Source: a virus
Length of the DNA stretch: 39,149 nt
Strand: one strand, 5' to 3'
IMG/VR virus record: IMGVR_UViG_3300005340_000027
Location: 1 to 39,149 of that record
A program made the translations under genes and the position numbers. The notes below the pieces were generated by a model. It did not search any database, was not told the origin of the DNA, and worked only from the letters and a program-made list of their open reading frames with translations. Positions 1 through 39,149 of the stretch are shown one piece after another. Within the stretch, counting starts at the first letter, position 1; each line of letters opens with the position of its first letter.

Positions 1-40
1 TTATCAGGGTTATCCCTTGCGATGAGATCTAGCTTGTATT
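1..40. repeat. Left copy of 40-bp terminal direct repeat
   Basis: Bases 1-40 are identical to bases 39110-39149, while the flanking bases differ. The repeat lies inside the terminase reading frame, so it is most simply the overlap left when a circular or circularly permuted molecule was assembled. It is not a gene or an attachment site. Removing one copy gives a circle of 39,109 bp. Confidence 0.97.
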
Positions 41-557
41 GATGATTCTTACCCCTCGGCGTCCCGTTGAAGACAGCCCAGCCCCCGTTTTTCACCAGGA
101 TAGGGCTTATAATCATCTCCCAGCAGGTAGGATCCTGTAGGCTATACTCGCTAAATACACATCCGCAAGGGTTAGTCCCAGCGATAGCGTCAAAGTTATC
201 AGTGCCCACCAGTTGAAATAGAGATCCGTTAAGTAGCCTTATCTTCATCTGTGTCTCATTAGGCTTACCATCGATAATAGAGCGTGGGATAGCGTCTATA
301 ATCCTGTTGCCACTCTCGTCTATGCCATCCCAGATAACAGCTCTGGCCTGGCGGAATGTAGGGAAGAAATAGTAATAGAGCCCTACCTTGCTAAGCATAG
401 CCTTAAGCATAAGCTGTAAGCATTCTATGTCCTTGCCAGCTCTGCGATGCCATACGATTAGAGCGCGCTTCTTCTGTTGATCGAAGATCGCCTGCTCTAG
501 CTCTTTCTGGTACCACCTAGGCTTATAGGGGATATCTATTTGCAAACAGTCGGCCAT
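1..557 (-). CDS. terL: Terminase large subunit, N-terminal part (continues across the join)
   Basis: This is the first 185 codons of the ATP-driven DNA packaging motor; the frame runs off base 1 and continues in frame from 39109 downwards, giving 440 residues in total. The ATPase domain shows an adenine-binding element (YKPRWYQ, residues 11-17), a Walker A motif (WHRRAGKD, 36-43) and a Walker B region (CVFSEY, 133-138). In Walker B the usual Asp before the catalytic Glu is Ser136, with Glu137 kept. The coupling-motif-like FNGTPRG follows. The ATG shares one base with the stop of the small terminase gene (TAATG), so the two are probably translationally coupled. Identification as terminase is firm; the subfamily was not determined. 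Confidence 0.95.
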   Translation of the reverse strand, partial: MADCLQIDIPYKPRWYQKELEQAIFDQQKKRALIVWHRRAGKDIECLQLMLKAMLSKVGLYYYFFPTFRQARAVIWDGIDESGNRIIDAIPRSIIDGKPNETQMKIRLLNGSLFQLVGTDNFDAIAGTNPCGCVFSEYSLQDPTCWEMIISPILVKNGGWAVFNGTPRGKNHQYKLDLIARDNPD

Positions 558-1006
558 TATTCGGCCACATTTTGGCCGTCATCGTCGTTACGGCCAGAAA
601 AGGAAAAGACCACTGACTTAGGCACGTTACTAGCTGAGTTAGCAGACTTTACCTCGATCATCAGGCGTCTGTACTCTGGGTCATAGTTAGCCATTGATGC
701 CTTGATAATAGAGCTGTCTAGTTTGCCTATGATAGCTCCATGCTCACGCCTGGCACCTACAATAGTCTTAGCTATCCTCTTAGCCTCCGCAAACTTCTTG
801 TTTGAAGCGTCCCACTCCTCAGCTCTTTGGTAGGAATATTTCCTCATGCCATAGCAGGTAGCTAGTACCAAAGCATCTTCGTTGCAGCACCACTCTAGTA
901 AGAAGTCTGCCTCTGCTTCTATAGCCTCATCTGTCCATATAGGTGGCCTTCCTCCTTTATTGATAGGAGCATCAACCTGCACTGGCTTTGGTTTTGCTTT
1001 TGCCAT
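557..1006 (-). CDS. terS: Terminase small subunit (probable)
   Basis: This 149-residue basic protein lies directly upstream of the large terminase and overlaps its start by one base. Its N-terminus carries the GGRPPIWTDE element typical of phage small terminases (residues 18-27), followed by a helical region rich in Arg, Lys and Glu suited to DNA recognition and oligomerisation. The small subunit recognises phage DNA and regulates the large subunit during packaging. GAGG lies seven bases before the ATG. Position, size and the GGRPP motif support the call. A close family match was not demonstrated. Confidence 0.8.
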   Translation of the reverse strand: MAKAKPKPVQVDAPINKGGRPPIWTDEAIEAEADFLLEWCCNEDALVLATCYGMRKYSYQRAEEWDASNKKFAEAKRIAKTIVGARREHGAIIGKLDSSIIKASMANYDPEYRRLMIEVKSANSASNVPKSVVFSFSGRNDDDGQNVAE

Positions 1007-1010
1007 AACA

Positions 1011-1044
1011 CCTCAAATTAAATTTTAATATTTACTATTTGAGG
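1011..1044 (-). promoter_or_regulatory. Hairpin over the small terminase ribosome binding site
   Basis: Perfect 8-base arms CCTCAAAT (1011-1018) and ATTTGAGG (1037-1044) flank an AT-rich 18-base loop. In the minus-strand mRNA the 3' arm contains the GAGG ribosome binding site, so folding would hide it. It could be a translational control of packaging genes. The arms are short and the loop is long, so this is suggestive only. Confidence 0.35.
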
Positions 1045-1070
1045 CTGTATGTCAACACATTTTTTGTCAA
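1027..1070 (-). promoter_or_regulatory. Putative promoter for the terminase unit
   Basis: Two perfect TTGACA hexamers lie on the minus strand at 1070-1065 and 1055-1050. The second is followed 17 bases later by AATATT and 19 bases later by TATTAA. The AT-rich stretch AGTAAATATT resembles the motif found before the other late units. The upstream box touches the stop codon of the preceding gene at 1067. Confidence 0.5.
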
Positions 1071-1429
1071 GGATCAAAGAAAGATATTCTAATGCCTTTA
1101 GTCTTGGCTTTCTCTTGTGAATAACTCCAGGATAGCCTAGTATCTCCATCGGCTCTACCTGGCTGTAGGCCTGGGATTAGGTAGTCAGCTACTGAGTCTC
1201 TGATATACTTTAGAGCTCCTTGTAGGTTGTCTGAATCTAGCATCCTAGGGCTTAGCCTAGTAAGCTGTATATGGCAAGGCATGGAAGGCCTGGGCTTCTC
1301 TTTATTTAAGAAGGCCCAGACCTGTTTTTTCTGTGATAAAGTCCGAGAGTGTCGCTTTCTCCAGTGCTCTGAAGCGTTGTTCTCGCTAACAGTGGCTATA
1401 GCTGCAACCCCTGACCATTGTAGATTCAT
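1067..1429 (-). CDS. rusA: RusA-like Holliday junction resolvase (probable)
   Basis: This 120-residue protein has the layout of RusA-type endonucleases. A basic N-terminal half (residues 20-50) is followed by the acidic element LDSDNL...ALKYIRDSVAD, where the Asp residues match those that hold the catalytic metal, then a GRADGDTRLSWSY strand and a short C-terminal strand. RusA enzymes cut Holliday junctions and branched DNA before packaging. The gene sits between the replication genes and terminase, as in many phages, and its start lies immediately after the stop of the upstream gene. The family call rests on motif pattern only. Confidence 0.7.
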   Translation of the reverse strand: MNLQWSGVAAIATVSENNASEHWRKRHSRTLSQKKQVWAFLNKEKPRPSMPCHIQLTRLSPRMLDSDNLQGALKYIRDSVADYLIPGLQPGRADGDTRLSWSYSQEKAKTKGIRISFFDP

Positions 1430-1786
1430 CTAGTACCAAGGATCTGATTCGTCATTTCCGAACGATGGCTGTGTCCAAGTCTGTTGCTGCTTCGGAGCAG
1501 GAGGCTGCAACGGATTTTGCTTTACGTACTCATCGAAGGCTTTAAAGAACTCTATTTCAAACTTCTTCTGCATGTCTCTATCTTCGTACCCGCACTTTCT
1601 GGCATATTTCTTTACCCCATCTTTCTCGTAAGGATCTGAAGGGAAAGCAATCCATCTATTGCCTTGCTTATCAAAGACTGTAATATCTTTAATAAAGAAT
1701 CCACCCCACTTAGGTAATGTTATTGTTACTGACGCTACCATAATGCCTTTTAAAATAGGTCTTACATTAGTTATCTGCATCTTCAT
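1430..1786 (-). CDS. SpoVG-like nucleic-acid-binding protein, possible phage SSB
   Basis: This 118-residue protein starts with a SpoVG-like fold pattern: ITNVRP, then a strand VASVTITL, then FFIKDITVFD...RWIAFPSDPY (residues 4-53). SpoVG proteins bind DNA or RNA. Residues 90-112 are Gln/Pro-rich, and the protein ends in an acidic aromatic tip, NDESDPWY. That recalls the acidic tails of single-stranded DNA binding proteins, which recruit partners. Lying between primase-helicase and RusA, it may be the phage's ssDNA-binding protein; this is inference. The start overlaps the helicase end by 20 bases. The second Met, six bases in, has better spacing from AGGAG and may be the true start. Confidence 0.55.
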   Translation of the reverse strand: MKMQITNVRPILKGIMVASVTITLPKWGGFFIKDITVFDKQGNRWIAFPSDPYEKDGVKKYARKCGYEDRDMQKKFEIEFFKAFDEYVKQNPLQPPAPKQQQTWTQPSFGNDESDPWY

Positions 1787-3263
1787 ATCTCCTATACGTT
1801 CTTTCTGTTGGTGATAAATAAAATTGATTTGGTTCAGAGTATGAGTCTGTTACAGAGCTGTAATAAAGTGTTACAGTTGATTGATTACCTAGAAGTCTGT
1901 TTTTAACAACACTTAGATTTACCTGGTTTATCTTCATAGGGTCTAGGGTATCCATACGAGTTAGCAATAAGATGTTATCTGCATATTGTTTGATTGCTGA
2001 GCTACCCTTTAAGTCATTGATACTTAATGGTCTAGGAGGTCCTTGTATCTGCCTAGGATGAGCAACTAGGATAATACCTACATTGAACTCCATAGCTAGA
2101 GAGTGTAGCTCTCTAACAGTTTCGTCTATATTCTCCAGAGCGGACTTGTTCTGGCCTAGAGAGTGAATATAGTCCAAGTGGTCTAGGATTATATATTCTA
2201 TATTAAAAGCTAGAGCTGCTATTTCAAAGTCTTTCCTGATCTCTTGGATAGAGCTGCCAGTATTCTTTGGGTTTACATAGACATTGTGCTGTAAAGACCA
2301 TTGATAAAAAGACTGTCTTTCTGAGTCTTCAAACTTTCTAACTCTGATGTTTTTAGCTAGTATCATAGAGGCTAGCTTGCGATAGATAACCTTGCAGTCC
2401 ATTTCAAAGCTGTTGATCCAGATAGCTTTATTCTTAGAGGCTAGGTTAGCTGCTAGATTTAAGCAGAAGGTGGTCTTCCCGCAGCCAGTTTCAGCAGAGA
2501 TAACAGTCACCTCACCTTTCCTCACTCCGCCTAGGATCTTATCTAGCCCTTTCCAGCCTGTAGACACTCCGAAGTCTATCTCTTCAAAGAGAGAGGGATC
2601 GGCATCCGACATGTGCTCTAACCGCTCACATTTTGGCCTAACAGCAGAAAATAGCAGGTTAGCCAGGTCTTCAGGTCTTGCAGCTGTATCTATCAGCCAG
2701 TGATTAGCGTCTTTAGGCTCTGTCTCACCTGCTGGGAAAATGATCCTTCGGTACTTGTTGACGGGAAGCATTTTCATAGCTTTAGAGGCTGCAATATTGC
2801 CAGGCTCGTCCATGTCGAAAGCTATATAAACCCTGTCAAACTTTTGCAGGAATCTGTAGTTATTTTTGAAGGTAGCCTCTACAGAGGACGCACCATTAGG
2901 GAGTGATACGCAATTTGTAGCCCCTAGCTGGCATAGAGCTAAGCAGTCGAACTCGCCTTCAGTGATGATTAGGTACTTGGTGTCGTACGGCTCCACTTGG
3001 TTGAAGAAAGGAGCCTTCCAGTCGTCTTTTTCCTTCTCAGGCAGTGAGGTCCAGAATTGCTTTTTCTTGTCGGTTATAGATCTAGCTTTCCATCGAACAA
3101 TCTCGCCATCGATTGAATAGGGAAACCAGACCATTCCGTCAATGGCCGAAATACGTAGTTTGCGGGCCTCTGACGCGTCTAACCATCTTTGGTCGAGGTA
3201 AGATAGCCCTTCGGCATCAAAAGCTCCAGGAAGGGGCTTATTTTGCGTTTTTGAGATATTCAT
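1767..3263 (-). CDS. Primase-helicase: TOPRIM domain fused to DnaB/RecA-type helicase
   Basis: This 498-residue replicative enzyme has the T7 gp4/Twinkle arrangement. Residues 95-155 form a TOPRIM domain (EGEFDCL at 102-108; FDMDEPG at 149-155). Residues 235-470 form a RecA-like helicase with Walker A ETGCGKTT (258-265), Walker B YIILDH (357-362, Asp361) and a motif-H3-like AHPRQ (401-405). The N-terminal zinc-binding module of full primases is not visible, so priming activity is uncertain and the protein may act mainly as helicase. AAAGG lies seven bases before the ATG. It follows the initiator gene, making a compact replication unit. Confidence 0.92.
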   Translation of the reverse strand: MNISKTQNKPLPGAFDAEGLSYLDQRWLDASEARKLRISAIDGMVWFPYSIDGEIVRWKARSITDKKKQFWTSLPEKEKDDWKAPFFNQVEPYDTKYLIITEGEFDCLALCQLGATNCVSLPNGASSVEATFKNNYRFLQKFDRVYIAFDMDEPGNIAASKAMKMLPVNKYRRIIFPAGETEPKDANHWLIDTAARPEDLANLLFSAVRPKCERLEHMSDADPSLFEEIDFGVSTGWKGLDKILGGVRKGEVTVISAETGCGKTTFCLNLAANLASKNKAIWINSFEMDCKVIYRKLASMILAKNIRVRKFEDSERQSFYQWSLQHNVYVNPKNTGSSIQEIRKDFEIAALAFNIEYIILDHLDYIHSLGQNKSALENIDETVRELHSLAMEFNVGIILVAHPRQIQGPPRPLSINDLKGSSAIKQYADNILLLTRMDTLDPMKINQVNLSVVKNRLLGNQSTVTLYYSSVTDSYSEPNQFYLSPTERTYRRYEDADN

Positions 3264-3286
3264 ATAATTCCTTTGGGTTTTGGGTG

Positions 3287-4093
3287 TTATTGGTCTCTTT
3301 CGATTTTTGCCACAAGTGCACTGTCTACCTGCTCATCAGACATCATCGGAAAGAATGGGATGATAGGGGTAGCAGAAGAGCCGTAAGGCGACCTAGCTGC
3401 TTTGGATCTGTGATCTTCCCAGGCGTCCAGCAGCCAGCCACCTTTACGGAAATAGCTGTAGCAGCTAGCGCCTTTGGCGCGCTTGGTTGTTGGCTTGGCT
3501 AGGTAGTAGTCTAGCTTATCTAGCATCCATTCAAGCTGCTGAGCTGGAATCGAAGCTTGGAGCTTGGCAAACTCTTCAACCTTCATAGTCACTAGCTCCC
3601 TTAACGAAATTTGCGTGGGTGCAGGAGCGGCAGCGACACTCTCTCTCTTCTTCTTCTTCTTGTCTTCTTCTTCTTCTTTATTGTGGTCGGTTGCTGGTCG
3701 GTTGCTGGTCGGTTGTTGGACTTTTTGCTGGTCGGTCTTTTCTGAAAAAGCTTCTGTCAGTATCTTGTAGACGGTAAACTTGCTGGTCGACTTGCTGGTC
3801 GCTTTTTCGATGATTTTAGCTTCTAGCATCCAAAACAGCCGGCTTCGCACCTCCCTTTCCCCTAGGCCAGTCTGCTCAGCACACTTAGCTCTACCAAAGA
3901 TAAACTCATATGGCCCAAGCTCTATTTCTTTATGGTCGTGATAAACTTTTCTAGTCTCAGAACTGCAACGGTTGAATATCCATAGCAATAAGATAGCCAT
4001 CTTCATATGGGAGCCATCTGGCTTGGGGTCTAACCATCCATGTTTCTGGAAATAGTGAGGGAATGTAGAGAATGTGAATTCGACTTTAGACAT
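3287..4093 (-). CDS. Replication initiator with winged-helix domain (lambda O-like)
   Basis: This 268-residue protein starts at MSKVEFTF because GAGG lies six bases before that ATG; a longer in-frame extension lacks a good site. Residues 10-105 look like a winged helix (HMKMAILLLWIFNRCS; GLGEREVRSRLFWMLEAKIIEK). Residues 115-165 are Gln, Lys and Glu-rich low complexity, followed by a helical C-terminal region with aromatic clusters. It resembles phage initiators that bind the origin and load the helicase, and it sits directly upstream of the primase-helicase. The low-complexity stretch is encoded by iteron-like DNA repeats, as the lambda O gene holds its own origin. No specific family was assigned. 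Confidence 0.65.
   Translation of the reverse strand: MSKVEFTFSTFPHYFQKHGWLDPKPDGSHMKMAILLLWIFNRCSSETRKVYHDHKEIELGPYEFIFGRAKCAEQTGLGEREVRSRLFWMLEAKIIEKATSKSTSKFTVYKILTEAFSEKTDQQKVQQPTSNRPATDHNKEEEEDKKKKKRESVAAAPAPTQISLRELVTMKVEEFAKLQASIPAQQLEWMLDKLDYYLAKPTTKRAKGASCYSYFRKGGWLLDAWEDHRSKAARSPYGSSATPIIPFFPMMSDEQVDSALVAKIERDQ
3639..3801. other. Candidate replication origin: iterons plus polypyrimidine tract
   Basis: Five exact copies of TTGCTGGTCG (plus strand) start at 3691, 3702, 3725, 3780 and 3792, with a degenerate copy at 3681. The start-to-start distances are 11, 23, 55 and 12, all near multiples of a helical turn. Next to them lies a TTC/CT-rich tract at 3639-3680. The copies fall in all three reading frames of the host gene, so the DNA word, not the protein, is conserved. 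Lambda O has the same layout of iterons beside an asymmetric tract. The origin role is inference. Confidence 0.55.
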
Positions 4094-4208
4094 GTAGTAC
4101 CTCGTTGTTTTTACGAGAGGCACCATGGAAAAGTGATTGCAGACATAATAGCTGTAAGCTATAATGAGGGCACAACAACGTACACTTTCCACAGTGCAAC
4201 TCTAAAAT

Positions 4209-4231
4209 AGCCCGAGCGTCTAACTCGGGCT
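4209..4231 (-). terminator. Hairpin terminator between two minus-strand genes
   Basis: AGCCCGAG (4209-4216) and CTCGGGCT (4224-4231) form an 8-bp stem with a 7-base loop. On the minus strand it is followed by ATTTTAG, a weak U-run. On the plus strand it is followed by GTTTGCTTTT. It could act weakly in both directions. It lies just after the stop of the 4255-4584 gene and before the initiator gene. Confidence 0.6.
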
Positions 4232-4254
4232 GTTTGCTTTTAAAGCTATCACTT

Positions 4255-4584
4255 TCAATATTCTTTGGCAAATGGAACATGGCCGCCCTCCACGCAAAAC
4301 ATAAGGCGGGCATCTTGCACAGGCATGCCCACATCTTCCGCCTTATACACATATCTAGGCTTTAGGTAGATGTAGTCATTGGTCTCATGAGACACAATAG
4401 ACCCTCTAAGCTCCAGATACTCTAGGCAGTTGCTGAATCTAGTATCCTGCGAGACACCTTGCATAGGGAAAGGCTTGCAGCCTTTGGCAGCGTATATCTC
4501 GCATAGAGTAAAGAAAGTGGCGCAGATCCGTTCATGCCAGCTATCTAATATAGGCACGCACTTAGCGCAGAAGCAGATAATCAT
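4255..4584 (-). CDS. Hypothetical protein, Cys-rich N-terminus
   Basis: This 109-residue protein was not recognised. The N-terminus holds several cysteines (C5, C9, C21, C28, C36). The C-terminal half resembles a small helix-strand unit (CLEYLELRGSIV ... DYIYLKPRYV) that could be a winged-helix remnant. Its ATG overlaps the stop of the upstream gene by four bases (ATGA), so it is probably co-translated with it. It ends just before a hairpin terminator and so closes the unit that begins near the regulator. Confidence 0.6.
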   Translation of the reverse strand: MIICFCAKCVPILDSWHERICATFFTLCEIYAAKGCKPFPMQGVSQDTRFSNCLEYLELRGSIVSHETNDYIYLKPRYVYKAEDVGMPVQDARLMFCVEGGHVPFAKEY

Positions 4585-4862
4585 CTAAGCGTAAGCTCCT
4601 CTTCATCCCAGCCCACTAGCTCTATGACATACTTGTCTATGATAAATACGTAGCTGAGTAGCATAGAGGACGATAGCAGGATTAGATCGTGCTTAAACTT
4701 GGCCCTAGAGGTTAGAAATAGGTCGTTGATATCTGCATAGGGAGCATAGACCTTGCAGTCTTGGTCCATCTGCTCCCACAGCTGTAGATAGGTATCTAAC
4801 GCCTTGGGGCATTGCTTCGCTATGATCTTAAGGTAGGCTTGGGGGGGTGTTTGAATGGGCAT
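4581..4862 (-). CDS. Hypothetical helical protein, first gene after the operator-like repeat
   Basis: This 93-residue protein of unknown function is mostly helical (AYLKIIAKQCPKALDTYLQLWEQMD; FKHDLILLSSSMLLSYVFIIDKYVIE). The pattern resembles small phage DNA-binding or anti-repressor-type proteins, but no family is recognised. A strong AGGAGAGG lies one base before the ATG. A near-perfect inverted repeat lies just upstream, suggesting repressor control. The C-terminus overlaps the next gene by four bases. Confidence 0.6.
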   Translation of the reverse strand: MPIQTPPQAYLKIIAKQCPKALDTYLQLWEQMDQDCKVYAPYADINDLFLTSRAKFKHDLILLSSSMLLSYVFIIDKYVIELVGWDEEELTLR

Positions 4863-4871
4863 TCCTCTCCT

Positions 4872-4906
4872 AACTTTTATATGTGTTATGCTACATATGA
4901 AAAGTT
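4872..4906. promoter_or_regulatory. Operator-like inverted repeat
   Basis: AACTTTTATATGT (4872-4884) and ACATATGAAAAGTT (4893-4906) are inverted copies differing by one inserted base, separated by eight bases. The repeat sits ten bases from the start of the 4581-4862 gene, overlapping any promoter there. The regulator at 5189-5491 is an obvious candidate to bind it. A mRNA hairpin is also possible. Confidence 0.45.
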
Positions 4907-5134
4907 GGAAAAAAAATAACCGCCATGCTATGTTTGACGTGTTCTGTTATCAATTCAACTGGTTTTGGGCCCCTGCCAGGGGGCCCGTCCAACCTTTCTA
5001 GTATATCCAGTCTTTATAAAGTTATTGCAAAAACTTGTCAAAGCAATAGTTTACCCATTTCCTTCCCCTTCCAATAATTTTCTTTACATGCTATCGTGAC
5101 ATAAACCACCCTTAAACTATTCAAAGGCGGATTT
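4907..5134. other. Gene-free control region with several inverted repeats
   Basis: No gene is visible in this stretch. It holds a GC-rich hairpin (GGGCCCC 4967-4973 with GGGGCCC 4980-4986) without a convincing U-run, a perfect palindrome CTTTATAAAG (5012-5021), and a looser inverted repeat (5017-5028 with 5043-5053). The concentration of dyad symmetries beside a repressor gene points to regulatory use. A secondary origin cannot be excluded. Confidence 0.35.
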
Positions 5135-5266
5135 ATGTGGGAAACAATCAAGCAGATGGCAGAAGACATAAAAGCAGACCCGATGTCGTTAGTCCTCTGT
5201 TTTGGCTTTTTTGGGCTTCTTCTTTTTGGCATCATCGCGTTCTTTTTCTGCCTTCTCTTCTCTTAA
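5135..5266 (+). CDS. Possible small membrane protein, antisense to the regulator's 3' end
   Basis: The frame encodes 43 residues: a soluble charged segment (residues 1-17) followed by about 25 hydrophobic residues (LVLCFGFFGLLLFGIIAFFF) that could span the membrane. GGCGG lies five bases before the ATG. The hydrophobic half is antisense to the Lys-rich tail of the regulator on the minus strand, where Lys AAA/AAG codons read as Phe and Leu. The frame could therefore be an accident of composition. Function unknown. Confidence 0.3.
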   Translation: MWETIKQMAEDIKADPMSLVLCFGFFGLLLFGIIAFFFCLLFS

Positions 5267-5491
5267 CCTCTGTCTAAGCTTGGGGTTTTGTGGGGATACT
5301 TCCCCTTTAGGCCTTAGCAGGTCTTTTAGCTTCACCGCCCCCTCTGTCGCATCTTGAATCGCTAGGGCTACCCTTAGCCCAGGCTCTACACCAGCAAGGA
5401 TCTTATGCATGGTGCTAATGCATATGTCGCACCTTCTGGCTAGCACTGAAACAGGTGTTCCGTACTTATCTAGGTATTCTCTTAGCTTCAT
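5189..5491 (-). CDS. Cro/CI-like helix-turn-helix regulator
   Basis: This 100-residue DNA-binding protein has a helix-turn-helix at residues 12-45 (TPVSVLARRCDICISTMHKIL, with a following ALAIQDATEG helix), as in Cro/CI repressors. The C-terminal 30 residues are very rich in Lys, Glu and Arg. The start is placed at MKLREYL because AAGGGAAG precedes that ATG; a longer GTG start at 5554 lacks a good site. It sits opposite the recombination cluster, with a strong promoter between 5570 and 5597. It probably controls the early switch. No CI cleavage domain is present, so it is Cro-sized. Confidence 0.75.
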   Translation of the reverse strand: MKLREYLDKYGTPVSVLARRCDICISTMHKILAGVEPGLRVALAIQDATEGAVKLKDLLRPKGEVSPQNPKLRQRLREEKAEKERDDAKKKKPKKAKTED

Positions 5492-5538
5492 AATCTTCCC
5501 TTGTACGCTATTTTTAATGGTATCGCTTGCTATTAATT

Positions 5539-5567
5539 TTGCCACGTGATACACTCATTCATATACA
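5539..5567 (+). promoter_or_regulatory. Putative early rightward promoter
   Basis: TTGCCA (5539-5544) and TATACA (5562-5567) are separated by exactly 17 bases on the plus strand, upstream of the recombination cluster. It overlaps the minus-strand promoter of the regulator: their -10 boxes are two bases apart and the two point through each other. A second weaker pair, TTGCTA (5527-5532) and TACACT (5550-5555), also has 17-base spacing. Confidence 0.5.
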
Positions 5568-5569
5568 AC

Positions 5570-5597
5570 GATATAACACACCGAGGATAGGTGTCAA
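5570..5597 (-). promoter_or_regulatory. Putative promoter of the Cro/CI-like regulator
   Basis: A perfect TTGACA (minus strand, 5597-5592) and TATATC (5575-5570) are spaced by 16 bases, giving a start near 5563, about 70 bases before the regulator's ATG. This is the best sigma70-like promoter in the region. The pentamers ACACC and GGTGT form a small dyad within the spacer. Confidence 0.55.
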
Positions 5598-5634
5598 GCG
5601 TTATCGGATAGGAAAGGCTTAATCAGGAGCTTAT

Positions 5635-5820
5635 ATGTCATATCAGTTAACAGGGGTTTTACACGGCCAGCGATACTCAAGAGATCTGTCAGATTACACG
5701 ATAGCCCTTATGATGTTCGAAGCTAATCCTCTTAAGAGCTTGTGGGAAGTAAAAGAGGATGGGACGAAAAAACTTCTGATGAGAAGAAAAGAAAAAGTAG
5801 TAAACTTAAAATTTAAATAG
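5635..5820 (+). CDS. Hypothetical early protein
   Basis: This 61-residue basic protein was not recognised. It has a strand-rich start (SYQLTGVLHGQRYSRDL) and a Lys/Arg-rich end (KKLLMRRKEKVV). CAGGAG lies five bases before the ATG. It is the first gene of the plus-strand cluster that includes the exonuclease and annealase, so an early role in takeover or recombination is plausible but unproven. Confidence 0.6.
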   Translation: MSYQLTGVLHGQRYSRDLSDYTIALMMFEANPLKSLWEVKEDGTKKLLMRRKEKVVNLKFK

Positions 5821-5828
5821 GAGCCATC

Positions 5829-6140
5829 ATGTTATACACAGACGAAATGATTATCAAAGCCCATTATCAAGACTTTATAGCTAGGGAGACGTATGCACGG
5901 TACAAAGAAATTGTGAAAGAATCCTTTAGTGTAGTCGGCCAGGACTTAGCTGCGGATTTTTTAAAGCTGCTGAGTGCCGCACATTCGTTAGATATGCCAG
6001 AGGCTGACATATTTATCAAGAAATTGAAGCTATCAGACAAAGACTTCTGCTGTATCGATGACGATCAAAAGAAGTACATGGACCTTATAGAAGAAGAAAG
6101 ACTCGCTTACTATTCTGGGTGGGATTATGTCGAAGCCTAA
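5829..6140 (+). CDS. Hypothetical early protein
   Basis: This 103-residue acidic, mostly helical protein was not recognised. AGGAG lies five bases before the ATG. It ends in YYSGWDYVEA and overlaps the exonuclease gene by 14 bases, which implies co-translation with it. An accessory role to the exonuclease or annealase is possible from context alone. Confidence 0.6.
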   Translation: MLYTDEMIIKAHYQDFIARETYARYKEIVKESFSVVGQDLAADFLKLLSAAHSLDMPEADIFIKKLKLSDKDFCCIDDDQKKYMDLIEEERLAYYSGWDYVEA

Positions 6141-6690
6141 AGAAGGTTATACAAGGGTGACGACAGTGTTGTCGCCCTTTTCAGGTCTAGGCCAGGTGCC
6201 AGCTGATATCTTACAAAGAGCTGCTGATAGGGGAACTGCTGTACACGTTCTCTGCGACGCTTACATCCAGGGCTTGGGTATCCCAGCCGCTGCCTCTAAC
6301 ATCCAGGGCTATTACAGCTCTTTTGAGAAATGGGCTGAGGGAAAGACCTTCTACCCTACACCTGGTAGGTTTTATGATGATGATAGAATGCTTACGGGTG
6401 AGTGTGATTGCGTCATAGAGACCGAAGGGGGCTGTGTCTTGGTGGACTTTAAGACCTCTGCCAAAGAGGGAAAGACCTGGCCTTTACAGGGCTGCGCCTA
6501 TGTTGAACTGGCCCGTAAAGAGGGCTGGAATTTGATCGGTATCCATTTTGTGAAGCTGCAAAAGGATGGGTCAGAGCCTGAAGTCTTTATTTACGATTAT
6601 AATAAACACTTACCTATGTGGAGTATGTGTTTTGAAGTATATAAAGAGTTTTTCGCAAAGAATGAATTTAATTTTGAGGATTTAATATGA
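6127..6690 (+). CDS. PD-(D/E)XK exonuclease (recombination)
   Basis: This 187-residue nuclease shows the motifs of the RecB/Cas4/lambda-exonuclease-like PD-(D/E)XK fold. These are RGTAVH (residues 35-40), an acidic residue after GE (GECD, 91-94), VDFKTS (106-111, catalytic D107 and K109) and QGCAY (121-125), matching the Q-x3-Y motif. Such enzymes resect DNA ends to make single strands for the partner annealase. The next gene is a Redbeta-type annealase that overlaps it by four bases (ATGA), so the pair is a SynExo-type recombination system. Confidence 0.85.
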   Translation: MSKPKEGYTRVTTVLSPFSGLGQVPADILQRAADRGTAVHVLCDAYIQGLGIPAAASNIQGYYSSFEKWAEGKTFYPTPGRFYDDDRMLTGECDCVIETEGGCVLVDFKTSAKEGKTWPLQGCAYVELARKEGWNLIGIHFVKLQKDGSEPEVFIYDYNKHLPMWSMCFEVYKEFFAKNEFNFEDLI

Positions 6691-7505
6691 CTGCTTTAGT
6701 TGAACAAAAAAGCTCTCAAGCGTTACCTTATAGCCCAGATCAAATAGAGCTGATAAAAAATCAGATCTGTAAAGGGGCTTCCGACGTGGAATTACAGCTA
6801 TTTTTACATGTGTGCCATAAGACTGGCTTAGACCCTCTGGTAAAGCAAGTCTACTCCGTCAAGTACGGTACCGATAGATCTATCATCGTCGGTATAGATG
6901 GTTTTAGATCGGTCGCTGAGCGCTCTGGCTGCTATGCCCCAGGTAAAGAGTCCACCTTCTCTTATGATGCGCAAGGTAGGCTTAAGTCTGCGACTGCTTA
7001 CGTCAAGAAGATGACTAGGGATGGTACCTGGCATGAGGTTAGTGCCTCTGCCTTCTGGGCTGAGTACGGATCTGATAAGCAATTCTGGAAGAAAATGCCT
7101 CATGTCATGCTATCTAAATGTGCGGAGGCGATAGCCCTTAGAAAAGCTTTCCCGAATGAGCTATCTGGGCTGTATACTCAAGATGAGATGGACCAAGCTA
7201 ACAGAAAGTCTGCCCCTGAAGAGGTCCTGGCTGTAGAAGCTGCTGACGTGGTAGTACACGCAGTAGAAATAGAACATTCAGACGAAGAAGTTGAAAAACT
7301 CCTTAGCAAGTTGGTAAGGAGCGACTTCCCCAAGGAAGATTATGATCTTATGCAGGAGTATATTTTGAAATACGCTACCCATCATAAGAAATCTATGTGG
7401 CAGGCGTACGTAGATTATCAAGATAATATAGACAAGCTGAGAGGGGATTTCTCTCGCTGGAAGGCTAAACATAATAAAATGGCTGAGGTGTCACATGGAA
7501 AATAA
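6687..7505 (+). CDS. bet: Single-strand annealing protein, Redbeta/RecT-like
   Basis: This 272-residue protein matches the Redbeta (Bet) family. It has GLDPLVKQVYSVKYG (residues 48-62), the signature IVGIDGFRSVAERSG (67-81), a strand-rich core with WHEVSASAFWAEYG, and MLSKCAEAIALRKAFP (141-156). Residues 190-272 are an acidic-to-basic helical tail that probably contacts partners. These proteins coat single strands and anneal them during recombination and concatemer formation. It is coupled to the exonuclease upstream. Family assignment rests on these motifs. Confidence 0.9.
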   Translation: MTALVEQKSSQALPYSPDQIELIKNQICKGASDVELQLFLHVCHKTGLDPLVKQVYSVKYGTDRSIIVGIDGFRSVAERSGCYAPGKESTFSYDAQGRLKSATAYVKKMTRDGTWHEVSASAFWAEYGSDKQFWKKMPHVMLSKCAEAIALRKAFPNELSGLYTQDEMDQANRKSAPEEVLAVEAADVVVHAVEIEHSDEEVEKLLSKLVRSDFPKEDYDLMQEYILKYATHHKKSMWQAYVDYQDNIDKLRGDFSRWKAKHNKMAEVSHGK

Positions 7506-7800
7506 GCAAGGCTGGGTGATCCAGGTAGAGCTATTGGGTATCTTCATAGCTCTGATGATGATGTTTTTCTCTATGGGCTCTAAGGTTGACTTAGTGGCCC
7601 AGCAGACAACAGAAAGAACAGATAAGATGTTTGAAATGTTCGTTACTCTTATAAAAGAGAGTAACAAGCAAAGTCAGACACTGACAATAAAGCAGCTAGA
7701 ATTTGAAAATAGGCTGCAAGCACAAGCTGAGAATCTGGCCATGGTAGGGGGTAAAGTCCTTGAATGGCGTGAGCAGCAGCTTAGTGATCGGCGACCTTAG
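7495..7800 (+). CDS. Membrane-anchored coiled-coil protein, possible spanin or holin-like
   Basis: This 101-residue protein has one N-terminal membrane segment (VELLGIFIALMMMFFSM, about residues 11-27) and a long helical, Gln/Glu/Lys-rich tail of coiled-coil character. That layout fits an inner-membrane spanin subunit (Rz-like) but also other anchors. GAGG lies six bases before the ATG, inside the annealase gene. It is the last gene of the plus-strand cluster, and its 3' end overlaps a convergent lipoprotein gene on the other strand. Function unproven. Confidence 0.6.
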   Translation: MENKQGWVIQVELLGIFIALMMMFFSMGSKVDLVAQQTTERTDKMFEMFVTLIKESNKQSQTLTIKQLEFENRLQAQAENLAMVGGKVLEWREQQLSDRRP

Positions 7801-7972
7801 CATCTTTCTTAAGGATATCGACGCGGACGTGTACGTCGGTATCCTTCTGAAAGGCATCTCTGTCTACCTTAACTGTGATGGCGTCGTCTGTTGCGATATC
7901 GTCTACCGTCTTATAAAGCTCTGGCAGCGTAGCGCAGCTGGATAGCAGCAATAAAGTTACTATCAGCTTCAT
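7781..7972 (-). CDS. Small lipoprotein, possible outer-membrane spanin (Rz1-like)
   Basis: This 63-residue protein starts MKLIVTLLLLSSC. A short basic-hydrophobic signal ends in a lipobox (LSSC) with acylation expected at Cys13. The mature part is small and charged (TLPELYKTVDDIATDD...DVHVRVDILKKD). This is the size and layout of outer-membrane spanins, which act with inner-membrane partners in lysis of Gram-negative hosts. Start ATG at 7972 (AGGT eight bases upstream) overlaps the stop of the upstream gene as ATGA. The 3' end is antisense to the convergent membrane protein gene. No lysin is next to it, so the lysis role is inference. Confidence 0.65.
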   Translation of the reverse strand: MKLIVTLLLLSSCATLPELYKTVDDIATDDAITVKVDRDAFQKDTDVHVRVDILKKDAKVADH

Positions 7973-8172
7973 GATGGGCACCTGCCAGGAAACTCGCCAC
8001 CATCTTCCCCCAGGACTCCAACAGTCTGATTATAATGAGCCCGAGCTCTGTCCATTTTCTCTTTAAGAGCCAGCTTCTCTTCGAAGTCTGTCATCTTCAT
8101 AGGGTTAGGAAATTGGAATTTCTCGTGCCGCTTCTCGTAGGACTTTTCCTTCTTACCGCGAAACTGGTCCAT
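7969..8172 (-). CDS. Hypothetical small basic protein
   Basis: This 67-residue charged protein (Lys, Glu and Arg-rich, with a helix FEEKLALKEKMDRARAHYN) was not recognised. Its ATG shares one base with the stop of the 49-residue gene upstream, and its stop overlaps the start of the lipoprotein gene, so all three are probably translated together. Confidence 0.6.
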   Translation of the reverse strand: MDQFRGKKEKSYEKRHEKFQFPNPMKMTDFEEKLALKEKMDRARAHYNQTVGVLGEDGGEFPGRCPS

Positions 8173-8321
8173 TATTTCTTTCCTTTCTTTTTGCCCCGAT
8201 CCGCTTCGCTGTAGGCTATAGCTACTGCCTGCTTCTGTGGCTTCCCTGCTTTCATCTCTGTCTTTATGTTGTCGCTAAAACCCTTCTTAGAGCTAGCAGC
8301 TTTACCTTTTACGAGTGGCAT
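8172..8321 (-). CDS. Short Lys-rich phage protein (KAGKPQKQAVAIAY type)
   Basis: This 49-residue protein begins MPLVKGKAASSKKGF and contains KAGKPQKQAVAIAYSEADRG. The second element recurs in short basic proteins found among structural genes of many phages, resembling DUF6496-type proteins. Function is unknown; it may be a minor virion or DNA-associated protein. AGGTAAG lies three bases before the ATG, and the stop overlaps the next start (TAATG). Easily overlooked because of its length. Confidence 0.75.
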   Translation of the reverse strand: MPLVKGKAASSKKGFSDNIKTEMKAGKPQKQAVAIAYSEADRGKKKGKK

Positions 8322-8334
8322 TTTCTTACCTGGG

Positions 8335-9039
8335 TTAGAATAGTCTTAGTCCTGTTATCACTAGGTTGCGCGTGGCCCCTGTGGCATTCGTTATTTGTAG
8401 GTTGTCCCCGCTTGTACCAAAGGCAATATTACTGCTAGCAACTGCAACAGTGGTATAACTTCCTGAGGGGCCAGATCCTAAGACAAAGGCAACAGCTCTG
8501 AAGCTAGCGTCCCCTGTCAAGTTGTTAGTAGCAGCTACCCACAGCCATTGGCTGTCAGCTGTGATCGCTGTAACTGTCTGCGTCTGCCCTGCGAAGCTGA
8601 TAAAGTTCGGGTTGTTAAAGCTATAAACCCCTGAGGGGAAAGCGAAGCTAGAGAGGTTAAAAGGTGATAACATCTGTATGCCTACAGAGTTCGCGGCTCC
8701 TACAGTCGTTACACCTCCATTAGCAATCCCAGTTAAAGCAACGCTACCTGAGCTGTCGGGAAAAACTGGAGAGCTGCCCGAGGCTGTAGTAAATTGCAGC
8801 GCTGGCCCCCCATTAGCTGTAGCTAGCAACTTCCAAAGAGCTTGGTTGTTAACGATGTTAACCATAGCCCAGAGCTTATTGTCAAAATTGTTGCTCCACA
8901 TACTGATAATAGGATATTTGCCCTGATTTTCCTTAGGGAATAAGTCAGTTACAGTCGGATCTCTTTGCCTGATATAGCTAGCCACATTCTGATAGAATAT
9001 ACCGACATATTTTGTAGGATCTCTAGGGCTAAAACTCAT
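8335..9039 (-). CDS. Tail fibre or head-fibre-like structural protein
   Basis: This 234-residue protein starts with a charged helical segment (DPTKYVGIFYQNVASYIRQRDPTV, about residues 7-30). The rest is Gly/Ser/Thr/Ala-rich with alternating strands, typical of phage fibre shafts and caps. It follows three other fibre-like genes on the minus strand and abuts the 9040 gene by one base. Sequence alone does not tell whether it binds the host receptor or is an accessory. Confidence 0.6.
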   Translation of the reverse strand: MSFSPRDPTKYVGIFYQNVASYIRQRDPTVTDLFPKENQGKYPIISMWSNNFDNKLWAMVNIVNNQALWKLLATANGGPALQFTTASGSSPVFPDSSGSVALTGIANGGVTTVGAANSVGIQMLSPFNLSSFAFPSGVYSFNNPNFISFAGQTQTVTAITADSQWLWVAATNNLTGDASFRAVAFVLGSGPSGSYTTVAVASSNIAFGTSGDNLQITNATGATRNLVITGLRLF

Positions 9040-9498
9040 TTATAAGCTCACAGTTATAGGGACTGGTGGAGCTAAAGCAGCTTTCCCATTGATAGCCTCA
9101 TCCTGTACTTTCTGAATCTTTTCATTGATGATCTTATCGCTTAAGCCTGTGAGAGCTTGTAGTTCCGCTCTCGCTGCCACCTTCTCATCAGGCGTACTAT
9201 CTGAAGAAAAAGCCGATAGAAAATTTTCTGTAACATTGACATTGGTAACCTCTGAAATCACATCTTTAAAAGCTGCCCAAGATATATTTGCCCTATGAGA
9301 ATCTATGGGTATATATTGGCTAGCCATCCCTTCAACGTCGACCTTAACCTTGTTGAATTCTACATGATGATAGACGTTAGGCATCCCATCGGTAAAAACA
9401 CATTCAAGCTGCCTAAGGCATAGCTTATCAAAGTGATAAGAGATTTTTTTTCCTGGAAATAGGTTAGCAAAGAATTGCTGCGCACTGTAAAAGTCCAT
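9040..9498 (-). CDS. Hypothetical structural-cluster protein, C-terminal spacer helix
   Basis: This 152-residue protein was not recognised. Residues 1-75 are mixed alpha/beta (FYSAQQFFANLFPGKKISYHF; YHHVEFNKVKVDVEG). Residues 105-140 form a helical segment (DEKVAARAELQALTGLSDKIINEKIQKVQDE) of the kind seen at trimeric fibre bases. GAGG lies four bases before the ATG. It sits inside the fibre gene cluster, so a fibre-assembly or baseplate role is plausible. Confidence 0.55.
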   Translation of the reverse strand: MDFYSAQQFFANLFPGKKISYHFDKLCLRQLECVFTDGMPNVYHHVEFNKVKVDVEGMASQYIPIDSHRANISWAAFKDVISEVTNVNVTENFLSAFSSDSTPDEKVAARAELQALTGLSDKIINEKIQKVQDEAINGKAALAPPVPITVSL

Positions 9499-9505
9499 TG
9501 TTCCT

Positions 9506-10201
9506 CTAAATTTGATGCATTAATGTCAGGTAATACGCCGTCTGCGCAGGAGCTGCTATAGCGAAGGAAGCGGCTGCCCCTGTAGTTGGATTTTGCTGAA
9601 AGATAATAGCTGTGAGGGTGTTGGACACTCCCTGCGCCCACGTTACAGTAGATCCAGCTGTTAGCGCTGCCCCATTAACGATAGTTGTCCCTACAGGATT
9701 GTAAGAGGTCTGATTTTTTATCGTGAAAGGGAATCCCCCAAAAGTTGCTTGGCCTGTTCCAGTTACGGAGTTAACCAAGACATAAGCTGATAGGTAGCAT
9801 AAGTTCCCTACTCGGGTATAGTAGCCCTGCTGGTCGGCATAAGTCGTTGTCCCTGCTGTACTTCCCCCTACCATCGTACCCGTGAAAGTTCCGAAGGCGT
9901 AGGCATTTAACAGGTGGCTACCTGCGTTAAAAGATATAGCAGTAAAATAGGTAGTGGAAGTCGTAGAAAAAGCTGGGGCAGATCCTGTGGTACCTGCAAG
10001 GATAGAGTTGTTTGTGCCAGCTGTAAGCATCGTTATGGCAGTCGTTCCATTGCCAACTAACACCCCGTTAGTCGTTAAAGTGGCTCTGCCTGTTCCACCA
10101 TTAGAAACAGTTAAAGGGTTAGCTAGGGCTGTGAAAGATCCTGCGCCGTTATAGGTGACGATCCCTGAGGCTGTGATATTTAAAGCATTATTAGCGGCCA
10201 T
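9506..10201 (-). CDS. Tail-fibre-like protein with GGTG shaft motif
   Basis: This 231-residue low-charge protein is rich in Thr, Ala and Gly. Residues 28-55 contain NGGTGRATLTTNGVLVGNGTTA, the repeated GGTG...NGVLVGNG motif common in phage tail-fibre shafts. The C-terminal half (residues 105-231) is strand-rich with aromatic residues and may form a carbohydrate-binding cap. It lies between other fibre genes. A role in host adsorption is likely but the ligand is unknown. Confidence 0.7.
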   Translation of the reverse strand: MAANNALNITASGIVTYNGAGSFTALANPLTVSNGGTGRATLTTNGVLVGNGTTAITMLTAGTNNSILAGTTGSAPAFSTTSTTYFTAISFNAGSHLLNAYAFGTFTGTMVGGSTAGTTTYADQQGYYTRVGNLCYLSAYVLVNSVTGTGQATFGGFPFTIKNQTSYNPVGTTIVNGAALTAGSTVTWAQGVSNTLTAIIFQQNPTTGAAASFAIAAPAQTAYYLTLMHQI

Positions 10202-10213
10202 CTATACACCTAA

Positions 10214-11083
10214 TTAAACAATTGTCATGCTTCCGATAGAGCTTATTACCTGCCAATTAGCATTGGCTGAAGTACAGACCAAGGTAATAGTGTCCCTCGT
10301 CGCAATGGAAGTTATAGAGCCGCCAACTCCCGCAGTGGTAGGCGTAGCGGAGCCAAAGAAAATCTGATTGCCTGCATTCTGAGCTACGCGCCAACCTGTG
10401 GCGTTATTAATCCCTGTAATGGCTAACATGTCACCAACAGCCGAAGTAGCAGGCAGCGTCGCGACCACCTGGCCTGCGTTGTTGGCTATATAGCCTGTAT
10501 TGACTGCCATCGCCTGAGTAGTCCCAGTTACCACAACCCAAGAGTTAACCCCTTGCTGTGCTGCGGCCCATACAGGAGAGTTGCCCGAGACAGAAGTCAA
10601 TACAAGACCGCTAGAGCCTGGGGTTATCACAGCTGGATAGGCTGTATTGTCGAAGGCTAGAACGCCACCAGCGGCCCCATTAAGGCCGTCTATTACGTTC
10701 GTGCTCTGACCTATCAAAACCTGCCCTGAAGCAATCATGGCTGGATAGGTGGCTTGAGTATAAGCAGGGTCTACAGCAGCCCCATTGCTTCGTACTATAG
10801 TCCCTGCTGCGCCTGGTGAAAGGCTGTTCATATCTGCAACCCCTTCCCCTATAGGGATAGACCCTAATGGGAAGATGGTATTGCCAGTCCCACCATGAGG
10901 CACGGTAAGAGGGTCTTCTATAGATATAGTTACTGTATTACCAGCCCCAGCAGTGTTTATTGGATCTGTGCCTAACACATTCAAGACGTTAGCTACTGGT
11001 ATAGCTATCCCTGAATCGGTAACGAAGCTTGTTGGAATAGCTGGGGAGGAGGCAGCAGCACTTATAATTCCTGACTGGCTCAT
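10214..11083 (-). CDS. Tail-fibre-like protein
   Basis: This 289-residue Gly/Ala/Val-rich fibre protein contains VPHGGTGNTIFPLGSIPIGEG (residues 62-82), a variant of the GGTG shaft motif, and further repeats of GQVLIGQS / GVLAFDNT type. The C-terminal domain (residues 180-289) has a regular strand pattern ending NANWQVISSIGSM, similar to caps of short fibres. Its ATG overlaps the stop of the upstream gene by four bases. Confidence 0.7.
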   Translation of the reverse strand: MSQSGIISAAASSPAIPTSFVTDSGIAIPVANVLNVLGTDPINTAGAGNTVTISIEDPLTVPHGGTGNTIFPLGSIPIGEGVADMNSLSPGAAGTIVRSNGAAVDPAYTQATYPAMIASGQVLIGQSTNVIDGLNGAAGGVLAFDNTAYPAVITPGSSGLVLTSVSGNSPVWAAAQQGVNSWVVVTGTTQAMAVNTGYIANNAGQVVATLPATSAVGDMLAITGINNATGWRVAQNAGNQIFFGSATPTTAGVGGSITSIATRDTITLVCTSANANWQVISSIGSMTIV

Positions 11084-11421
11084 TCTCCCACCCCATAGAT
11101 ACCAGTTACAAAGATACCCCCAGAGCTAGGGGCTCCAGAGGCTTGTTTTACATAGATCTGCGTCCCTATCTGCATCTTAAAGTCGTAGGTAGGGTCTTGG
11201 TTGGCATTAAGGTCGTATAGATCAAAAGATCCTGCGGGCAGATAGATGTTATTGTTTATGGCATCGAACGAGACAATTAAGTCTGCGTTAGACGTGTTGG
11301 TAAACTTTATCAGACGGAGAGGCTTGGTTAGAGCCGTACCTACAGCTGCAAAAGTCCCTGAGATTGATCCAAAGGCCAGAGTCCTATAAACATCAAACCT
11401 GACTATTTTAGAATAAGCCAT
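11080..11421 (-). CDS. Small structural protein of the fibre cluster
   Basis: This 113-residue strand-rich protein (SKIVRFDVYRTLAFGSISGTF; LRLIKFTNTSNADLIVSFD) resembles small beta-sandwich virion proteins that decorate or join fibres. No family was assigned. It lies two bases downstream of the large repeated fibre gene and overlaps the next gene by four bases, so it is expressed as part of the fibre unit. Confidence 0.55.
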   Translation of the reverse strand: MAYSKIVRFDVYRTLAFGSISGTFAAVGTALTKPLRLIKFTNTSNADLIVSFDAINNNIYLPAGSFDLYDLNANQDPTYDFKMQIGTQIYVKQASGAPSSGGIFVTGIYGVGE

Positions 11422-11423
11422 TT

Positions 11424-12662
11424 CTATGCCTGGGTTAGGACTGTATAAATCATTGTTACAGTGATGGTATTATCGTTGGCTGCGTTACCAGTTATGGCAG
11501 TATCGTCGTTAAACATAATCACAGGGGCATTTTCTACTATCGTCGCTGCTGTAACTACATCTGCGTCCACTCCACTCATGTTGTACATGTTCACAGTCTG
11601 ATCTAAGAACCCTGCACCTGTAATAGTGGCTAGGAAGTTCCCTGTCATAGTGGGGAACATTAAGACAATGTCTTGTGGATTAGTAAAGACGTTAGAGCCC
11701 CCATAAGTAAACTTAGCCTGTACCTGAATAGGCAATATGCTAGTACCTGCTCCTTGGGCTGCTAACAATGTGATAGGAACTGTTTCGAGGGCCTTTATCT
11801 GCGCTGAGGTCAAAGTGACCGAAACCCTGCCATAAACACTCGGGTTGACGTTCAACGCTAGAGTACCAGCTCCCAAGGTAGACGTTAGAGTTGTAGAGGA
11901 GATCGTTGCGAATACTGGGTCAGCGCCTGTAGAGCCTACAAGTACCTGTCCATTAGTACCCACTGCAAGGGCATCTATAGCAGTTAGTCCACCTCCCACT
12001 AAGACACCGTGATCGGTAAGACCTGAATCTACCCCTAAATCACCAAAAGCGGGGTCTGCTCCTGTAGCTCCGATTAAGACTTGACCGTCTGTTCCCGCAG
12101 CTGTAGCAACAATTGCACTATTGTTTTCTCCTAAAAGAACACCGTGAATAGTGAGACCAGAATTAACCCCAAGCGCACCAAAAGCGGGGTCGTTACCAGT
12201 AGAGCCTATTAAAACCTCTCCTGTATCACCTACAGCGATAGCAGTAATATCCCCACTCCCAGAGCCAACTAAAACTGCGTGGTCTGTGTAGGTTGCAGGG
12301 GCATAAGGGCCAATCAATGAAAGCGTTTCTGTGCCCGCTGATCCTGTTACTAAGATCTGACTTGCTGTTCCCAAAATGTTAAAATTTCCTGCGATAGCAG
12401 ATTGAGCTCCGCCTACATCGCCTGTGATCGTGATAATGTCGCCTGTGGTGCCTTCGCCGATAACACTCCACACCTGAGCCCCTGCTACAATGTCTGTAAG
12501 CATATAGGCTATGCCTGTGCTCTGATCTACTTGGATATCGCCAATAGCTACACGCTTTTGATTAGATCCAGGAGCTTCTTGTGCTACTTTGACATTAGGA
12601 GGGTTGACAGCGCGGACGCCCTGATAGGCTTGTTCGTTGGGGACAGGATTTTTGCCAGACAT
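11424..12662 (-). CDS. Tail-fibre protein with three 45-residue tandem repeats
   Basis: This 412-residue fibre protein opens its transcription unit (AGGTTCTCT before the ATG, conserved AT-rich motif upstream). Residues 1-75 form an N-terminal attachment region (VAIGDIQVDQSTGIAYMLTD). Residues 128-262 are three tandem 45-residue repeats of the pattern H-x-VLxGxxxxxI-x-AxAxGTxGQVLIGxTGxDPAFGxLGVxSGL. Residues 265-412 form a strand-rich C-terminal domain. Such repeats form a beta-structured shaft. Repeat number is probably variable between relatives. Confidence 0.75.
   Translation of the reverse strand: MSGKNPVPNEQAYQGVRAVNPPNVKVAQEAPGSNQKRVAIGDIQVDQSTGIAYMLTDIVAGAQVWSVIGEGTTGDIITITGDVGGAQSAIAGNFNILGTASQILVTGSAGTETLSLIGPYAPATYTDHAVLVGSGSGDITAIAVGDTGEVLIGSTGNDPAFGALGVNSGLTIHGVLLGENNSAIVATAAGTDGQVLIGATGADPAFGDLGVDSGLTDHGVLVGGGLTAIDALAVGTNGQVLVGSTGADPVFATISSTTLTSTLGAGTLALNVNPSVYGRVSVTLTSAQIKALETVPITLLAAQGAGTSILPIQVQAKFTYGGSNVFTNPQDIVLMFPTMTGNFLATITGAGFLDQTVNMYNMSGVDADVVTAATIVENAPVIMFNDDTAITGNAANDNTITVTMIYTVLTQA
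11877..12281 (-). repeat. Three in-frame 135-bp tandem repeats in the fibre gene
   Basis: Units of 45 codons start at residues 128, 173 and 218 of the fibre protein. At DNA level the words ACCAAAAGCGGGGTC and related segments recur between units. Units 1 and 2 are most alike, while unit 3 decays after DPVF. The repeat length is set by the shaft fold and offers a substrate for slippage or recombination. Confidence 0.7.
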
Positions 12663-12676
12663 AGAGAACCTAAACT

Positions 12677-12717
12677 AAAATATTTACTTAACATATAAGC
12701 AAAAAAAGACTCCATGT
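12677..12717 (-). promoter_or_regulatory. Conserved control element before the fibre unit
   Basis: On the minus strand this contains CATGGAGTC, a T7 tract, then GTTAAGTAAATATTTTAG, ending about 15 bases before the fibre ATG. The same three modules in the same order lie upstream of the portal gene (36107-36172). A clear -35/-10 pair is not visible, so it may be a site for a phage-specific activator or RNA polymerase adaptor. AGAC/GTCT beside the T-tract could also act as a weak terminator for the preceding unit. Confidence 0.4.
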
Positions 12718-12736
12718 CTAGGGCAATGTGGGTGTT

Positions 12737-12901
12737 TTAGCCTTTCTTTTTGGGGGATTTTTGGCTTTTCCTGGCGTTCGACACCATATTACGAACCATC
12801 ATCAGGCTTTTTACCAGGCCGCTTTGCTTTTGGCTTGGAGCTAGGCGCCCGTGGCTTTGGCTTGTTCCTGAGCTTTTCCCAGTAGTCGTAGCCTGTGTCA
12901 T
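12737..12901 (-). CDS. Possible small basic protein overlapping the end of the 684-residue gene
   Basis: A 54-residue frame starts MTQATTTGKSSGTSQSHGRL and ends in a basic helix (VKSLMMVRNMVSNARKSQKSPKKKG). A near-consensus GGAGGAAAT precedes the ATG. Most of it overlaps, in another frame, the last 38 codons of the large virion protein gene, then extends 52 bases past that stop. The Shine-Dalgarno match also encodes part of the larger protein (WRKY), so it may be coincidental. Confidence 0.35.
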   Translation of the reverse strand: MTQATTTGKSSGTSQSHGRLAPSQKQSGLVKSLMMVRNMVSNARKSQKSPKKKG

Positions 12902-14843
12902 ATTTCCTCCAGGTTTTATTCTTGTTTTCCTTGGCATACATAGGATCTTTTAAGATCTCAGCTATCAGAGCTGCACCAACAGAGTCTTGCTTACCTTGTT
13001 CCCACTCTCCAAAAATGTTGCTTCCGCTCGTAATAGGTATACCCAGCTTGTTAGCCATCTTATGGATCTTTTCTTCGTCGACGTTGTCATAGGTATAGAG
13101 ATTGCCATTGTGATACTGAACTGCTAGAGACTTATCTATAGGGTCATATCCGAAATAAGCTGTAATAGCCGATCTGTCTCTTTCGGGAATCTGTAATAGC
13201 CTTATGACAGCCTCTTTAACATCACCTGGAGCTTCTTCAACGTCCTTAAGCTTAAGGTGGCGGATCTTACCGTCAACGTTGATCTTGGCGATGTCTTTCT
13301 TGATGTTCTCTATGCGACCTGGTAGGCCTCCTACAGAAACAATAGAGCCGATATTCTTGCCAGAAAGAGCGCTGACTTGTTTTTCAACTTCTTTAGAAAC
13401 TGGTTTTGAAGTTTCTATCTTTTTCATAGTGTCGGGATCGATGCCCTTATCTATCAGTCGTTGTCTTATATATTCTTGGTTTATTTTTTCTTTTTCTTTA
13501 TGGTGTAGGCTTTTCAAATAATCTACGTGTTTTTTTGCTGAAATTTCTTCAACCTTTTCTTCATAAGGAACATCTTTTCCAGAAGATTCTCTTCCCTTAG
13601 AGGCTCTCAAAGCATGGGTTGCTTCTTCTGTCAACAATTCAAATAAATCACCTTGCGCCCCTGTTAAATAAATGCCTGGTTTATCACCAGAAGATCTGAA
13701 AAAACCCTCTGCTTTTCTCCCATCGGCAGAAACATAATCATCCCCACTCTTATAAACCTTGATATCTAATACGTCTTTGAATTTATTTCTTAATTCAGAC
13801 CCTTGGAAAAAATCCCCTAGAGTGCCGACCTCTACTACATTATCTCTACCCCTTGGAGTTGAAGAAAGTAAATTTCTTACAGCATCGTCATTCAATGTAT
13901 ATTTATTATTAGGTTTTTCTTTGGCTTGTGGAGTTACAGTTTCAGCAGGTGTTTGTTGTTCTATTGGTGCAGGTTGGGCAGGCCCTGGCTGCGCTTCAAC
14001 TGGCGATGGCTGATTAGCTTGTTGCGCTATAGGGCTAACTTGTGGCTGCCCTGCACCAGCGGACGCTAGATAGTCGGAGACTACCTGCTCTAGAGGCGCA
14101 GCAGTTTGCTCCGCGATCCATTTCTTTTGGCCTGGGGAGGCTGTAAACTCTATCGTAGCAGCTATGTCTTGTGGGGTCATATGTCCTTGACGTCTTATAT
14201 GATCTTCAAGTCCAAGCTGCTTAATGATGTCTACGTGTTTCTGCGCGTTAGGCGATGGGCCTGGCATTCCTGGAGCTGGTGGGGCAACTGGTGGCTGACC
14301 ACCTGGACCCCCAGGAGCTGGGCTGCCAGGTACAGGAAACAAACCCGCAGCAGGCCCCTGAGGAGGTGGGTTGATAGGCCCTGCCCCTCCTGGAGGTATA
14401 CCGCCAGGGGAAGTAGTTGGAGCAGGGGGGACAGGTGGCACATTTCCAGCGCCAAATTGTCCAGCGATAGCAGGTAGAGCCCTGCTTAAGGCATAAGAGC
14501 CTAGAGCTGTAGCGCCTAAGGCTAAGCCTGTTTTACCTGCGGATATAGAATTATTAGCTATAGTAGAGGACATATCTTGAGCCCTTCCACCTTCGCGGAT
14601 ATACTGGCCCAAGACTAGAGGGTTTTCTGCCTGCCTAGGGTCCATCATCTGCTTAGACATTTCTTGCTTGAGCTGCTGAAAGTTCTCTTTATTGGTAAAG
14701 AAGTTGACGATCTTCTCTGCCGATAGACCTGCTGCAAGCATAGACTGGATCTTATTCGCTATAGAGGGGCTCTGCGAACCTATAAATCTAAGGATCTGTT
14801 GGGCCGAAACCCCTGCGCCAAGAGCGCTAAGAATTGCTGTCAT
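12789..14843 (-). CDS. Large virion (ejection-type) protein with zincin-like and KTSC-like regions
   Basis: This 684-residue protein is in the position of internal virion/ejection proteins. Residues 1-130 are Ala-rich helical with a hydrophobic stretch. Residues 133-200 are Pro/Gly-rich. Residues 340-440 match the layout of phage zincin-like domains (DVLDIKVY ... GIYLTG ... LLTEEATHALR ... PYEEKVEE), but HExxH reads EEATH (406-410), losing the first His. Residues 555-600 resemble a KTSC domain (GYDPIDKSLAVQYHNGNLYTY). It overlaps the upstream gene by four bases. Ejection role is inferred from context. Confidence 0.65.
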   Translation of the reverse strand: MTAILSALGAGVSAQQILRFIGSQSPSIANKIQSMLAAGLSAEKIVNFFTNKENFQQLKQEMSKQMMDPRQAENPLVLGQYIREGGRAQDMSSTIANNSISAGKTGLALGATALGSYALSRALPAIAGQFGAGNVPPVPPAPTTSPGGIPPGGAGPINPPPQGPAAGLFPVPGSPAPGGPGGQPPVAPPAPGMPGPSPNAQKHVDIIKQLGLEDHIRRQGHMTPQDIAATIEFTASPGQKKWIAEQTAAPLEQVVSDYLASAGAGQPQVSPIAQQANQPSPVEAQPGPAQPAPIEQQTPAETVTPQAKEKPNNKYTLNDDAVRNLLSSTPRGRDNVVEVGTLGDFFQGSELRNKFKDVLDIKVYKSGDDYVSADGRKAEGFFRSSGDKPGIYLTGAQGDLFELLTEEATHALRASKGRESSGKDVPYEEKVEEISAKKHVDYLKSLHHKEKEKINQEYIRQRLIDKGIDPDTMKKIETSKPVSKEVEKQVSALSGKNIGSIVSVGGLPGRIENIKKDIAKINVDGKIRHLKLKDVEEAPGDVKEAVIRLLQIPERDRSAITAYFGYDPIDKSLAVQYHNGNLYTYDNVDEEKIHKMANKLGIPITSGSNIFGEWEQGKQDSVGAALIAEILKDPMYAKENKNKTWRKYDTGYDYWEKLRNKPKPRAPSSKPKAKRPGKKPDDGS

Positions 14844-16342
14844 TCTTTACCAAAAAACCAATATTCTAATTGATTCTTTAAAAACCTATCGCCACCCAAA
14901 GGGGGGTAAGCCAGTTTCATAGAATCATTTATTTGATGCGCATCCAGTTTGAATTTTGGATTTTCCTGTAGTTTTTTATTGATGACATTCTGAATAGCCA
15001 TTCCAGCTTCTTCCCAACTCATCCCTAAGTTTTGCAGGTTTTTTCTAACTAACAGCAAGTTAGTTCCTGGGTTTTTATAGTCGCCAGTTTTAAAGTTCTT
15101 AGTTAGATAATCCTCTACTTCATTGGTCTGTTTTTCCCTTTTCTCTAACCCTTTATTAAAGTATTTCAAATACTCGGGAGAGTCAGGCTCTGTTAGGATC
15201 ATAGGAGGGATAGAGTCTTGCGGGTCTGCAAACTTCTCTTTCTTTTCCTCTCTCTTTTTAAAGTAGCCCTGCATATCTTCGGGTAGATCATTAAGTAGCT
15301 TAGCTTCTTCTACGTCTCCGAAGCCATTAGCAGCCAAAATTAAGCGAAGCTTATCTTTCTGACCCATGTCGATCATCATCCTAGCGTCATTTTTTAACTT
15401 ATCTTGTTGGTTTTTTGTTTGCCCAAAGAGTGGACGCTTACTTTTCTTTAAACTATCTACAGCTTGCTGATAAGGTCGTAGTTGCTGCTTGGTTTTAGAT
15501 AAAACCTCTTGAGGCGATCCGCCTTGAGTGCTAGCGATATTTTCAGCAATCTGTAAAGCTAGCTGCTTGTCGTCAGGGTCCCCGAACTCTTTAGCGTTCT
15601 CTCCGATATACTTTTCAATTTCTTGAAAGTTCTTCAGGTAGTCAGCCTTTTCTTGCTGCCCTTGCTTATATTGTATTTGCTGAAAGTCGTAGGCATTTCT
15701 AGCAGCGTCATTAGCTTCTTTAGCTTCATTGACAAATTGCTCTTCCATCTGTGCAGTGTAGCCTTTAGCCCTAGAAGCCTGTCTTATCCTTTGAAAATCC
15801 ATGGGGTTAGGGTAAGGTAGCTGCATGTTAGGGACTTGGCCTGGCTCAGCAGTTGCAGGGTTGTAGTTCTCAGGTGGTAGCACTTGGAATACTGAAGGCA
15901 TTGTCTGTTCTGCAACGTCTTCCCCTTCGGCTGCTTGAGGTACACCCCCAGCTTTAAGCTTTGGAGTTGTCTTAGCATTAGTCTTTTGGATCTCTTGCGC
16001 CTGCTGTGTAAGGTTTTGTCCCCCGCCTGTCATATTGTCTAGGTTGCCAAGTGGCGAGTCTTTAAGGGATCGCTGGCGCTGTAGCTGGTCATTAAGGATC
16101 GGGAATAGCTGCCCGATATACTTCTCGGCTCCTGGCACCCCAGCAGTAGAAGATATCAAAGCAGAGGCAAGGTCGAAGGCTGTAGCATCAGGGTTTTTAG
16201 CCAGGTCTTTAACCTCGTTCATGCTCTGCTTTATCATATTTCTTTGATATTGCTGCTGAAACTGAGGCACCAGAGTATTCACTAAGCCTTGTCCTAAGCC
16301 TTGGGAAAATCCTGGAGCTGTTGGTAGTATCTGTATTGACAT
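14840..16342 (-). CDS. Hypothetical virion protein, probable ejection protein
   Basis: This 500-residue Gln, Asn and Lys-rich helical protein has no recognised family. The N-terminus (residues 8-36) is a Gly/Gln-rich segment (GFSQGLGQGLVNTLVPQFQQQYQ). Long charged helices occupy residues 195-420. It lies between the Gly-rich 16344 protein and the 684-residue protein, the usual place for the three internal proteins that podoviruses eject with their DNA. It overlaps the next gene by four bases. Confidence 0.55.
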   Translation of the reverse strand: MSIQILPTAPGFSQGLGQGLVNTLVPQFQQQYQRNMIKQSMNEVKDLAKNPDATAFDLASALISSTAGVPGAEKYIGQLFPILNDQLQRQRSLKDSPLGNLDNMTGGGQNLTQQAQEIQKTNAKTTPKLKAGGVPQAAEGEDVAEQTMPSVFQVLPPENYNPATAEPGQVPNMQLPYPNPMDFQRIRQASRAKGYTAQMEEQFVNEAKEANDAARNAYDFQQIQYKQGQQEKADYLKNFQEIEKYIGENAKEFGDPDDKQLALQIAENIASTQGGSPQEVLSKTKQQLRPYQQAVDSLKKSKRPLFGQTKNQQDKLKNDARMMIDMGQKDKLRLILAANGFGDVEEAKLLNDLPEDMQGYFKKREEKKEKFADPQDSIPPMILTEPDSPEYLKYFNKGLEKREKQTNEVEDYLTKNFKTGDYKNPGTNLLLVRKNLQNLGMSWEEAGMAIQNVINKKLQENPKFKLDAHQINDSMKLAYPPLGGDRFLKNQLEYWFFGKE

Positions 16343-16343
16343 A

Positions 16344-17129
16344 TTAATACCCGTAGCTAAAACCTTGATTGTTCATCTGATTGAAATTAGACTGTCCACC
16401 GCCTGGGTTGCCTTGGGCCCAGCTAGGGGTACTAGCCCAGTTTCCGCCTCCACCGCCTCCACTAGAGGGAGCCGAACCACCTTTAAAACCCCAATTGTTT
16501 TGCATCCCTGCTTGCAAAGCGCTTGGCATCATCTGCCCAGTGTAGTAGTCTAGTCCTGGCTGTGGCTGATCCATAGTATTTTGGAATGAGTTAACCCCGA
16601 AGCCTGCCATTGCGTTGCTGTAGGGCTGCTGAGCATAGTTTAATGCTTGGGGTAGGGCCTGCATCTGTAAATTACCCCTTAGGTTAGCTATGTTGGTGCT
16701 AAGGTCTGCACCAGCTCTGCCTAGTGAGTTATACAGAGCGCTGCTGCCCCCTGCTCCTGCACCTGTTCCCATCCCAGCAAACCTTTCTGCGATCCCTGGC
16801 ACTGTCTGCTCTTTGAACTGACGCATTAAAGGAGCCTCAAAAGCTGCATAAGCTTCAGGATTGCCAGATAAGAGGTTTTCTATGTACTGGTTGCCCGCTT
16901 GGTATGTGGAATTGTTCGTAATGGGATTATCCCAGTAGTTCTGGAAGGCTTGCTTTTGGGCTGGTGTAAAATTGTCTGTTTGCCCTTTCTTGCCTTTATT
17001 ACCACCGCTAAAATACCCAGTGATGCCGCCAATTGTTCCGCCTATCGCTGTGCCCCAAGGGCCGAATGCCGACCCAGCTGCTGCGCCCGATACGGCTCCT
17101 GATCCAGCGCCTGCCCAGTTCCCAGCCAT
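16344..17129 (-). CDS. Gly-rich virion protein, probable membrane-inserting ejection protein
   Basis: This 261-residue protein begins with a glycine-zipper region (residues 1-45; GAVSGAAAGSAFGPWGTAIGG and GGITGYFSGG) that can insert in membranes. A helical Gln/Asn-rich middle follows, then a Gly/Ser/Asn-rich tail with a polyglycine run. This layout is common to small internal proteins of podoviruses that help DNA cross the envelope. Neighbours on both sides are virion proteins. No catalytic motif is seen. Confidence 0.6.
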   Translation of the reverse strand: MAGNWAGAGSGAVSGAAAGSAFGPWGTAIGGTIGGITGYFSGGNKGKKGQTDNFTPAQKQAFQNYWDNPITNNSTYQAGNQYIENLLSGNPEAYAAFEAPLMRQFKEQTVPGIAERFAGMGTGAGAGGSSALYNSLGRAGADLSTNIANLRGNLQMQALPQALNYAQQPYSNAMAGFGVNSFQNTMDQPQPGLDYYTGQMMPSALQAGMQNNWGFKGGSAPSSGGGGGGNWASTPSWAQGNPGGGQSNFNQMNNQGFSYGY

Positions 17130-17136
17130 GATTCAC

Positions 17137-17643
17137 CTATCCTTTTATATACTCAAAAGTTATGTAACATTGATCTAAGTCGACGCCGTAAGCGTTGTTT
17201 ATATTTACATTGGTCGCGTCGATGTTTATCTCTATATCGTTGCCTGTAGTCGTTACATTGACATAAGGCAAAGGCAGGTAAATAGGCCCTGCGACTGTAG
17301 CTGTTCCGAAGATCCGAGTAGGTACTTGTATGCCCGTTATCCCATGAGGAAAAGAGGAGGGCCCAGCAGGGATCGGCGCGCCGCCGTTCATCTCTACCAT
17401 GTCAAACACTCGCCTAACGCTGTATCTAGGCTTTCTAGGGTTATTACCCAAACTGAACCATTGCTGGCCATTAAGAAGCTCGCCCTTTTCATACGAAGCA
17501 ATCTCTTTGATATTCAATATTGAAGCTGTTAGGCGCTCTCTTTTGGAGACAAAATCTCTAAAAAACTCGTTCGACTCAGGTAACTCAAATTGCTCTGGCA
17601 GGTAGGAGGACTGCGCATTAAGTGGGCCTATGCCATAGCTCAT
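17137..17643 (-). CDS. Hypothetical tail or head-completion structural protein
   Basis: This 168-residue protein has a helical N-terminal half (ESNEFFRDFVSKRERLTASILNIKEIASYEKGELL, residues 23-58) and a strand-rich C-terminal half (TRIFGTATVAGPIYLPLPYVNVTTTGNDIEINID). It overlaps the large tail protein gene by four bases. Placement between the tail nozzle candidate and ejection proteins suggests a tail component. Confidence 0.55.
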   Translation of the reverse strand: MSYGIGPLNAQSSYLPEQFELPESNEFFRDFVSKRERLTASILNIKEIASYEKGELLNGQQWFSLGNNPRKPRYSVRRVFDMVEMNGGAPIPAGPSSFPHGITGIQVPTRIFGTATVAGPIYLPLPYVNVTTTGNDIEINIDATNVNINNAYGVDLDQCYITFEYIKG

Positions 17644-19757
17644 CGCTTAATCCTCCCCTCGTCTCTGGTGTGTAAAATAATACCTTGAATTTCAAAAGGT
17701 GATGATCCTATGTTTACATCATTCAACTGCTCATTTGAAAGGGTAATTTGAATTTGATGGTTTTTAGCGATCATTCCAAAGAACACACGGAAATAAGAGA
17801 CGTTTCCTGCATTGTCTGTTAGGTTGACAGTCCTTCTAAGCCAGGGTGAGTTGTCGTTGTCATCGGTGTAATTTGTCACTGTGATATAGCAATTATCAAA
17901 AGTAGTTGCATAAACGTCATAGTAAGCTAGACGACATCTCTTAGCTTGGTCAAAGTAGGGGTTAACTACGTTAGTAGTAATATTAAAGTTGAAGTTAACC
18001 CCGTTATCGGTGCCTACTTCATCATTCATTATCTGCCATACTCGGCTAGCCACGTCACCAGCCACGATAAATAGGTCGTTAATGGTGTCGTTGCCCAAGT
18101 TCCAGGGGGTATTATCCCCAGCCCAAACCGTTGTCCAGGTCTGCCAGGTGTTGTCAACAGAGTATTTGTAGCGGCCAAGACAGGTAAAAGACTGTGTAAA
18201 GGTGCTCCAAGTAGTGTCTTGGTAGTTGTAGCAGATGATCTTGTTAGGGGTCTGCTGTCCATCTTCGCCATAGAGCCAGTAAACAAGCCGCTTGTCAAAG
18301 TCCCTTATGCCCTGTATCCTCTGAAATCCTAGCTGGAAGCCGCTGCGTACAAGCCCAGGCTCTATAGCCTCTACCAAGTCAGGGACAGTCATGTCGATCC
18401 TAGAAACATTGTTAAAGGTAGCAGCTACTATCCCTCGTCTGCTTATTTGAAGGCAGGCATCATCGAAGGGTACTGTAGTAAATGTCCCCTCGCTTCCGTA
18501 TTGGGTGTCTATCCTTTCCCAGATAAAAGGCAGTACTTCATTAGCTGTATAGCGAAGGCGCCAGGTAGAGAACTGGAAGCCTACAATAAGCGTATCTTGA
18601 ATAATCTCCGCAGATACGATCCTTTCTGAGGTGTCGGCATCGATAAAGCCACCCTTGCCGAACTGATCGCTTTTCCAGGCGTCTACATCAGTAGAAAAGC
18701 CAGGGGGAGGGTTAGCAACAAAAGGCGTACCGATCTGATCCCATCTGGCGCGTTGTGGATAATTGACTGTAGACTCGGTCGTATTTAACAGCACTAAGCG
18801 CCCCTTGTAGGGCAAGACCATCAGAGCAGTAGTAAGGGTAGTACCCCCTGCGTCTAACGTCGGTGTAAGGTCTGCAAACCCTGCTGTAAGCGATCCATTG
18901 TAATATCGTACTGGGTCTACATTGTTGGTCACCCACATAACGGTGGCAAAGTTGCTGCTATAGAAAAAGTTGTCCTTAGTACCTGTCCAAAGAATTGCAG
19001 CTGCTGCCGTGTCAAAGCTGATATTCTGGAAAAGCTGAGAGCCTGTATTAAAGATATACGCCCGCTTAGGGTTGAACGCGATTAGCTGCTCGTCCCCTGT
19101 TGCCGTAACGATAAAAGTCCTTAAACCCATAATGGGAAGGTATACAGCTGCGACAGTAGCAGGGGCGGAGGATGGCACGTTTACACCAGTGTTCAAGTCT
19201 TGCAAACTGAAGTTGTTGGCGTCGATCCTGGTTATCTGGAAGGCTGTATTGTTCAAGCCAGAAAAAACGGCTCCGCCAGCAATATAGGTTTTCCCTAATG
19301 TGTTGACGTTGACGGTGAAAGTCGTTGCGCCTGTAACAGTCACAGGTACTACTAAGGGGTTCAATACAGCCCCCACTGTACCTGTAGCCCCAAATATCCT
19401 TACAAATTGATTCGTAGTGAGGTTATGAGCTGCTGTAGTCGTTATAGTAGTAACAGCACCCATAGTAATAGTTAGGATAGTGGAGTTTTGCACGTTCTCT
19501 AGCCAAACCATGTCGCCAGTTAGCAAGCCGTGAGCCGCAGCTGTTACAACAGGGGGAGAGGCATTGCTAATAGCTGTAGCTGCTACCCACTGAGGCAGCC
19601 TGCCAAAGACGGTACTGCCAGGCCTTTTCTTGATTACGCCCCTAGTTGAGTAGCAATTATCTAGAGTCGTAAAGGCATCGTTGCCGATTAGAAATGGCTT
19701 GTAGTATTGGCTCAGGCCGCTTTTGTAAGGAGCTATTAAGCTAGGGGTGTAGGTCAT
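17640..19757 (-). CDS. Tail tubular protein B / nozzle-like protein with inserted FCCH-like domain
   Basis: This 705-residue protein opens with YYKPFLIGNDAFTTLDNCYSTRGVIKKRPG in pieces (residues 18-46), the pattern of podovirus nozzle or stabilisation proteins where a start segment leads to a KRPG element. Residues 60-95 and 95-160 (VVTAAAHGLLTGDMVWLENV; TAAHNLTTNQFVRIFG) look like the E1-FCCH-type small beta domain inserted in many phage virion proteins. The remainder is strand-rich, consistent with a propeller. It overlaps neighbours on both sides by four bases. Confidence 0.7.
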   Translation of the reverse strand: MTYTPSLIAPYKSGLSQYYKPFLIGNDAFTTLDNCYSTRGVIKKRPGSTVFGRLPQWVAATAISNASPPVVTAAAHGLLTGDMVWLENVQNSTILTITMGAVTTITTTAAHNLTTNQFVRIFGATGTVGAVLNPLVVPVTVTGATTFTVNVNTLGKTYIAGGAVFSGLNNTAFQITRIDANNFSLQDLNTGVNVPSSAPATVAAVYLPIMGLRTFIVTATGDEQLIAFNPKRAYIFNTGSQLFQNISFDTAAAAILWTGTKDNFFYSSNFATVMWVTNNVDPVRYYNGSLTAGFADLTPTLDAGGTTLTTALMVLPYKGRLVLLNTTESTVNYPQRARWDQIGTPFVANPPPGFSTDVDAWKSDQFGKGGFIDADTSERIVSAEIIQDTLIVGFQFSTWRLRYTANEVLPFIWERIDTQYGSEGTFTTVPFDDACLQISRRGIVAATFNNVSRIDMTVPDLVEAIEPGLVRSGFQLGFQRIQGIRDFDKRLVYWLYGEDGQQTPNKIICYNYQDTTWSTFTQSFTCLGRYKYSVDNTWQTWTTVWAGDNTPWNLGNDTINDLFIVAGDVASRVWQIMNDEVGTDNGVNFNFNITTNVVNPYFDQAKRCRLAYYDVYATTFDNCYITVTNYTDDNDNSPWLRRTVNLTDNAGNVSYFRVFFGMIAKNHQIQITLSNEQLNDVNIGSSPFEIQGIILHTRDEGRIKR

Positions 19758-20407
19758 TTAGGCCCTATAGCTGTCCAGTAAAATCCGTAGTCATGGGTAG
19801 AGGCATTGATAATGTTAAAGCCGCTGTTAGTGATGGATGAGCCATCTATAAAGAATACGAAGGTAGTTCCAGGAGAGGAGCTGCTAGACCTAAAAGGAGT
19901 TACTTGGATGTTAAAGGGCACACCGCTAAAAGTTGGGGAGAAAGAAGCGGATCTGGTTGTAGTACCGTTAACAGGTAACGTCCCCCATAGCATGATTGTG
20001 TTGGTGCCGCTAATGCTCGTAGGCAAGAAAGTAGACCCCTGGATGCTAGAGGAGGGGGTTATATTACCTGTAAGCTGATAGCGTCTTGTTGCATTAGTGA
20101 CCCCTATTTGTGTCGTAGAACCGTCGTTAAAAGAGTAGATGGCTACGTCTGCTGTCTGACCATTGACTGCATTAGCAGCCAAAGGGGTCGTAGGAGCTGT
20201 AATATTTAACAAGCTTACTTGCTTATGGAAGCCATCCGATGGGTTAGCTACGTTGTCAGCCGTGGCGTAGTGATCCACCCCTATAATGCCGTTAGTGGCA
20301 GGTGTCGTGCCCAAAGGAGTTAATAGGTATTGAAAATTGTTTAATATGTCGCCCTGTGATATATTCCTTTGATCTTGAGGCTGTGGAATGTTCTTATATT
20401 GAGTCAT
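19754..20407 (-). CDS. Structural protein, fibre/knob-like
   Basis: This 217-residue protein begins with a polar segment (PQPQDQRNISQGDILNNFQYLLTPLG) that could attach to a virion component. Residues 40-217 are strand-rich and Thr/Ser/Asn-rich, ending with aromatic strands (DYGFYWTAIGPK). Its stop overlaps the ATG of the nozzle-like gene. It may be a head-fibre, tail knob or decoration protein. No named family. Confidence 0.55.
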   Translation of the reverse strand: MTQYKNIPQPQDQRNISQGDILNNFQYLLTPLGTTPATNGIIGVDHYATADNVANPSDGFHKQVSLLNITAPTTPLAANAVNGQTADVAIYSFNDGSTTQIGVTNATRRYQLTGNITPSSSIQGSTFLPTSISGTNTIMLWGTLPVNGTTTRSASFSPTFSGVPFNIQVTPFRSSSSSPGTTFVFFIDGSSITNSGFNIINASTHDYGFYWTAIGPK

Positions 20408-20413
20408 AAGACC

Positions 20414-21463
20414 TCAGTAATAGGGGTATATAGGGAAGGCGGCAGAGCTGTTATTCCCTGAGTACAGGGTCTGAATACGTTGATTAGAAAGTTGTTTAAG
20501 GCACCTGCGCTGCGCCAGAAGCTTAGCCTCTTCGAAGTACTGCTTATTTCTTGCGTATTCCTCGTGGTCGCCTTCCTGTATAAGAATTTTCAGTGCAGCG
20601 CCATACGCAACGCACTGCCACCATTCTGTAAAGAGCGTCAAGTCAGTAAGCGTGCCGTCAAACATGACCTTAGTAGCCGTGGAATTGGCTATCGCTACAG
20701 TGGGCTGGACGTAGCAGACAATCTTGACGGAGTAGGTGTCATTAGGGATTGGCCTAAGAAAGAGCTGCTGCTGATAAAAAAGGATGTCTCGGCTTCTACT
20801 GGCGACATAGGCGTGATAGTGAGCGTTAATATTGACGCCAATAGGTAGAGGCTGATCGTAAGTGACCGTCACTAAGCCTGTTAGGTAGTCTATAGCAGCT
20901 ACCCCAGTAGTCCCCGATAGGGTGCTAGTGAGAAAAACTGGGTTAGTAAAAGCCCCTGGGGTGTCGACATCAGTCCAGGTCTCATAGGTAGGACTAGGCA
21001 ACCCATCCAAGTTAGGAGAGTTACCTATTACTACTGTGCCCTGCTGGATAGGAGTTGCGCTGAGCGTAAAGACATAGGGGCCTATTGTACCGTTGCCGAC
21101 GGCTACAGCCTCCTCGATGAAATTAAGCTCAGGCCAAATCCTGTAGAAGATCTCTGGCGACTGATACCAAGCAAATTGGTAGCCGTCAATAAAGATAGGC
21201 GGCTCCAATTGCATGATGTTTTGGGGTACGTCATAGGTGCCGACATTCGGTATCGTAGTAAACTGGTAGTAGTTCTTTAATTTTAGTGTTCGTAGCGCCT
21301 CTGGGAAATCATATAAATAAAAATCGTTTATATAATCGTCGACCCCTGGGGGATTGCTCACACTAACTTCACCAGTGCTGCTATCAGGTAGCTGGGTGGT
21401 GTCAAACTGCCCAGTTATTTTTCTTACCGTATACCTAAGACGGCTTAAGTCCCATACAGTCAT
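20414..21463 (-). CDS. Head-tail adaptor / tail tubular protein A-like
   Basis: This 349-residue protein has helical ends and a strand-rich middle. The segment ILFYQQQLFLRPIPNDTYSVKI (about residues 226-247) and the helical C-terminus with WWQCVAYGAALKILIQEGDHEEYARNKQYFEEA (about 278-310) are characteristic of podovirus adaptor (gp4- or gp11-like) proteins that join portal to nozzle. Order with the nozzle-like gene downstream supports this. The inserted middle resembles the strand-rich FCCH-type insert. Confidence 0.7.
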   Translation of the reverse strand: MTVWDLSRLRYTVRKITGQFDTTQLPDSSTGEVSVSNPPGVDDYINDFYLYDFPEALRTLKLKNYYQFTTIPNVGTYDVPQNIMQLEPPIFIDGYQFAWYQSPEIFYRIWPELNFIEEAVAVGNGTIGPYVFTLSATPIQQGTVVIGNSPNLDGLPSPTYETWTDVDTPGAFTNPVFLTSTLSGTTGVAAIDYLTGLVTVTYDQPLPIGVNINAHYHAYVASRSRDILFYQQQLFLRPIPNDTYSVKIVCYVQPTVAIANSTATKVMFDGTLTDLTLFTEWWQCVAYGAALKILIQEGDHEEYARNKQYFEEAKLLAQRRCLKQLSNQRIQTLYSGNNSSAAFPIYPYY

Positions 21464-21472
21464 TGTAGAGCC

Positions 21473-21847
21473 TTATGCTGCTATGGATTCGACGATAAAC
21501 TTGTATCTAGGACGGTGCTTACCTGTTTTAATCGGGTTGCCGTTCTCGTCTAGAATGTGGCTATGCTCTTCGTAGTAGCAGCGCTCATTGATAAACCTGG
21601 CTACTGATAAAGGGATCTCAGTCCGCTGGTTGTCTTCAAATACCTGCACAAAGTAGGGCATACCCTTGTAATATTTCCCGCAGACCTTGGCTGTCTGTCC
21701 TGGGCATTCCACGTTAACGAACGTACCAACTACTCTCTTATCCTTCTCAGGGGTCATAGCTTCGATAGATTCGGTGTTAACAGGATCTCTGTTGATTTTT
21801 TTGTGGATTAGAGATACTCTCGTTTCCACAGGTTTTATCATCTTCAT
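21473..21847 (-). CDS. Hypothetical head-completion-cluster protein
   Basis: This 124-residue basic protein starts MKMIKPVETRVSLIHKK, chosen because AGGT lies seven bases before that ATG and the longer start would run back into the upstream gene. Residues 30-90 are strand-rich with a small Cys pair and GKYYKGMPYFVQVFE. The position before the adaptor gene fits a head-completion or decoration function; the family is unknown. Confidence 0.55.
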   Translation of the reverse strand: MKMIKPVETRVSLIHKKINRDPVNTESIEAMTPEKDKRVVGTFVNVECPGQTAKVCGKYYKGMPYFVQVFEDNQRTEIPLSVARFINERCYYEEHSHILDENGNPIKTGKHRPRYKFIVESIAA

Positions 21848-21854
21848 TCTGTAC

Positions 21855-22265
21855 CTAATATGGGATGTTGACCGTGGCAACGTTGGTTGTTGCGTCGTCT
21901 AAAAGGTCGTCGCAAAAATTGTTCGTTACCTGCCACTCTGTTTTTGTTACTGGTGTTGGGCCTGAGCCGACGGGCAATACTTCAGCAGTAAATCTAGAGA
22001 CAGGCAGCGCCACAAAAGGCGTAAAGTCCCTGGAGTCTACTGGCACAGCTGGCGGATTCTGGGAATACTGCAAGCTGAAGGTGGTAGCAGAGAGGATGGT
22101 GATACTTAATAGCTTCTGATTAAGTTCCACCATCCCGAACCCCTGAGGGACGTGTAAACGGACTACCTGCCCTGTTGTCATGTTATGGTCAACTCCAACA
22201 GTGACCACGCATGGCATAGCGCGAGTAATTGCCGTTATAGGCATCCTTACAGGGGTAAAGCTCAC
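21855..22265 (-). CDS. Small beta-domain structural protein, paralogue of the adjacent gene's C-terminal part
   Basis: This 136-residue protein matches the C-terminal 140 residues of the upstream 357-residue protein in order and wording: MTTGQVVRLHVPQGFGM versus YTVGQAVRLRVPDVFGM, ATTFSL versus ATTFTL, and a shared GSxPTPVT and QDLLDDATTN-type ending. Both are FCCH-like small beta domains. A duplication that made a free-standing copy, or a split of a longer gene, is likely. Start and stop abut neighbours. Confidence 0.65.
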   Translation of the reverse strand: MSFTPVRMPITAITRAMPCVVTVGVDHNMTTGQVVRLHVPQGFGMVELNQKLLSITILSATTFSLQYSQNPPAVPVDSRDFTPFVALPVSRFTAEVLPVGSGPTPVTKTEWQVTNNFCDDLLDDATTNVATVNIPY

Positions 22266-23338
22266 TAGACGTCACCTCTCCATGCCGTCCAGGAAATAAC
22301 GTCCCCAGCTGTTACACCAAAGACGGTGCTAGAGGCTGTGTTCAAAATTCCTGTGCCGACATTGAAGCCTTGAAACTGTTGGTTAGTAGTCGCGTCATCC
22401 AATAAATCTTGGTATGTAGTGACTAAGCCAGAAGTTACAGGCGTAGGAGCGGAGCCGATAGGTGTTACTGTCGCCTGGGTAAACGGTAGAGCTGTCACTG
22501 CTGGCCATGCAAAAGCTGTCCAGGCAGAGGAGTCTACATTGCCCAAGGTGAAAGTAGTTGCTGTTACAGCGGAGATAGTCCCCTGTACGTTATTAGCCTG
22601 ACTCATACCGAACACATCGGGCACGCGAAGCCTCACCGCTTGTCCTACTGTGTATCCGTGATTAGTGGATGTAGTAACGACCATCGGGTTAGCTGCTGTC
22701 ATGCCTGTGATGAAAGCGCGTTGTGGGTAATACAACGGGCCAATTTTCACTTTACGCCATGTGGTAACAGTCGTAGCAGTGAAATTAGCTGTGTTAGTAT
22801 TGATAGGGATTGTTACAGTGTTCGCACCAGTTACGGTCACAGTAAAAACCATACCTCCAAGCTGATTCATAGCTGTAGCAGCCGTAAAAGGCCCCATAAG
22901 CATGATCTGGTCGCCAGTCTGTAAGCCGTGAGCTGTGGAAGTAAGCTGTGCTGGGTTAGCTTTAGATAAAGCTCCACCAGTTACAGCAGCCCCAAGCTGT
23001 ACGCTTAGCCGACCGTCGTAAAGAGAAATGCCGTTGGCTGTAATAGCTGTTACGGAACTAGTAGCTGCTGACGGGGTTAGACCTTCAACTAACGTGAAAG
23101 GGATAGCTGCCGTAGCAAAGTTAGAGTTCCATAATGCTCTATACATTAAGTAAGTAGCGCCTGGGTTTACCACAGGTGGACCACCAGCCATAGAACCTAG
23201 CGCTGACATATTGATTAGCTCTACCTTAGTGGGTAGAAAGCCACAGTTGACGTTTACAGAAGCGGGGATGGTGCTAGAGCTGCCAGCCGTACCAGCTGTA
23301 AATTGTCCCTGAAGCATAAAATGTTCTGCGAATGGCAT
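22265..23338 (-). CDS. Structural protein with two FCCH-like beta domains (decoration or tail)
   Basis: This 357-residue protein follows the capsid gene by ten bases. Residues 1-110 form a distinct strand-rich domain. Residues 124-190 (AQLTSTAHGLQTGDQIMLMG ... TGANTVTIPIN) and 208-275 (MVVTTSTNHGYTVGQAVRLRV ... ATTFTLGN) are two copies of the small beta domain seen also in the nozzle-like protein. It probably decorates the capsid or forms a tail accessory. The stop shares one base with the next gene's ATG. Confidence 0.65.
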   Translation of the reverse strand: MPFAEHFMLQGQFTAGTAGSSSTIPASVNVNCGFLPTKVELINMSALGSMAGGPPVVNPGATYLMYRALWNSNFATAAIPFTLVEGLTPSAATSSVTAITANGISLYDGRLSVQLGAAVTGGALSKANPAQLTSTAHGLQTGDQIMLMGPFTAATAMNQLGGMVFTVTVTGANTVTIPINTNTANFTATTVTTWRKVKIGPLYYPQRAFITGMTAANPMVVTTSTNHGYTVGQAVRLRVPDVFGMSQANNVQGTISAVTATTFTLGNVDSSAWTAFAWPAVTALPFTQATVTPIGSAPTPVTSGLVTTYQDLLDDATTNQQFQGFNVGTGILNTASSTVFGVTAGDVISWTAWRGDV

Positions 23339-23347
23339 AAGTCCCTC

Positions 23348-24298
23348 CTATGAATGGGTTGCGCGTAGATTGAAAATCCATGCGTCGTTCAAGATTCGAG
23401 GTACCTGTGCCATTTTAAACGCACCTAGTTGCAGCCTTCGCAGTGGGTCAGTTGGACCACCTGGAGGGGTGTAAATAAAGCTGGCTGTAGCTTGTGTCAA
23501 TTCGATGATTGCATAAGCTTCTTCCCCAGTGATGAAAACGTTGTATACGGTGTTACCATTGAGCGACGCATTAGCACTTGTAGAGCCTTTAGAGCTGTAT
23601 AAGAACCTTACGTTACCTACAGAGCCCCATTCCGCGTTCAAAATATTCATATTATTTGGATATTGTGCCTGCGAGATAAAGCCTGAGACCGCTTCAAGGT
23701 CGTCAAGTATGCCAGTGTTCATCATGCCCCAGAACGCTTCACGAACTGGCGCTGTACCGAATTTGAGGCTACCCTCGATATTGTCCGAGATCATCATCGC
23801 GTCGTTGCCTAGTAGGGCTAGTACAACAGCGTCGATGTCGCTTCGGGCCAATTCTGTTGGGTTGTCCCCGTTAGTTCCACCTGTACAGTTAATCACTGAG
23901 GCAGTAGAAGCTAACATGTTCCTAATGAGCTCGTCCTCGGTCTCACGCATAGACTGCGCTAAGAGAGAGACGGTCTGATTAAGTACAGGGTCCTGGTTGA
24001 TAAACATTACTTGATCGGTGATCGTGACGTACGTGCCGTACCAGTCAAGGCGGGCATCTATGTCCGTGGCATTTAAAACCTGTCCTGGAGGCGTTAGACC
24101 GCTGTCGGGGAGAGGCACAGTAGCCGTCTGCAAGTTCGTATAACGACGATACCTTGCAATACGTCCTGAGTTAGGGGGTAACTCTTTTTTAAGAGCCATC
24201 TGCTTATGTATCAACTTTGGCATTGGGCGGCTGAGTAGCACGTTGTCAAACCATTGCTGTACAGGAGCGGGAAGGCTGTTGGTTGTGGTAATTGTCAT
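23348..24298 (-). CDS. Major capsid protein, N4-gp56 family
   Basis: This 316-residue protein matches the N4-gp56 capsid family layout. An N-terminal arm (residues 8-40) is followed by the E-loop-like GRIARYRRYTNLQTATVPLPDSGLTP in two parts (residues 45-70), then GTYVTITDQVMFINQDPVLNQTVSLLAQSMRETEDELIRNML (in order, 88-130). Residues 150-220 are the peripheral region and the C-terminus is strand-rich. It builds the icosahedral head. The order scaffold, capsid, then adaptors is standard. Confidence 0.88.
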   Translation of the reverse strand: MTITTTNSLPAPVQQWFDNVLLSRPMPKLIHKQMALKKELPPNSGRIARYRRYTNLQTATVPLPDSGLTPPGQVLNATDIDARLDWYGTYVTITDQVMFINQDPVLNQTVSLLAQSMRETEDELIRNMLASTASVINCTGGTNGDNPTELARSDIDAVVLALLGNDAMMISDNIEGSLKFGTAPVREAFWGMMNTGILDDLEAVSGFISQAQYPNNMNILNAEWGSVGNVRFLYSSKGSTSANASLNGNTVYNVFITGEEAYAIIELTQATASFIYTPPGGPTDPLRRLQLGAFKMAQVPRILNDAWIFNLRATHS

Positions 24299-24310
24299 AG
24301 CCTAGACCTG

Positions 24311-24997
24311 TTAATACCCCTTGGCATAACGCTGGCTTTGGGCCCAAACATCCTCTTTACTCTGCTTAGAAAAGCTGTCAGCCTGCGACTTCAGCGGAGC
24401 GCTAACAGCTGCTGCACTAACGGGCCTTTGAGTATTTTTTAAGATCTTCTCGGCCTTCTGTGAGTTCTGTTGCTTATTCACGCTGTCACCGTATTGGTCA
24501 GACATCTTCCCTAGCATGTAAGCCACTTGGGCAGGATTTCTTGAGCTCTGCACCTGCGTAGCTAACGCGGGGTTGTTTTTGATTAGTGGAATTGCAAAGT
24601 TTTCAACCACATAGTCGTAGTCCTCATGCAAACCCCTTAAGCGCTGCTCGTCCTGTTGAATTTGCTGCTGGAAACTGTACTGCTGCATCAGCTCCGCCGC
24701 TGCTTCCTTGGCCTTCTTGGAGATCGTTGGCTCGAATCTCTTTCTGGCCTCTTGGACAGTTAGATAGTCCTCTGGGTCTAAGCCATCGAATGGATCGGGC
24801 TCAGGCTCTGGAGGCTTACTGCCTAACATGGCTTTCAACTGCTCTATCTCAGCTTTTTGCTGAGCCAAAGCTTGACGTGCTAGCTCCCAGTTGTGGGAGG
24901 CTTCTTGCTTAGGAGATTCTGAAGATCTTTCGACCTGCTGCTCACCTTGGTCTTCCTGCACAGGAGCCTGTTCCTGCACTTCAATTTCTTCACTCAT
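24311..24997 (-). CDS. Capsid scaffolding protein
   Basis: This 228-residue protein is acidic at the N-terminus (EEIEVQEQAPVQEDQGEQQVE), has a long coiled-coil (ARQALAQQKAEIEQLKAML), and ends with a basic helix, as scaffolding proteins do. It lies 12 bases upstream of the capsid gene. The start at MSEEIEV is chosen because AGAGGG lies five bases before that ATG; the longer start lacks a site. It should guide procapsid assembly and leave or be cleaved. Sequence divergence is normal for this role. Confidence 0.8.
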   Translation of the reverse strand: MSEEIEVQEQAPVQEDQGEQQVERSSESPKQEASHNWELARQALAQQKAEIEQLKAMLGSKPPEPEPDPFDGLDPEDYLTVQEARKRFEPTISKKAKEAAAELMQQYSFQQQIQQDEQRLRGLHEDYDYVVENFAIPLIKNNPALATQVQSSRNPAQVAYMLGKMSDQYGDSVNKQQNSQKAEKILKNTQRPVSAAAVSAPLKSQADSFSKQSKEDVWAQSQRYAKGY

Positions 24998-25080
24998 GCT
25001 TACCCTCTGCGCTTGGCGACAGCGCGCTACGCCCATAATGTTTTACGCCCTTAAGCTGGCGACGCTGTAAGCCGTCTTAC

Positions 25081-25109
25081 ATTGTCAATTAAAAGGTTTA
25101 GTTGACAAT
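25081..25109 (-). promoter_or_regulatory. Inverted repeat between head gene and scaffold gene
   Basis: ATTGTCAA (25081-25088) and TTGACAAT (25102-25109) are perfect inverted arms around a 13-base loop, directly after the stop of the 25109 gene. In mRNA it forms a hairpin with no following U-run. It may be a processing or stabilising hairpin that lets scaffold and capsid be made at higher levels, or an operator. About 80 further bases before the scaffold gene show nothing clear. Confidence 0.35.
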
Positions 25110-25513
25110 CACGGCAGCAAATCATCATAGTGGTACGTGACACCAGCGGCATTGATGCTTGCGATGGTCTCAGGTACTGGCTCGTTCGTTCCTCCTACTG
25201 ACCAAGTTGGCCAGTCACCAGGGAGGGCCCATTCTAGGGTTAACTTGCCTGTAGCATTGTCAACCCCAAAGAGCAGGCAAGACAGCATCATAGGAGGCTT
25301 TTGTCTTAACGCTATTGGCTTGATTCGGATAATATTCCTATTCCCTGGGCAAGGTTTTGCATGCACAAGAATGTAGTACTTCTCAGTCTCACTCTTGAAC
25401 TTGTTGATTGCGTCCTCTATGTCTAGCATTAATCGCTTGGTCATAGCTTGACGCGTTTCCCCCAGTTGTTGCCCAGAGGTCTCATAAGGAATAAATAAGC
25501 CTGAAGCTGTCAT
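25109..25513 (-). CDS. Hypothetical head-cluster protein
   Basis: This 134-residue protein has a helical start (GETRQAMTKRLMLDIEDAINKFK) and a strand-rich remainder (YYILVHAKPC; NIIRIKPIALRQKPPMMLSCLLFGV). It sits two bases after the 25516 gene and before scaffold. The pattern resembles small unknown proteins found between portal and scaffold genes in related podoviruses, but no family is claimed. Confidence 0.6.
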   Translation of the reverse strand: MTASGLFIPYETSGQQLGETRQAMTKRLMLDIEDAINKFKSETEKYYILVHAKPCPGNRNIIRIKPIALRQKPPMMLSCLLFGVDNATGKLTLEWALPGDWPTWSVGGTNEPVPETIASINAAGVTYHYDDLLP

Positions 25514-25515
25514 CG

Positions 25516-25746
25516 CTAAGCTATCTTGCTGAATTTTTCACGGGCCAACTTGGCACGGTCTTTAGCAAGGATCTCGTTTTGCATCTTCAGATATTCGTTG
25601 CCGCGCATCTTAGTCTCTGGATACCCGCCATGACTCATTTCGTTGTCAGACTTGTAACCTTTATCGTAAGAATAGGAGCCTTCAATCATAGCAGGGCCCT
25701 TGTCAGGGTTGCCGTGAGGCTGCGAGTGACCTTTTTTATGTGACAT
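25516..25746 (-). CDS. Hypothetical small hydrophilic protein, first gene of the head unit
   Basis: This 76-residue protein is rich in His, Lys, Gly and Ser (SHKKGHSQPHGNP; DKGYKSDNEMSHGGYPETKM) with a charged C-terminal helix. It resembles small hydrophilic proteins found near capsid genes in phages. GAGAGGG lies four bases before the ATG. It opens the unit that runs through capsid and tail genes, after the promoter at 25790-25818. Confidence 0.6.
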   Translation of the reverse strand: MSHKKGHSQPHGNPDKGPAMIEGSYSYDKGYKSDNEMSHGGYPETKMRGNEYLKMQNEILAKDRAKLAREKFSKIA

Positions 25747-25767
25747 AACACCCTCTCTTATGTAAGC

Positions 25768-25818
25768 AAATATTTTACTTTACACTTTATATGTACGAAA
25801 TATTTGAAACATCGTCAA
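25768..25818 (-). promoter_or_regulatory. Promoter and conserved AT motif of the head unit
   Basis: On the minus strand TTGACG (25818-25813) and TACATA (25795-25790) are spaced by 17 bases; TATAAA overlaps at a longer spacing. Downstream, around the expected start point, lies GTAAAGTAAAATATTTGC (25784-25767), the motif shared with the portal, fibre and terminase upstream regions. Confidence 0.5.
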
Positions 25819-25863
25819 GGGCAATCTTTAATTAAGGGAGGCGAAAAAAAGCTATCTTTTCTC

Positions 25864-25892
25864 TTGCGTTAAATATGTTCGGATGTTACTAT
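25864..25892 (+). promoter_or_regulatory. Putative promoter of the small plus-strand island
   Basis: TTGCGT (25864-25869) and TACTAT (25887-25892) are spaced by 17 bases, about 50 bases before the ATG at 25942. A further AT-rich TATTATAAG follows at 25895-25903. It points away from the head-unit promoter, so this 195-base gap is a divergent promoter region. Confidence 0.45.
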
Positions 25893-25941
25893 TGTATTAT
25901 AAGCGCAAACGTAGCGTTCAACACTAAACGAGGAGTTAATC

Positions 25942-26142
25942 ATGAGCCAATACGAAGTTCAAATAGTGATAGAGGGTGCCTGGGGAACAAAACTAAAATG
26001 CAAAAAGTTCCTAGCGGACAACGATGCTCAAGCTGAAGAAATAGCTGAGGAGATACTAGAGAATATCAATGTGAGATACAGTGAGAATTCCTGGGGAGCC
26101 TACGAGGAGGCTTACATAGACGACGTAGTTAAAATAGCGTAA
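25942..26142 (+). CDS. Hypothetical acidic protein of the plus-strand island
   Basis: This 66-residue acidic protein has a strand-helix-strand pattern (YEVQIVIEGAWGTKLKCKKFLADNDAQAEEIAEEIL). The middle resembles small phage host-interaction proteins, but no family is recognised. AGGAG lies seven bases before the ATG, and a perfect terminator hairpin follows the stop. It is transcribed opposite to the long minus-strand units on both sides, as phage early or moron-like genes often are. Confidence 0.65.
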   Translation: MSQYEVQIVIEGAWGTKLKCKKFLADNDAQAEEIAEEILENINVRYSENSWGAYEEAYIDDVVKIA

Positions 26143-26146
26143 ACAT

Positions 26147-26175
26147 AAAGGGGCTGTAAGGCCCCTTTTCTTTTT
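26147..26175 (+). terminator. Intrinsic terminator
   Basis: AAAGGGGC (26147-26154) pairs perfectly with GCCCCTTT (26161-26168) around a 6-base loop, followed by TTTTCTTTTT. It lies five bases after the stop at 26142. Because the next plus-strand gene follows immediately, partial read-through is likely, or that gene has its own promoter. Confidence 0.9.
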
Positions 26176-26184
26176 AAGGATTGT

Positions 26185-26352
26185 ATGAAAGAAGATAAAG
26201 AAAAGCCCATAATGGTGCACTTAAGGGTGCCTCCTGAGCTATGGGTAAAGATAGGGATTAAGGCAGCGACCTCTAGGACATCTAAACATTCTATAGTCAT
26301 CGAAGCTATGAGACAATATTTCGAAGTGGACGAGGGCCCTTCGAAGAAATAA
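26185..26352 (+). CDS. Ribbon-helix-helix (Arc/CopG-like) protein
   Basis: This 55-residue protein contains a short strand (IMVHLRVPPELW, residues 9-20) followed by two helices (VKIGIKAATSRTS; HSIVIEAMRQYFE), the ribbon-helix-helix fold of Arc-type repressors. It would bind DNA as a dimer. AAGGA lies five bases before the ATG. It comes after a strong terminator and before a minus-strand terminator, so its level should be low. It is a candidate regulator of late or early promoters and of its own island. Confidence 0.75.
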   Translation: MKEDKEKPIMVHLRVPPELWVKIGIKAATSRTSKHSIVIEAMRQYFEVDEGPSKK

Positions 26353-26383
26353 AAAAAGCCGTCTAGCATACGTTAGACGGCTT
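26351..26383 (-). terminator. Intrinsic terminator ending the long portal-to-26.4 kb unit
   Basis: AAGCCGTCTA (26356-26365) pairs with TAGACGGCTT (26374-26383) around eight bases. On the minus strand a run of seven T follows (26357-26351). It stops transcription of the portal/tRNA/RtcB unit before the convergent plus-strand island. On the plus strand the downstream side is not T-rich. Confidence 0.9.
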
Positions 26384-26452
26384 ACCTTACCCAAAGGAGA
26401 GTATACGAAAACTCTAGCCTCAGTATATCAAAAAATTGTTTTATTGAAAGAT

Positions 26453-26632
26453 CTATTTCTCGTCGTAAATAACCTCTTGGAAGATCTTTTCTAGCTCCTT
26501 CAGCAGTATAGCTAGCTCATTTTCTACAGCGTTTTGAATAGGGTTTATCTCTCTTTCAGCAGAAAGCCTCTCCTTTACTAGATCATAAAAGCGCTGTATC
26601 CTCGTGCACATCTTTATTTCGTCGGTAGTCAT
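26453..26632 (-). CDS. Hypothetical small helical protein
   Basis: This 59-residue acidic helical protein (TRIQRFYDLVKERLSAERE; NELAILLKELEKIFQEV) has a very good TAAGGAG eight bases before its ATG. Its first 50 bases overlap the 3' end of the zinc-binding protein gene in another frame. It is the last gene of the unit, about 70 bases before the terminator. Function unknown. Confidence 0.65.
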   Translation of the reverse strand: MTTDEIKMCTRIQRFYDLVKERLSAEREINPIQNAVENELAILLKELEKIFQEVIYDEK

Positions 26633-26912
26633 AGACTTTCTCCTTATCGCAAATACTCTTAGCGTCTTCGTAGGAGAGCTTTAATTTCATCATTAGCAAG
26701 GTGATAGATATCTTGCCGAACTTCTTTCGTAGCTCCTCTATAGGAGAAATAGGGGCAGCCTTTTTAAGGGCTCGTTTCCTAGCGGCTTCTTCTGCTCTAG
26801 AAATACGCTGACAGCACGGACATATCATGCCAGTGTTGTCTTTTCTCCTTCTCCATGCCTGTACCGTCGTTTCTGTAAACGTGATATTACATAGGCTACA
26901 TGCCCCTTGCAC
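26583..26912 (-). CDS. Hypothetical zinc-binding protein (CxxC/CPCC)
   Basis: This 109-residue protein holds two Cys pairs, CSLC (residues 5-8) and CPCC (32-35), making a likely zinc site. A basic helix follows (EEAARKRALKKAAP), then a hydrophobic helix (FGKISITLLMMKLKLSYEDAK). It overlaps the previous small zinc protein by 17 bases. It may bind nucleic acid. Function unknown. Confidence 0.6.
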   Translation of the reverse strand: MQGACSLCNITFTETTVQAWRRRKDNTGMICPCCQRISRAEEAARKRALKKAAPISPIEELRKKFGKISITLLMMKLKLSYEDAKSICDKEKVYDYRRNKDVHEDTALL

Positions 26913-27102
26913 TTACAAATTTCTCCCTAGCTAGTTGGTCGTGGGTCTTGTTATTCTTAGCCCATTGTACCAGAGGATCCTTTTTACGCAATTCCCTATA
27001 ATAGGCAGATCGGCAATCCTTGCACTGGGCAGAGTCAATAGGGAAGTCGTGCACAATCTTAGACTGTTGGCACTTGCTGCAAGTCTTGGTCGGTATTGTC
27101 AT
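26896..27102 (-). CDS. Small zinc-finger protein (endonuclease VII-like zinc knuckle)
   Basis: This 68-residue protein has CSKC (residues 8-11) and CKDC (27-30) around HDFPID, then a basic helix YYRELRKKDP. The spacing is like the zinc-binding part of phage endonuclease VII-type proteins, but the catalytic HNH part is absent, so it is a stand-alone zinc module. GGAGG lies nine bases before the ATG. It overlaps both neighbours. Confidence 0.6.
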   Translation of the reverse strand: MTIPTKTCSKCQQSKIVHDFPIDSAQCKDCRSAYYRELRKKDPLVQWAKNNKTHDQLAREKFVSARGM

Positions 27103-27415
27103 TAGCGTTTACCTCCTTTCTAAGCTCCGCTTCCGTCTGCTCGCATCGACGCCAGAAAGCAGGGAAGCGCTTGGATATCTTATCAAATTTCCTAGAGTAT
27201 AGGTCGGCTATTCGACTCAGCGCTATAGCTGATCTAATTAACCTTAATTGATCTAGATTAGATGTTAGCTCGTCTTGCATGAGCTTGTCTGTATGCTCGC
27301 AGCTGTCCCAGATATAGAGAAAGTCGACCATCTCATGATATAAAAGATCCATGTCTTTGGGCCCAAATAGCCTAAGAATAGCGTTAGCCTGGGCCCCTAG
27401 GTCTTTATTTCTCAT
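27059..27415 (-). CDS. Hypothetical helical protein
   Basis: This 118-residue, mostly helical protein was not recognised (DMDLLYHEMVDFLYIWDSCEH; LDQLRLIRSAIALSRIADLYSRKFDK). It overlaps the DUF3310 gene by 11 bases and the next gene by 44. Its role is unknown; its place beside the nucleotide and RNA metabolism genes suggests the early or middle unit. Confidence 0.55.
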   Translation of the reverse strand: MRNKDLGAQANAILRLFGPKDMDLLYHEMVDFLYIWDSCEHTDKLMQDELTSNLDQLRLIRSAIALSRIADLYSRKFDKISKRFPAFWRRCEQTEAELRKEVNANDNTDQDLQQVPTV

Positions 27416-27629
27416 TGCTGCGCTCTAGTTTATCTATCTCTCTCTGTATGTTCCAGATCGCTTTTAACAAGTCCTGAACAGCATCATCTTTGCTACCTGC
27501 TCTCATGATGTAAGCCAGGGCATTGCCCTTATAAAAGCCCAAGTCGTAGGCATCTATAATCTCATAGACCTTTATGCCTGCTCGGCAGTAATAGTCAGGG
27601 TGTATCGGGTCAGGTACATACTCGGTCAT
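27405..27629 (-). CDS. DUF3310 family protein (T7 gp1.7-like nucleotide kinase family)
   Basis: This 74-residue protein matches DUF3310: HPDYYCRAGIKVYEIIDAYDL (residues 10-30, given in part), GNALAYIMRAG (36-46) and DLLKAIWNIQREIDKL (53-68). The T7 member, gp1.7, has nucleotide kinase activity acting on dTMP and dGMP. It is at the small end of the family. It is coupled by ATGA overlap to the metallophosphoesterase gene. Confidence 0.85.
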   Translation of the reverse strand: MTEYVPDPIHPDYYCRAGIKVYEIIDAYDLGFYKGNALAYIMRAGSKDDAVQDLLKAIWNIQREIDKLERSNEK

Positions 27630-28306
27630 AGCTCTATCATCCTCGGCTCGTGTACTGGGTCGTAGTTCTCATCCATTATCGCTGCATTGACAAACTTGCA
27701 GAGCGAACTTTCAAACATACAGCCCCCCATTTCGTGGATATGCCCGAACACATGCAACTTAAGCTTAGGCATTCTGCGACGGCTAAGGATGAGCGATCTT
27801 AACTCGTTGCTGCCTACCCTTCCCTTGCTGCACTCGTCCAGTATCCCAAAAGGGGGGGTATGTGTTATCAAAATATCTGTATCCCTGGGAATTTTGCAAT
27901 ATTTATTAGCAAGATCCTGCTCACTGCCTGTAAAAGCCTTGCACTTAGGATTTATGCCATGAAACCACAAAGACCAAGGTGAACCCCATATCTTGAAACC
28001 ACCGAATTCGCAGCCTGAATCGCATAGATAGTCAAAATCTTGGGGGCCTTCGCCTACCATTTCTCTTATCTCTGCGCAGGTGTCGGCCTCTTCTTTGGTC
28101 TGTGGCCACCCCTTCGAAATAAAGACATCATGATTGCCAGCAATCAGCACTTTCTTTTCATAGTCCTGTTTCTTAAGCCATCTAAAAAAGTCGGCGTACT
28201 CATGGATCTTATCAAAAGGCGTCAGATCTCCCCCTATGATTAGAAGGTCTCCCCCCTTAAGCTTAGGATAAAACCCGTGCAGATCGCTAATACAATCAAT
28301 AATCAT
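27626..28306 (-). CDS. Calcineurin-like metallophosphoesterase
   Basis: This 226-residue enzyme carries the full set of metallophosphoesterase motifs: D8-x-H10 (SDLHG), GGDLT with D27, GNHD (57-60), TH at 148-149 before TPPFG, and GHIH (188-191). Such enzymes hydrolyse phosphomonoesters or phosphodiesters, including cyclic nucleotides and RNA ends, using two metals. It is encoded in one unit with RtcB and the tRNA genes, so a role in processing RNA ends is possible but not shown. Substrate unknown. Confidence 0.88.
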   Translation of the reverse strand: MIIDCISDLHGFYPKLKGGDLLIIGGDLTPFDKIHEYADFFRWLKKQDYEKKVLIAGNHDVFISKGWPQTKEEADTCAEIREMVGEGPQDFDYLCDSGCEFGGFKIWGSPWSLWFHGINPKCKAFTGSEQDLANKYCKIPRDTDILITHTPPFGILDECSKGRVGSNELRSLILSRRRMPKLKLHVFGHIHEMGGCMFESSLCKFVNAAIMDENYDPVHEPRMIEL

Positions 28307-28311
28307 TTAAT

Positions 28312-29109
28312 CTACTTTTGTCTAGGTGATTCAAGCCTGTTCTTAGCGTTTTTGTTGTAAACCTCTAAAATCCTGTTGAATATTTCATCTGTTCTACGGA
28401 ATTTAAGAATATTTAAAACTACGTCCAAGTTGTCCTCTAACTTCTTGAACATACGCTCTCGGTCATAACCTTCTAATCTTATAAGGTGATAAAAGGCATG
28501 GTACATTTCTATGTTTACTTTCTTCACTAACTTGAACTTCAATAGATAATTTACAATTTCCTCTAGTTGAAGCATTACGCTAAATATTTCTTCTTTAGGT
28601 AATTTTAATCTTAACTCCCCATTCTTAAAGTCTAACGAACTGCTAACGTTACCCTTTGACATATGAAATAACTTGATAAACACGTCATAAGCTACTTTGA
28701 ACTCCTCGCAAATTTGCAGGCATAAACCATAGTTTCTGCGCTGCTCTACAGGAAACTCTTTACACTCACAGCTAGAGTAAAAGTAAGCGTAATCCCTTGC
28801 TACCCAGTTACTTGCAGTCACGTTATGCGCTATTAAATCTGCTGGGTGGAAGTTTTCATCGATCACATAATAGAGAGGCTGCTGCGTTGCTTGGGCATAG
28901 CTCCATCGATGCTGGCCGTCGATTATTTCCATGTCCTTATTGACGATGATAGGATGCACATATAGCTTGTTAGATCTAGCTAAGCTTTTAGACATTTTAG
29001 CCAAGTGATTAATAGGCCTGTTATAATCCAAAATTTTGAACTGGTCATAATCCGTCGTTACTTGAATAATTGGGGGCTTCTTAGGTTGAAATTGTTGTGT
29101 CGGCTCCAT
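28312..29109 (-). CDS. ParB/Srx-like domain protein
   Basis: This 261-residue protein has an N-terminal ParB/sulfiredoxin-like domain with VHPIIVNKDMEIIDGQHRWSY (51-71, shown in pieces), where DGQHRW (64-69) is the nucleotide-binding or catalytic box. Residues 100-261 are helical with a possible HTH (VAYDVFIKLFHMSKGNVSSSL). Related domains act as DNA-binding partition factors, CTPases or nucleases. Start at MEPTQQ: AAAGGAAAG precedes that ATG. The gene lies next to RtcB, but a functional link is only inferred. Confidence 0.75.
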   Translation of the reverse strand: MEPTQQFQPKKPPIIQVTTDYDQFKILDYNRPINHLAKMSKSLARSNKLYVHPIIVNKDMEIIDGQHRWSYAQATQQPLYYVIDENFHPADLIAHNVTASNWVARDYAYFYSSCECKEFPVEQRRNYGLCLQICEEFKVAYDVFIKLFHMSKGNVSSSLDFKNGELRLKLPKEEIFSVMLQLEEIVNYLLKFKLVKKVNIEMYHAFYHLIRLEGYDRERMFKKLEDNLDVVLNILKFRRTDEIFNRILEVYNKNAKNRLESPRQK

Positions 29110-29128
29110 GACTTTCCTTTGGGTATTG

Positions 29129-30325
29129 TTAATCTTTATAGGGGTCAAAATCCCTTTCATCGGCCATCGCGACCCCAATAGGGGTCAAGGTATGTAAAAT
29201 CTTCACTGTCTCGCTATGAGCCTGTAAAACGTCTCCTATGCGTTTATATGCGTAAGGACTCTCGTCTAGTCCTCCGCCTCGCAACTCAACATTTGCTCCC
29301 CGCATCCAAGCATCATGAGCTTCACGCTTAACGAGTCCCTCGGTAAGTTGCTTTCCTGTTCTTCGACAGGTTTTTCCCTTGGCTTGTACTCTTCCCATTG
29401 CACGTCCCGCGCCATGCACCGTAGAATAGAGTGACGCGCTCTGTAGCCCATGTCCGTTCCCTTCCTCTCCTCCCACCCCTTCCAGGATAACTGAAATATC
29501 TCCCATAGAACCTCCAACAAAGCCTCTTTGCCTCGGGAAAGCAGGGGTAGCTCCTTTTCTAACGACCCAAAGAGCTTTACCAAAATGGTTTTCTCTCCAT
29601 GCAAAGTTATGGTGATTATGAACTTCGTCAAGTATGTTTCCTCGCAAGATGGCAGAAACGCGGCTACATACCCAATCTCTCCCTGCGTAAGCGTATCTTC
29701 CAGCAAGTTCCATGCATTTAATATATTGCTGTCCAAGGTCTGAATCTTCACTAAATATGACTGGCTTCGCATGAATCCCATCTTTACCCCCCCCTGCTTT
29801 TATGAAATGCGTCGCAATACTGTGTCCAAGACCGCGCGACCCAAAATGTACCCCAATCCAAACCCGCTGTTGTTCGTCAACAAACAGATCGACATAATGA
29901 TTGCCAGAGCCCACAGTTCCAAGTTGTGAAATTGCCTTATCTCTGAGAGACGACAGCAGTGGGATCTCATTCCAAACAGGATCAGAAAAAAGCTCATGCT
30001 CAACTTCTTCATTATTCCACCTTCCCACACCAAAGCTTATATGCTTCTGGATCTCGTTCATAGTTCTATAGATGTTACCTTTAAGTTCCTCAGCAGGACA
30101 GTCCACCAGCACAGCTTTATTACCGCAACCGATATCAAAACCAACTCCGTTGACACAGATCTGCCGTTCATAAGCAATAACACCTCCAACAGGAACAGAA
30201 TACCCAATGTGATGGTCGGCCATAAGGGCACCGTAAACTGCGTCATACTTCATCGCCTCCTTCATCTGGGCTACTGCTTCGGGCAGAGGATCTCCCCAAA
30301 CTGGGATGCCATCGATTATTTGCAT
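29129..30325 (-). CDS. rtcB: RtcB RNA ligase
   Basis: This 398-residue protein is full length (E. coli RtcB 408) and keeps the active-site motifs: GVGFDIGCG (60-68, D64 and C67), SGNHY (140-144), VHFGSRGLGH (159-168, H160), NHHNF (237-241) and VHGAGR (303-308, where H304 is the expected guanylated His). RtcB joins RNA 3'-phosphate or 2',3'-cyclic phosphate ends to 5'-OH ends using GTP and Mn, as in tRNA splicing and repair. It is one gene away from a nine-tRNA array on the same strand. Confidence 0.95.
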   Translation of the reverse strand: MQIIDGIPVWGDPLPEAVAQMKEAMKYDAVYGALMADHHIGYSVPVGGVIAYERQICVNGVGFDIGCGNKAVLVDCPAEELKGNIYRTMNEIQKHISFGVGRWNNEEVEHELFSDPVWNEIPLLSSLRDKAISQLGTVGSGNHYVDLFVDEQQRVWIGVHFGSRGLGHSIATHFIKAGGGKDGIHAKPVIFSEDSDLGQQYIKCMELAGRYAYAGRDWVCSRVSAILRGNILDEVHNHHNFAWRENHFGKALWVVRKGATPAFPRQRGFVGGSMGDISVILEGVGGEEGNGHGLQSASLYSTVHGAGRAMGRVQAKGKTCRRTGKQLTEGLVKREAHDAWMRGANVELRGGGLDESPYAYKRIGDVLQAHSETVKILHTLTPIGVAMADERDFDPYKD

Positions 30326-30326
30326 A

Positions 30327-30539
30327 TCAGTTACTCATTGCGTAATTAATCCAATTCTGTCTTTCAGTTTTTATTTCTAACATTCTGATTGCTATTCTAT
30401 AACAAGATTCACAAACTAGCTTAGCTGAATTAATATCCTCTTTAGGGTGCCACTTTTTAAACCTTTTGATTACCTTATCATCAGCAGTAGTCTTCAGGTA
30501 TTCTTTATGGCACTGGGCACATGTAAAAGTTACATTCAT
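30327..30539 (-). CDS. Hypothetical zinc-ribbon protein
   Basis: This 70-residue protein has CAQC (residues 7-10) and CESC (43-46), a probable zinc ribbon, with a basic linker (KVIKRFKKWHPKE) and a C-terminal amphipathic helix. It lies between the tRNA array and RtcB, with one base between its stop and the RtcB start. It could bind RNA, but function is unknown. Confidence 0.6.
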   Translation of the reverse strand: MNVTFTCAQCHKEYLKTTADDKVIKRFKKWHPKEDINSAKLVCESCYRIAIRMLEIKTERQNWINYAMSN

Positions 30540-30573
30540 TATCCCCCCTATTTACCTATAAGCTACTACCACA

Positions 30574-30645
30574 TGACCCCAACTGGACTCGAACCAGTGC
30601 CTCCAGAGCGAAAGTCTGACGTGCTAACCGCTACACTATAGGGCC
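30574..30645 (-). tRNA. tRNA-Glu (anticodon TTC)
   Basis: This 72-base gene folds with a 7-bp acceptor (two G-U pairs), a 4-bp D-stem, the anticodon stem TCAGA/TCTGG with loop CTTTCGC, and a T-arm containing GGTTCGAGTCC. The anticodon TTC reads GAA and GAG. Discriminator base A; no CCA is encoded, so the tail must be added. Confidence 0.92.
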
Positions 30646-30652
30646 TAACATG

Positions 30653-30725
30653 CGCCAAGTGAGGGAGTCGAACCCACAACAAAGGTTTTGGAGACCTTTC
30701 GCGCACCCCTTGCATCTTACTTGAC
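30653..30725 (-). tRNA. tRNA-Trp (anticodon CCA)
   Basis: Acceptor GTCAAGT/ACTTGGC, anticodon stem AAGGT/ACCTT around CTCCAAA, T-loop TTCGACT, and discriminator G73, the usual Trp identity base. The D-arm is degenerate (only about three pairs, TGC/GCG) and the T-stem has a U-U mismatch. The 3' end reads GCA rather than GCCA. Confidence 0.8.
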
Positions 30726-30727
30726 AT

Positions 30728-30798
30728 CGGGCTATAGCAGAGTTGAACTGCCGCCTTGAGCGTGACAAGCTCATATGCTACCGATACATCAATAACCC
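30728..30798 (-). tRNA. tRNA-Asp (anticodon GTC)
   Basis: Acceptor GGGTTAT/ATAGCCC, D-stem ATGT/GCAT, anticodon stem TGAGC/GCTCA with loop TTGTCAC, T-stem GGCAG/CTGCT, and discriminator G73 as expected for Asp. It is 71 bases long with no encoded CCA. It is separated by two bases from the tRNA-Trp gene. Confidence 0.9.
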
Positions 30799-30800
30799 AT

Positions 30801-30873
30801 AGCTGCGTGTAGGAATCGAACCCACGACATCCTCAGTACAAAAGAGGTGCTCTACCAACTGAGCTAACGCAGC
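30801..30873 (-). tRNA. tRNA-Thr (anticodon TGT)
   Basis: Acceptor GCTGCGT/ACGCAGC, D-stem GCTC/GAGC, loop TTTGTAC and T-stem GTGGG/CCTAC. The anticodon stem CCTCT/TGAGG has a U-U mismatch at its base next to the loop. Anticodon TGT reads ACA. The discriminator is T where bacterial Thr tRNAs usually have A. Confidence 0.88.
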
Positions 30874-30968
30874 AAACAGGAGACCGCTAAGTCTCCCCAA
30901 AAATTACGCCTCTGGCCGAAATAGGTAAGTTGCGATCTTTCCCAGGTCCAGTCGCATATAACTTTTAA
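30874..30968 (-). other. Structured spacer in the tRNA array
   Basis: This 95-base gap holds no tRNA that I can fold. It contains the hairpin GGAGAC/GTCTCC (30879-30884, 30891-30896), a dyad TGCGA/TCGCA around 26 bases (30930-30955), and a small GCC/GGC hairpin. It may be a processing hairpin, a decayed tRNA or a small RNA. Confidence 0.3.
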
Positions 30969-31042
30969 TTGTGCTGCTTGGACTTGAACCAAGGACTTCC
31001 ACCTTATAAGAGTGGCGCTCTCACCTTCTGAGCTACAGCACA
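30969..31042 (-). tRNA. tRNA-Ile (anticodon TAT)
   Basis: Acceptor TGTGCTG/CAGCACA, D-stem GCTC/GAGC, anticodon stem CCACT/GGTGG with loop CTTATAA, and T-arm CTTGG TTCAAGT CCAAG. The literal anticodon TAT decodes AUA, in contrast to the CAT-anticodon (lysidine) tRNA that most bacteria use. Discriminator A. Confidence 0.88.
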
Positions 31043-31046
31043 TCAT

Positions 31047-31118
31047 TGACCCCAATAGGACTTGCACCTATACAATCCAACTTAAAAGGTTGGTGCTCTA
31101 CTATTAAGCTATAGAGTC
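31047..31118 (-). tRNA. tRNA-Lys (anticodon TTT)
   Basis: Acceptor GACTCTA/TGGGGTC with wobble pairs, D-stem GCTT/GAGC, anticodon stem CCAAC/GTTGG with loop CTTTTAA, and T-loop GTGCAAGTCC. The T-loop begins with GTGC instead of TTC, an unusual T-loop. Anticodon TTT reads AAA and AAG. Confidence 0.88.
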
Positions 31119-31120
31119 TT

Positions 31121-31193
31121 AGGACTTGGTAGGACTCGAACCTACGACCATTGGCTTAACAGACCAAAGCTCTAACCACTGAGCTACAAGTCC
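31121..31193 (-). tRNA. tRNA-Asn (anticodon GTT)
   Basis: Acceptor GGACTTG/CAAGTCC, D-stem GCTC/GAGC, anticodon stem TTGGT/GCCAA with loop CTGTTAA, and T-stem GTAGG/CCTAC with TTCGAGT loop. This is the most canonical fold of the array. It is 73 bases long, with no encoded CCA. Confidence 0.93.
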
Positions 31194-31195
31194 AT

Positions 31196-31266
31196 TAGCG
31201 GAAGCTGGAGTCGAACCAACAGCTCTGGCTTATGAAACCAGCGAGTTACCGTTACTCTATACCGCG
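31196..31266 (-). tRNA. tRNA-Met (CAT), initiator-like
   Basis: This 71-base gene has C1 facing T72 (unpaired), the D-stem GAGT/ACTC giving an A11-U24 pair, the anticodon stem CTGGT/GCCAG with loop TTCATAA, and T-stem GTTGG/CCAGC. The open 1:72 end and A11-U24 are hallmarks of bacterial initiator tRNA. The anticodon stem has two G-C pairs and one G-U pair in place of three. T8 is kept, which fixes C1 as the first base. An elongator or Ile-lysidine role is less likely. Confidence 0.85.
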
Positions 31267-31316
31267 TTAAAGTGGAAGCTCTTCCCTTCCTTGGGTGCGT
31301 TATTTCAGCTCCGTGT

Positions 31317-31388
31317 TTGGCGATGATGGAGTCGAACCACCCACTTTCTGCATATCAGGCAGAATTTCTACCGCTGAATTAATCGCCA
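31317..31388 (-). tRNA. tRNA-Ile (anticodon GAT)
   Basis: Acceptor TGGCGAT/ATCGCCA, D-stem with three pairs (TTC/GAA plus an A-A mismatch), anticodon stem TCTGC/GCAGA with loop CTGATAT, and T-stem GGTGG/CCATC. Anticodon GAT reads ATC and ATT. It is first of the array in the direction of transcription, seven bases after the 31395 gene. A 50-base gap with no clear element lies between it and the next tRNA. Confidence 0.88.
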
Positions 31389-31394
31389 GGTTTT

Positions 31395-31655
31395 CTATTT
31401 CGGCTGTGCAGGTCCATTAGGGCCTTTAACAGGTGGAATACCTGGAACGCCTGTAGGGCCTTGGACTTCATACAGCCCCTCTCCGCAAGGGCATTCTTGC
31501 ACGTGTACAGTGTATTGCACCTTACCTCGGCAATAGCCCGTCACCATAAGGTATTCGTGGCCATCTTGGGTAAAATACTCCCTGACAAAATCTGCATCGC
31601 AACCCATAACAGGCCTGGTGCAGAGTAGAGCTAGTGATATAAAAAGTGTCTTCAT
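31395..31655 (-). CDS. Secreted Cys-rich small protein or lipoprotein
   Basis: This 86-residue protein starts with a signal-like segment (MKTLFISLALLC) and a possible weak lipobox VMGC (residues 16-19). Several Cys follow (C42, C54, C56) with CPCGEG. The end is Pro/Gly-rich and collagen-like (GPTGVPGIPPVKGPNGP). It overlaps the SPFH gene by four bases and is probably exported. It could be an exclusion factor or a partner of the SPFH protein; inferred from linkage only. Confidence 0.6.
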   Translation of the reverse strand: MKTLFISLALLCTRPVMGCDADFVREYFTQDGHEYLMVTGYCRGKVQYTVHVQECPCGEGLYEVQGPTGVPGIPPVKGPNGPAQPK

Positions 31656-32515
31656 TCTTTCACCTGTATAAAGGGCATAGCGCCGCTAGTGACGTGAGGC
31701 ATCTTGCCATCCCATTTTTGCACTGCTTGCCATTGAATTAGTTCTGCTGTGATAGACTGCGATAGGGCTGCGTTAGCCTTGGCTTCGCTATCAGCCTTCA
31801 GTATTACACACTTAGCCTGTCCCTCGGCCTTAGCGACCTGTTTTTTGGCCTCTGCTTCAGCCTCCCGCAGCTCATTCTCTCGCTGCTGGGCTCTCTGCAT
31901 CGCTTCTATCTTGGCATTAAGAGCCGAGATAACAGTTGGCGGAAAGTGGAAGCGGCCTATAAGATATATCCGTGATAGCTCTATGCCTATCGGGGCTAGA
32001 TCCTGCTTAACATGGCTCTCTACATCTTCGAAGAAATTCTCTTTCCCAGAGTATAGGTCTTCTATTCGGGTTTTAGAGGCTGACTTGTTAATAGCGTCAC
32101 GGATATAATTCCTGATGAATACATGAGTAATTTCGTCCATGCCGCGTCTGTAACGTTGAAATATAACAGGTATAGACTCAGCGCGAAGGTGATATGTGAT
32201 ACCGATGTCAGCAGACACGGCCATTCCCTCAGATGTCTGAAAATTGAAGCCATCATGGTCACCCTCCCAGGTATCGTTCTGTTCAAAGATAGGGAACTGA
32301 TAGATATTTTTCCATGGTGGGATAAAGTGAAAGCCGACATGCAGCTCTTTGGATTCAACGCCCTTGGAATCGCCTAGCATGTCTACAACCACGCCTACAT
32401 AACCAGGTGATACCGTGGTAAAACACTTAAAGAACCCAATAAGAGCTACAAGCGTTATTAATATAGACTTTTTATATTCCCACACATACTCATACCATTC
32501 TTTTTTTTTATGCAT
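31652..32515 (-). CDS. SPFH/prohibitin-like membrane protein (band 7)
   Basis: This 287-residue protein has an N-terminal membrane segment (ILITLVALIGFF, about 18-29). The SPFH core follows (VSPGYVGVVVDMLGD; LHVGFHFIPPWKNIYQFPIFEQ; QTSEGMAVSADIGITYHL; RNYIRDAI), then a long Glu/Ala-rich coiled coil (IEAMQRAQQRENELREAEAE). SPFH proteins form membrane scaffolds that hold proteases or partition lipids. It may organise the host envelope or protect the cell from other phages. It is uncommon in a 39-kb phage. It overlaps both neighbours. Confidence 0.88.
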   Translation of the reverse strand: MHKKKEWYEYVWEYKKSILITLVALIGFFKCFTTVSPGYVGVVVDMLGDSKGVESKELHVGFHFIPPWKNIYQFPIFEQNDTWEGDHDGFNFQTSEGMAVSADIGITYHLRAESIPVIFQRYRRGMDEITHVFIRNYIRDAINKSASKTRIEDLYSGKENFFEDVESHVKQDLAPIGIELSRIYLIGRFHFPPTVISALNAKIEAMQRAQQRENELREAEAEAKKQVAKAEGQAKCVILKADSEAKANAALSQSITAELIQWQAVQKWDGKMPHVTSGAMPFIQVKE

Positions 32516-32786
32516 GATAAGCTACACCTAAAAAACCCTGTTTACCTAGAAAATCACGTATAGGATACCACTTATTACGGCAACTGCCATTAAGTAAACG
32601 AGAGACATTGTAATTGCTCGGCTCGATCGTGACATTGTCCCACCCCTTCGGGAATTCTGCTTCGTATGTGATAGCGAAAAATAGCATATAGTCCCAGTCG
32701 TCCATATCGACATTTTGCTCCCAGAGCTTGTCTATTACAGCTCTAGTAATCTTTTTGCTGCTGCTATCGTGAAATTCAAACTTCAT
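32508..32786 (-). CDS. Hypothetical protein
   Basis: This 92-residue protein (KKITRAVIDKLWEQNVDMDDWDYMLFFAITYE; CRNKWYPIRDFLGKQGFLGVAYHA) is compact with many aromatic residues. No family is recognised. It overlaps the SPFH gene by eight bases and the upstream gene by 11, so it is co-translated with them. Confidence 0.55.
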   Translation of the reverse strand: MKFEFHDSSSKKITRAVIDKLWEQNVDMDDWDYMLFFAITYEAEFPKGWDNVTIEPSNYNVSRLLNGSCRNKWYPIRDFLGKQGFLGVAYHA

Positions 32787-33051
32787 CTTTCTTAGCCTTT
32801 CTTTCAGCTAATATAGTGTCTTTGATATGCAAGATAGCCGTCTTCATCTTTTCCATATCATCATCTAAATCAGAGTCATCATATACAAACCCTCGGGCAA
32901 GAATTCCAACTGCACAAGACAATAAGAAATTGCAGATCTCTCGATCTTCCATTTCTAAGGCCTTCCCTTCCTTATGCAATATTCTTGTTAACAGGTTGTA
33001 TTTAAATGTTGTCACATCGTCAGCATTTTGAAGGTCAATTTCCATTTTCAC
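32776..33051 (-). CDS. Hypothetical acidic helical protein
   Basis: This 91-residue, predominantly helical protein (TFKYNLLTRILHKEGKALEMEDREICNFLLSCAVGILARG) has an acidic patch DDSDLDDDME. It was not recognised. It overlaps neighbours on both sides (17 bases with the upstream Cys-rich gene), a pattern shared by the whole run of small genes after portal. Confidence 0.55.
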   Translation of the reverse strand: MKMEIDLQNADDVTTFKYNLLTRILHKEGKALEMEDREICNFLLSCAVGILARGFVYDDSDLDDDMEKMKTAILHIKDTILAERKAKKDEV

Positions 33052-33325
33052 TCTCCGCTAATTTATAGCTCTTAATCTTTTCTCGCACCTGCTCTAACTC
33101 TTTCAGGGTGTTATCTTTTTCAAAGCCCCTCACAGGAGTAGGGATGCGTCCTGGCTCATATACTACGCCGTCATTGATCCTATAAGATGTCCCATCTAAC
33201 AGCGATAGTAGCATAGACTCTCTGTCTTTCAGCCGACATAAGCAATAGCAGCCACCAGATTCCCTAGTCTTACAGCCACCTACTCCGCATCTCATATCGC
33301 AGCAGGGCTTGTATTTCTTAGGCAT
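33035..33325 (-). CDS. Hypothetical Cys-rich protein
   Basis: This 96-residue protein has a Cys cluster near the N-terminus (CCDMRCGVGGCKTRESGGCYCLC) suited to binding zinc or another metal, then a helical segment (LKELEQVREKIKSYKLAE). GGAG lies ten bases before the ATG at 33325; an alternative TTG one codon earlier is less likely. Function unknown. Confidence 0.55.
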   Translation of the reverse strand: MPKKYKPCCDMRCGVGGCKTRESGGCYCLCRLKDRESMLLSLLDGTSYRINDGVVYEPGRIPTPVRGFEKDNTLKELEQVREKIKSYKLAESENGN

Positions 33326-33378
33326 CAAACTGTCACTCCATGCGCCAAGTTATTTTCTACCAGTTATGGCGGTAATCT

Positions 33379-33651
33379 CTACACGTTCTGGCGGACGTCA
33401 GGTAAATAAAACCACAATTCAACTTTCTTTTTAGGTATGATGTATAGCTTTTTGTATTCCTCAGTGAATAACCACGGCTTAGGGAACTTAGGATGCTGCA
33501 TCATTATAAAAACATCTCTACCATCAAAACTAGCAGTGCTGAATTCTTGGAAAAATCTAGCTATACATACATAGGGTTGTACATAATTTAATTTAATTAC
33601 AACTGTCTCGCCATCATCTGGCAACTTGTCTTTGATATTGATCCAATCCAT
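33379..33651 (-). CDS. DUF551-like small protein
   Basis: This 90-residue protein begins WINIKDKLPDDGETVVIK (residues 3-20), the pattern of DUF551 proteins (WI-x-V-x-x-LP...G), and ends with ELWFYLPD, close to their W-x-P-LP motif. Function is unknown. It is found in many phages and prophages. Gaps of about 50 bases on each side hold only ribosome-binding-type sequence. Confidence 0.65.
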   Translation of the reverse strand: MDWINIKDKLPDDGETVVIKLNYVQPYVCIARFFQEFSTASFDGRDVFIMMQHPKFPKPWLFTEEYKKLYIIPKKKVELWFYLPDVRQNV

Positions 33652-33700
33652 GCTTTACCGTCTGATAATATAGGTTATGTAACTCGCAATTGGCCCTGTT

Positions 33701-33904
33701 TCAGGCCTCTACAGCCTGTGGAGCAATTGCTGTGTTTTTAAAATTTGTGTAGGCCTCTGGATATAGTACAGAGGGGGTGGAAAATTTGACATTAGACGGC
33801 TGTTTAACCATACATCCAATAAAATCTTTGTGGTGTTTTTCGCAAATACCTACACCACTAACCATTGTACTTGCACTATCCCCACACCAGTAGCATCTAG
33901 TCAT
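33701..33904 (-). CDS. Hypothetical small zinc-binding protein
   Basis: This 67-residue protein starts TRCYWCGDSASTMVSGVGICEKHHKDF: two Cys pairs plus His residues suggest a treble-clef or zinc-ribbon site (C4, C7, C21, H24). The C-terminal half is unstructured. It is the first gene after portal and may have its own promoter at 33934-33962. Confidence 0.55.
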   Translation of the reverse strand: MTRCYWCGDSASTMVSGVGICEKHHKDFIGCMVKQPSNVKFSTPSVLYPEAYTNFKNTAIAPQAVEA

Positions 33905-33933
33905 ACATTCCCTCTACTTCGTTATCAAAGTAT

Positions 33934-33962
33934 AAGATAGCTGTACTGGATCTTTTATGCAA
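33934..33962 (-). promoter_or_regulatory. Putative promoter after the portal gene
   Basis: TTGCAT (33962-33957) and TATCTT (33939-33934) on the minus strand are spaced by 17 bases, in the gap between portal and the zinc-binding protein. It could let the downstream small genes, SPFH, tRNAs and RtcB be expressed without portal. No terminator is visible after portal. Confidence 0.4.
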
Positions 33963-33977
33963 CTATAAACTTAATAT

Positions 33978-36086
33978 TTAAAAAGGCTGCTGAGGCTGCC
34001 CCTGAGGCTGTTGTTGCAGTGATTGACCTAGAGGAGAGGGCCTAGAGTTGCGCTCAGACTCGGAAACACCGCTGCCAGCTCTAGAAGCGTCGACATCTGA
34101 GTCTTCTTCGTCCTGCTTAGCCATAGCCCTTTCACGGTCTTCTAATCCTATAATAAACTGAGACACTTTTATAAGTCTGTCGTCGTCCATCTCTCGCAGC
34201 TCTTTTAGCGTCTTAACCTGCGATAAAGTTGCAGCTGCACGCTCAGCCTGAGCCTTGCTTGACAGTTCTTTGGCCTGGGATATCTTAGCGATAGCCTCAG
34301 CTTGGTAGGTCTTGGCATGTGAGAAGTCAGCCTGGGCTTTAGCCTCGATAGATCTATTAAGGATCTCCCCTTGCTGTAGCATCTGCTGTTGCTGCGCCTG
34401 TTCCATAGCCTGTTGCTGCTGCTGAGCCTTCTTGAGCTGCTCCATAACCTTCTTCTTGCCCTGGATATTGCTAAGCTCCACAAGGTAGTCGTTATCCAAT
34501 GGTATACCAAGCTCTTTAAGGTGCAGCGCTTGCAGGAATTGCAGCTGCTTTTGGCTGTCAGTCATGGCAGCTTCTTCGATGACGCAGTGATACTTAGTTT
34601 TCCATGCTTCGTTGAACTCAGGCGATGGCTCCTCGCCTATGATAGACTTAATCTTGCCAGAGCCGAAGTTCTTTTGGACGATCTCTAGGATGATATCGGA
34701 GACATTGCGCTGCGACTCATTAAGCCTATCAAAGATGTTTTGCAGGGAGGTGAGCCCAGCACCCATTTTAAGCTTCATCATGATGCCTGACATGTCCTTA
34801 CCATTCATGTCCTCGCCAAAGAGCTCCTCTGGCGTCCCAACTATGCTCATGATCTCGTTGTCTAGTGTCTTTATCAGCTCTTCCCATCCTTGGGCTACTG
34901 GGGGGGCATTGAACGGCACGACGTCTGTAGCTAGGTTAGCTGTGTTCTTAAAGAACATAACTTTACCAGGGCCCTGCATAAACCCATCTTCAGGGTTGAC
35001 TAGCGCGTCCTCCTTAACCATGATGCCACTCTGCACCTGCGCGTCGAGGATATCTAACAGCTTATTTCGTCTACGATTTAATTCAATCTGACTGTCTCTG
35101 CAATTTCTAATGACCCCCTGATACCTGTATGAGTAGTTTTGCACTTCTGTAAAGTGGTAACACATAAAAGGCACGAAAGGGAAACGCGATAGGCCGTAGG
35201 GCTCCTTTTCTTCGTAAACTAAATTGTTGTTTACTAGGCAGTGGAGCTTTACGGTAGGCACCTGGGCCTTGATTAGCTCTATATTAGGGTTGTATTCTCT
35301 GAATCGCTGAAACTGCTCTCTAGTTCCATTCCAAGGGGCTAACTCGCCTGTAACTCTATCCAATACCTTGCGTACTGTCTTATAGTCACGTACCCAGTAC
35401 TCGTCATAGGCGTACATCTGCTGAGAGTATTGGTACCAGTTCTGCGCTAGGAACTGGAATTTGCCGTCTTTGGCTGCATACCCCTTTCCTAGGCTGGATA
35501 GGTCTTTCTTTATGTCAGGCTTGATGCTTAAGAGCTGCCTGTCAGTGAGATATCGACGTGTCCAGATACGATCACAGTCGCTTAGATCGTGCTGTGTCCA
35601 GTAATTATCCATTAAGAACGCATTGAAGGGGATTCGCATCGTCCTGATCTGTCCATTCTCTGGGTCTTCCCTGTGATCTAGCCATATCTGCATCAGGTTT
35701 AAGCCGCAGGTGTTAGAGCCGTCGAAACATTGGGAGATCTTTTCGTATGTGTTGTCCTGCCTCTTAACCCATTCTGTCACCTTAGTGAGCTGCTCAGCTG
35801 TTACGCCTAGATCTGGATCGTTATCGGCAGGGTAGACGACAGAAGCTAGCCTGTTTTTACGCTGGTAGCCCCCTATCATATTGATGATACGCAGCAGCTT
35901 GTTGAACATTAGCTGCTTCTGGTTGCGATAGTTGATGTTATAGGCAGCATTAAGCAAGTCCTGCTGCCCTGTCATCATCTTGGTGTCGATATCCGCCTCG
36001 TACCACCACTGCTGCCATAACGCCTGGCTCTCTTTCCAGAAGTCGTCCATCTCCCTAGCAATAGGGTTGCTTGTAGGCCAGGTCAT
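33978..36086 (-). CDS. Portal protein
   Basis: This 702-residue protein resembles the large podovirus (P22-like) portals. It has an N-terminal wing with aromatic helices (FWKESQALWQQWWYEADIDTKMMTG, residues 16-40), the core strands (RIPFNAFLMDNYWTQHDLSDCDRIWTRRYL, in order about 152-181), and a long helical stem near residues 400-480. The Gln-rich coiled-coil tail (residues 540-640) ends in Pro/Gln repeats. It forms the ring through which DNA is packaged. GGAG lies eight bases before the ATG, behind the conserved AT motif. Unusually, terminase and portal are separated by the methyltransferase and six small genes. Confidence 0.88.
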   Translation of the reverse strand: MTWPTSNPIAREMDDFWKESQALWQQWWYEADIDTKMMTGQQDLLNAAYNINYRNQKQLMFNKLLRIINMIGGYQRKNRLASVVYPADNDPDLGVTAEQLTKVTEWVKRQDNTYEKISQCFDGSNTCGLNLMQIWLDHREDPENGQIRTMRIPFNAFLMDNYWTQHDLSDCDRIWTRRYLTDRQLLSIKPDIKKDLSSLGKGYAAKDGKFQFLAQNWYQYSQQMYAYDEYWVRDYKTVRKVLDRVTGELAPWNGTREQFQRFREYNPNIELIKAQVPTVKLHCLVNNNLVYEEKEPYGLSRFPFVPFMCYHFTEVQNYSYRYQGVIRNCRDSQIELNRRRNKLLDILDAQVQSGIMVKEDALVNPEDGFMQGPGKVMFFKNTANLATDVVPFNAPPVAQGWEELIKTLDNEIMSIVGTPEELFGEDMNGKDMSGIMMKLKMGAGLTSLQNIFDRLNESQRNVSDIILEIVQKNFGSGKIKSIIGEEPSPEFNEAWKTKYHCVIEEAAMTDSQKQLQFLQALHLKELGIPLDNDYLVELSNIQGKKKVMEQLKKAQQQQQAMEQAQQQQMLQQGEILNRSIEAKAQADFSHAKTYQAEAIAKISQAKELSSKAQAERAAATLSQVKTLKELREMDDDRLIKVSQFIIGLEDRERAMAKQDEEDSDVDASRAGSGVSESERNSRPSPLGQSLQQQPQGQPQQPF

Positions 36087-36172
36087 TAGGTGTCTCCGCT
36101 GTTACTAAATATTTTACTTGACTGTGAAGTCAAAAAAAAGGAATATAATATCAGCAATCGACTCCATGCCTT
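36087..36172 (-). promoter_or_regulatory. Conserved control element before portal
   Basis: On the minus strand CATGGAGTC (36172-36163 region), an 8-T tract, TTGACT (36133-36128), and GTCAAGTAAAATATTTAGTAAC (36124-36102 region, in two parts) precede the portal ribosome binding site. The last module and the CATGGAGTC/T-tract modules recur before the fibre unit. ATTTAG lies 17 bases after TTGACT as a poor -10. Confidence 0.45.
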
Positions 36173-36177
36173 TGCTC

Positions 36178-36211
36178 GCCTCTAGGGATAATCTTCTAGA
36201 GGCTTTTTTTT
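36178..36211 (+). terminator. Strong intrinsic terminator on the plus strand
   Basis: GCCTCTAG (36178-36185) pairs perfectly with CTAGAGGC (36196-36203) around a 10-base loop, followed by eight T. It reads plus, against all neighbouring genes. A perfect TATAAT box lies at 36144-36149 on the same strand, with TTGACT 20 bases before it, so a short RNA of roughly 55 bases could be made. On the minus strand the hairpin follows the stop of the 36210 gene without a U-run. Confidence 0.8.
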
Positions 36212-36377
36212 ATTCACATTCGTTATAAATAACCATTATCCACCTGTCTCCGTCATCCTGTAGCAACATTTTTATATCGCAGACCTCAGACTTCTTTATG
36301 CACAATTCACTAAGAAATCTGTTTACAACTGGATCCAAGTTAATCCCGACAAAGGTTTTAATTTGTGTTTTCTTCAC
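36210..36377 (-). CDS. Hypothetical small protein (GTG start)
   Basis: This 55-residue frame (MKKTQIKTFVGINLDPVVNRFLSEL in parts; DIKMLLQDDGDRWIMVIYNE) looks like a small alpha/beta protein. The GTG at 36377 overlaps the stop of the upstream gene as GTGA and has AGGGG eight bases before it, so it is preferred to a longer ATG start that would overlap by 34 bases. Function unknown. Confidence 0.55.
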   Translation of the reverse strand: MKKTQIKTFVGINLDPVVNRFLSELCIKKSEVCDIKMLLQDDGDRWIMVIYNECE

Positions 36378-36502
36378 TTCTTCTTCCCCTTCATCATCAT
36401 GTCGCACTTCTTGATCTTCTTGTCCCTGGGCTTGTCAATAGCCACAAGCTTGTCTAGCTTTTTGTCCATCAGCTTGCGCACGGACTTTATCTTCTTGTCC
36501 AT
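36374..36502 (-). CDS. Short Lys/Asp-rich phage protein (MDKKIK...DKK type)
   Basis: This 42-residue protein (MDKKIKSVRKLMDKKLDKL ... RDKKIKKCDMMMKGKKK) matches a class of very short Lys-rich phage proteins with repeated DKK units and a terminal KCDxMMKxxKK. The ATG at 36502 has GAGG six bases upstream and overlaps the preceding gene's 3' end by 68 bases in another frame. Function unknown; DNA or virion association is possible. Confidence 0.6.
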   Translation of the reverse strand: MDKKIKSVRKLMDKKLDKLVAIDKPRDKKIKKCDMMMKGKKK

Positions 36503-36728
36503 AAATAGCCTCATTCTTCTTCTGTCTATGTGCTCTAAATGCTTCACGCATGATCTCCGACTTCTCCTGGGCACTGAAGCCACGCATTATCTGCGTGATC
36601 TCAGGCTGTAGGTTGTCTAGGTCTGCTGTTGTTACGCAGGTCTTGCAGCAGTCGAAGGCAGGATTAAAGTCCTTCTGCCTATGGACTGTATTGCATCGCT
36701 TACACTCCTTCAAGGGGTTAGTCGACAT
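36435..36728 (-). CDS. Hypothetical zinc-binding protein
   Basis: This 97-residue protein begins MSTNPLKECKRCNTVHRQ, with CKRC (9-12) and CCKTC (residues 27-31) forming a probable zinc site, then charged helices (SAQEKSEIMREAFRAHRQKKNE). The start is chosen because GAGGGGGAAGAGG precedes that ATG. It overlaps the acidic upstream gene by 11 bases. Function unknown. Confidence 0.6.
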   Translation of the reverse strand: MSTNPLKECKRCNTVHRQKDFNPAFDCCKTCVTTADLDNLQPEITQIMRGFSAQEKSEIMREAFRAHRQKKNEAIYGQEDKVRAQADGQKARQACGY

Positions 36729-36969
36729 CCTCTTCCCCCTCGTCCTCTTCGTCTTGCTCTCTAAGCTTATCGCACTCCTCATCCTCTCCGCGCTCTATGC
36801 CCTTCATAGCGGCTACTATTGACTGCATAGCCTCGGATAGGCTTCCACATCTGTTAAGCTCAGCTGCTATGATGACTGCAATCTCGGGGTAGTCTTCAAG
36901 CTGTAGATATTCCTTTACGAACATTAAAATTTTCATTTCATTGGCTATTGCAGCCCAGTTGATATTCAT
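36718..36969 (-). CDS. Hypothetical protein with acidic tail
   Basis: This 83-residue protein has a helical body (WAAIANEMKILMFVKEYLQLEDYPEIAVIIAAEL) and a strongly acidic C-terminus (EQDEEDEGEEDVD). No family is recognised. It shares a four-base overlap with the upstream gene and an 11-base overlap with the downstream one. Confidence 0.55.
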   Translation of the reverse strand: MNINWAAIANEMKILMFVKEYLQLEDYPEIAVIIAAELNRCGSLSEAMQSIVAAMKGIERGEDEECDKLREQDEEDEGEEDVD

Positions 36970-37451
36970 GCTACGGCTCCTGTTAAAAATTCGTTGTACA
37001 TTTCTAGTTCTTGCTTGGCCTTCTCCTCTGTCTCAAATTCGACAGCGTGCTCTATCTGCCCCACTAGAACAAATAGCAGCTTCTTGCCCTCTACTTGCAG
37101 GCTGATGACATGGGCTAGGTTGATTAGTAGGCTGTTGCTTATCTGCTTCCATATCATAAGGTTGCGCTGCTCCTCTCTGTATTTGTCTAGGTTAGCCATC
37201 TCTCGGCTGTAACACTCCTTCATAAAAGATAACAGCTCTGTGGGCCCTTCCCACTCCTCTATAACCCACCTCATCGGTAAGTAAAGAGCCCCTTTCCTGC
37301 GCAGCATAGGCATGGTAGTGAGCCCTGCCTTGCAGATAGCATCCTTAGGCAGGCTATTAGAATTGACCCAGAGCTCACCAACTGATAAATCGAAGGCAAA
37401 AGCGGCCATAAGGGCCTTGAACTTAATCGATGCGTGTAGGTCAATTATCAT
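36966..37451 (-). CDS. Hypothetical protein
   Basis: This 161-residue protein was not recognised. It has an N-terminal alpha/beta part (IIDLHASIKFKALMAAFAFDLSVGELWVNSN), a helical middle (LSFMKECYSREMANLDKYREEQRNLMIWKQI) and a final strand-helix unit (LLFVLVGQIEHAVEFETEEKAKQELEMYNEFL). It could be a phage-encoded regulator or host modifier; nothing points further. Overlaps neighbours by 4 and 11 bases. Confidence 0.5.
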   Translation of the reverse strand: MIIDLHASIKFKALMAAFAFDLSVGELWVNSNSLPKDAICKAGLTTMPMLRRKGALYLPMRWVIEEWEGPTELLSFMKECYSREMANLDKYREEQRNLMIWKQISNSLLINLAHVISLQVEGKKLLFVLVGQIEHAVEFETEEKAKQELEMYNEFLTGAVA

Positions 37452-37629
37452 CTGATACCCATAGGCTCTTTAGTTGTTCTACCTCTTCCTTTAATAACGA
37501 TATATGCTCTATGGTCAGTCTGACTCGCTCCTGCAAGATCTCCAAGCTTTTTTCATTGCTATAGATCCGCTCTACCTTCTCGTCAATCTGGCCGTTTATG
37601 TAAGAAATAATCCTGTCTTTTTCTTTCAT
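37441..37629 (-). CDS. Small coiled-coil protein
   Basis: This 62-residue helical protein has heptad-like spacing (VERIYSNEKSLEILQERVRLTIEHISLLKEEVEQLKSL). Its ATG shares one base with the methyltransferase stop (TGATG), so it is co-translated. It could be an oligomerising or adaptor protein. Function unknown. Confidence 0.6.
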   Translation of the reverse strand: MKEKDRIISYINGQIDEKVERIYSNEKSLEILQERVRLTIEHISLLKEEVEQLKSLWVSDDN

Positions 37630-38342
37630 CAGTACCCCATTAAGATTTTGAATGCTTCTTTCGCTTGTCTCGGAACCACTGCATTGCCCAGGGCTCTAGT
37701 TCGGTCCATCCTATTGGGTACAGCATCAGCCATTCCAACCAACATAGGTTGATCTTGCGCCCAGTTATCATCCATACTCGGCAAGGTAGACTGGGGTTGT
37801 CCCTCCTCTGTTCGCTCTGCATCCCTGCTGCCTTCGCATCTCTGGCCTTGGGAGTGGGCCAAAAGAAACCATCTCTCTCTTTTATGTTTCGCTCCAACCG
37901 ATTCAGCGGATATAATGCACCATCTACAGTCATACCCCAGCGAGGTAATTTCTCTAACGATGTCAGCTCCTCCGCGCCCTGTGATTGCTGGAACGTTTTC
38001 CAAGAACAGAAATCTTGATCCTGTTTCCCGAAGTAAACGAAGGATCTCGTAAAATAATCCGCTTCGCTTGCCTGCCAAGCCCTCTCCGCGTCCTGCAATG
38101 CTGATATCCTGGCATGGGAACCCCCCATAGATGATGTCGGTGTCTCCCTTATCTCCGCTCCTGCGTAGGTTGGTGATATCGTCCCAGATGGGTGCTCTTG
38201 GTAGTAAATCGTCAAGCTGTCTATTAAGCAGCACGGCTTGACAATAAGGGTCGATCTCACAGTAGAGCAAAGGTCTGACCCATTCTCGCAAAGCAATGGA
38301 CATACCTCCGATCCCGCTAAATAAATCCAAGCCATTTAACAA
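37629..38342 (-). CDS. DNA cytosine C5-methyltransferase
   Basis: This 237-residue enzyme has motif I DLFSGIGG (6-13), motif IV GGFPCQD (73-79, catalytic C77), motif VI ENV (115-117), motif VIII KRERW (154-158) and motif X RALGNAVVP (about 216-224). The segment between VIII and X, which normally holds the target recognition domain, is only about 55 residues, so specificity cannot be guessed. It starts two bases after the terminase stop. Phages use such enzymes to protect DNA from host restriction. No partner restriction gene is visible. Confidence 0.9.
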   Translation of the reverse strand: MLNGLDLFSGIGGMSIALREWVRPLLYCEIDPYCQAVLLNRQLDDLLPRAPIWDDITNLRRSGDKGDTDIIYGGFPCQDISIAGRGEGLAGKRSGLFYEILRLLRETGSRFLFLENVPAITGRGGADIVREITSLGYDCRWCIISAESVGAKHKRERWFLLAHSQGQRCEGSRDAERTEEGQPQSTLPSMDDNWAQDQPMLVGMADAVPNRMDRTRALGNAVVPRQAKEAFKILMGY

Positions 38343-38343
38343 C

Positions 38344-39149
38344 CTAGTACCCCAAGTATTTACATCTCATGTCTTTAATCTTCTCAGGCGATAGGGTATT
38401 TACTCCCCTGCCTCCATATGTCTGCCTAGCCATAGCGCAATAGCGGAAGCTGTCAGCAGCATGGCTGCTCCAGTCGTGCACTGGTGTAGTGCTGTAACAG
38501 CCCATCTTGTCGTTGTATTTCTTGTGGTAGTTCTCTAGGCACTTGAGCAGGTGAGCGCACTTGCTCTCATCGATATAGCAGACAGCTAGCAGCGATCTGG
38601 CTGCTTCAATGCCTAGCTCTAGGTTGTCTCGCTCAAGGACTGTCGCTTGTATACCAAGTTCACGGGCAACTTGCTGGAGCGTCTTGCCTGTTTGTAAAGA
38701 ATGAGATCCAGCATCATGCGGGAAGAAGTGTTGACCGTACACATAAGGCCTGGACTGAAGCTGCTTAACGTAGTGAGAGATCCCCTCGCCTTGGCTCTCA
38801 TAGAAGTCGATGATGCGGAATTCTGTCCCGACCTGCTGCGCGAAGACGATTGATGTGCAATCCCCATATCCTATATCCCAGTATGTGTTTACCATAGACC
38901 TAGGCTCGTAGGTGATACGCCCTATGCGACCATCCTTACGTGCTGCATCCAGTAGCTTGCCGTAGTAAGAGCCCTCGATGCCCCTGTCATAGCTGCAATA
39001 GTACTCTTGCTGTATAAGCTCTTCACTCTTGCCCTCCTTGCGCTCCTGGTCTATGTCCTCCAGAGCTATTAGCTTGGTGTCTTCGATAGTAAGCTTGTTG
39101 TAGTACCACTTATCAGGGTTATCCCTTGCGATGAGATCTAGCTTGTATT
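38344..39149 (-). CDS. terL: Terminase large subunit, C-terminal part (continues from base 1)
   Basis: This stretch completes the terminase begun at 557, in frame across the 40-bp repeat. It holds the RNase H-like nuclease domain: an Asp in YWDIGYGDCTS after the MVNT segment, a middle acidic region (HFFPHDAGS), and the C-terminal DWSSHAADSFRYCAMA helix with Asp. That domain cuts concatemeric DNA at the start and end of packaging. Summed with the first part the protein has 440 residues. The two-base gap to the methyltransferase gene suggests one operon. Confidence 0.95.
   Translation of the reverse strand, partial: YKLDLIARDNPDKWYYNKLTIEDTKLIALEDIDQERKEGKSEELIQQEYYCSYDRGIEGSYYGKLLDAARKDGRIGRITYEPRSMVNTYWDIGYGDCTSIVFAQQVGTEFRIIDFYESQGEGISHYVKQLQSRPYVYGQHFFPHDAGSHSLQTGKTLQQVARELGIQATVLERDNLELGIEAARSLLAVCYIDESKCAHLLKCLENYHKKYNDKMGCYSTTPVHDWSSHAADSFRYCAMARQTYGGRGVNTLSPEKIKDMRCKYLGY
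39110..39149. repeat. Right copy of 40-bp terminal direct repeat
   Basis: It is identical to bases 1-40 and marks the assembly join of a circular map. The terminase protein reads across it without a frame change. Confidence 0.97.

Follow-up and report, generated by a model that had tools for sequence, protein, structure and literature searches.

A phage genome recovered as an IMG/VR virus record (39,149 bases, analysed over its whole length and here called the window; head, portal and tail genes are present) carries, inside the gene of its putative replication initiator, a series of short direct repeats. The question raised by this locus is whether these repeats act as DNA, as the replication origin of the phage, or only serve the protein in which they are encoded. 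The array is very probably a self-contained, lambda-like origin, and we assign a probability of about 0.86 to the prediction that the phage replicates from this array within the gene of its own initiator, by a mechanism that we infer as a whole. Beneath this prediction lie the repeats themselves, selection at the DNA level, a conserved architecture, the location of some copies in the wing of the DNA-binding domain, an adjoining tract and homology to O-type initiators, all of which were observed.

The initiator gene and its repeat array

The initiator gene P0001 (3287 to 4093, minus strand) encodes 268 residues comprising an N-terminal winged helix, a disordered linker and a helical C-terminal region. 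The AlphaFold model (43 sequences) placed the winged helix (wHTH) at residues 28-111 with pLDDT mostly above 88, helices at 68-75 and 79-91, strands at 95-97 and 107-111, a wing loop at about 98-106 and a poorly ordered linker at about 112-163. Profile searches indicated that P0001 matches PHROG 2514 (5.1e-8) and the O-like PHROG 345 (4.3e-4), as well as PHROG 270 and 8102, and PHROG 345 was also matched by 12 of 25 homolog domains; both the profile match and the N-terminal winged helix that characterize O-type initiators (PHROG 345, PHROG 2514) are present. PHROG 2514 is labelled as a DnaD-like helicase loader, a label to be read beside the fact that P0001 matched no Pfam family and that its C-terminal helices are modelled at low confidence. 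Foldseek searches with the predicted winged helix returned nothing at E <0.001 and only generic winged helices, and the structural matches to the predicted fold include the initiator N-domains 4pql and 4pt7 (Z 7.2 and 6.8). The model and the O-type PHROG matches thus uphold the view, put forward in the initial annotation, that the repeats lie in the gene of a winged-helix initiator. Directly downstream is a primase-helicase gene with Toprim and DnaB_C domains (1767 to 3263, minus strand; DnaB_C 2.6e-31, Toprim_2 1e-10, PHROG 239 2.6e-90), whose product is likely the helicase recruited by the initiator.

Exact search of the window confirmed five copies of the 10-base word TTGCTGGTCG on the plus strand, CGACCAGCAA on the coding minus strand, at positions 3691, 3702, 3725, 3780 and 3792, with spacings of 11, 23, 55 and 12 bp as first described. 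Neither form occurs exactly anywhere else in the 39,149 nt on either strand, and allowing one mismatch added one site for TTGCTGGTCG, at 9827. Following the direction of the gene, all on the minus strand, copy 1 (3792-3801) encodes wing residues 98-101, ATSK, and copy 2 (3780-3789) shares its frame at a distance of 12 bp and specifies STSK, wing residues 102-105. A gap of 55 bp, which is also present in relatives, separates copy 2 from copy 3 (3725-3734; linker residues 120-123, TDQQ), and the 23-bp interval that follows is occupied by a degenerate iteron, GTCCAACAA (3713-3721), with one mismatch to GACCANCAA. Copy 4 (3702-3711) encodes linker residues 128-131, PTSN, copy 5 (3691-3700) encodes residues 132-135, RPAT, and the array ends in a partial iteron, GACCACAA (3681-3688, start approximate), of the type that usually forms the junction to the AT/purine tract in relatives using the same word. 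The five copies use all three codon frames, again as originally noted.

Synonymous-codon shuffling of the initiator gene yielded at most three copies of CGACCAGCAA in all 20,000 trials. That figure is post hoc, since the word was chosen after being seen, and some 10-mer, of whatever sequence, reached at least five copies in 608 of the 20,000 shuffles, likely owing to runs of K and E codons. The decisive evidence is therefore the recurrence of the array in related phages. Scanning the window with Rfam identified tRNAs and no other element, and the cumulative GC skew of the window, which is uninformative here, had no origin-like minimum at the repeat site.

Recurrence of the array in related genes

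A DNA-only pattern of three GACCANCAA words at 11-bp pitch was searched in 2.9 million viral contigs and matched 50 stretches, 49 of which (L010 being the exception, and L005 covering the tail of the L016 gene) carry it within a gene of the winged-helix initiator family and at the same place, directly after the last winged-helix strand, in frames 0, 2 and 1. A scrambled word of equal composition matched a single viral stretch. The reversed word was rejected as a control because it fits variant arrays of the same initiator family, and the scrambled word was used instead. Conservation of the word in relatives despite changes of frame, which the initial annotation had proposed to look for, is thus present.

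The same pattern gave 21 matches in bacterial genomes, seven in genes of the initiator family, one in another phage replication-like gene (L068) and two in gene-free sequence followed by an AT-rich tract; the rest, at least 11 of the 21, resemble tandem repeats of no relation to the family or belong to other contexts, and in bacterial genomes the pattern is therefore not diagnostic by itself. A search for related loci found none with P0001 and three with a single domain. In 229 genomes of a single class, which were reached by way of an Acinetobacter locus, the winged-helix profile had no match, and the initiator family occurs in phages or genomes of several bacterial phyla. Among annotated relatives, those whose wing codons contain or adjoin a copy of the word include Lactobacillus phage Lc-Nu, phage vB_LmoS_P7, Dulem virus 39, Cellulophaga phage phi18:3 and Vibrio phage 1.133.O.

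The two gene-free matches are arrays of GACCAACAAAC in a Ruminococcus and a Clostridia MAG (approximately L061:3628-3796 and L064:6187-6340), outside initiator genes and followed by an AT-rich tract; each MAG also has an initiator family gene elsewhere (L094 and L097). Decay of a prophage origin, a second origin or a decoy role could each explain these arrays. The idea that they mark satellites dependent in trans on a prophage initiator was considered and found unsupported, the flanking genes looking chromosomal and the exact pattern being found in 1 of 391 related genomes, only the starting one.

A word shared by the wing and the linker

Homologs were also collected from bacterial genomes with a profile (A1) restricted to the winged helix, which is blind to the linker word, and for each of the 43 non-redundant genes of this set the linker DNA was searched for the best 9-mer of that gene's wing DNA. 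The wing 9-mer was found there in 104 copies, compared with 39.3 (sd 4.5, max 46) in 30 synonymous shuffles, and 28 genes had at least two linker copies, compared with 7.6 after shuffling. The frames of the linker copies relative to the wing were distributed 33/37/27, as expected if the reading frame is irrelevant, and the agreement between a wing and its own linker was reached by random pairings in 0 of 20,000 permutations. Words vary between phages (GACCAACAA, GAGCAACAA, ACTTGGAAC, ATCAACCAA, TGAAACGAA, AAGGGCCCA and others), and where the word has changed, wing and linker are altered together: the GAGCAACAA type has SSNK in the wing and NEQQ...SNK in the linker, and the GGAAC type has ELGT in the wing and TELGTELGT in the linker.

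Mapping of the linker word onto the domain revealed copies only at profile (HMM) positions 81-92, the predicted wing, with three peaks four codons apart, at KSTNE, ITIK and TTNK. The fraction of genes with a copy, per position, was 0.24 at positions 83-92 versus 0.011 at positions 1-82, and 0.034 after shuffling. The window itself conforms, two of its five copies encoding residues 98-105 of the predicted wing loop. It is an unexpected result that in many related phages too some copies of the word lie in codons of the loop that should grip DNA. No description of iterons in wing codons was found in the accessible parts of the open-licence literature; intragenic iteron origins as a kind are already known, and what is new is that copies lie in wing codons and that the word changes there and in the linker jointly.

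These data bear on the possibility that the repeats have no function as DNA, being no more than codons of a low-complexity Q/T/N/P linker or products of slippage. The linker is disordered in the AlphaFold model and slippage easily makes tandem 11-bp units, but neither accounts for the use of all frames, for an excess that synonymous shuffling abolishes, for the same word in structured wing codons at quantised distances, or for its recurrence in one gene family across divergent phages, and we regard this explanation as very improbable. The claim that selection acts on the DNA and not on the peptide is accordingly sustained by the frames, by the shuffles and by the recurrence of the array in the same gene family in the DNA-only search, which was blind to the gene.

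Spacing follows the fold. Neighbouring copies in the linker are 11 bp (231 cases) or 12 bp (64 cases) apart, whereas in the wing, the folded part, 15 of 20 spacings are 12 or 24 bp; the pitch is mostly 12 bp there, presumably since the protein has to stay in frame, and 11 bp where the linker is disordered. Distances from wing to array are mostly 55, 66-68, 78-79 and 88 bp, in steps of about 11 bp, or about one helical turn. A preferred pitch of about 11 bp, stretched to 12 bp where the fold forbids a change of frame, would account for both.

Similarity of the recognition helix was compared with similarity of the word, the rest of the domain being removed, and gave a partial correlation of 0.30 (0 of 2000 permutations), a modest value given that 0.26 was reached by one of the control blocks taken from the domain. 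The same correlation was 0.34 for the wing, 0.105 for helix 2 and -0.21 to 0.26 for the control blocks. Comparison of sequences therefore suggests that the winged helix reads the word. That another protein, a host factor or a helicase loader, binds the word while the winged helix does something else would be compatible with the array of L068, which sits in a differently built phage replication-like gene. The word, however, varies between phages, and its variation goes with that of the recognition helix and wing encoded by the same gene; a host factor common to all would leave this unexplained, and binding by another protein is the least probable of the alternatives, barely credible in our estimation.

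If the winged helix is taken as the reader of the word, the origin word could also help to encode the very wing by which it is read. We advance this self-reading tentatively, as a possibility with the odds against it. If true, a mutation in a wing iteron would alter protein and site at once, coupling the evolution of specificity, and phages could split into many mutually blind origin and initiator types. The family also offers a natural system for joint change of a DNA-binding domain and its site, with dozens of word variants and their cognate domains.

In the Desulfobacterium MAG that contains L068, the open frame at 3581-4646 on the reverse strand of that locus contains eight GACCAGCAA words at 11-12 bp pitch, which suggests that the same word is used by another type of initiator.

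The predicted origin and its known counterparts

Beyond the array the coding strand continues as a purine tract (AATAAAGAAGAAGAAGAAGACAAGAAG..., 3640-3680, minus strand), which is the pyrimidine tract reported beside the repeats, present on the plus strand at 3640-3675. Over the 50 nt that follow the array, purines make up 90% and AT 62%, so that the tract is GA-rich rather than strongly AT-rich. In the 49 GACCANCAA arrays, AT content over the 20-60 bases beyond the last copy exceeds that of the gene (46 of 49 positive over 50 nt) and purine on the coding strand rises to 0.83 at +20 to +40, and GACCACAAACAAGAATG is a frequent junction between array and tract. The lambda iterons likewise have an AT-rich tract beside them (PMC7466680), and by analogy the tract found here may be a DNA unwinding element. 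An intragenic iteron origin of an O-type phage initiator is expected to contain several copies of one word in the initiator gene under DNA-level selection, next to an AT-rich or strand-asymmetric tract, and both features are present here.

In the proposed mechanism the winged helix of P0001 (residues about 28-111) would bind the CGACCAGCAA iterons, two of which belong to the wing codons, in frame at a spacing of 12 bp, and the others, three exact and one or two degenerate, to the linker at about 11-bp pitch. This pitch would let successive protomers line up along the same face of the DNA helix, and the resulting complex would strain the adjoining purine/AT-rich tract at 3640-3680 and presumably melt it. 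The primase-helicase encoded next door would then be recruited and loaded at the strained tract, and the origin would fire.

Comparison with known systems revealed closer precedents than lambda. By tblastn the protein of a relative, L004, finds lambdoid O proteins, and P0001 itself gave no direct match to HK022-type O. The HK620 and Sf6 records annotate rep_origin within O, and the sequence so annotated consists of 11-bp repeats read in several frames (TACCAGCA; TTGTCCAAC). The HK022/HK620/Sf6 type of O resembles P0001 in being an O-like winged-helix initiator with out-of-frame 11-bp iterons in mid-gene and a helicase-type replication gene next to it; in HK022 and HK620, unlike here, the word differs and has no copy in the wing. 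For phage L, the proposed origin consists of six imprecise repeats of 11 bp (TGTCCAACGGA) within its initiator gene, gene 18 (PMC8022706). The likeness lies in 11-bp repeats within an initiator gene and in an origin that is predicted only, as ours is; the word differs, and no wing copies are reported. HK022-type O and phage L gene 18 are the closest known systems, nearer than lambda.

These comparisons qualify the initial likening to lambda O, of which the self-contained design stands but not the choice of lambda as nearest model. Lambda ori proper has iterons of about 20 bp, with binding of O footprinted, whereas the window has a word of 10 bp at 11-12 bp pitch, within the 10-11 bp of such words here, so the word is indeed different from and shorter than that of lambda. 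Wing copies, and a primase-helicase gene next door in place of P, are further differences.

Two other groups show parts of the same arrangement. In pSK41 Rep, of the RepA_N type, the winged-helix N-domain is described as binding Rep boxes that lie centrally in its own gene and encode a linker (PMC5703833). RepA_N initiators are thus alike in having binding boxes in mid-gene, and 4pql and 4pt7 are N-domain structures of this group, but their repeats come after the domain, at 23-bp pitch where it is clear, and the defining Pfam domain (PF06970) was matched neither by P0001 nor by any of the 25 homolog domains of its family. RepA_N genes in genomes related to the Ruminococcus MAG had arrays at 23-bp pitch, with no clear wing copies among those read. 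The product of SPP1 gene 38 binds direct repeats of oriL in its own gene, with an AT-rich unwinding element alongside (PMC6316719). SPP1 shares the repeats within the initiator gene and the AT-rich element, but differs in using two origins and in loading its helicase through a separate protein, gp39, and is likened by architecture, not sequence.

The same evidence weighs on the idea that the repeats are initiator sites for autoregulation, copy control or incompatibility and that the origin is elsewhere. Iterons are often regulatory as well and two wing copies stand apart from the main array, but the purine/AT tract after the array is conserved, arrays coincide with the annotated origins of HK620 and Sf6, and promoter-like sites in the region are no more numerous than chance would give; this idea is improbable, less so than the other two. 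The origin first suggested for this gene is therefore retained as a prediction, supported by recurrence, codon frames, the HK620 and Sf6 rep_origin annotations, the AT/purine tract and the wHTH fold. For the many phages whose origin is unmapped, this gives a rule applicable to sequence data: where a word is common to wing and linker codons, in different frames, in an O-like initiator gene, it predicts both the origin and its specificity word.

Other features of the window were observed near the replication genes and further away. Upstream of the initiator gene, at 4205-4235, lies a 12-bp inverted repeat, AAATAGCCCGAG / CTCGGGCTGTTT, possibly a transcription attenuator. Directly after the primase-helicase gene, 1433-1786 on the minus strand encodes a small protein with a weak match to SpoVG (5e-4, below the Pfam cut-off), and 6127-7502 on the plus strand, opposite to the replication genes, holds genes for an exonuclease (PHROG 298) and a RecT-type annealing protein. 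In the region 27629-31388, nine tRNA genes (30574-31388) adjoin the gene of an RtcB-type RNA ligase (29132-30325), with a metallophosphoesterase further on (27629-28306), and together these form a possible tRNA repair set against host anticodon nucleases.

What the first reader, a model, noticed from the sequence alone, without database searches (positions are those of the whole stretch)
27626..31388. RtcB RNA ligase in one unit with a nine-tRNA array: a possible phage tRNA repair system
A full-length RtcB with its metal-binding and guanylation residues is encoded one gene downstream of nine tRNA genes on the same strand, followed by a ParB-like protein and a metallophosphoesterase. Established: RtcB rejoins 2',3'-cyclic phosphate or 3'-phosphate to 5'-OH ends, the ends left by anticodon nucleases; T4 uses a different pair (Pnkp and Rnl1) for that job. 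Inference: this phage counters host tRNA cleavage by both supplying replacement tRNAs and resealing cut ones. The phosphoesterase and zinc-ribbon protein could tailor ends or hold RNA.
Basis: partly seen in the sequence, partly recalled or inferred. Interest (0 to 1): 0.85.

Follow-up and report, generated by a model that had tools for sequence, protein, structure and literature searches.

The report
Phage RNA-repair ligase beside tRNA array
A small soil phage carries nine tRNA genes directly followed by a gene for the RNA-sealing enzyme RtcB, a pairing already proposed in other phages as protection against bacteria that cut tRNAs; here the pairing turns out to be recurrent but not fixed, because most close relatives keep the RtcB gene without any tRNA genes.

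Summary
Nine tRNA genes (30574-31388, eight strong, tRNA-Trp weak) lie on the minus strand, followed after one small Cys-rich ORF by a 398-aa RtcB (29129-30325; PF01139 E 1e-61; model matches RtcB-GMP/Mn at Z 40.9), a ParB-like gene and an MPPED2-like metallophosphoesterase. The catalytic His and metal ligands are present. Two guanine-contacting residues differ (E206 to D, K480 to M), but these are conserved across a large subfamily.

Yet arrays and RtcB come together repeatedly: in a capsid relative with a different RtcB, in contig L017, in Tunturi_5 (RtcB inside about 30 tRNAs), in Bricole, and in a few bacterial tRNA clusters. A phylum-wide Acidobacteriota check gave no new case.

Best reading: RtcB is a mobile stand-alone RNA-repair gene, selected mainly for resealing host tRNAs, that sometimes shares an accessory locus with phage tRNAs. 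A Band-7/slipin neighbour recurs too.

The parts
31652..32515 (-). Band-7/SPFH membrane protein, upstream of the tRNA array
   Evidence: PF01145 106.5 bits, phrog_200
31395..31655 (-). small ORF with N-terminal hydrophobic stretch, unknown
   Evidence: ORF only, no family hit
31317..31388 (-). tRNA-Ile(gat)
   Evidence: ARAGORN; Rfam tRNA 52.9 bits
31196..31266 (-). tRNA-Met(cat)
   Evidence: ARAGORN; 53.6 bits
31121..31193 (-). tRNA-Asn(gtt)
   Evidence: ARAGORN; 75.2 bits
31047..31118 (-). tRNA-Lys(ttt)
   Evidence: ARAGORN; 65.1 bits
30969..31042 (-). tRNA-Ile(tat)
   Evidence: ARAGORN; 70.2 bits
30801..30873 (-). tRNA-Thr(tgt)
   Evidence: ARAGORN; 65.7 bits; T.T mismatch in anticodon stem
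30727..30799 (-). tRNA-Asp(gtc)
   Evidence: ARAGORN; 56.1 bits
30652..30725 (-). tRNA-Trp(cca), divergent
   Evidence: ARAGORN; best clan match only tRNA-Sec 29.1 bits; irregular D arm
30574..30645 (-). tRNA-Glu(ttc)
   Evidence: ARAGORN; 65.0 bits
30327..30539 (-). 70-aa Cys-rich ORF, possible zinc ribbon
   Evidence: zf-CHY 17.5 bits, below cut-off
29129..30325 (-). RtcB, 398 aa, subfamily with DPYKD tail
   Evidence: PF01139 E 1.2e-61; structure Z 40.9 to 4dwq; dN/dS well below 1 in the clade
28312..29109 (-). ParB-like protein
   Evidence: phrog_12305 E 5.6e-25, no Pfam hit
27626..28306 (-). MPPED2-like calcineurin-type metallophosphoesterase
   Evidence: PF00149 41.3 bits; family profile matches MPPED2 structures at E 2e-50
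27405..27629 (-). DUF3310 protein
   Evidence: PF11753 29.8 bits; probably not part of the system

Best explanation
The cassette is an accessory translation-protection locus in a tailed phage. RtcB rejoins RNA cut to 2',3'-cyclic-phosphate or 3'-phosphate plus 5'-OH ends. The likeliest substrates are tRNAs cleaved by host anticodon nucleases or toxins, first of all host tRNAs, because close relatives keep RtcB without any phage tRNA. In this genome the nine tRNAs, encoded in the same direction just upstream, add a second line of protection by supplying replacement isoacceptors (including Lys-UUU, Asn/Asp-GUN and Glu-UUC, which are known kinds of nuclease target). Shown here: the genes, their packing, the RtcB fold and catalytic residues, purifying selection, and repeated co-occurrence elsewhere. 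Inferred: ligase activity, tRNA as substrate, co-transcription, counter-defence function.
For: RtcB fold and catalytic set; purifying selection. Co-occurrence: among 44 capsid relatives only three have RtcB and all three have tRNAs, against 12 of 41 without RtcB (Fisher P 0.034). The one other array in that set (L076: 12 by ARAGORN, 14 by Rfam) lies on the same strand behind a different RtcB. L017 has 13 tRNAs next to RtcB. Tunturi_5 has RtcB inside about 30 tRNAs, with two tRNA-Pro genes directly behind it. Bricole, Privateer, CsaP_009, Dina and PHB04 have tRNAs within 3 kb; expected 1.6, seen 6 in the sampled phages, P 0.004, or P 0.036 without the three paper-led picks. In bacteria, Salmonella rtcBA is induced by damaged tRNAs (PMC7790460), and Anabaena TrcR co-represses rtcB, a 26-tRNA operon and a slipin gene (PMC10272220).
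Against: Most relatives have RtcB but no tRNAs. In L017 the array and RtcB point towards each other, so they are no operon there. Clustering near tRNAs among bacterial relatives (9.4-fold) failed to replicate in an Acidobacteriota sample: 0 of 14 members other than the known L126, against 1 of 12 other RtcBs. Guanine-pocket changes leave activity open. No host, no nuclease and no expression data.
Confidence: 0.5

Rival explanations
1. Accessory-slot neighbours: RtcB is a stand-alone repair gene for host RNA (tRNA, rRNA or mRNA), and the tRNAs, phosphoesterase and Band-7 gene merely accumulate in the same cargo region without functional coupling.
For: RtcB without tRNAs in most relatives; phosphoesterase about equally common without RtcB (8 of 22 against 7 of 20); RtcB 72-76% identical across contigs whose other virion proteins are about 25-50% alike, so it moves on its own; clustering near tRNAs not replicated in the Acidobacteriota sample.
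Against: RtcB and tRNAs meet repeatedly in unrelated phages and with two different RtcB subfamilies.
Confidence: 0.35
2. The tRNAs serve codon supply only, and RtcB does something unrelated, such as reversing MazF-type cuts in 16S rRNA or mRNA.
For: The nine tRNAs read common codons of this phage (GAA, GAC, ACA, ATA, AAA, AAC, ATC, ATG, TGG).
Against: Other fairly common A-ending codons, such as CTA, TTA and AGA, have no tRNA in the array; the recurrence with RtcB is unexplained. The host and its codon usage are unknown, so this was not properly tested.
Confidence: 0.1
3. This RtcB subfamily is not a GTP-dependent ligase of the usual kind: with M in place of K480 and D for E206 it may use another nucleotide, need a partner, or cap 3'-phosphate ends.
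For: In P. horikoshii RtcB, E206A and K480A are inactive without Archease (PMC3973293); D146 and M387 are invariant in 33 members; the structural alignment ends at model residue 388 and chain residue 481.
Against: Most members end in DPYKD or DPYRD, so a relocated basic residue may replace K480; all metal and nucleophile residues are kept.
Confidence: 0.05

Closest known systems
Mycobacteriophage subcluster K1: RtcB with tRNA (Pope 2011, PMC3203893)
   Same: Phage RtcB together with phage tRNA; the same proposal, protection against host tRNA cleavage
   Different: One tRNA, not adjacent in Niklas; RtcB of another subfamily (about 31% identity)
Mycobacteriophage Bricole (Bongovirus): tRNA array - RtcB - Band-7
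   Same: tRNA array directly before RtcB, with a Band-7 gene beside it
   Different: Unrelated phage, about 28% RtcB identity, Band-7 downstream and no phosphoesterase nearby
Proteus phage Privateer (PMC7881722)
   Same: Three tRNAs about 1 kb before RtcB, and Band-7 1.3 kb after it
   Different: Distant RtcB (33%), an ATPase between RtcB and Band-7, different phage family
Tunturiibacter phage Tunturi_5
   Same: Same RtcB subfamily (56-58% identity), embedded in a tRNA array
   Different: 308-kb phage with about 30 tRNAs nearby; RtcB branches with acidobacterial chromosomal copies
T4 Pnkp/Rnl1 tRNA repair
   Same: Works like it: reseals cut tRNA (inferred here)
   Different: Different chemistry and enzymes; no Rnl1 or Pnkp hit among the window proteins scanned

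Membership tests
RtcB RNA ligase (PF01139) | Profile score above the curated cut-off | tested here: met
   209.7 bits against 27
RtcB RNA ligase (PF01139) | RtcB fold | tested here: met
   AlphaFold model pLDDT 92.5; Z 40.9, rmsd 2.4, 361 residues aligned to 4dwq
RtcB RNA ligase (PF01139) | Guanylated His and Mn ligands (H404; D95, C98, H203, H234, H329; N202) | tested here: met
   H304; D64, C67, H143, H160, H239; N142, all invariant in 33 members
RtcB RNA ligase (PF01139) | Guanine-pocket residues E206 and K480 (seen in characterised members; not part of the profile or fold definition) | tested here: not met
   D146 and M387, conserved across the subfamily. Archease can make these contacts dispensable in P. 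horikoshii (PMC3973293), so this lowers certainty about cofactor use, not family membership
RtcB RNA ligase (PF01139) | 3'-P or 2',3'-cP / 5'-OH ligase activity | not testable with these tools
   Needs purified protein
Phage tRNA-repair system (RtcB plus tRNAs, as proposed for cluster K1) | RtcB and tRNA genes in one phage | tested here: met
Phage tRNA-repair system (RtcB plus tRNAs, as proposed for cluster K1) | Linkage conserved in relatives | tested here: not met
   One of ten RtcB contigs of at least 30 kb has an array
Phage tRNA-repair system (RtcB plus tRNAs, as proposed for cluster K1) | Repair of cut tRNA during infection | not testable with these tools
   Needs infection experiment
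T4-type Pnkp/Rnl1 repair | Rnl1 ligase and kinase-phosphatase genes | tested here: inconclusive
   No Pfam hit among 30 window proteins scanned; small ORFs not all scanned and the contig may be incomplete

The most novel reading that the evidence does not exclude
A portable translational-emergency kit (tRNA array, DPYKD-tail RtcB with altered guanine pocket, Band-7/slipin, sometimes MPPED2-like phosphoesterase or HNH) is shared between phages and bacterial chromosomes, with the slipin as a functional partner of RtcB repair at the membrane.
Probability: 0.12. Interest if true: 0.7.

Novelty: new member of a known kind. Interest (0 to 1): 0.35.

Why it matters
If RtcB reseals tRNAs cut by host nucleases, this phage carries both known answers to anticodon cleavage, repair and replacement, in one tight gene block in a record of only about 39 kb. 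The comparative data also give a natural contrast for testing the idea: relatives with RtcB but no tRNAs, relatives with neither, and one relative with an array beside a different RtcB. The recurring Band-7 neighbour is a concrete lead for a partner of RtcB.

Tried and rejected
(1) 'tRNA and RtcB form a conserved operon in this phage group': rejected, most relatives lack tRNAs. (2) 'The phosphoesterase belongs to the repair system': weakened, it is about equally common without RtcB, although it sits next to RtcB in six of seven relatives that have both. A scan with it alone found only one fragment. (3) 'This RtcB subfamily is generally tied to tRNA genes in bacteria': the first 80 loci gave a 9.4-fold excess within 1 kb, but a phylum-wide Acidobacteriota sample gave 0 of 14 members other than the known L126, against 1 of 12 other RtcBs; one locus per lineage gives only P 0.05. 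Kept as sporadic. (4) Decayed RtcB because of K480M: rejected, the change is invariant in the subfamily and the clade is under purifying selection. (5) Promoter and terminator scan: fewer sites than in shuffles, uninformative. (6) Burroughs and Aravind 2016 and the cluster M paper are not held, so their statements on RtcB neighbours could not be checked. (7) A search for papers holding RtcB, band-7 and phage found none in the held library.
Full report
What is there. The window is a 39,149-base virus record from IMG/VR, possibly a fragment. It encodes a portal protein, a capsid protein, RecT and a DnaB-type primase-helicase. Reading down the minus strand: Band-7/SPFH gene (32515-31652), a small ORF, nine tRNAs (31388-30574), a 70-aa Cys-rich ORF, RtcB (30325-29129), a ParB-like gene, an MPPED2-like metallophosphoesterase, and DUF3310. 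Gaps are 1-34 bp from the last tRNA on, so co-transcription is likely but not shown. Eight tRNAs are sound; Trp is marginal; none encodes CCA, so a CCA-adding enzyme must finish them.

The enzyme. RtcB scores 209.7 bits to PF01139. Its AlphaFold model (pLDDT 92.5) matches P. horikoshii RtcB-GMP/Mn at Z 40.9 over 361 residues. All metal ligands and the guanylated His are invariant in 33 relatives. Two residues that contact the guanine base differ: D146 for E206 and M387 for K480. Alanine changes at these sites abolish P. horikoshii RtcB activity unless Archease is present (PMC3973293). Both differences are subfamily-wide (phages and bacteria alike), and most members end in DPYKD or DPYRD, which may bring a basic residue back (inference). 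The clade is under purifying selection, with dN/dS of about 0.10-0.33 in the least saturated pairs. No NCBIfam RtcB model reaches its cut-off.

Is the linkage conserved? Twenty viral contigs with relatives were fetched; 18 encode RtcB at 65-76% identity. Searching the whole records for tRNAs, among these 18 one (L017) has an array of 12-13, one has a single tRNA, one has two distant ones, and the rest none. Of ten records of at least 30 kb, eight have none. RtcB identity (72-76%) far exceeds that of other virion genes in several contigs (about 25-50%), while L015, whose capsid protein is 85% identical, has RtcB at 70%. The tree puts all window-type phage RtcBs in one clade (100/100) and Tunturi_5 with an acidobacterial copy, with at least four phage/bacterium changes. 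So RtcB moves on its own.

Does the pairing recur? Among 44 capsid relatives, three have RtcB, and all three have tRNAs; of 41 without RtcB, 12 have one or two tRNAs and none has an array (Fisher P 0.034 for any tRNA, 0.07 for arrays, window left out). The array-bearing one, L076, carries a different RtcB (341.6 bits), then a phosphoesterase, then 12-14 tRNAs, all on one strand. In 23 named RtcB phages, 20 have tRNAs and six have them within 3 kb of RtcB, against 1.6 expected (P 0.004; P 0.036 without three picks led by papers). Positions there came from a truncated match list, so these values are approximate. Tunturi_5 has RtcB inside its array.

Bacterial relatives. Of 80 genome loci closest to this RtcB, seven have tRNAs within 1 kb, and in L126, L134 and L138 RtcB lies inside a tRNA cluster; the rate is 9.4 times that at 3-10 kb. 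I then tested this on 247 Acidobacteriota genomes drawn evenly from the phylum. Fifteen carry the subfamily. Apart from L126 itself none has a tRNA within 1.5 kb (0 of 14), against 1 of 12 for other RtcBs. At least one of those 14 (L135) was also in the first set, and some loci end at contig ends, which weakens the test a little, but the bacterial linkage must be called sporadic.

Other neighbours. A Band-7/SPFH gene lies within 1.4 kb of RtcB in the window, L006 and L011, near it in G017 (the record of L019), and in Privateer, CsaP_009, phiCbK and Bricole; for the named phages 4 seen, 0.5 expected, P 0.0008, or 0.006 counting the two sister phages once. In bacteria a slipin lies within 3.4 kb in six of 80 loci (L138, three Bradyrhizobium, L169, L190), and in L190 it is followed by RlaP, an RNA-repair nucleotidyltransferase. 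In Anabaena one repressor controls rtcB, a 26-tRNA operon and, among its most derepressed genes, a slipin and an HNH gene (PMC10272220). The phosphoesterase is present in 7 of 20 RtcB records and 8 of 22 without RtcB, so its presence is not tied to RtcB.

Mechanism. The best-supported account is that RtcB reseals cut tRNAs, mainly the host's, and that in this phage the array adds replacements. The first half rests on RtcB chemistry established elsewhere and on damaged-tRNA control of rtcBA in Salmonella (PMC7790460); the second half on position and recurrence. Neither was tested here. The main rival, co-residence in an accessory region, fits the lack of linkage in relatives almost as well.

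Known or new. RtcB plus tRNAs as a shield against tRNA cleavage was proposed for cluster K1 mycobacteriophages in 2011, noted for Lacusarx and Privateer, and generalised for jumbo phages. Replacement tRNAs evading nucleases are known (PMC10264068; PMC11555353). This locus is a new member of that kind, in a small soil-type phage, with a distinct RtcB subfamily.

Noticed in passing
L018 3599-5779: RtcB ORF of 726 aa carries an intein-like insertion of about 330 aa directly before the catalytic metal-binding Cys (C67 of the window protein); P. horikoshii RtcB is also an intein-bearing protein (1uc2 title).
   Followed up: partly
window 31652-32515; L006 8460-9317; L011 6788-7627; L199, L200, L207, L209: Band-7/SPFH gene recurrently next to RtcB in unrelated phages and, as slipin, in some bacteria.
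   Followed up: partly
L126 11227-11736, L127 9395-9991, L136 7731-8243, L138 8589-9200, L095 6381-6902: Related HNH_5 endonuclease genes sit beside RtcB or inside the tRNA clusters of bacteria and Tunturi_5.
   Followed up: partly
L190 3787-8707; L202 1396-2223: Paenibacillus RtcB locus reads slipin, RlaP, unknown 525-aa protein, RtcB on one strand; jumbo phage HPP-Temi also has RlaP just upstream of RtcB.
   Followed up: no
window 27626-28306: Phage metallophosphoesterase family is strikingly close to animal MPPED2 (profile E 2e-50) and is common in this capsid clade with or without RtcB.
   Followed up: partly
window 30874-30968 and 31267-31316: Two gaps in the tRNA array hold no recognisable tRNA; they may be remains of lost tRNAs or processing spacers.
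   Followed up: no
L217 2938-3531: Brevibacterium phage AGM5 'RtcB' is annotated as a 594-base gene matching only 37% of the query, next to a repeat-bearing HNH gene: a truncated or split RtcB.
   Followed up: no
L076 1258-5133: Capsid relative with a different RtcB, a metallophosphoesterase and 12-14 tRNAs on one strand: an independent version of the same gene set.
   Followed up: yes
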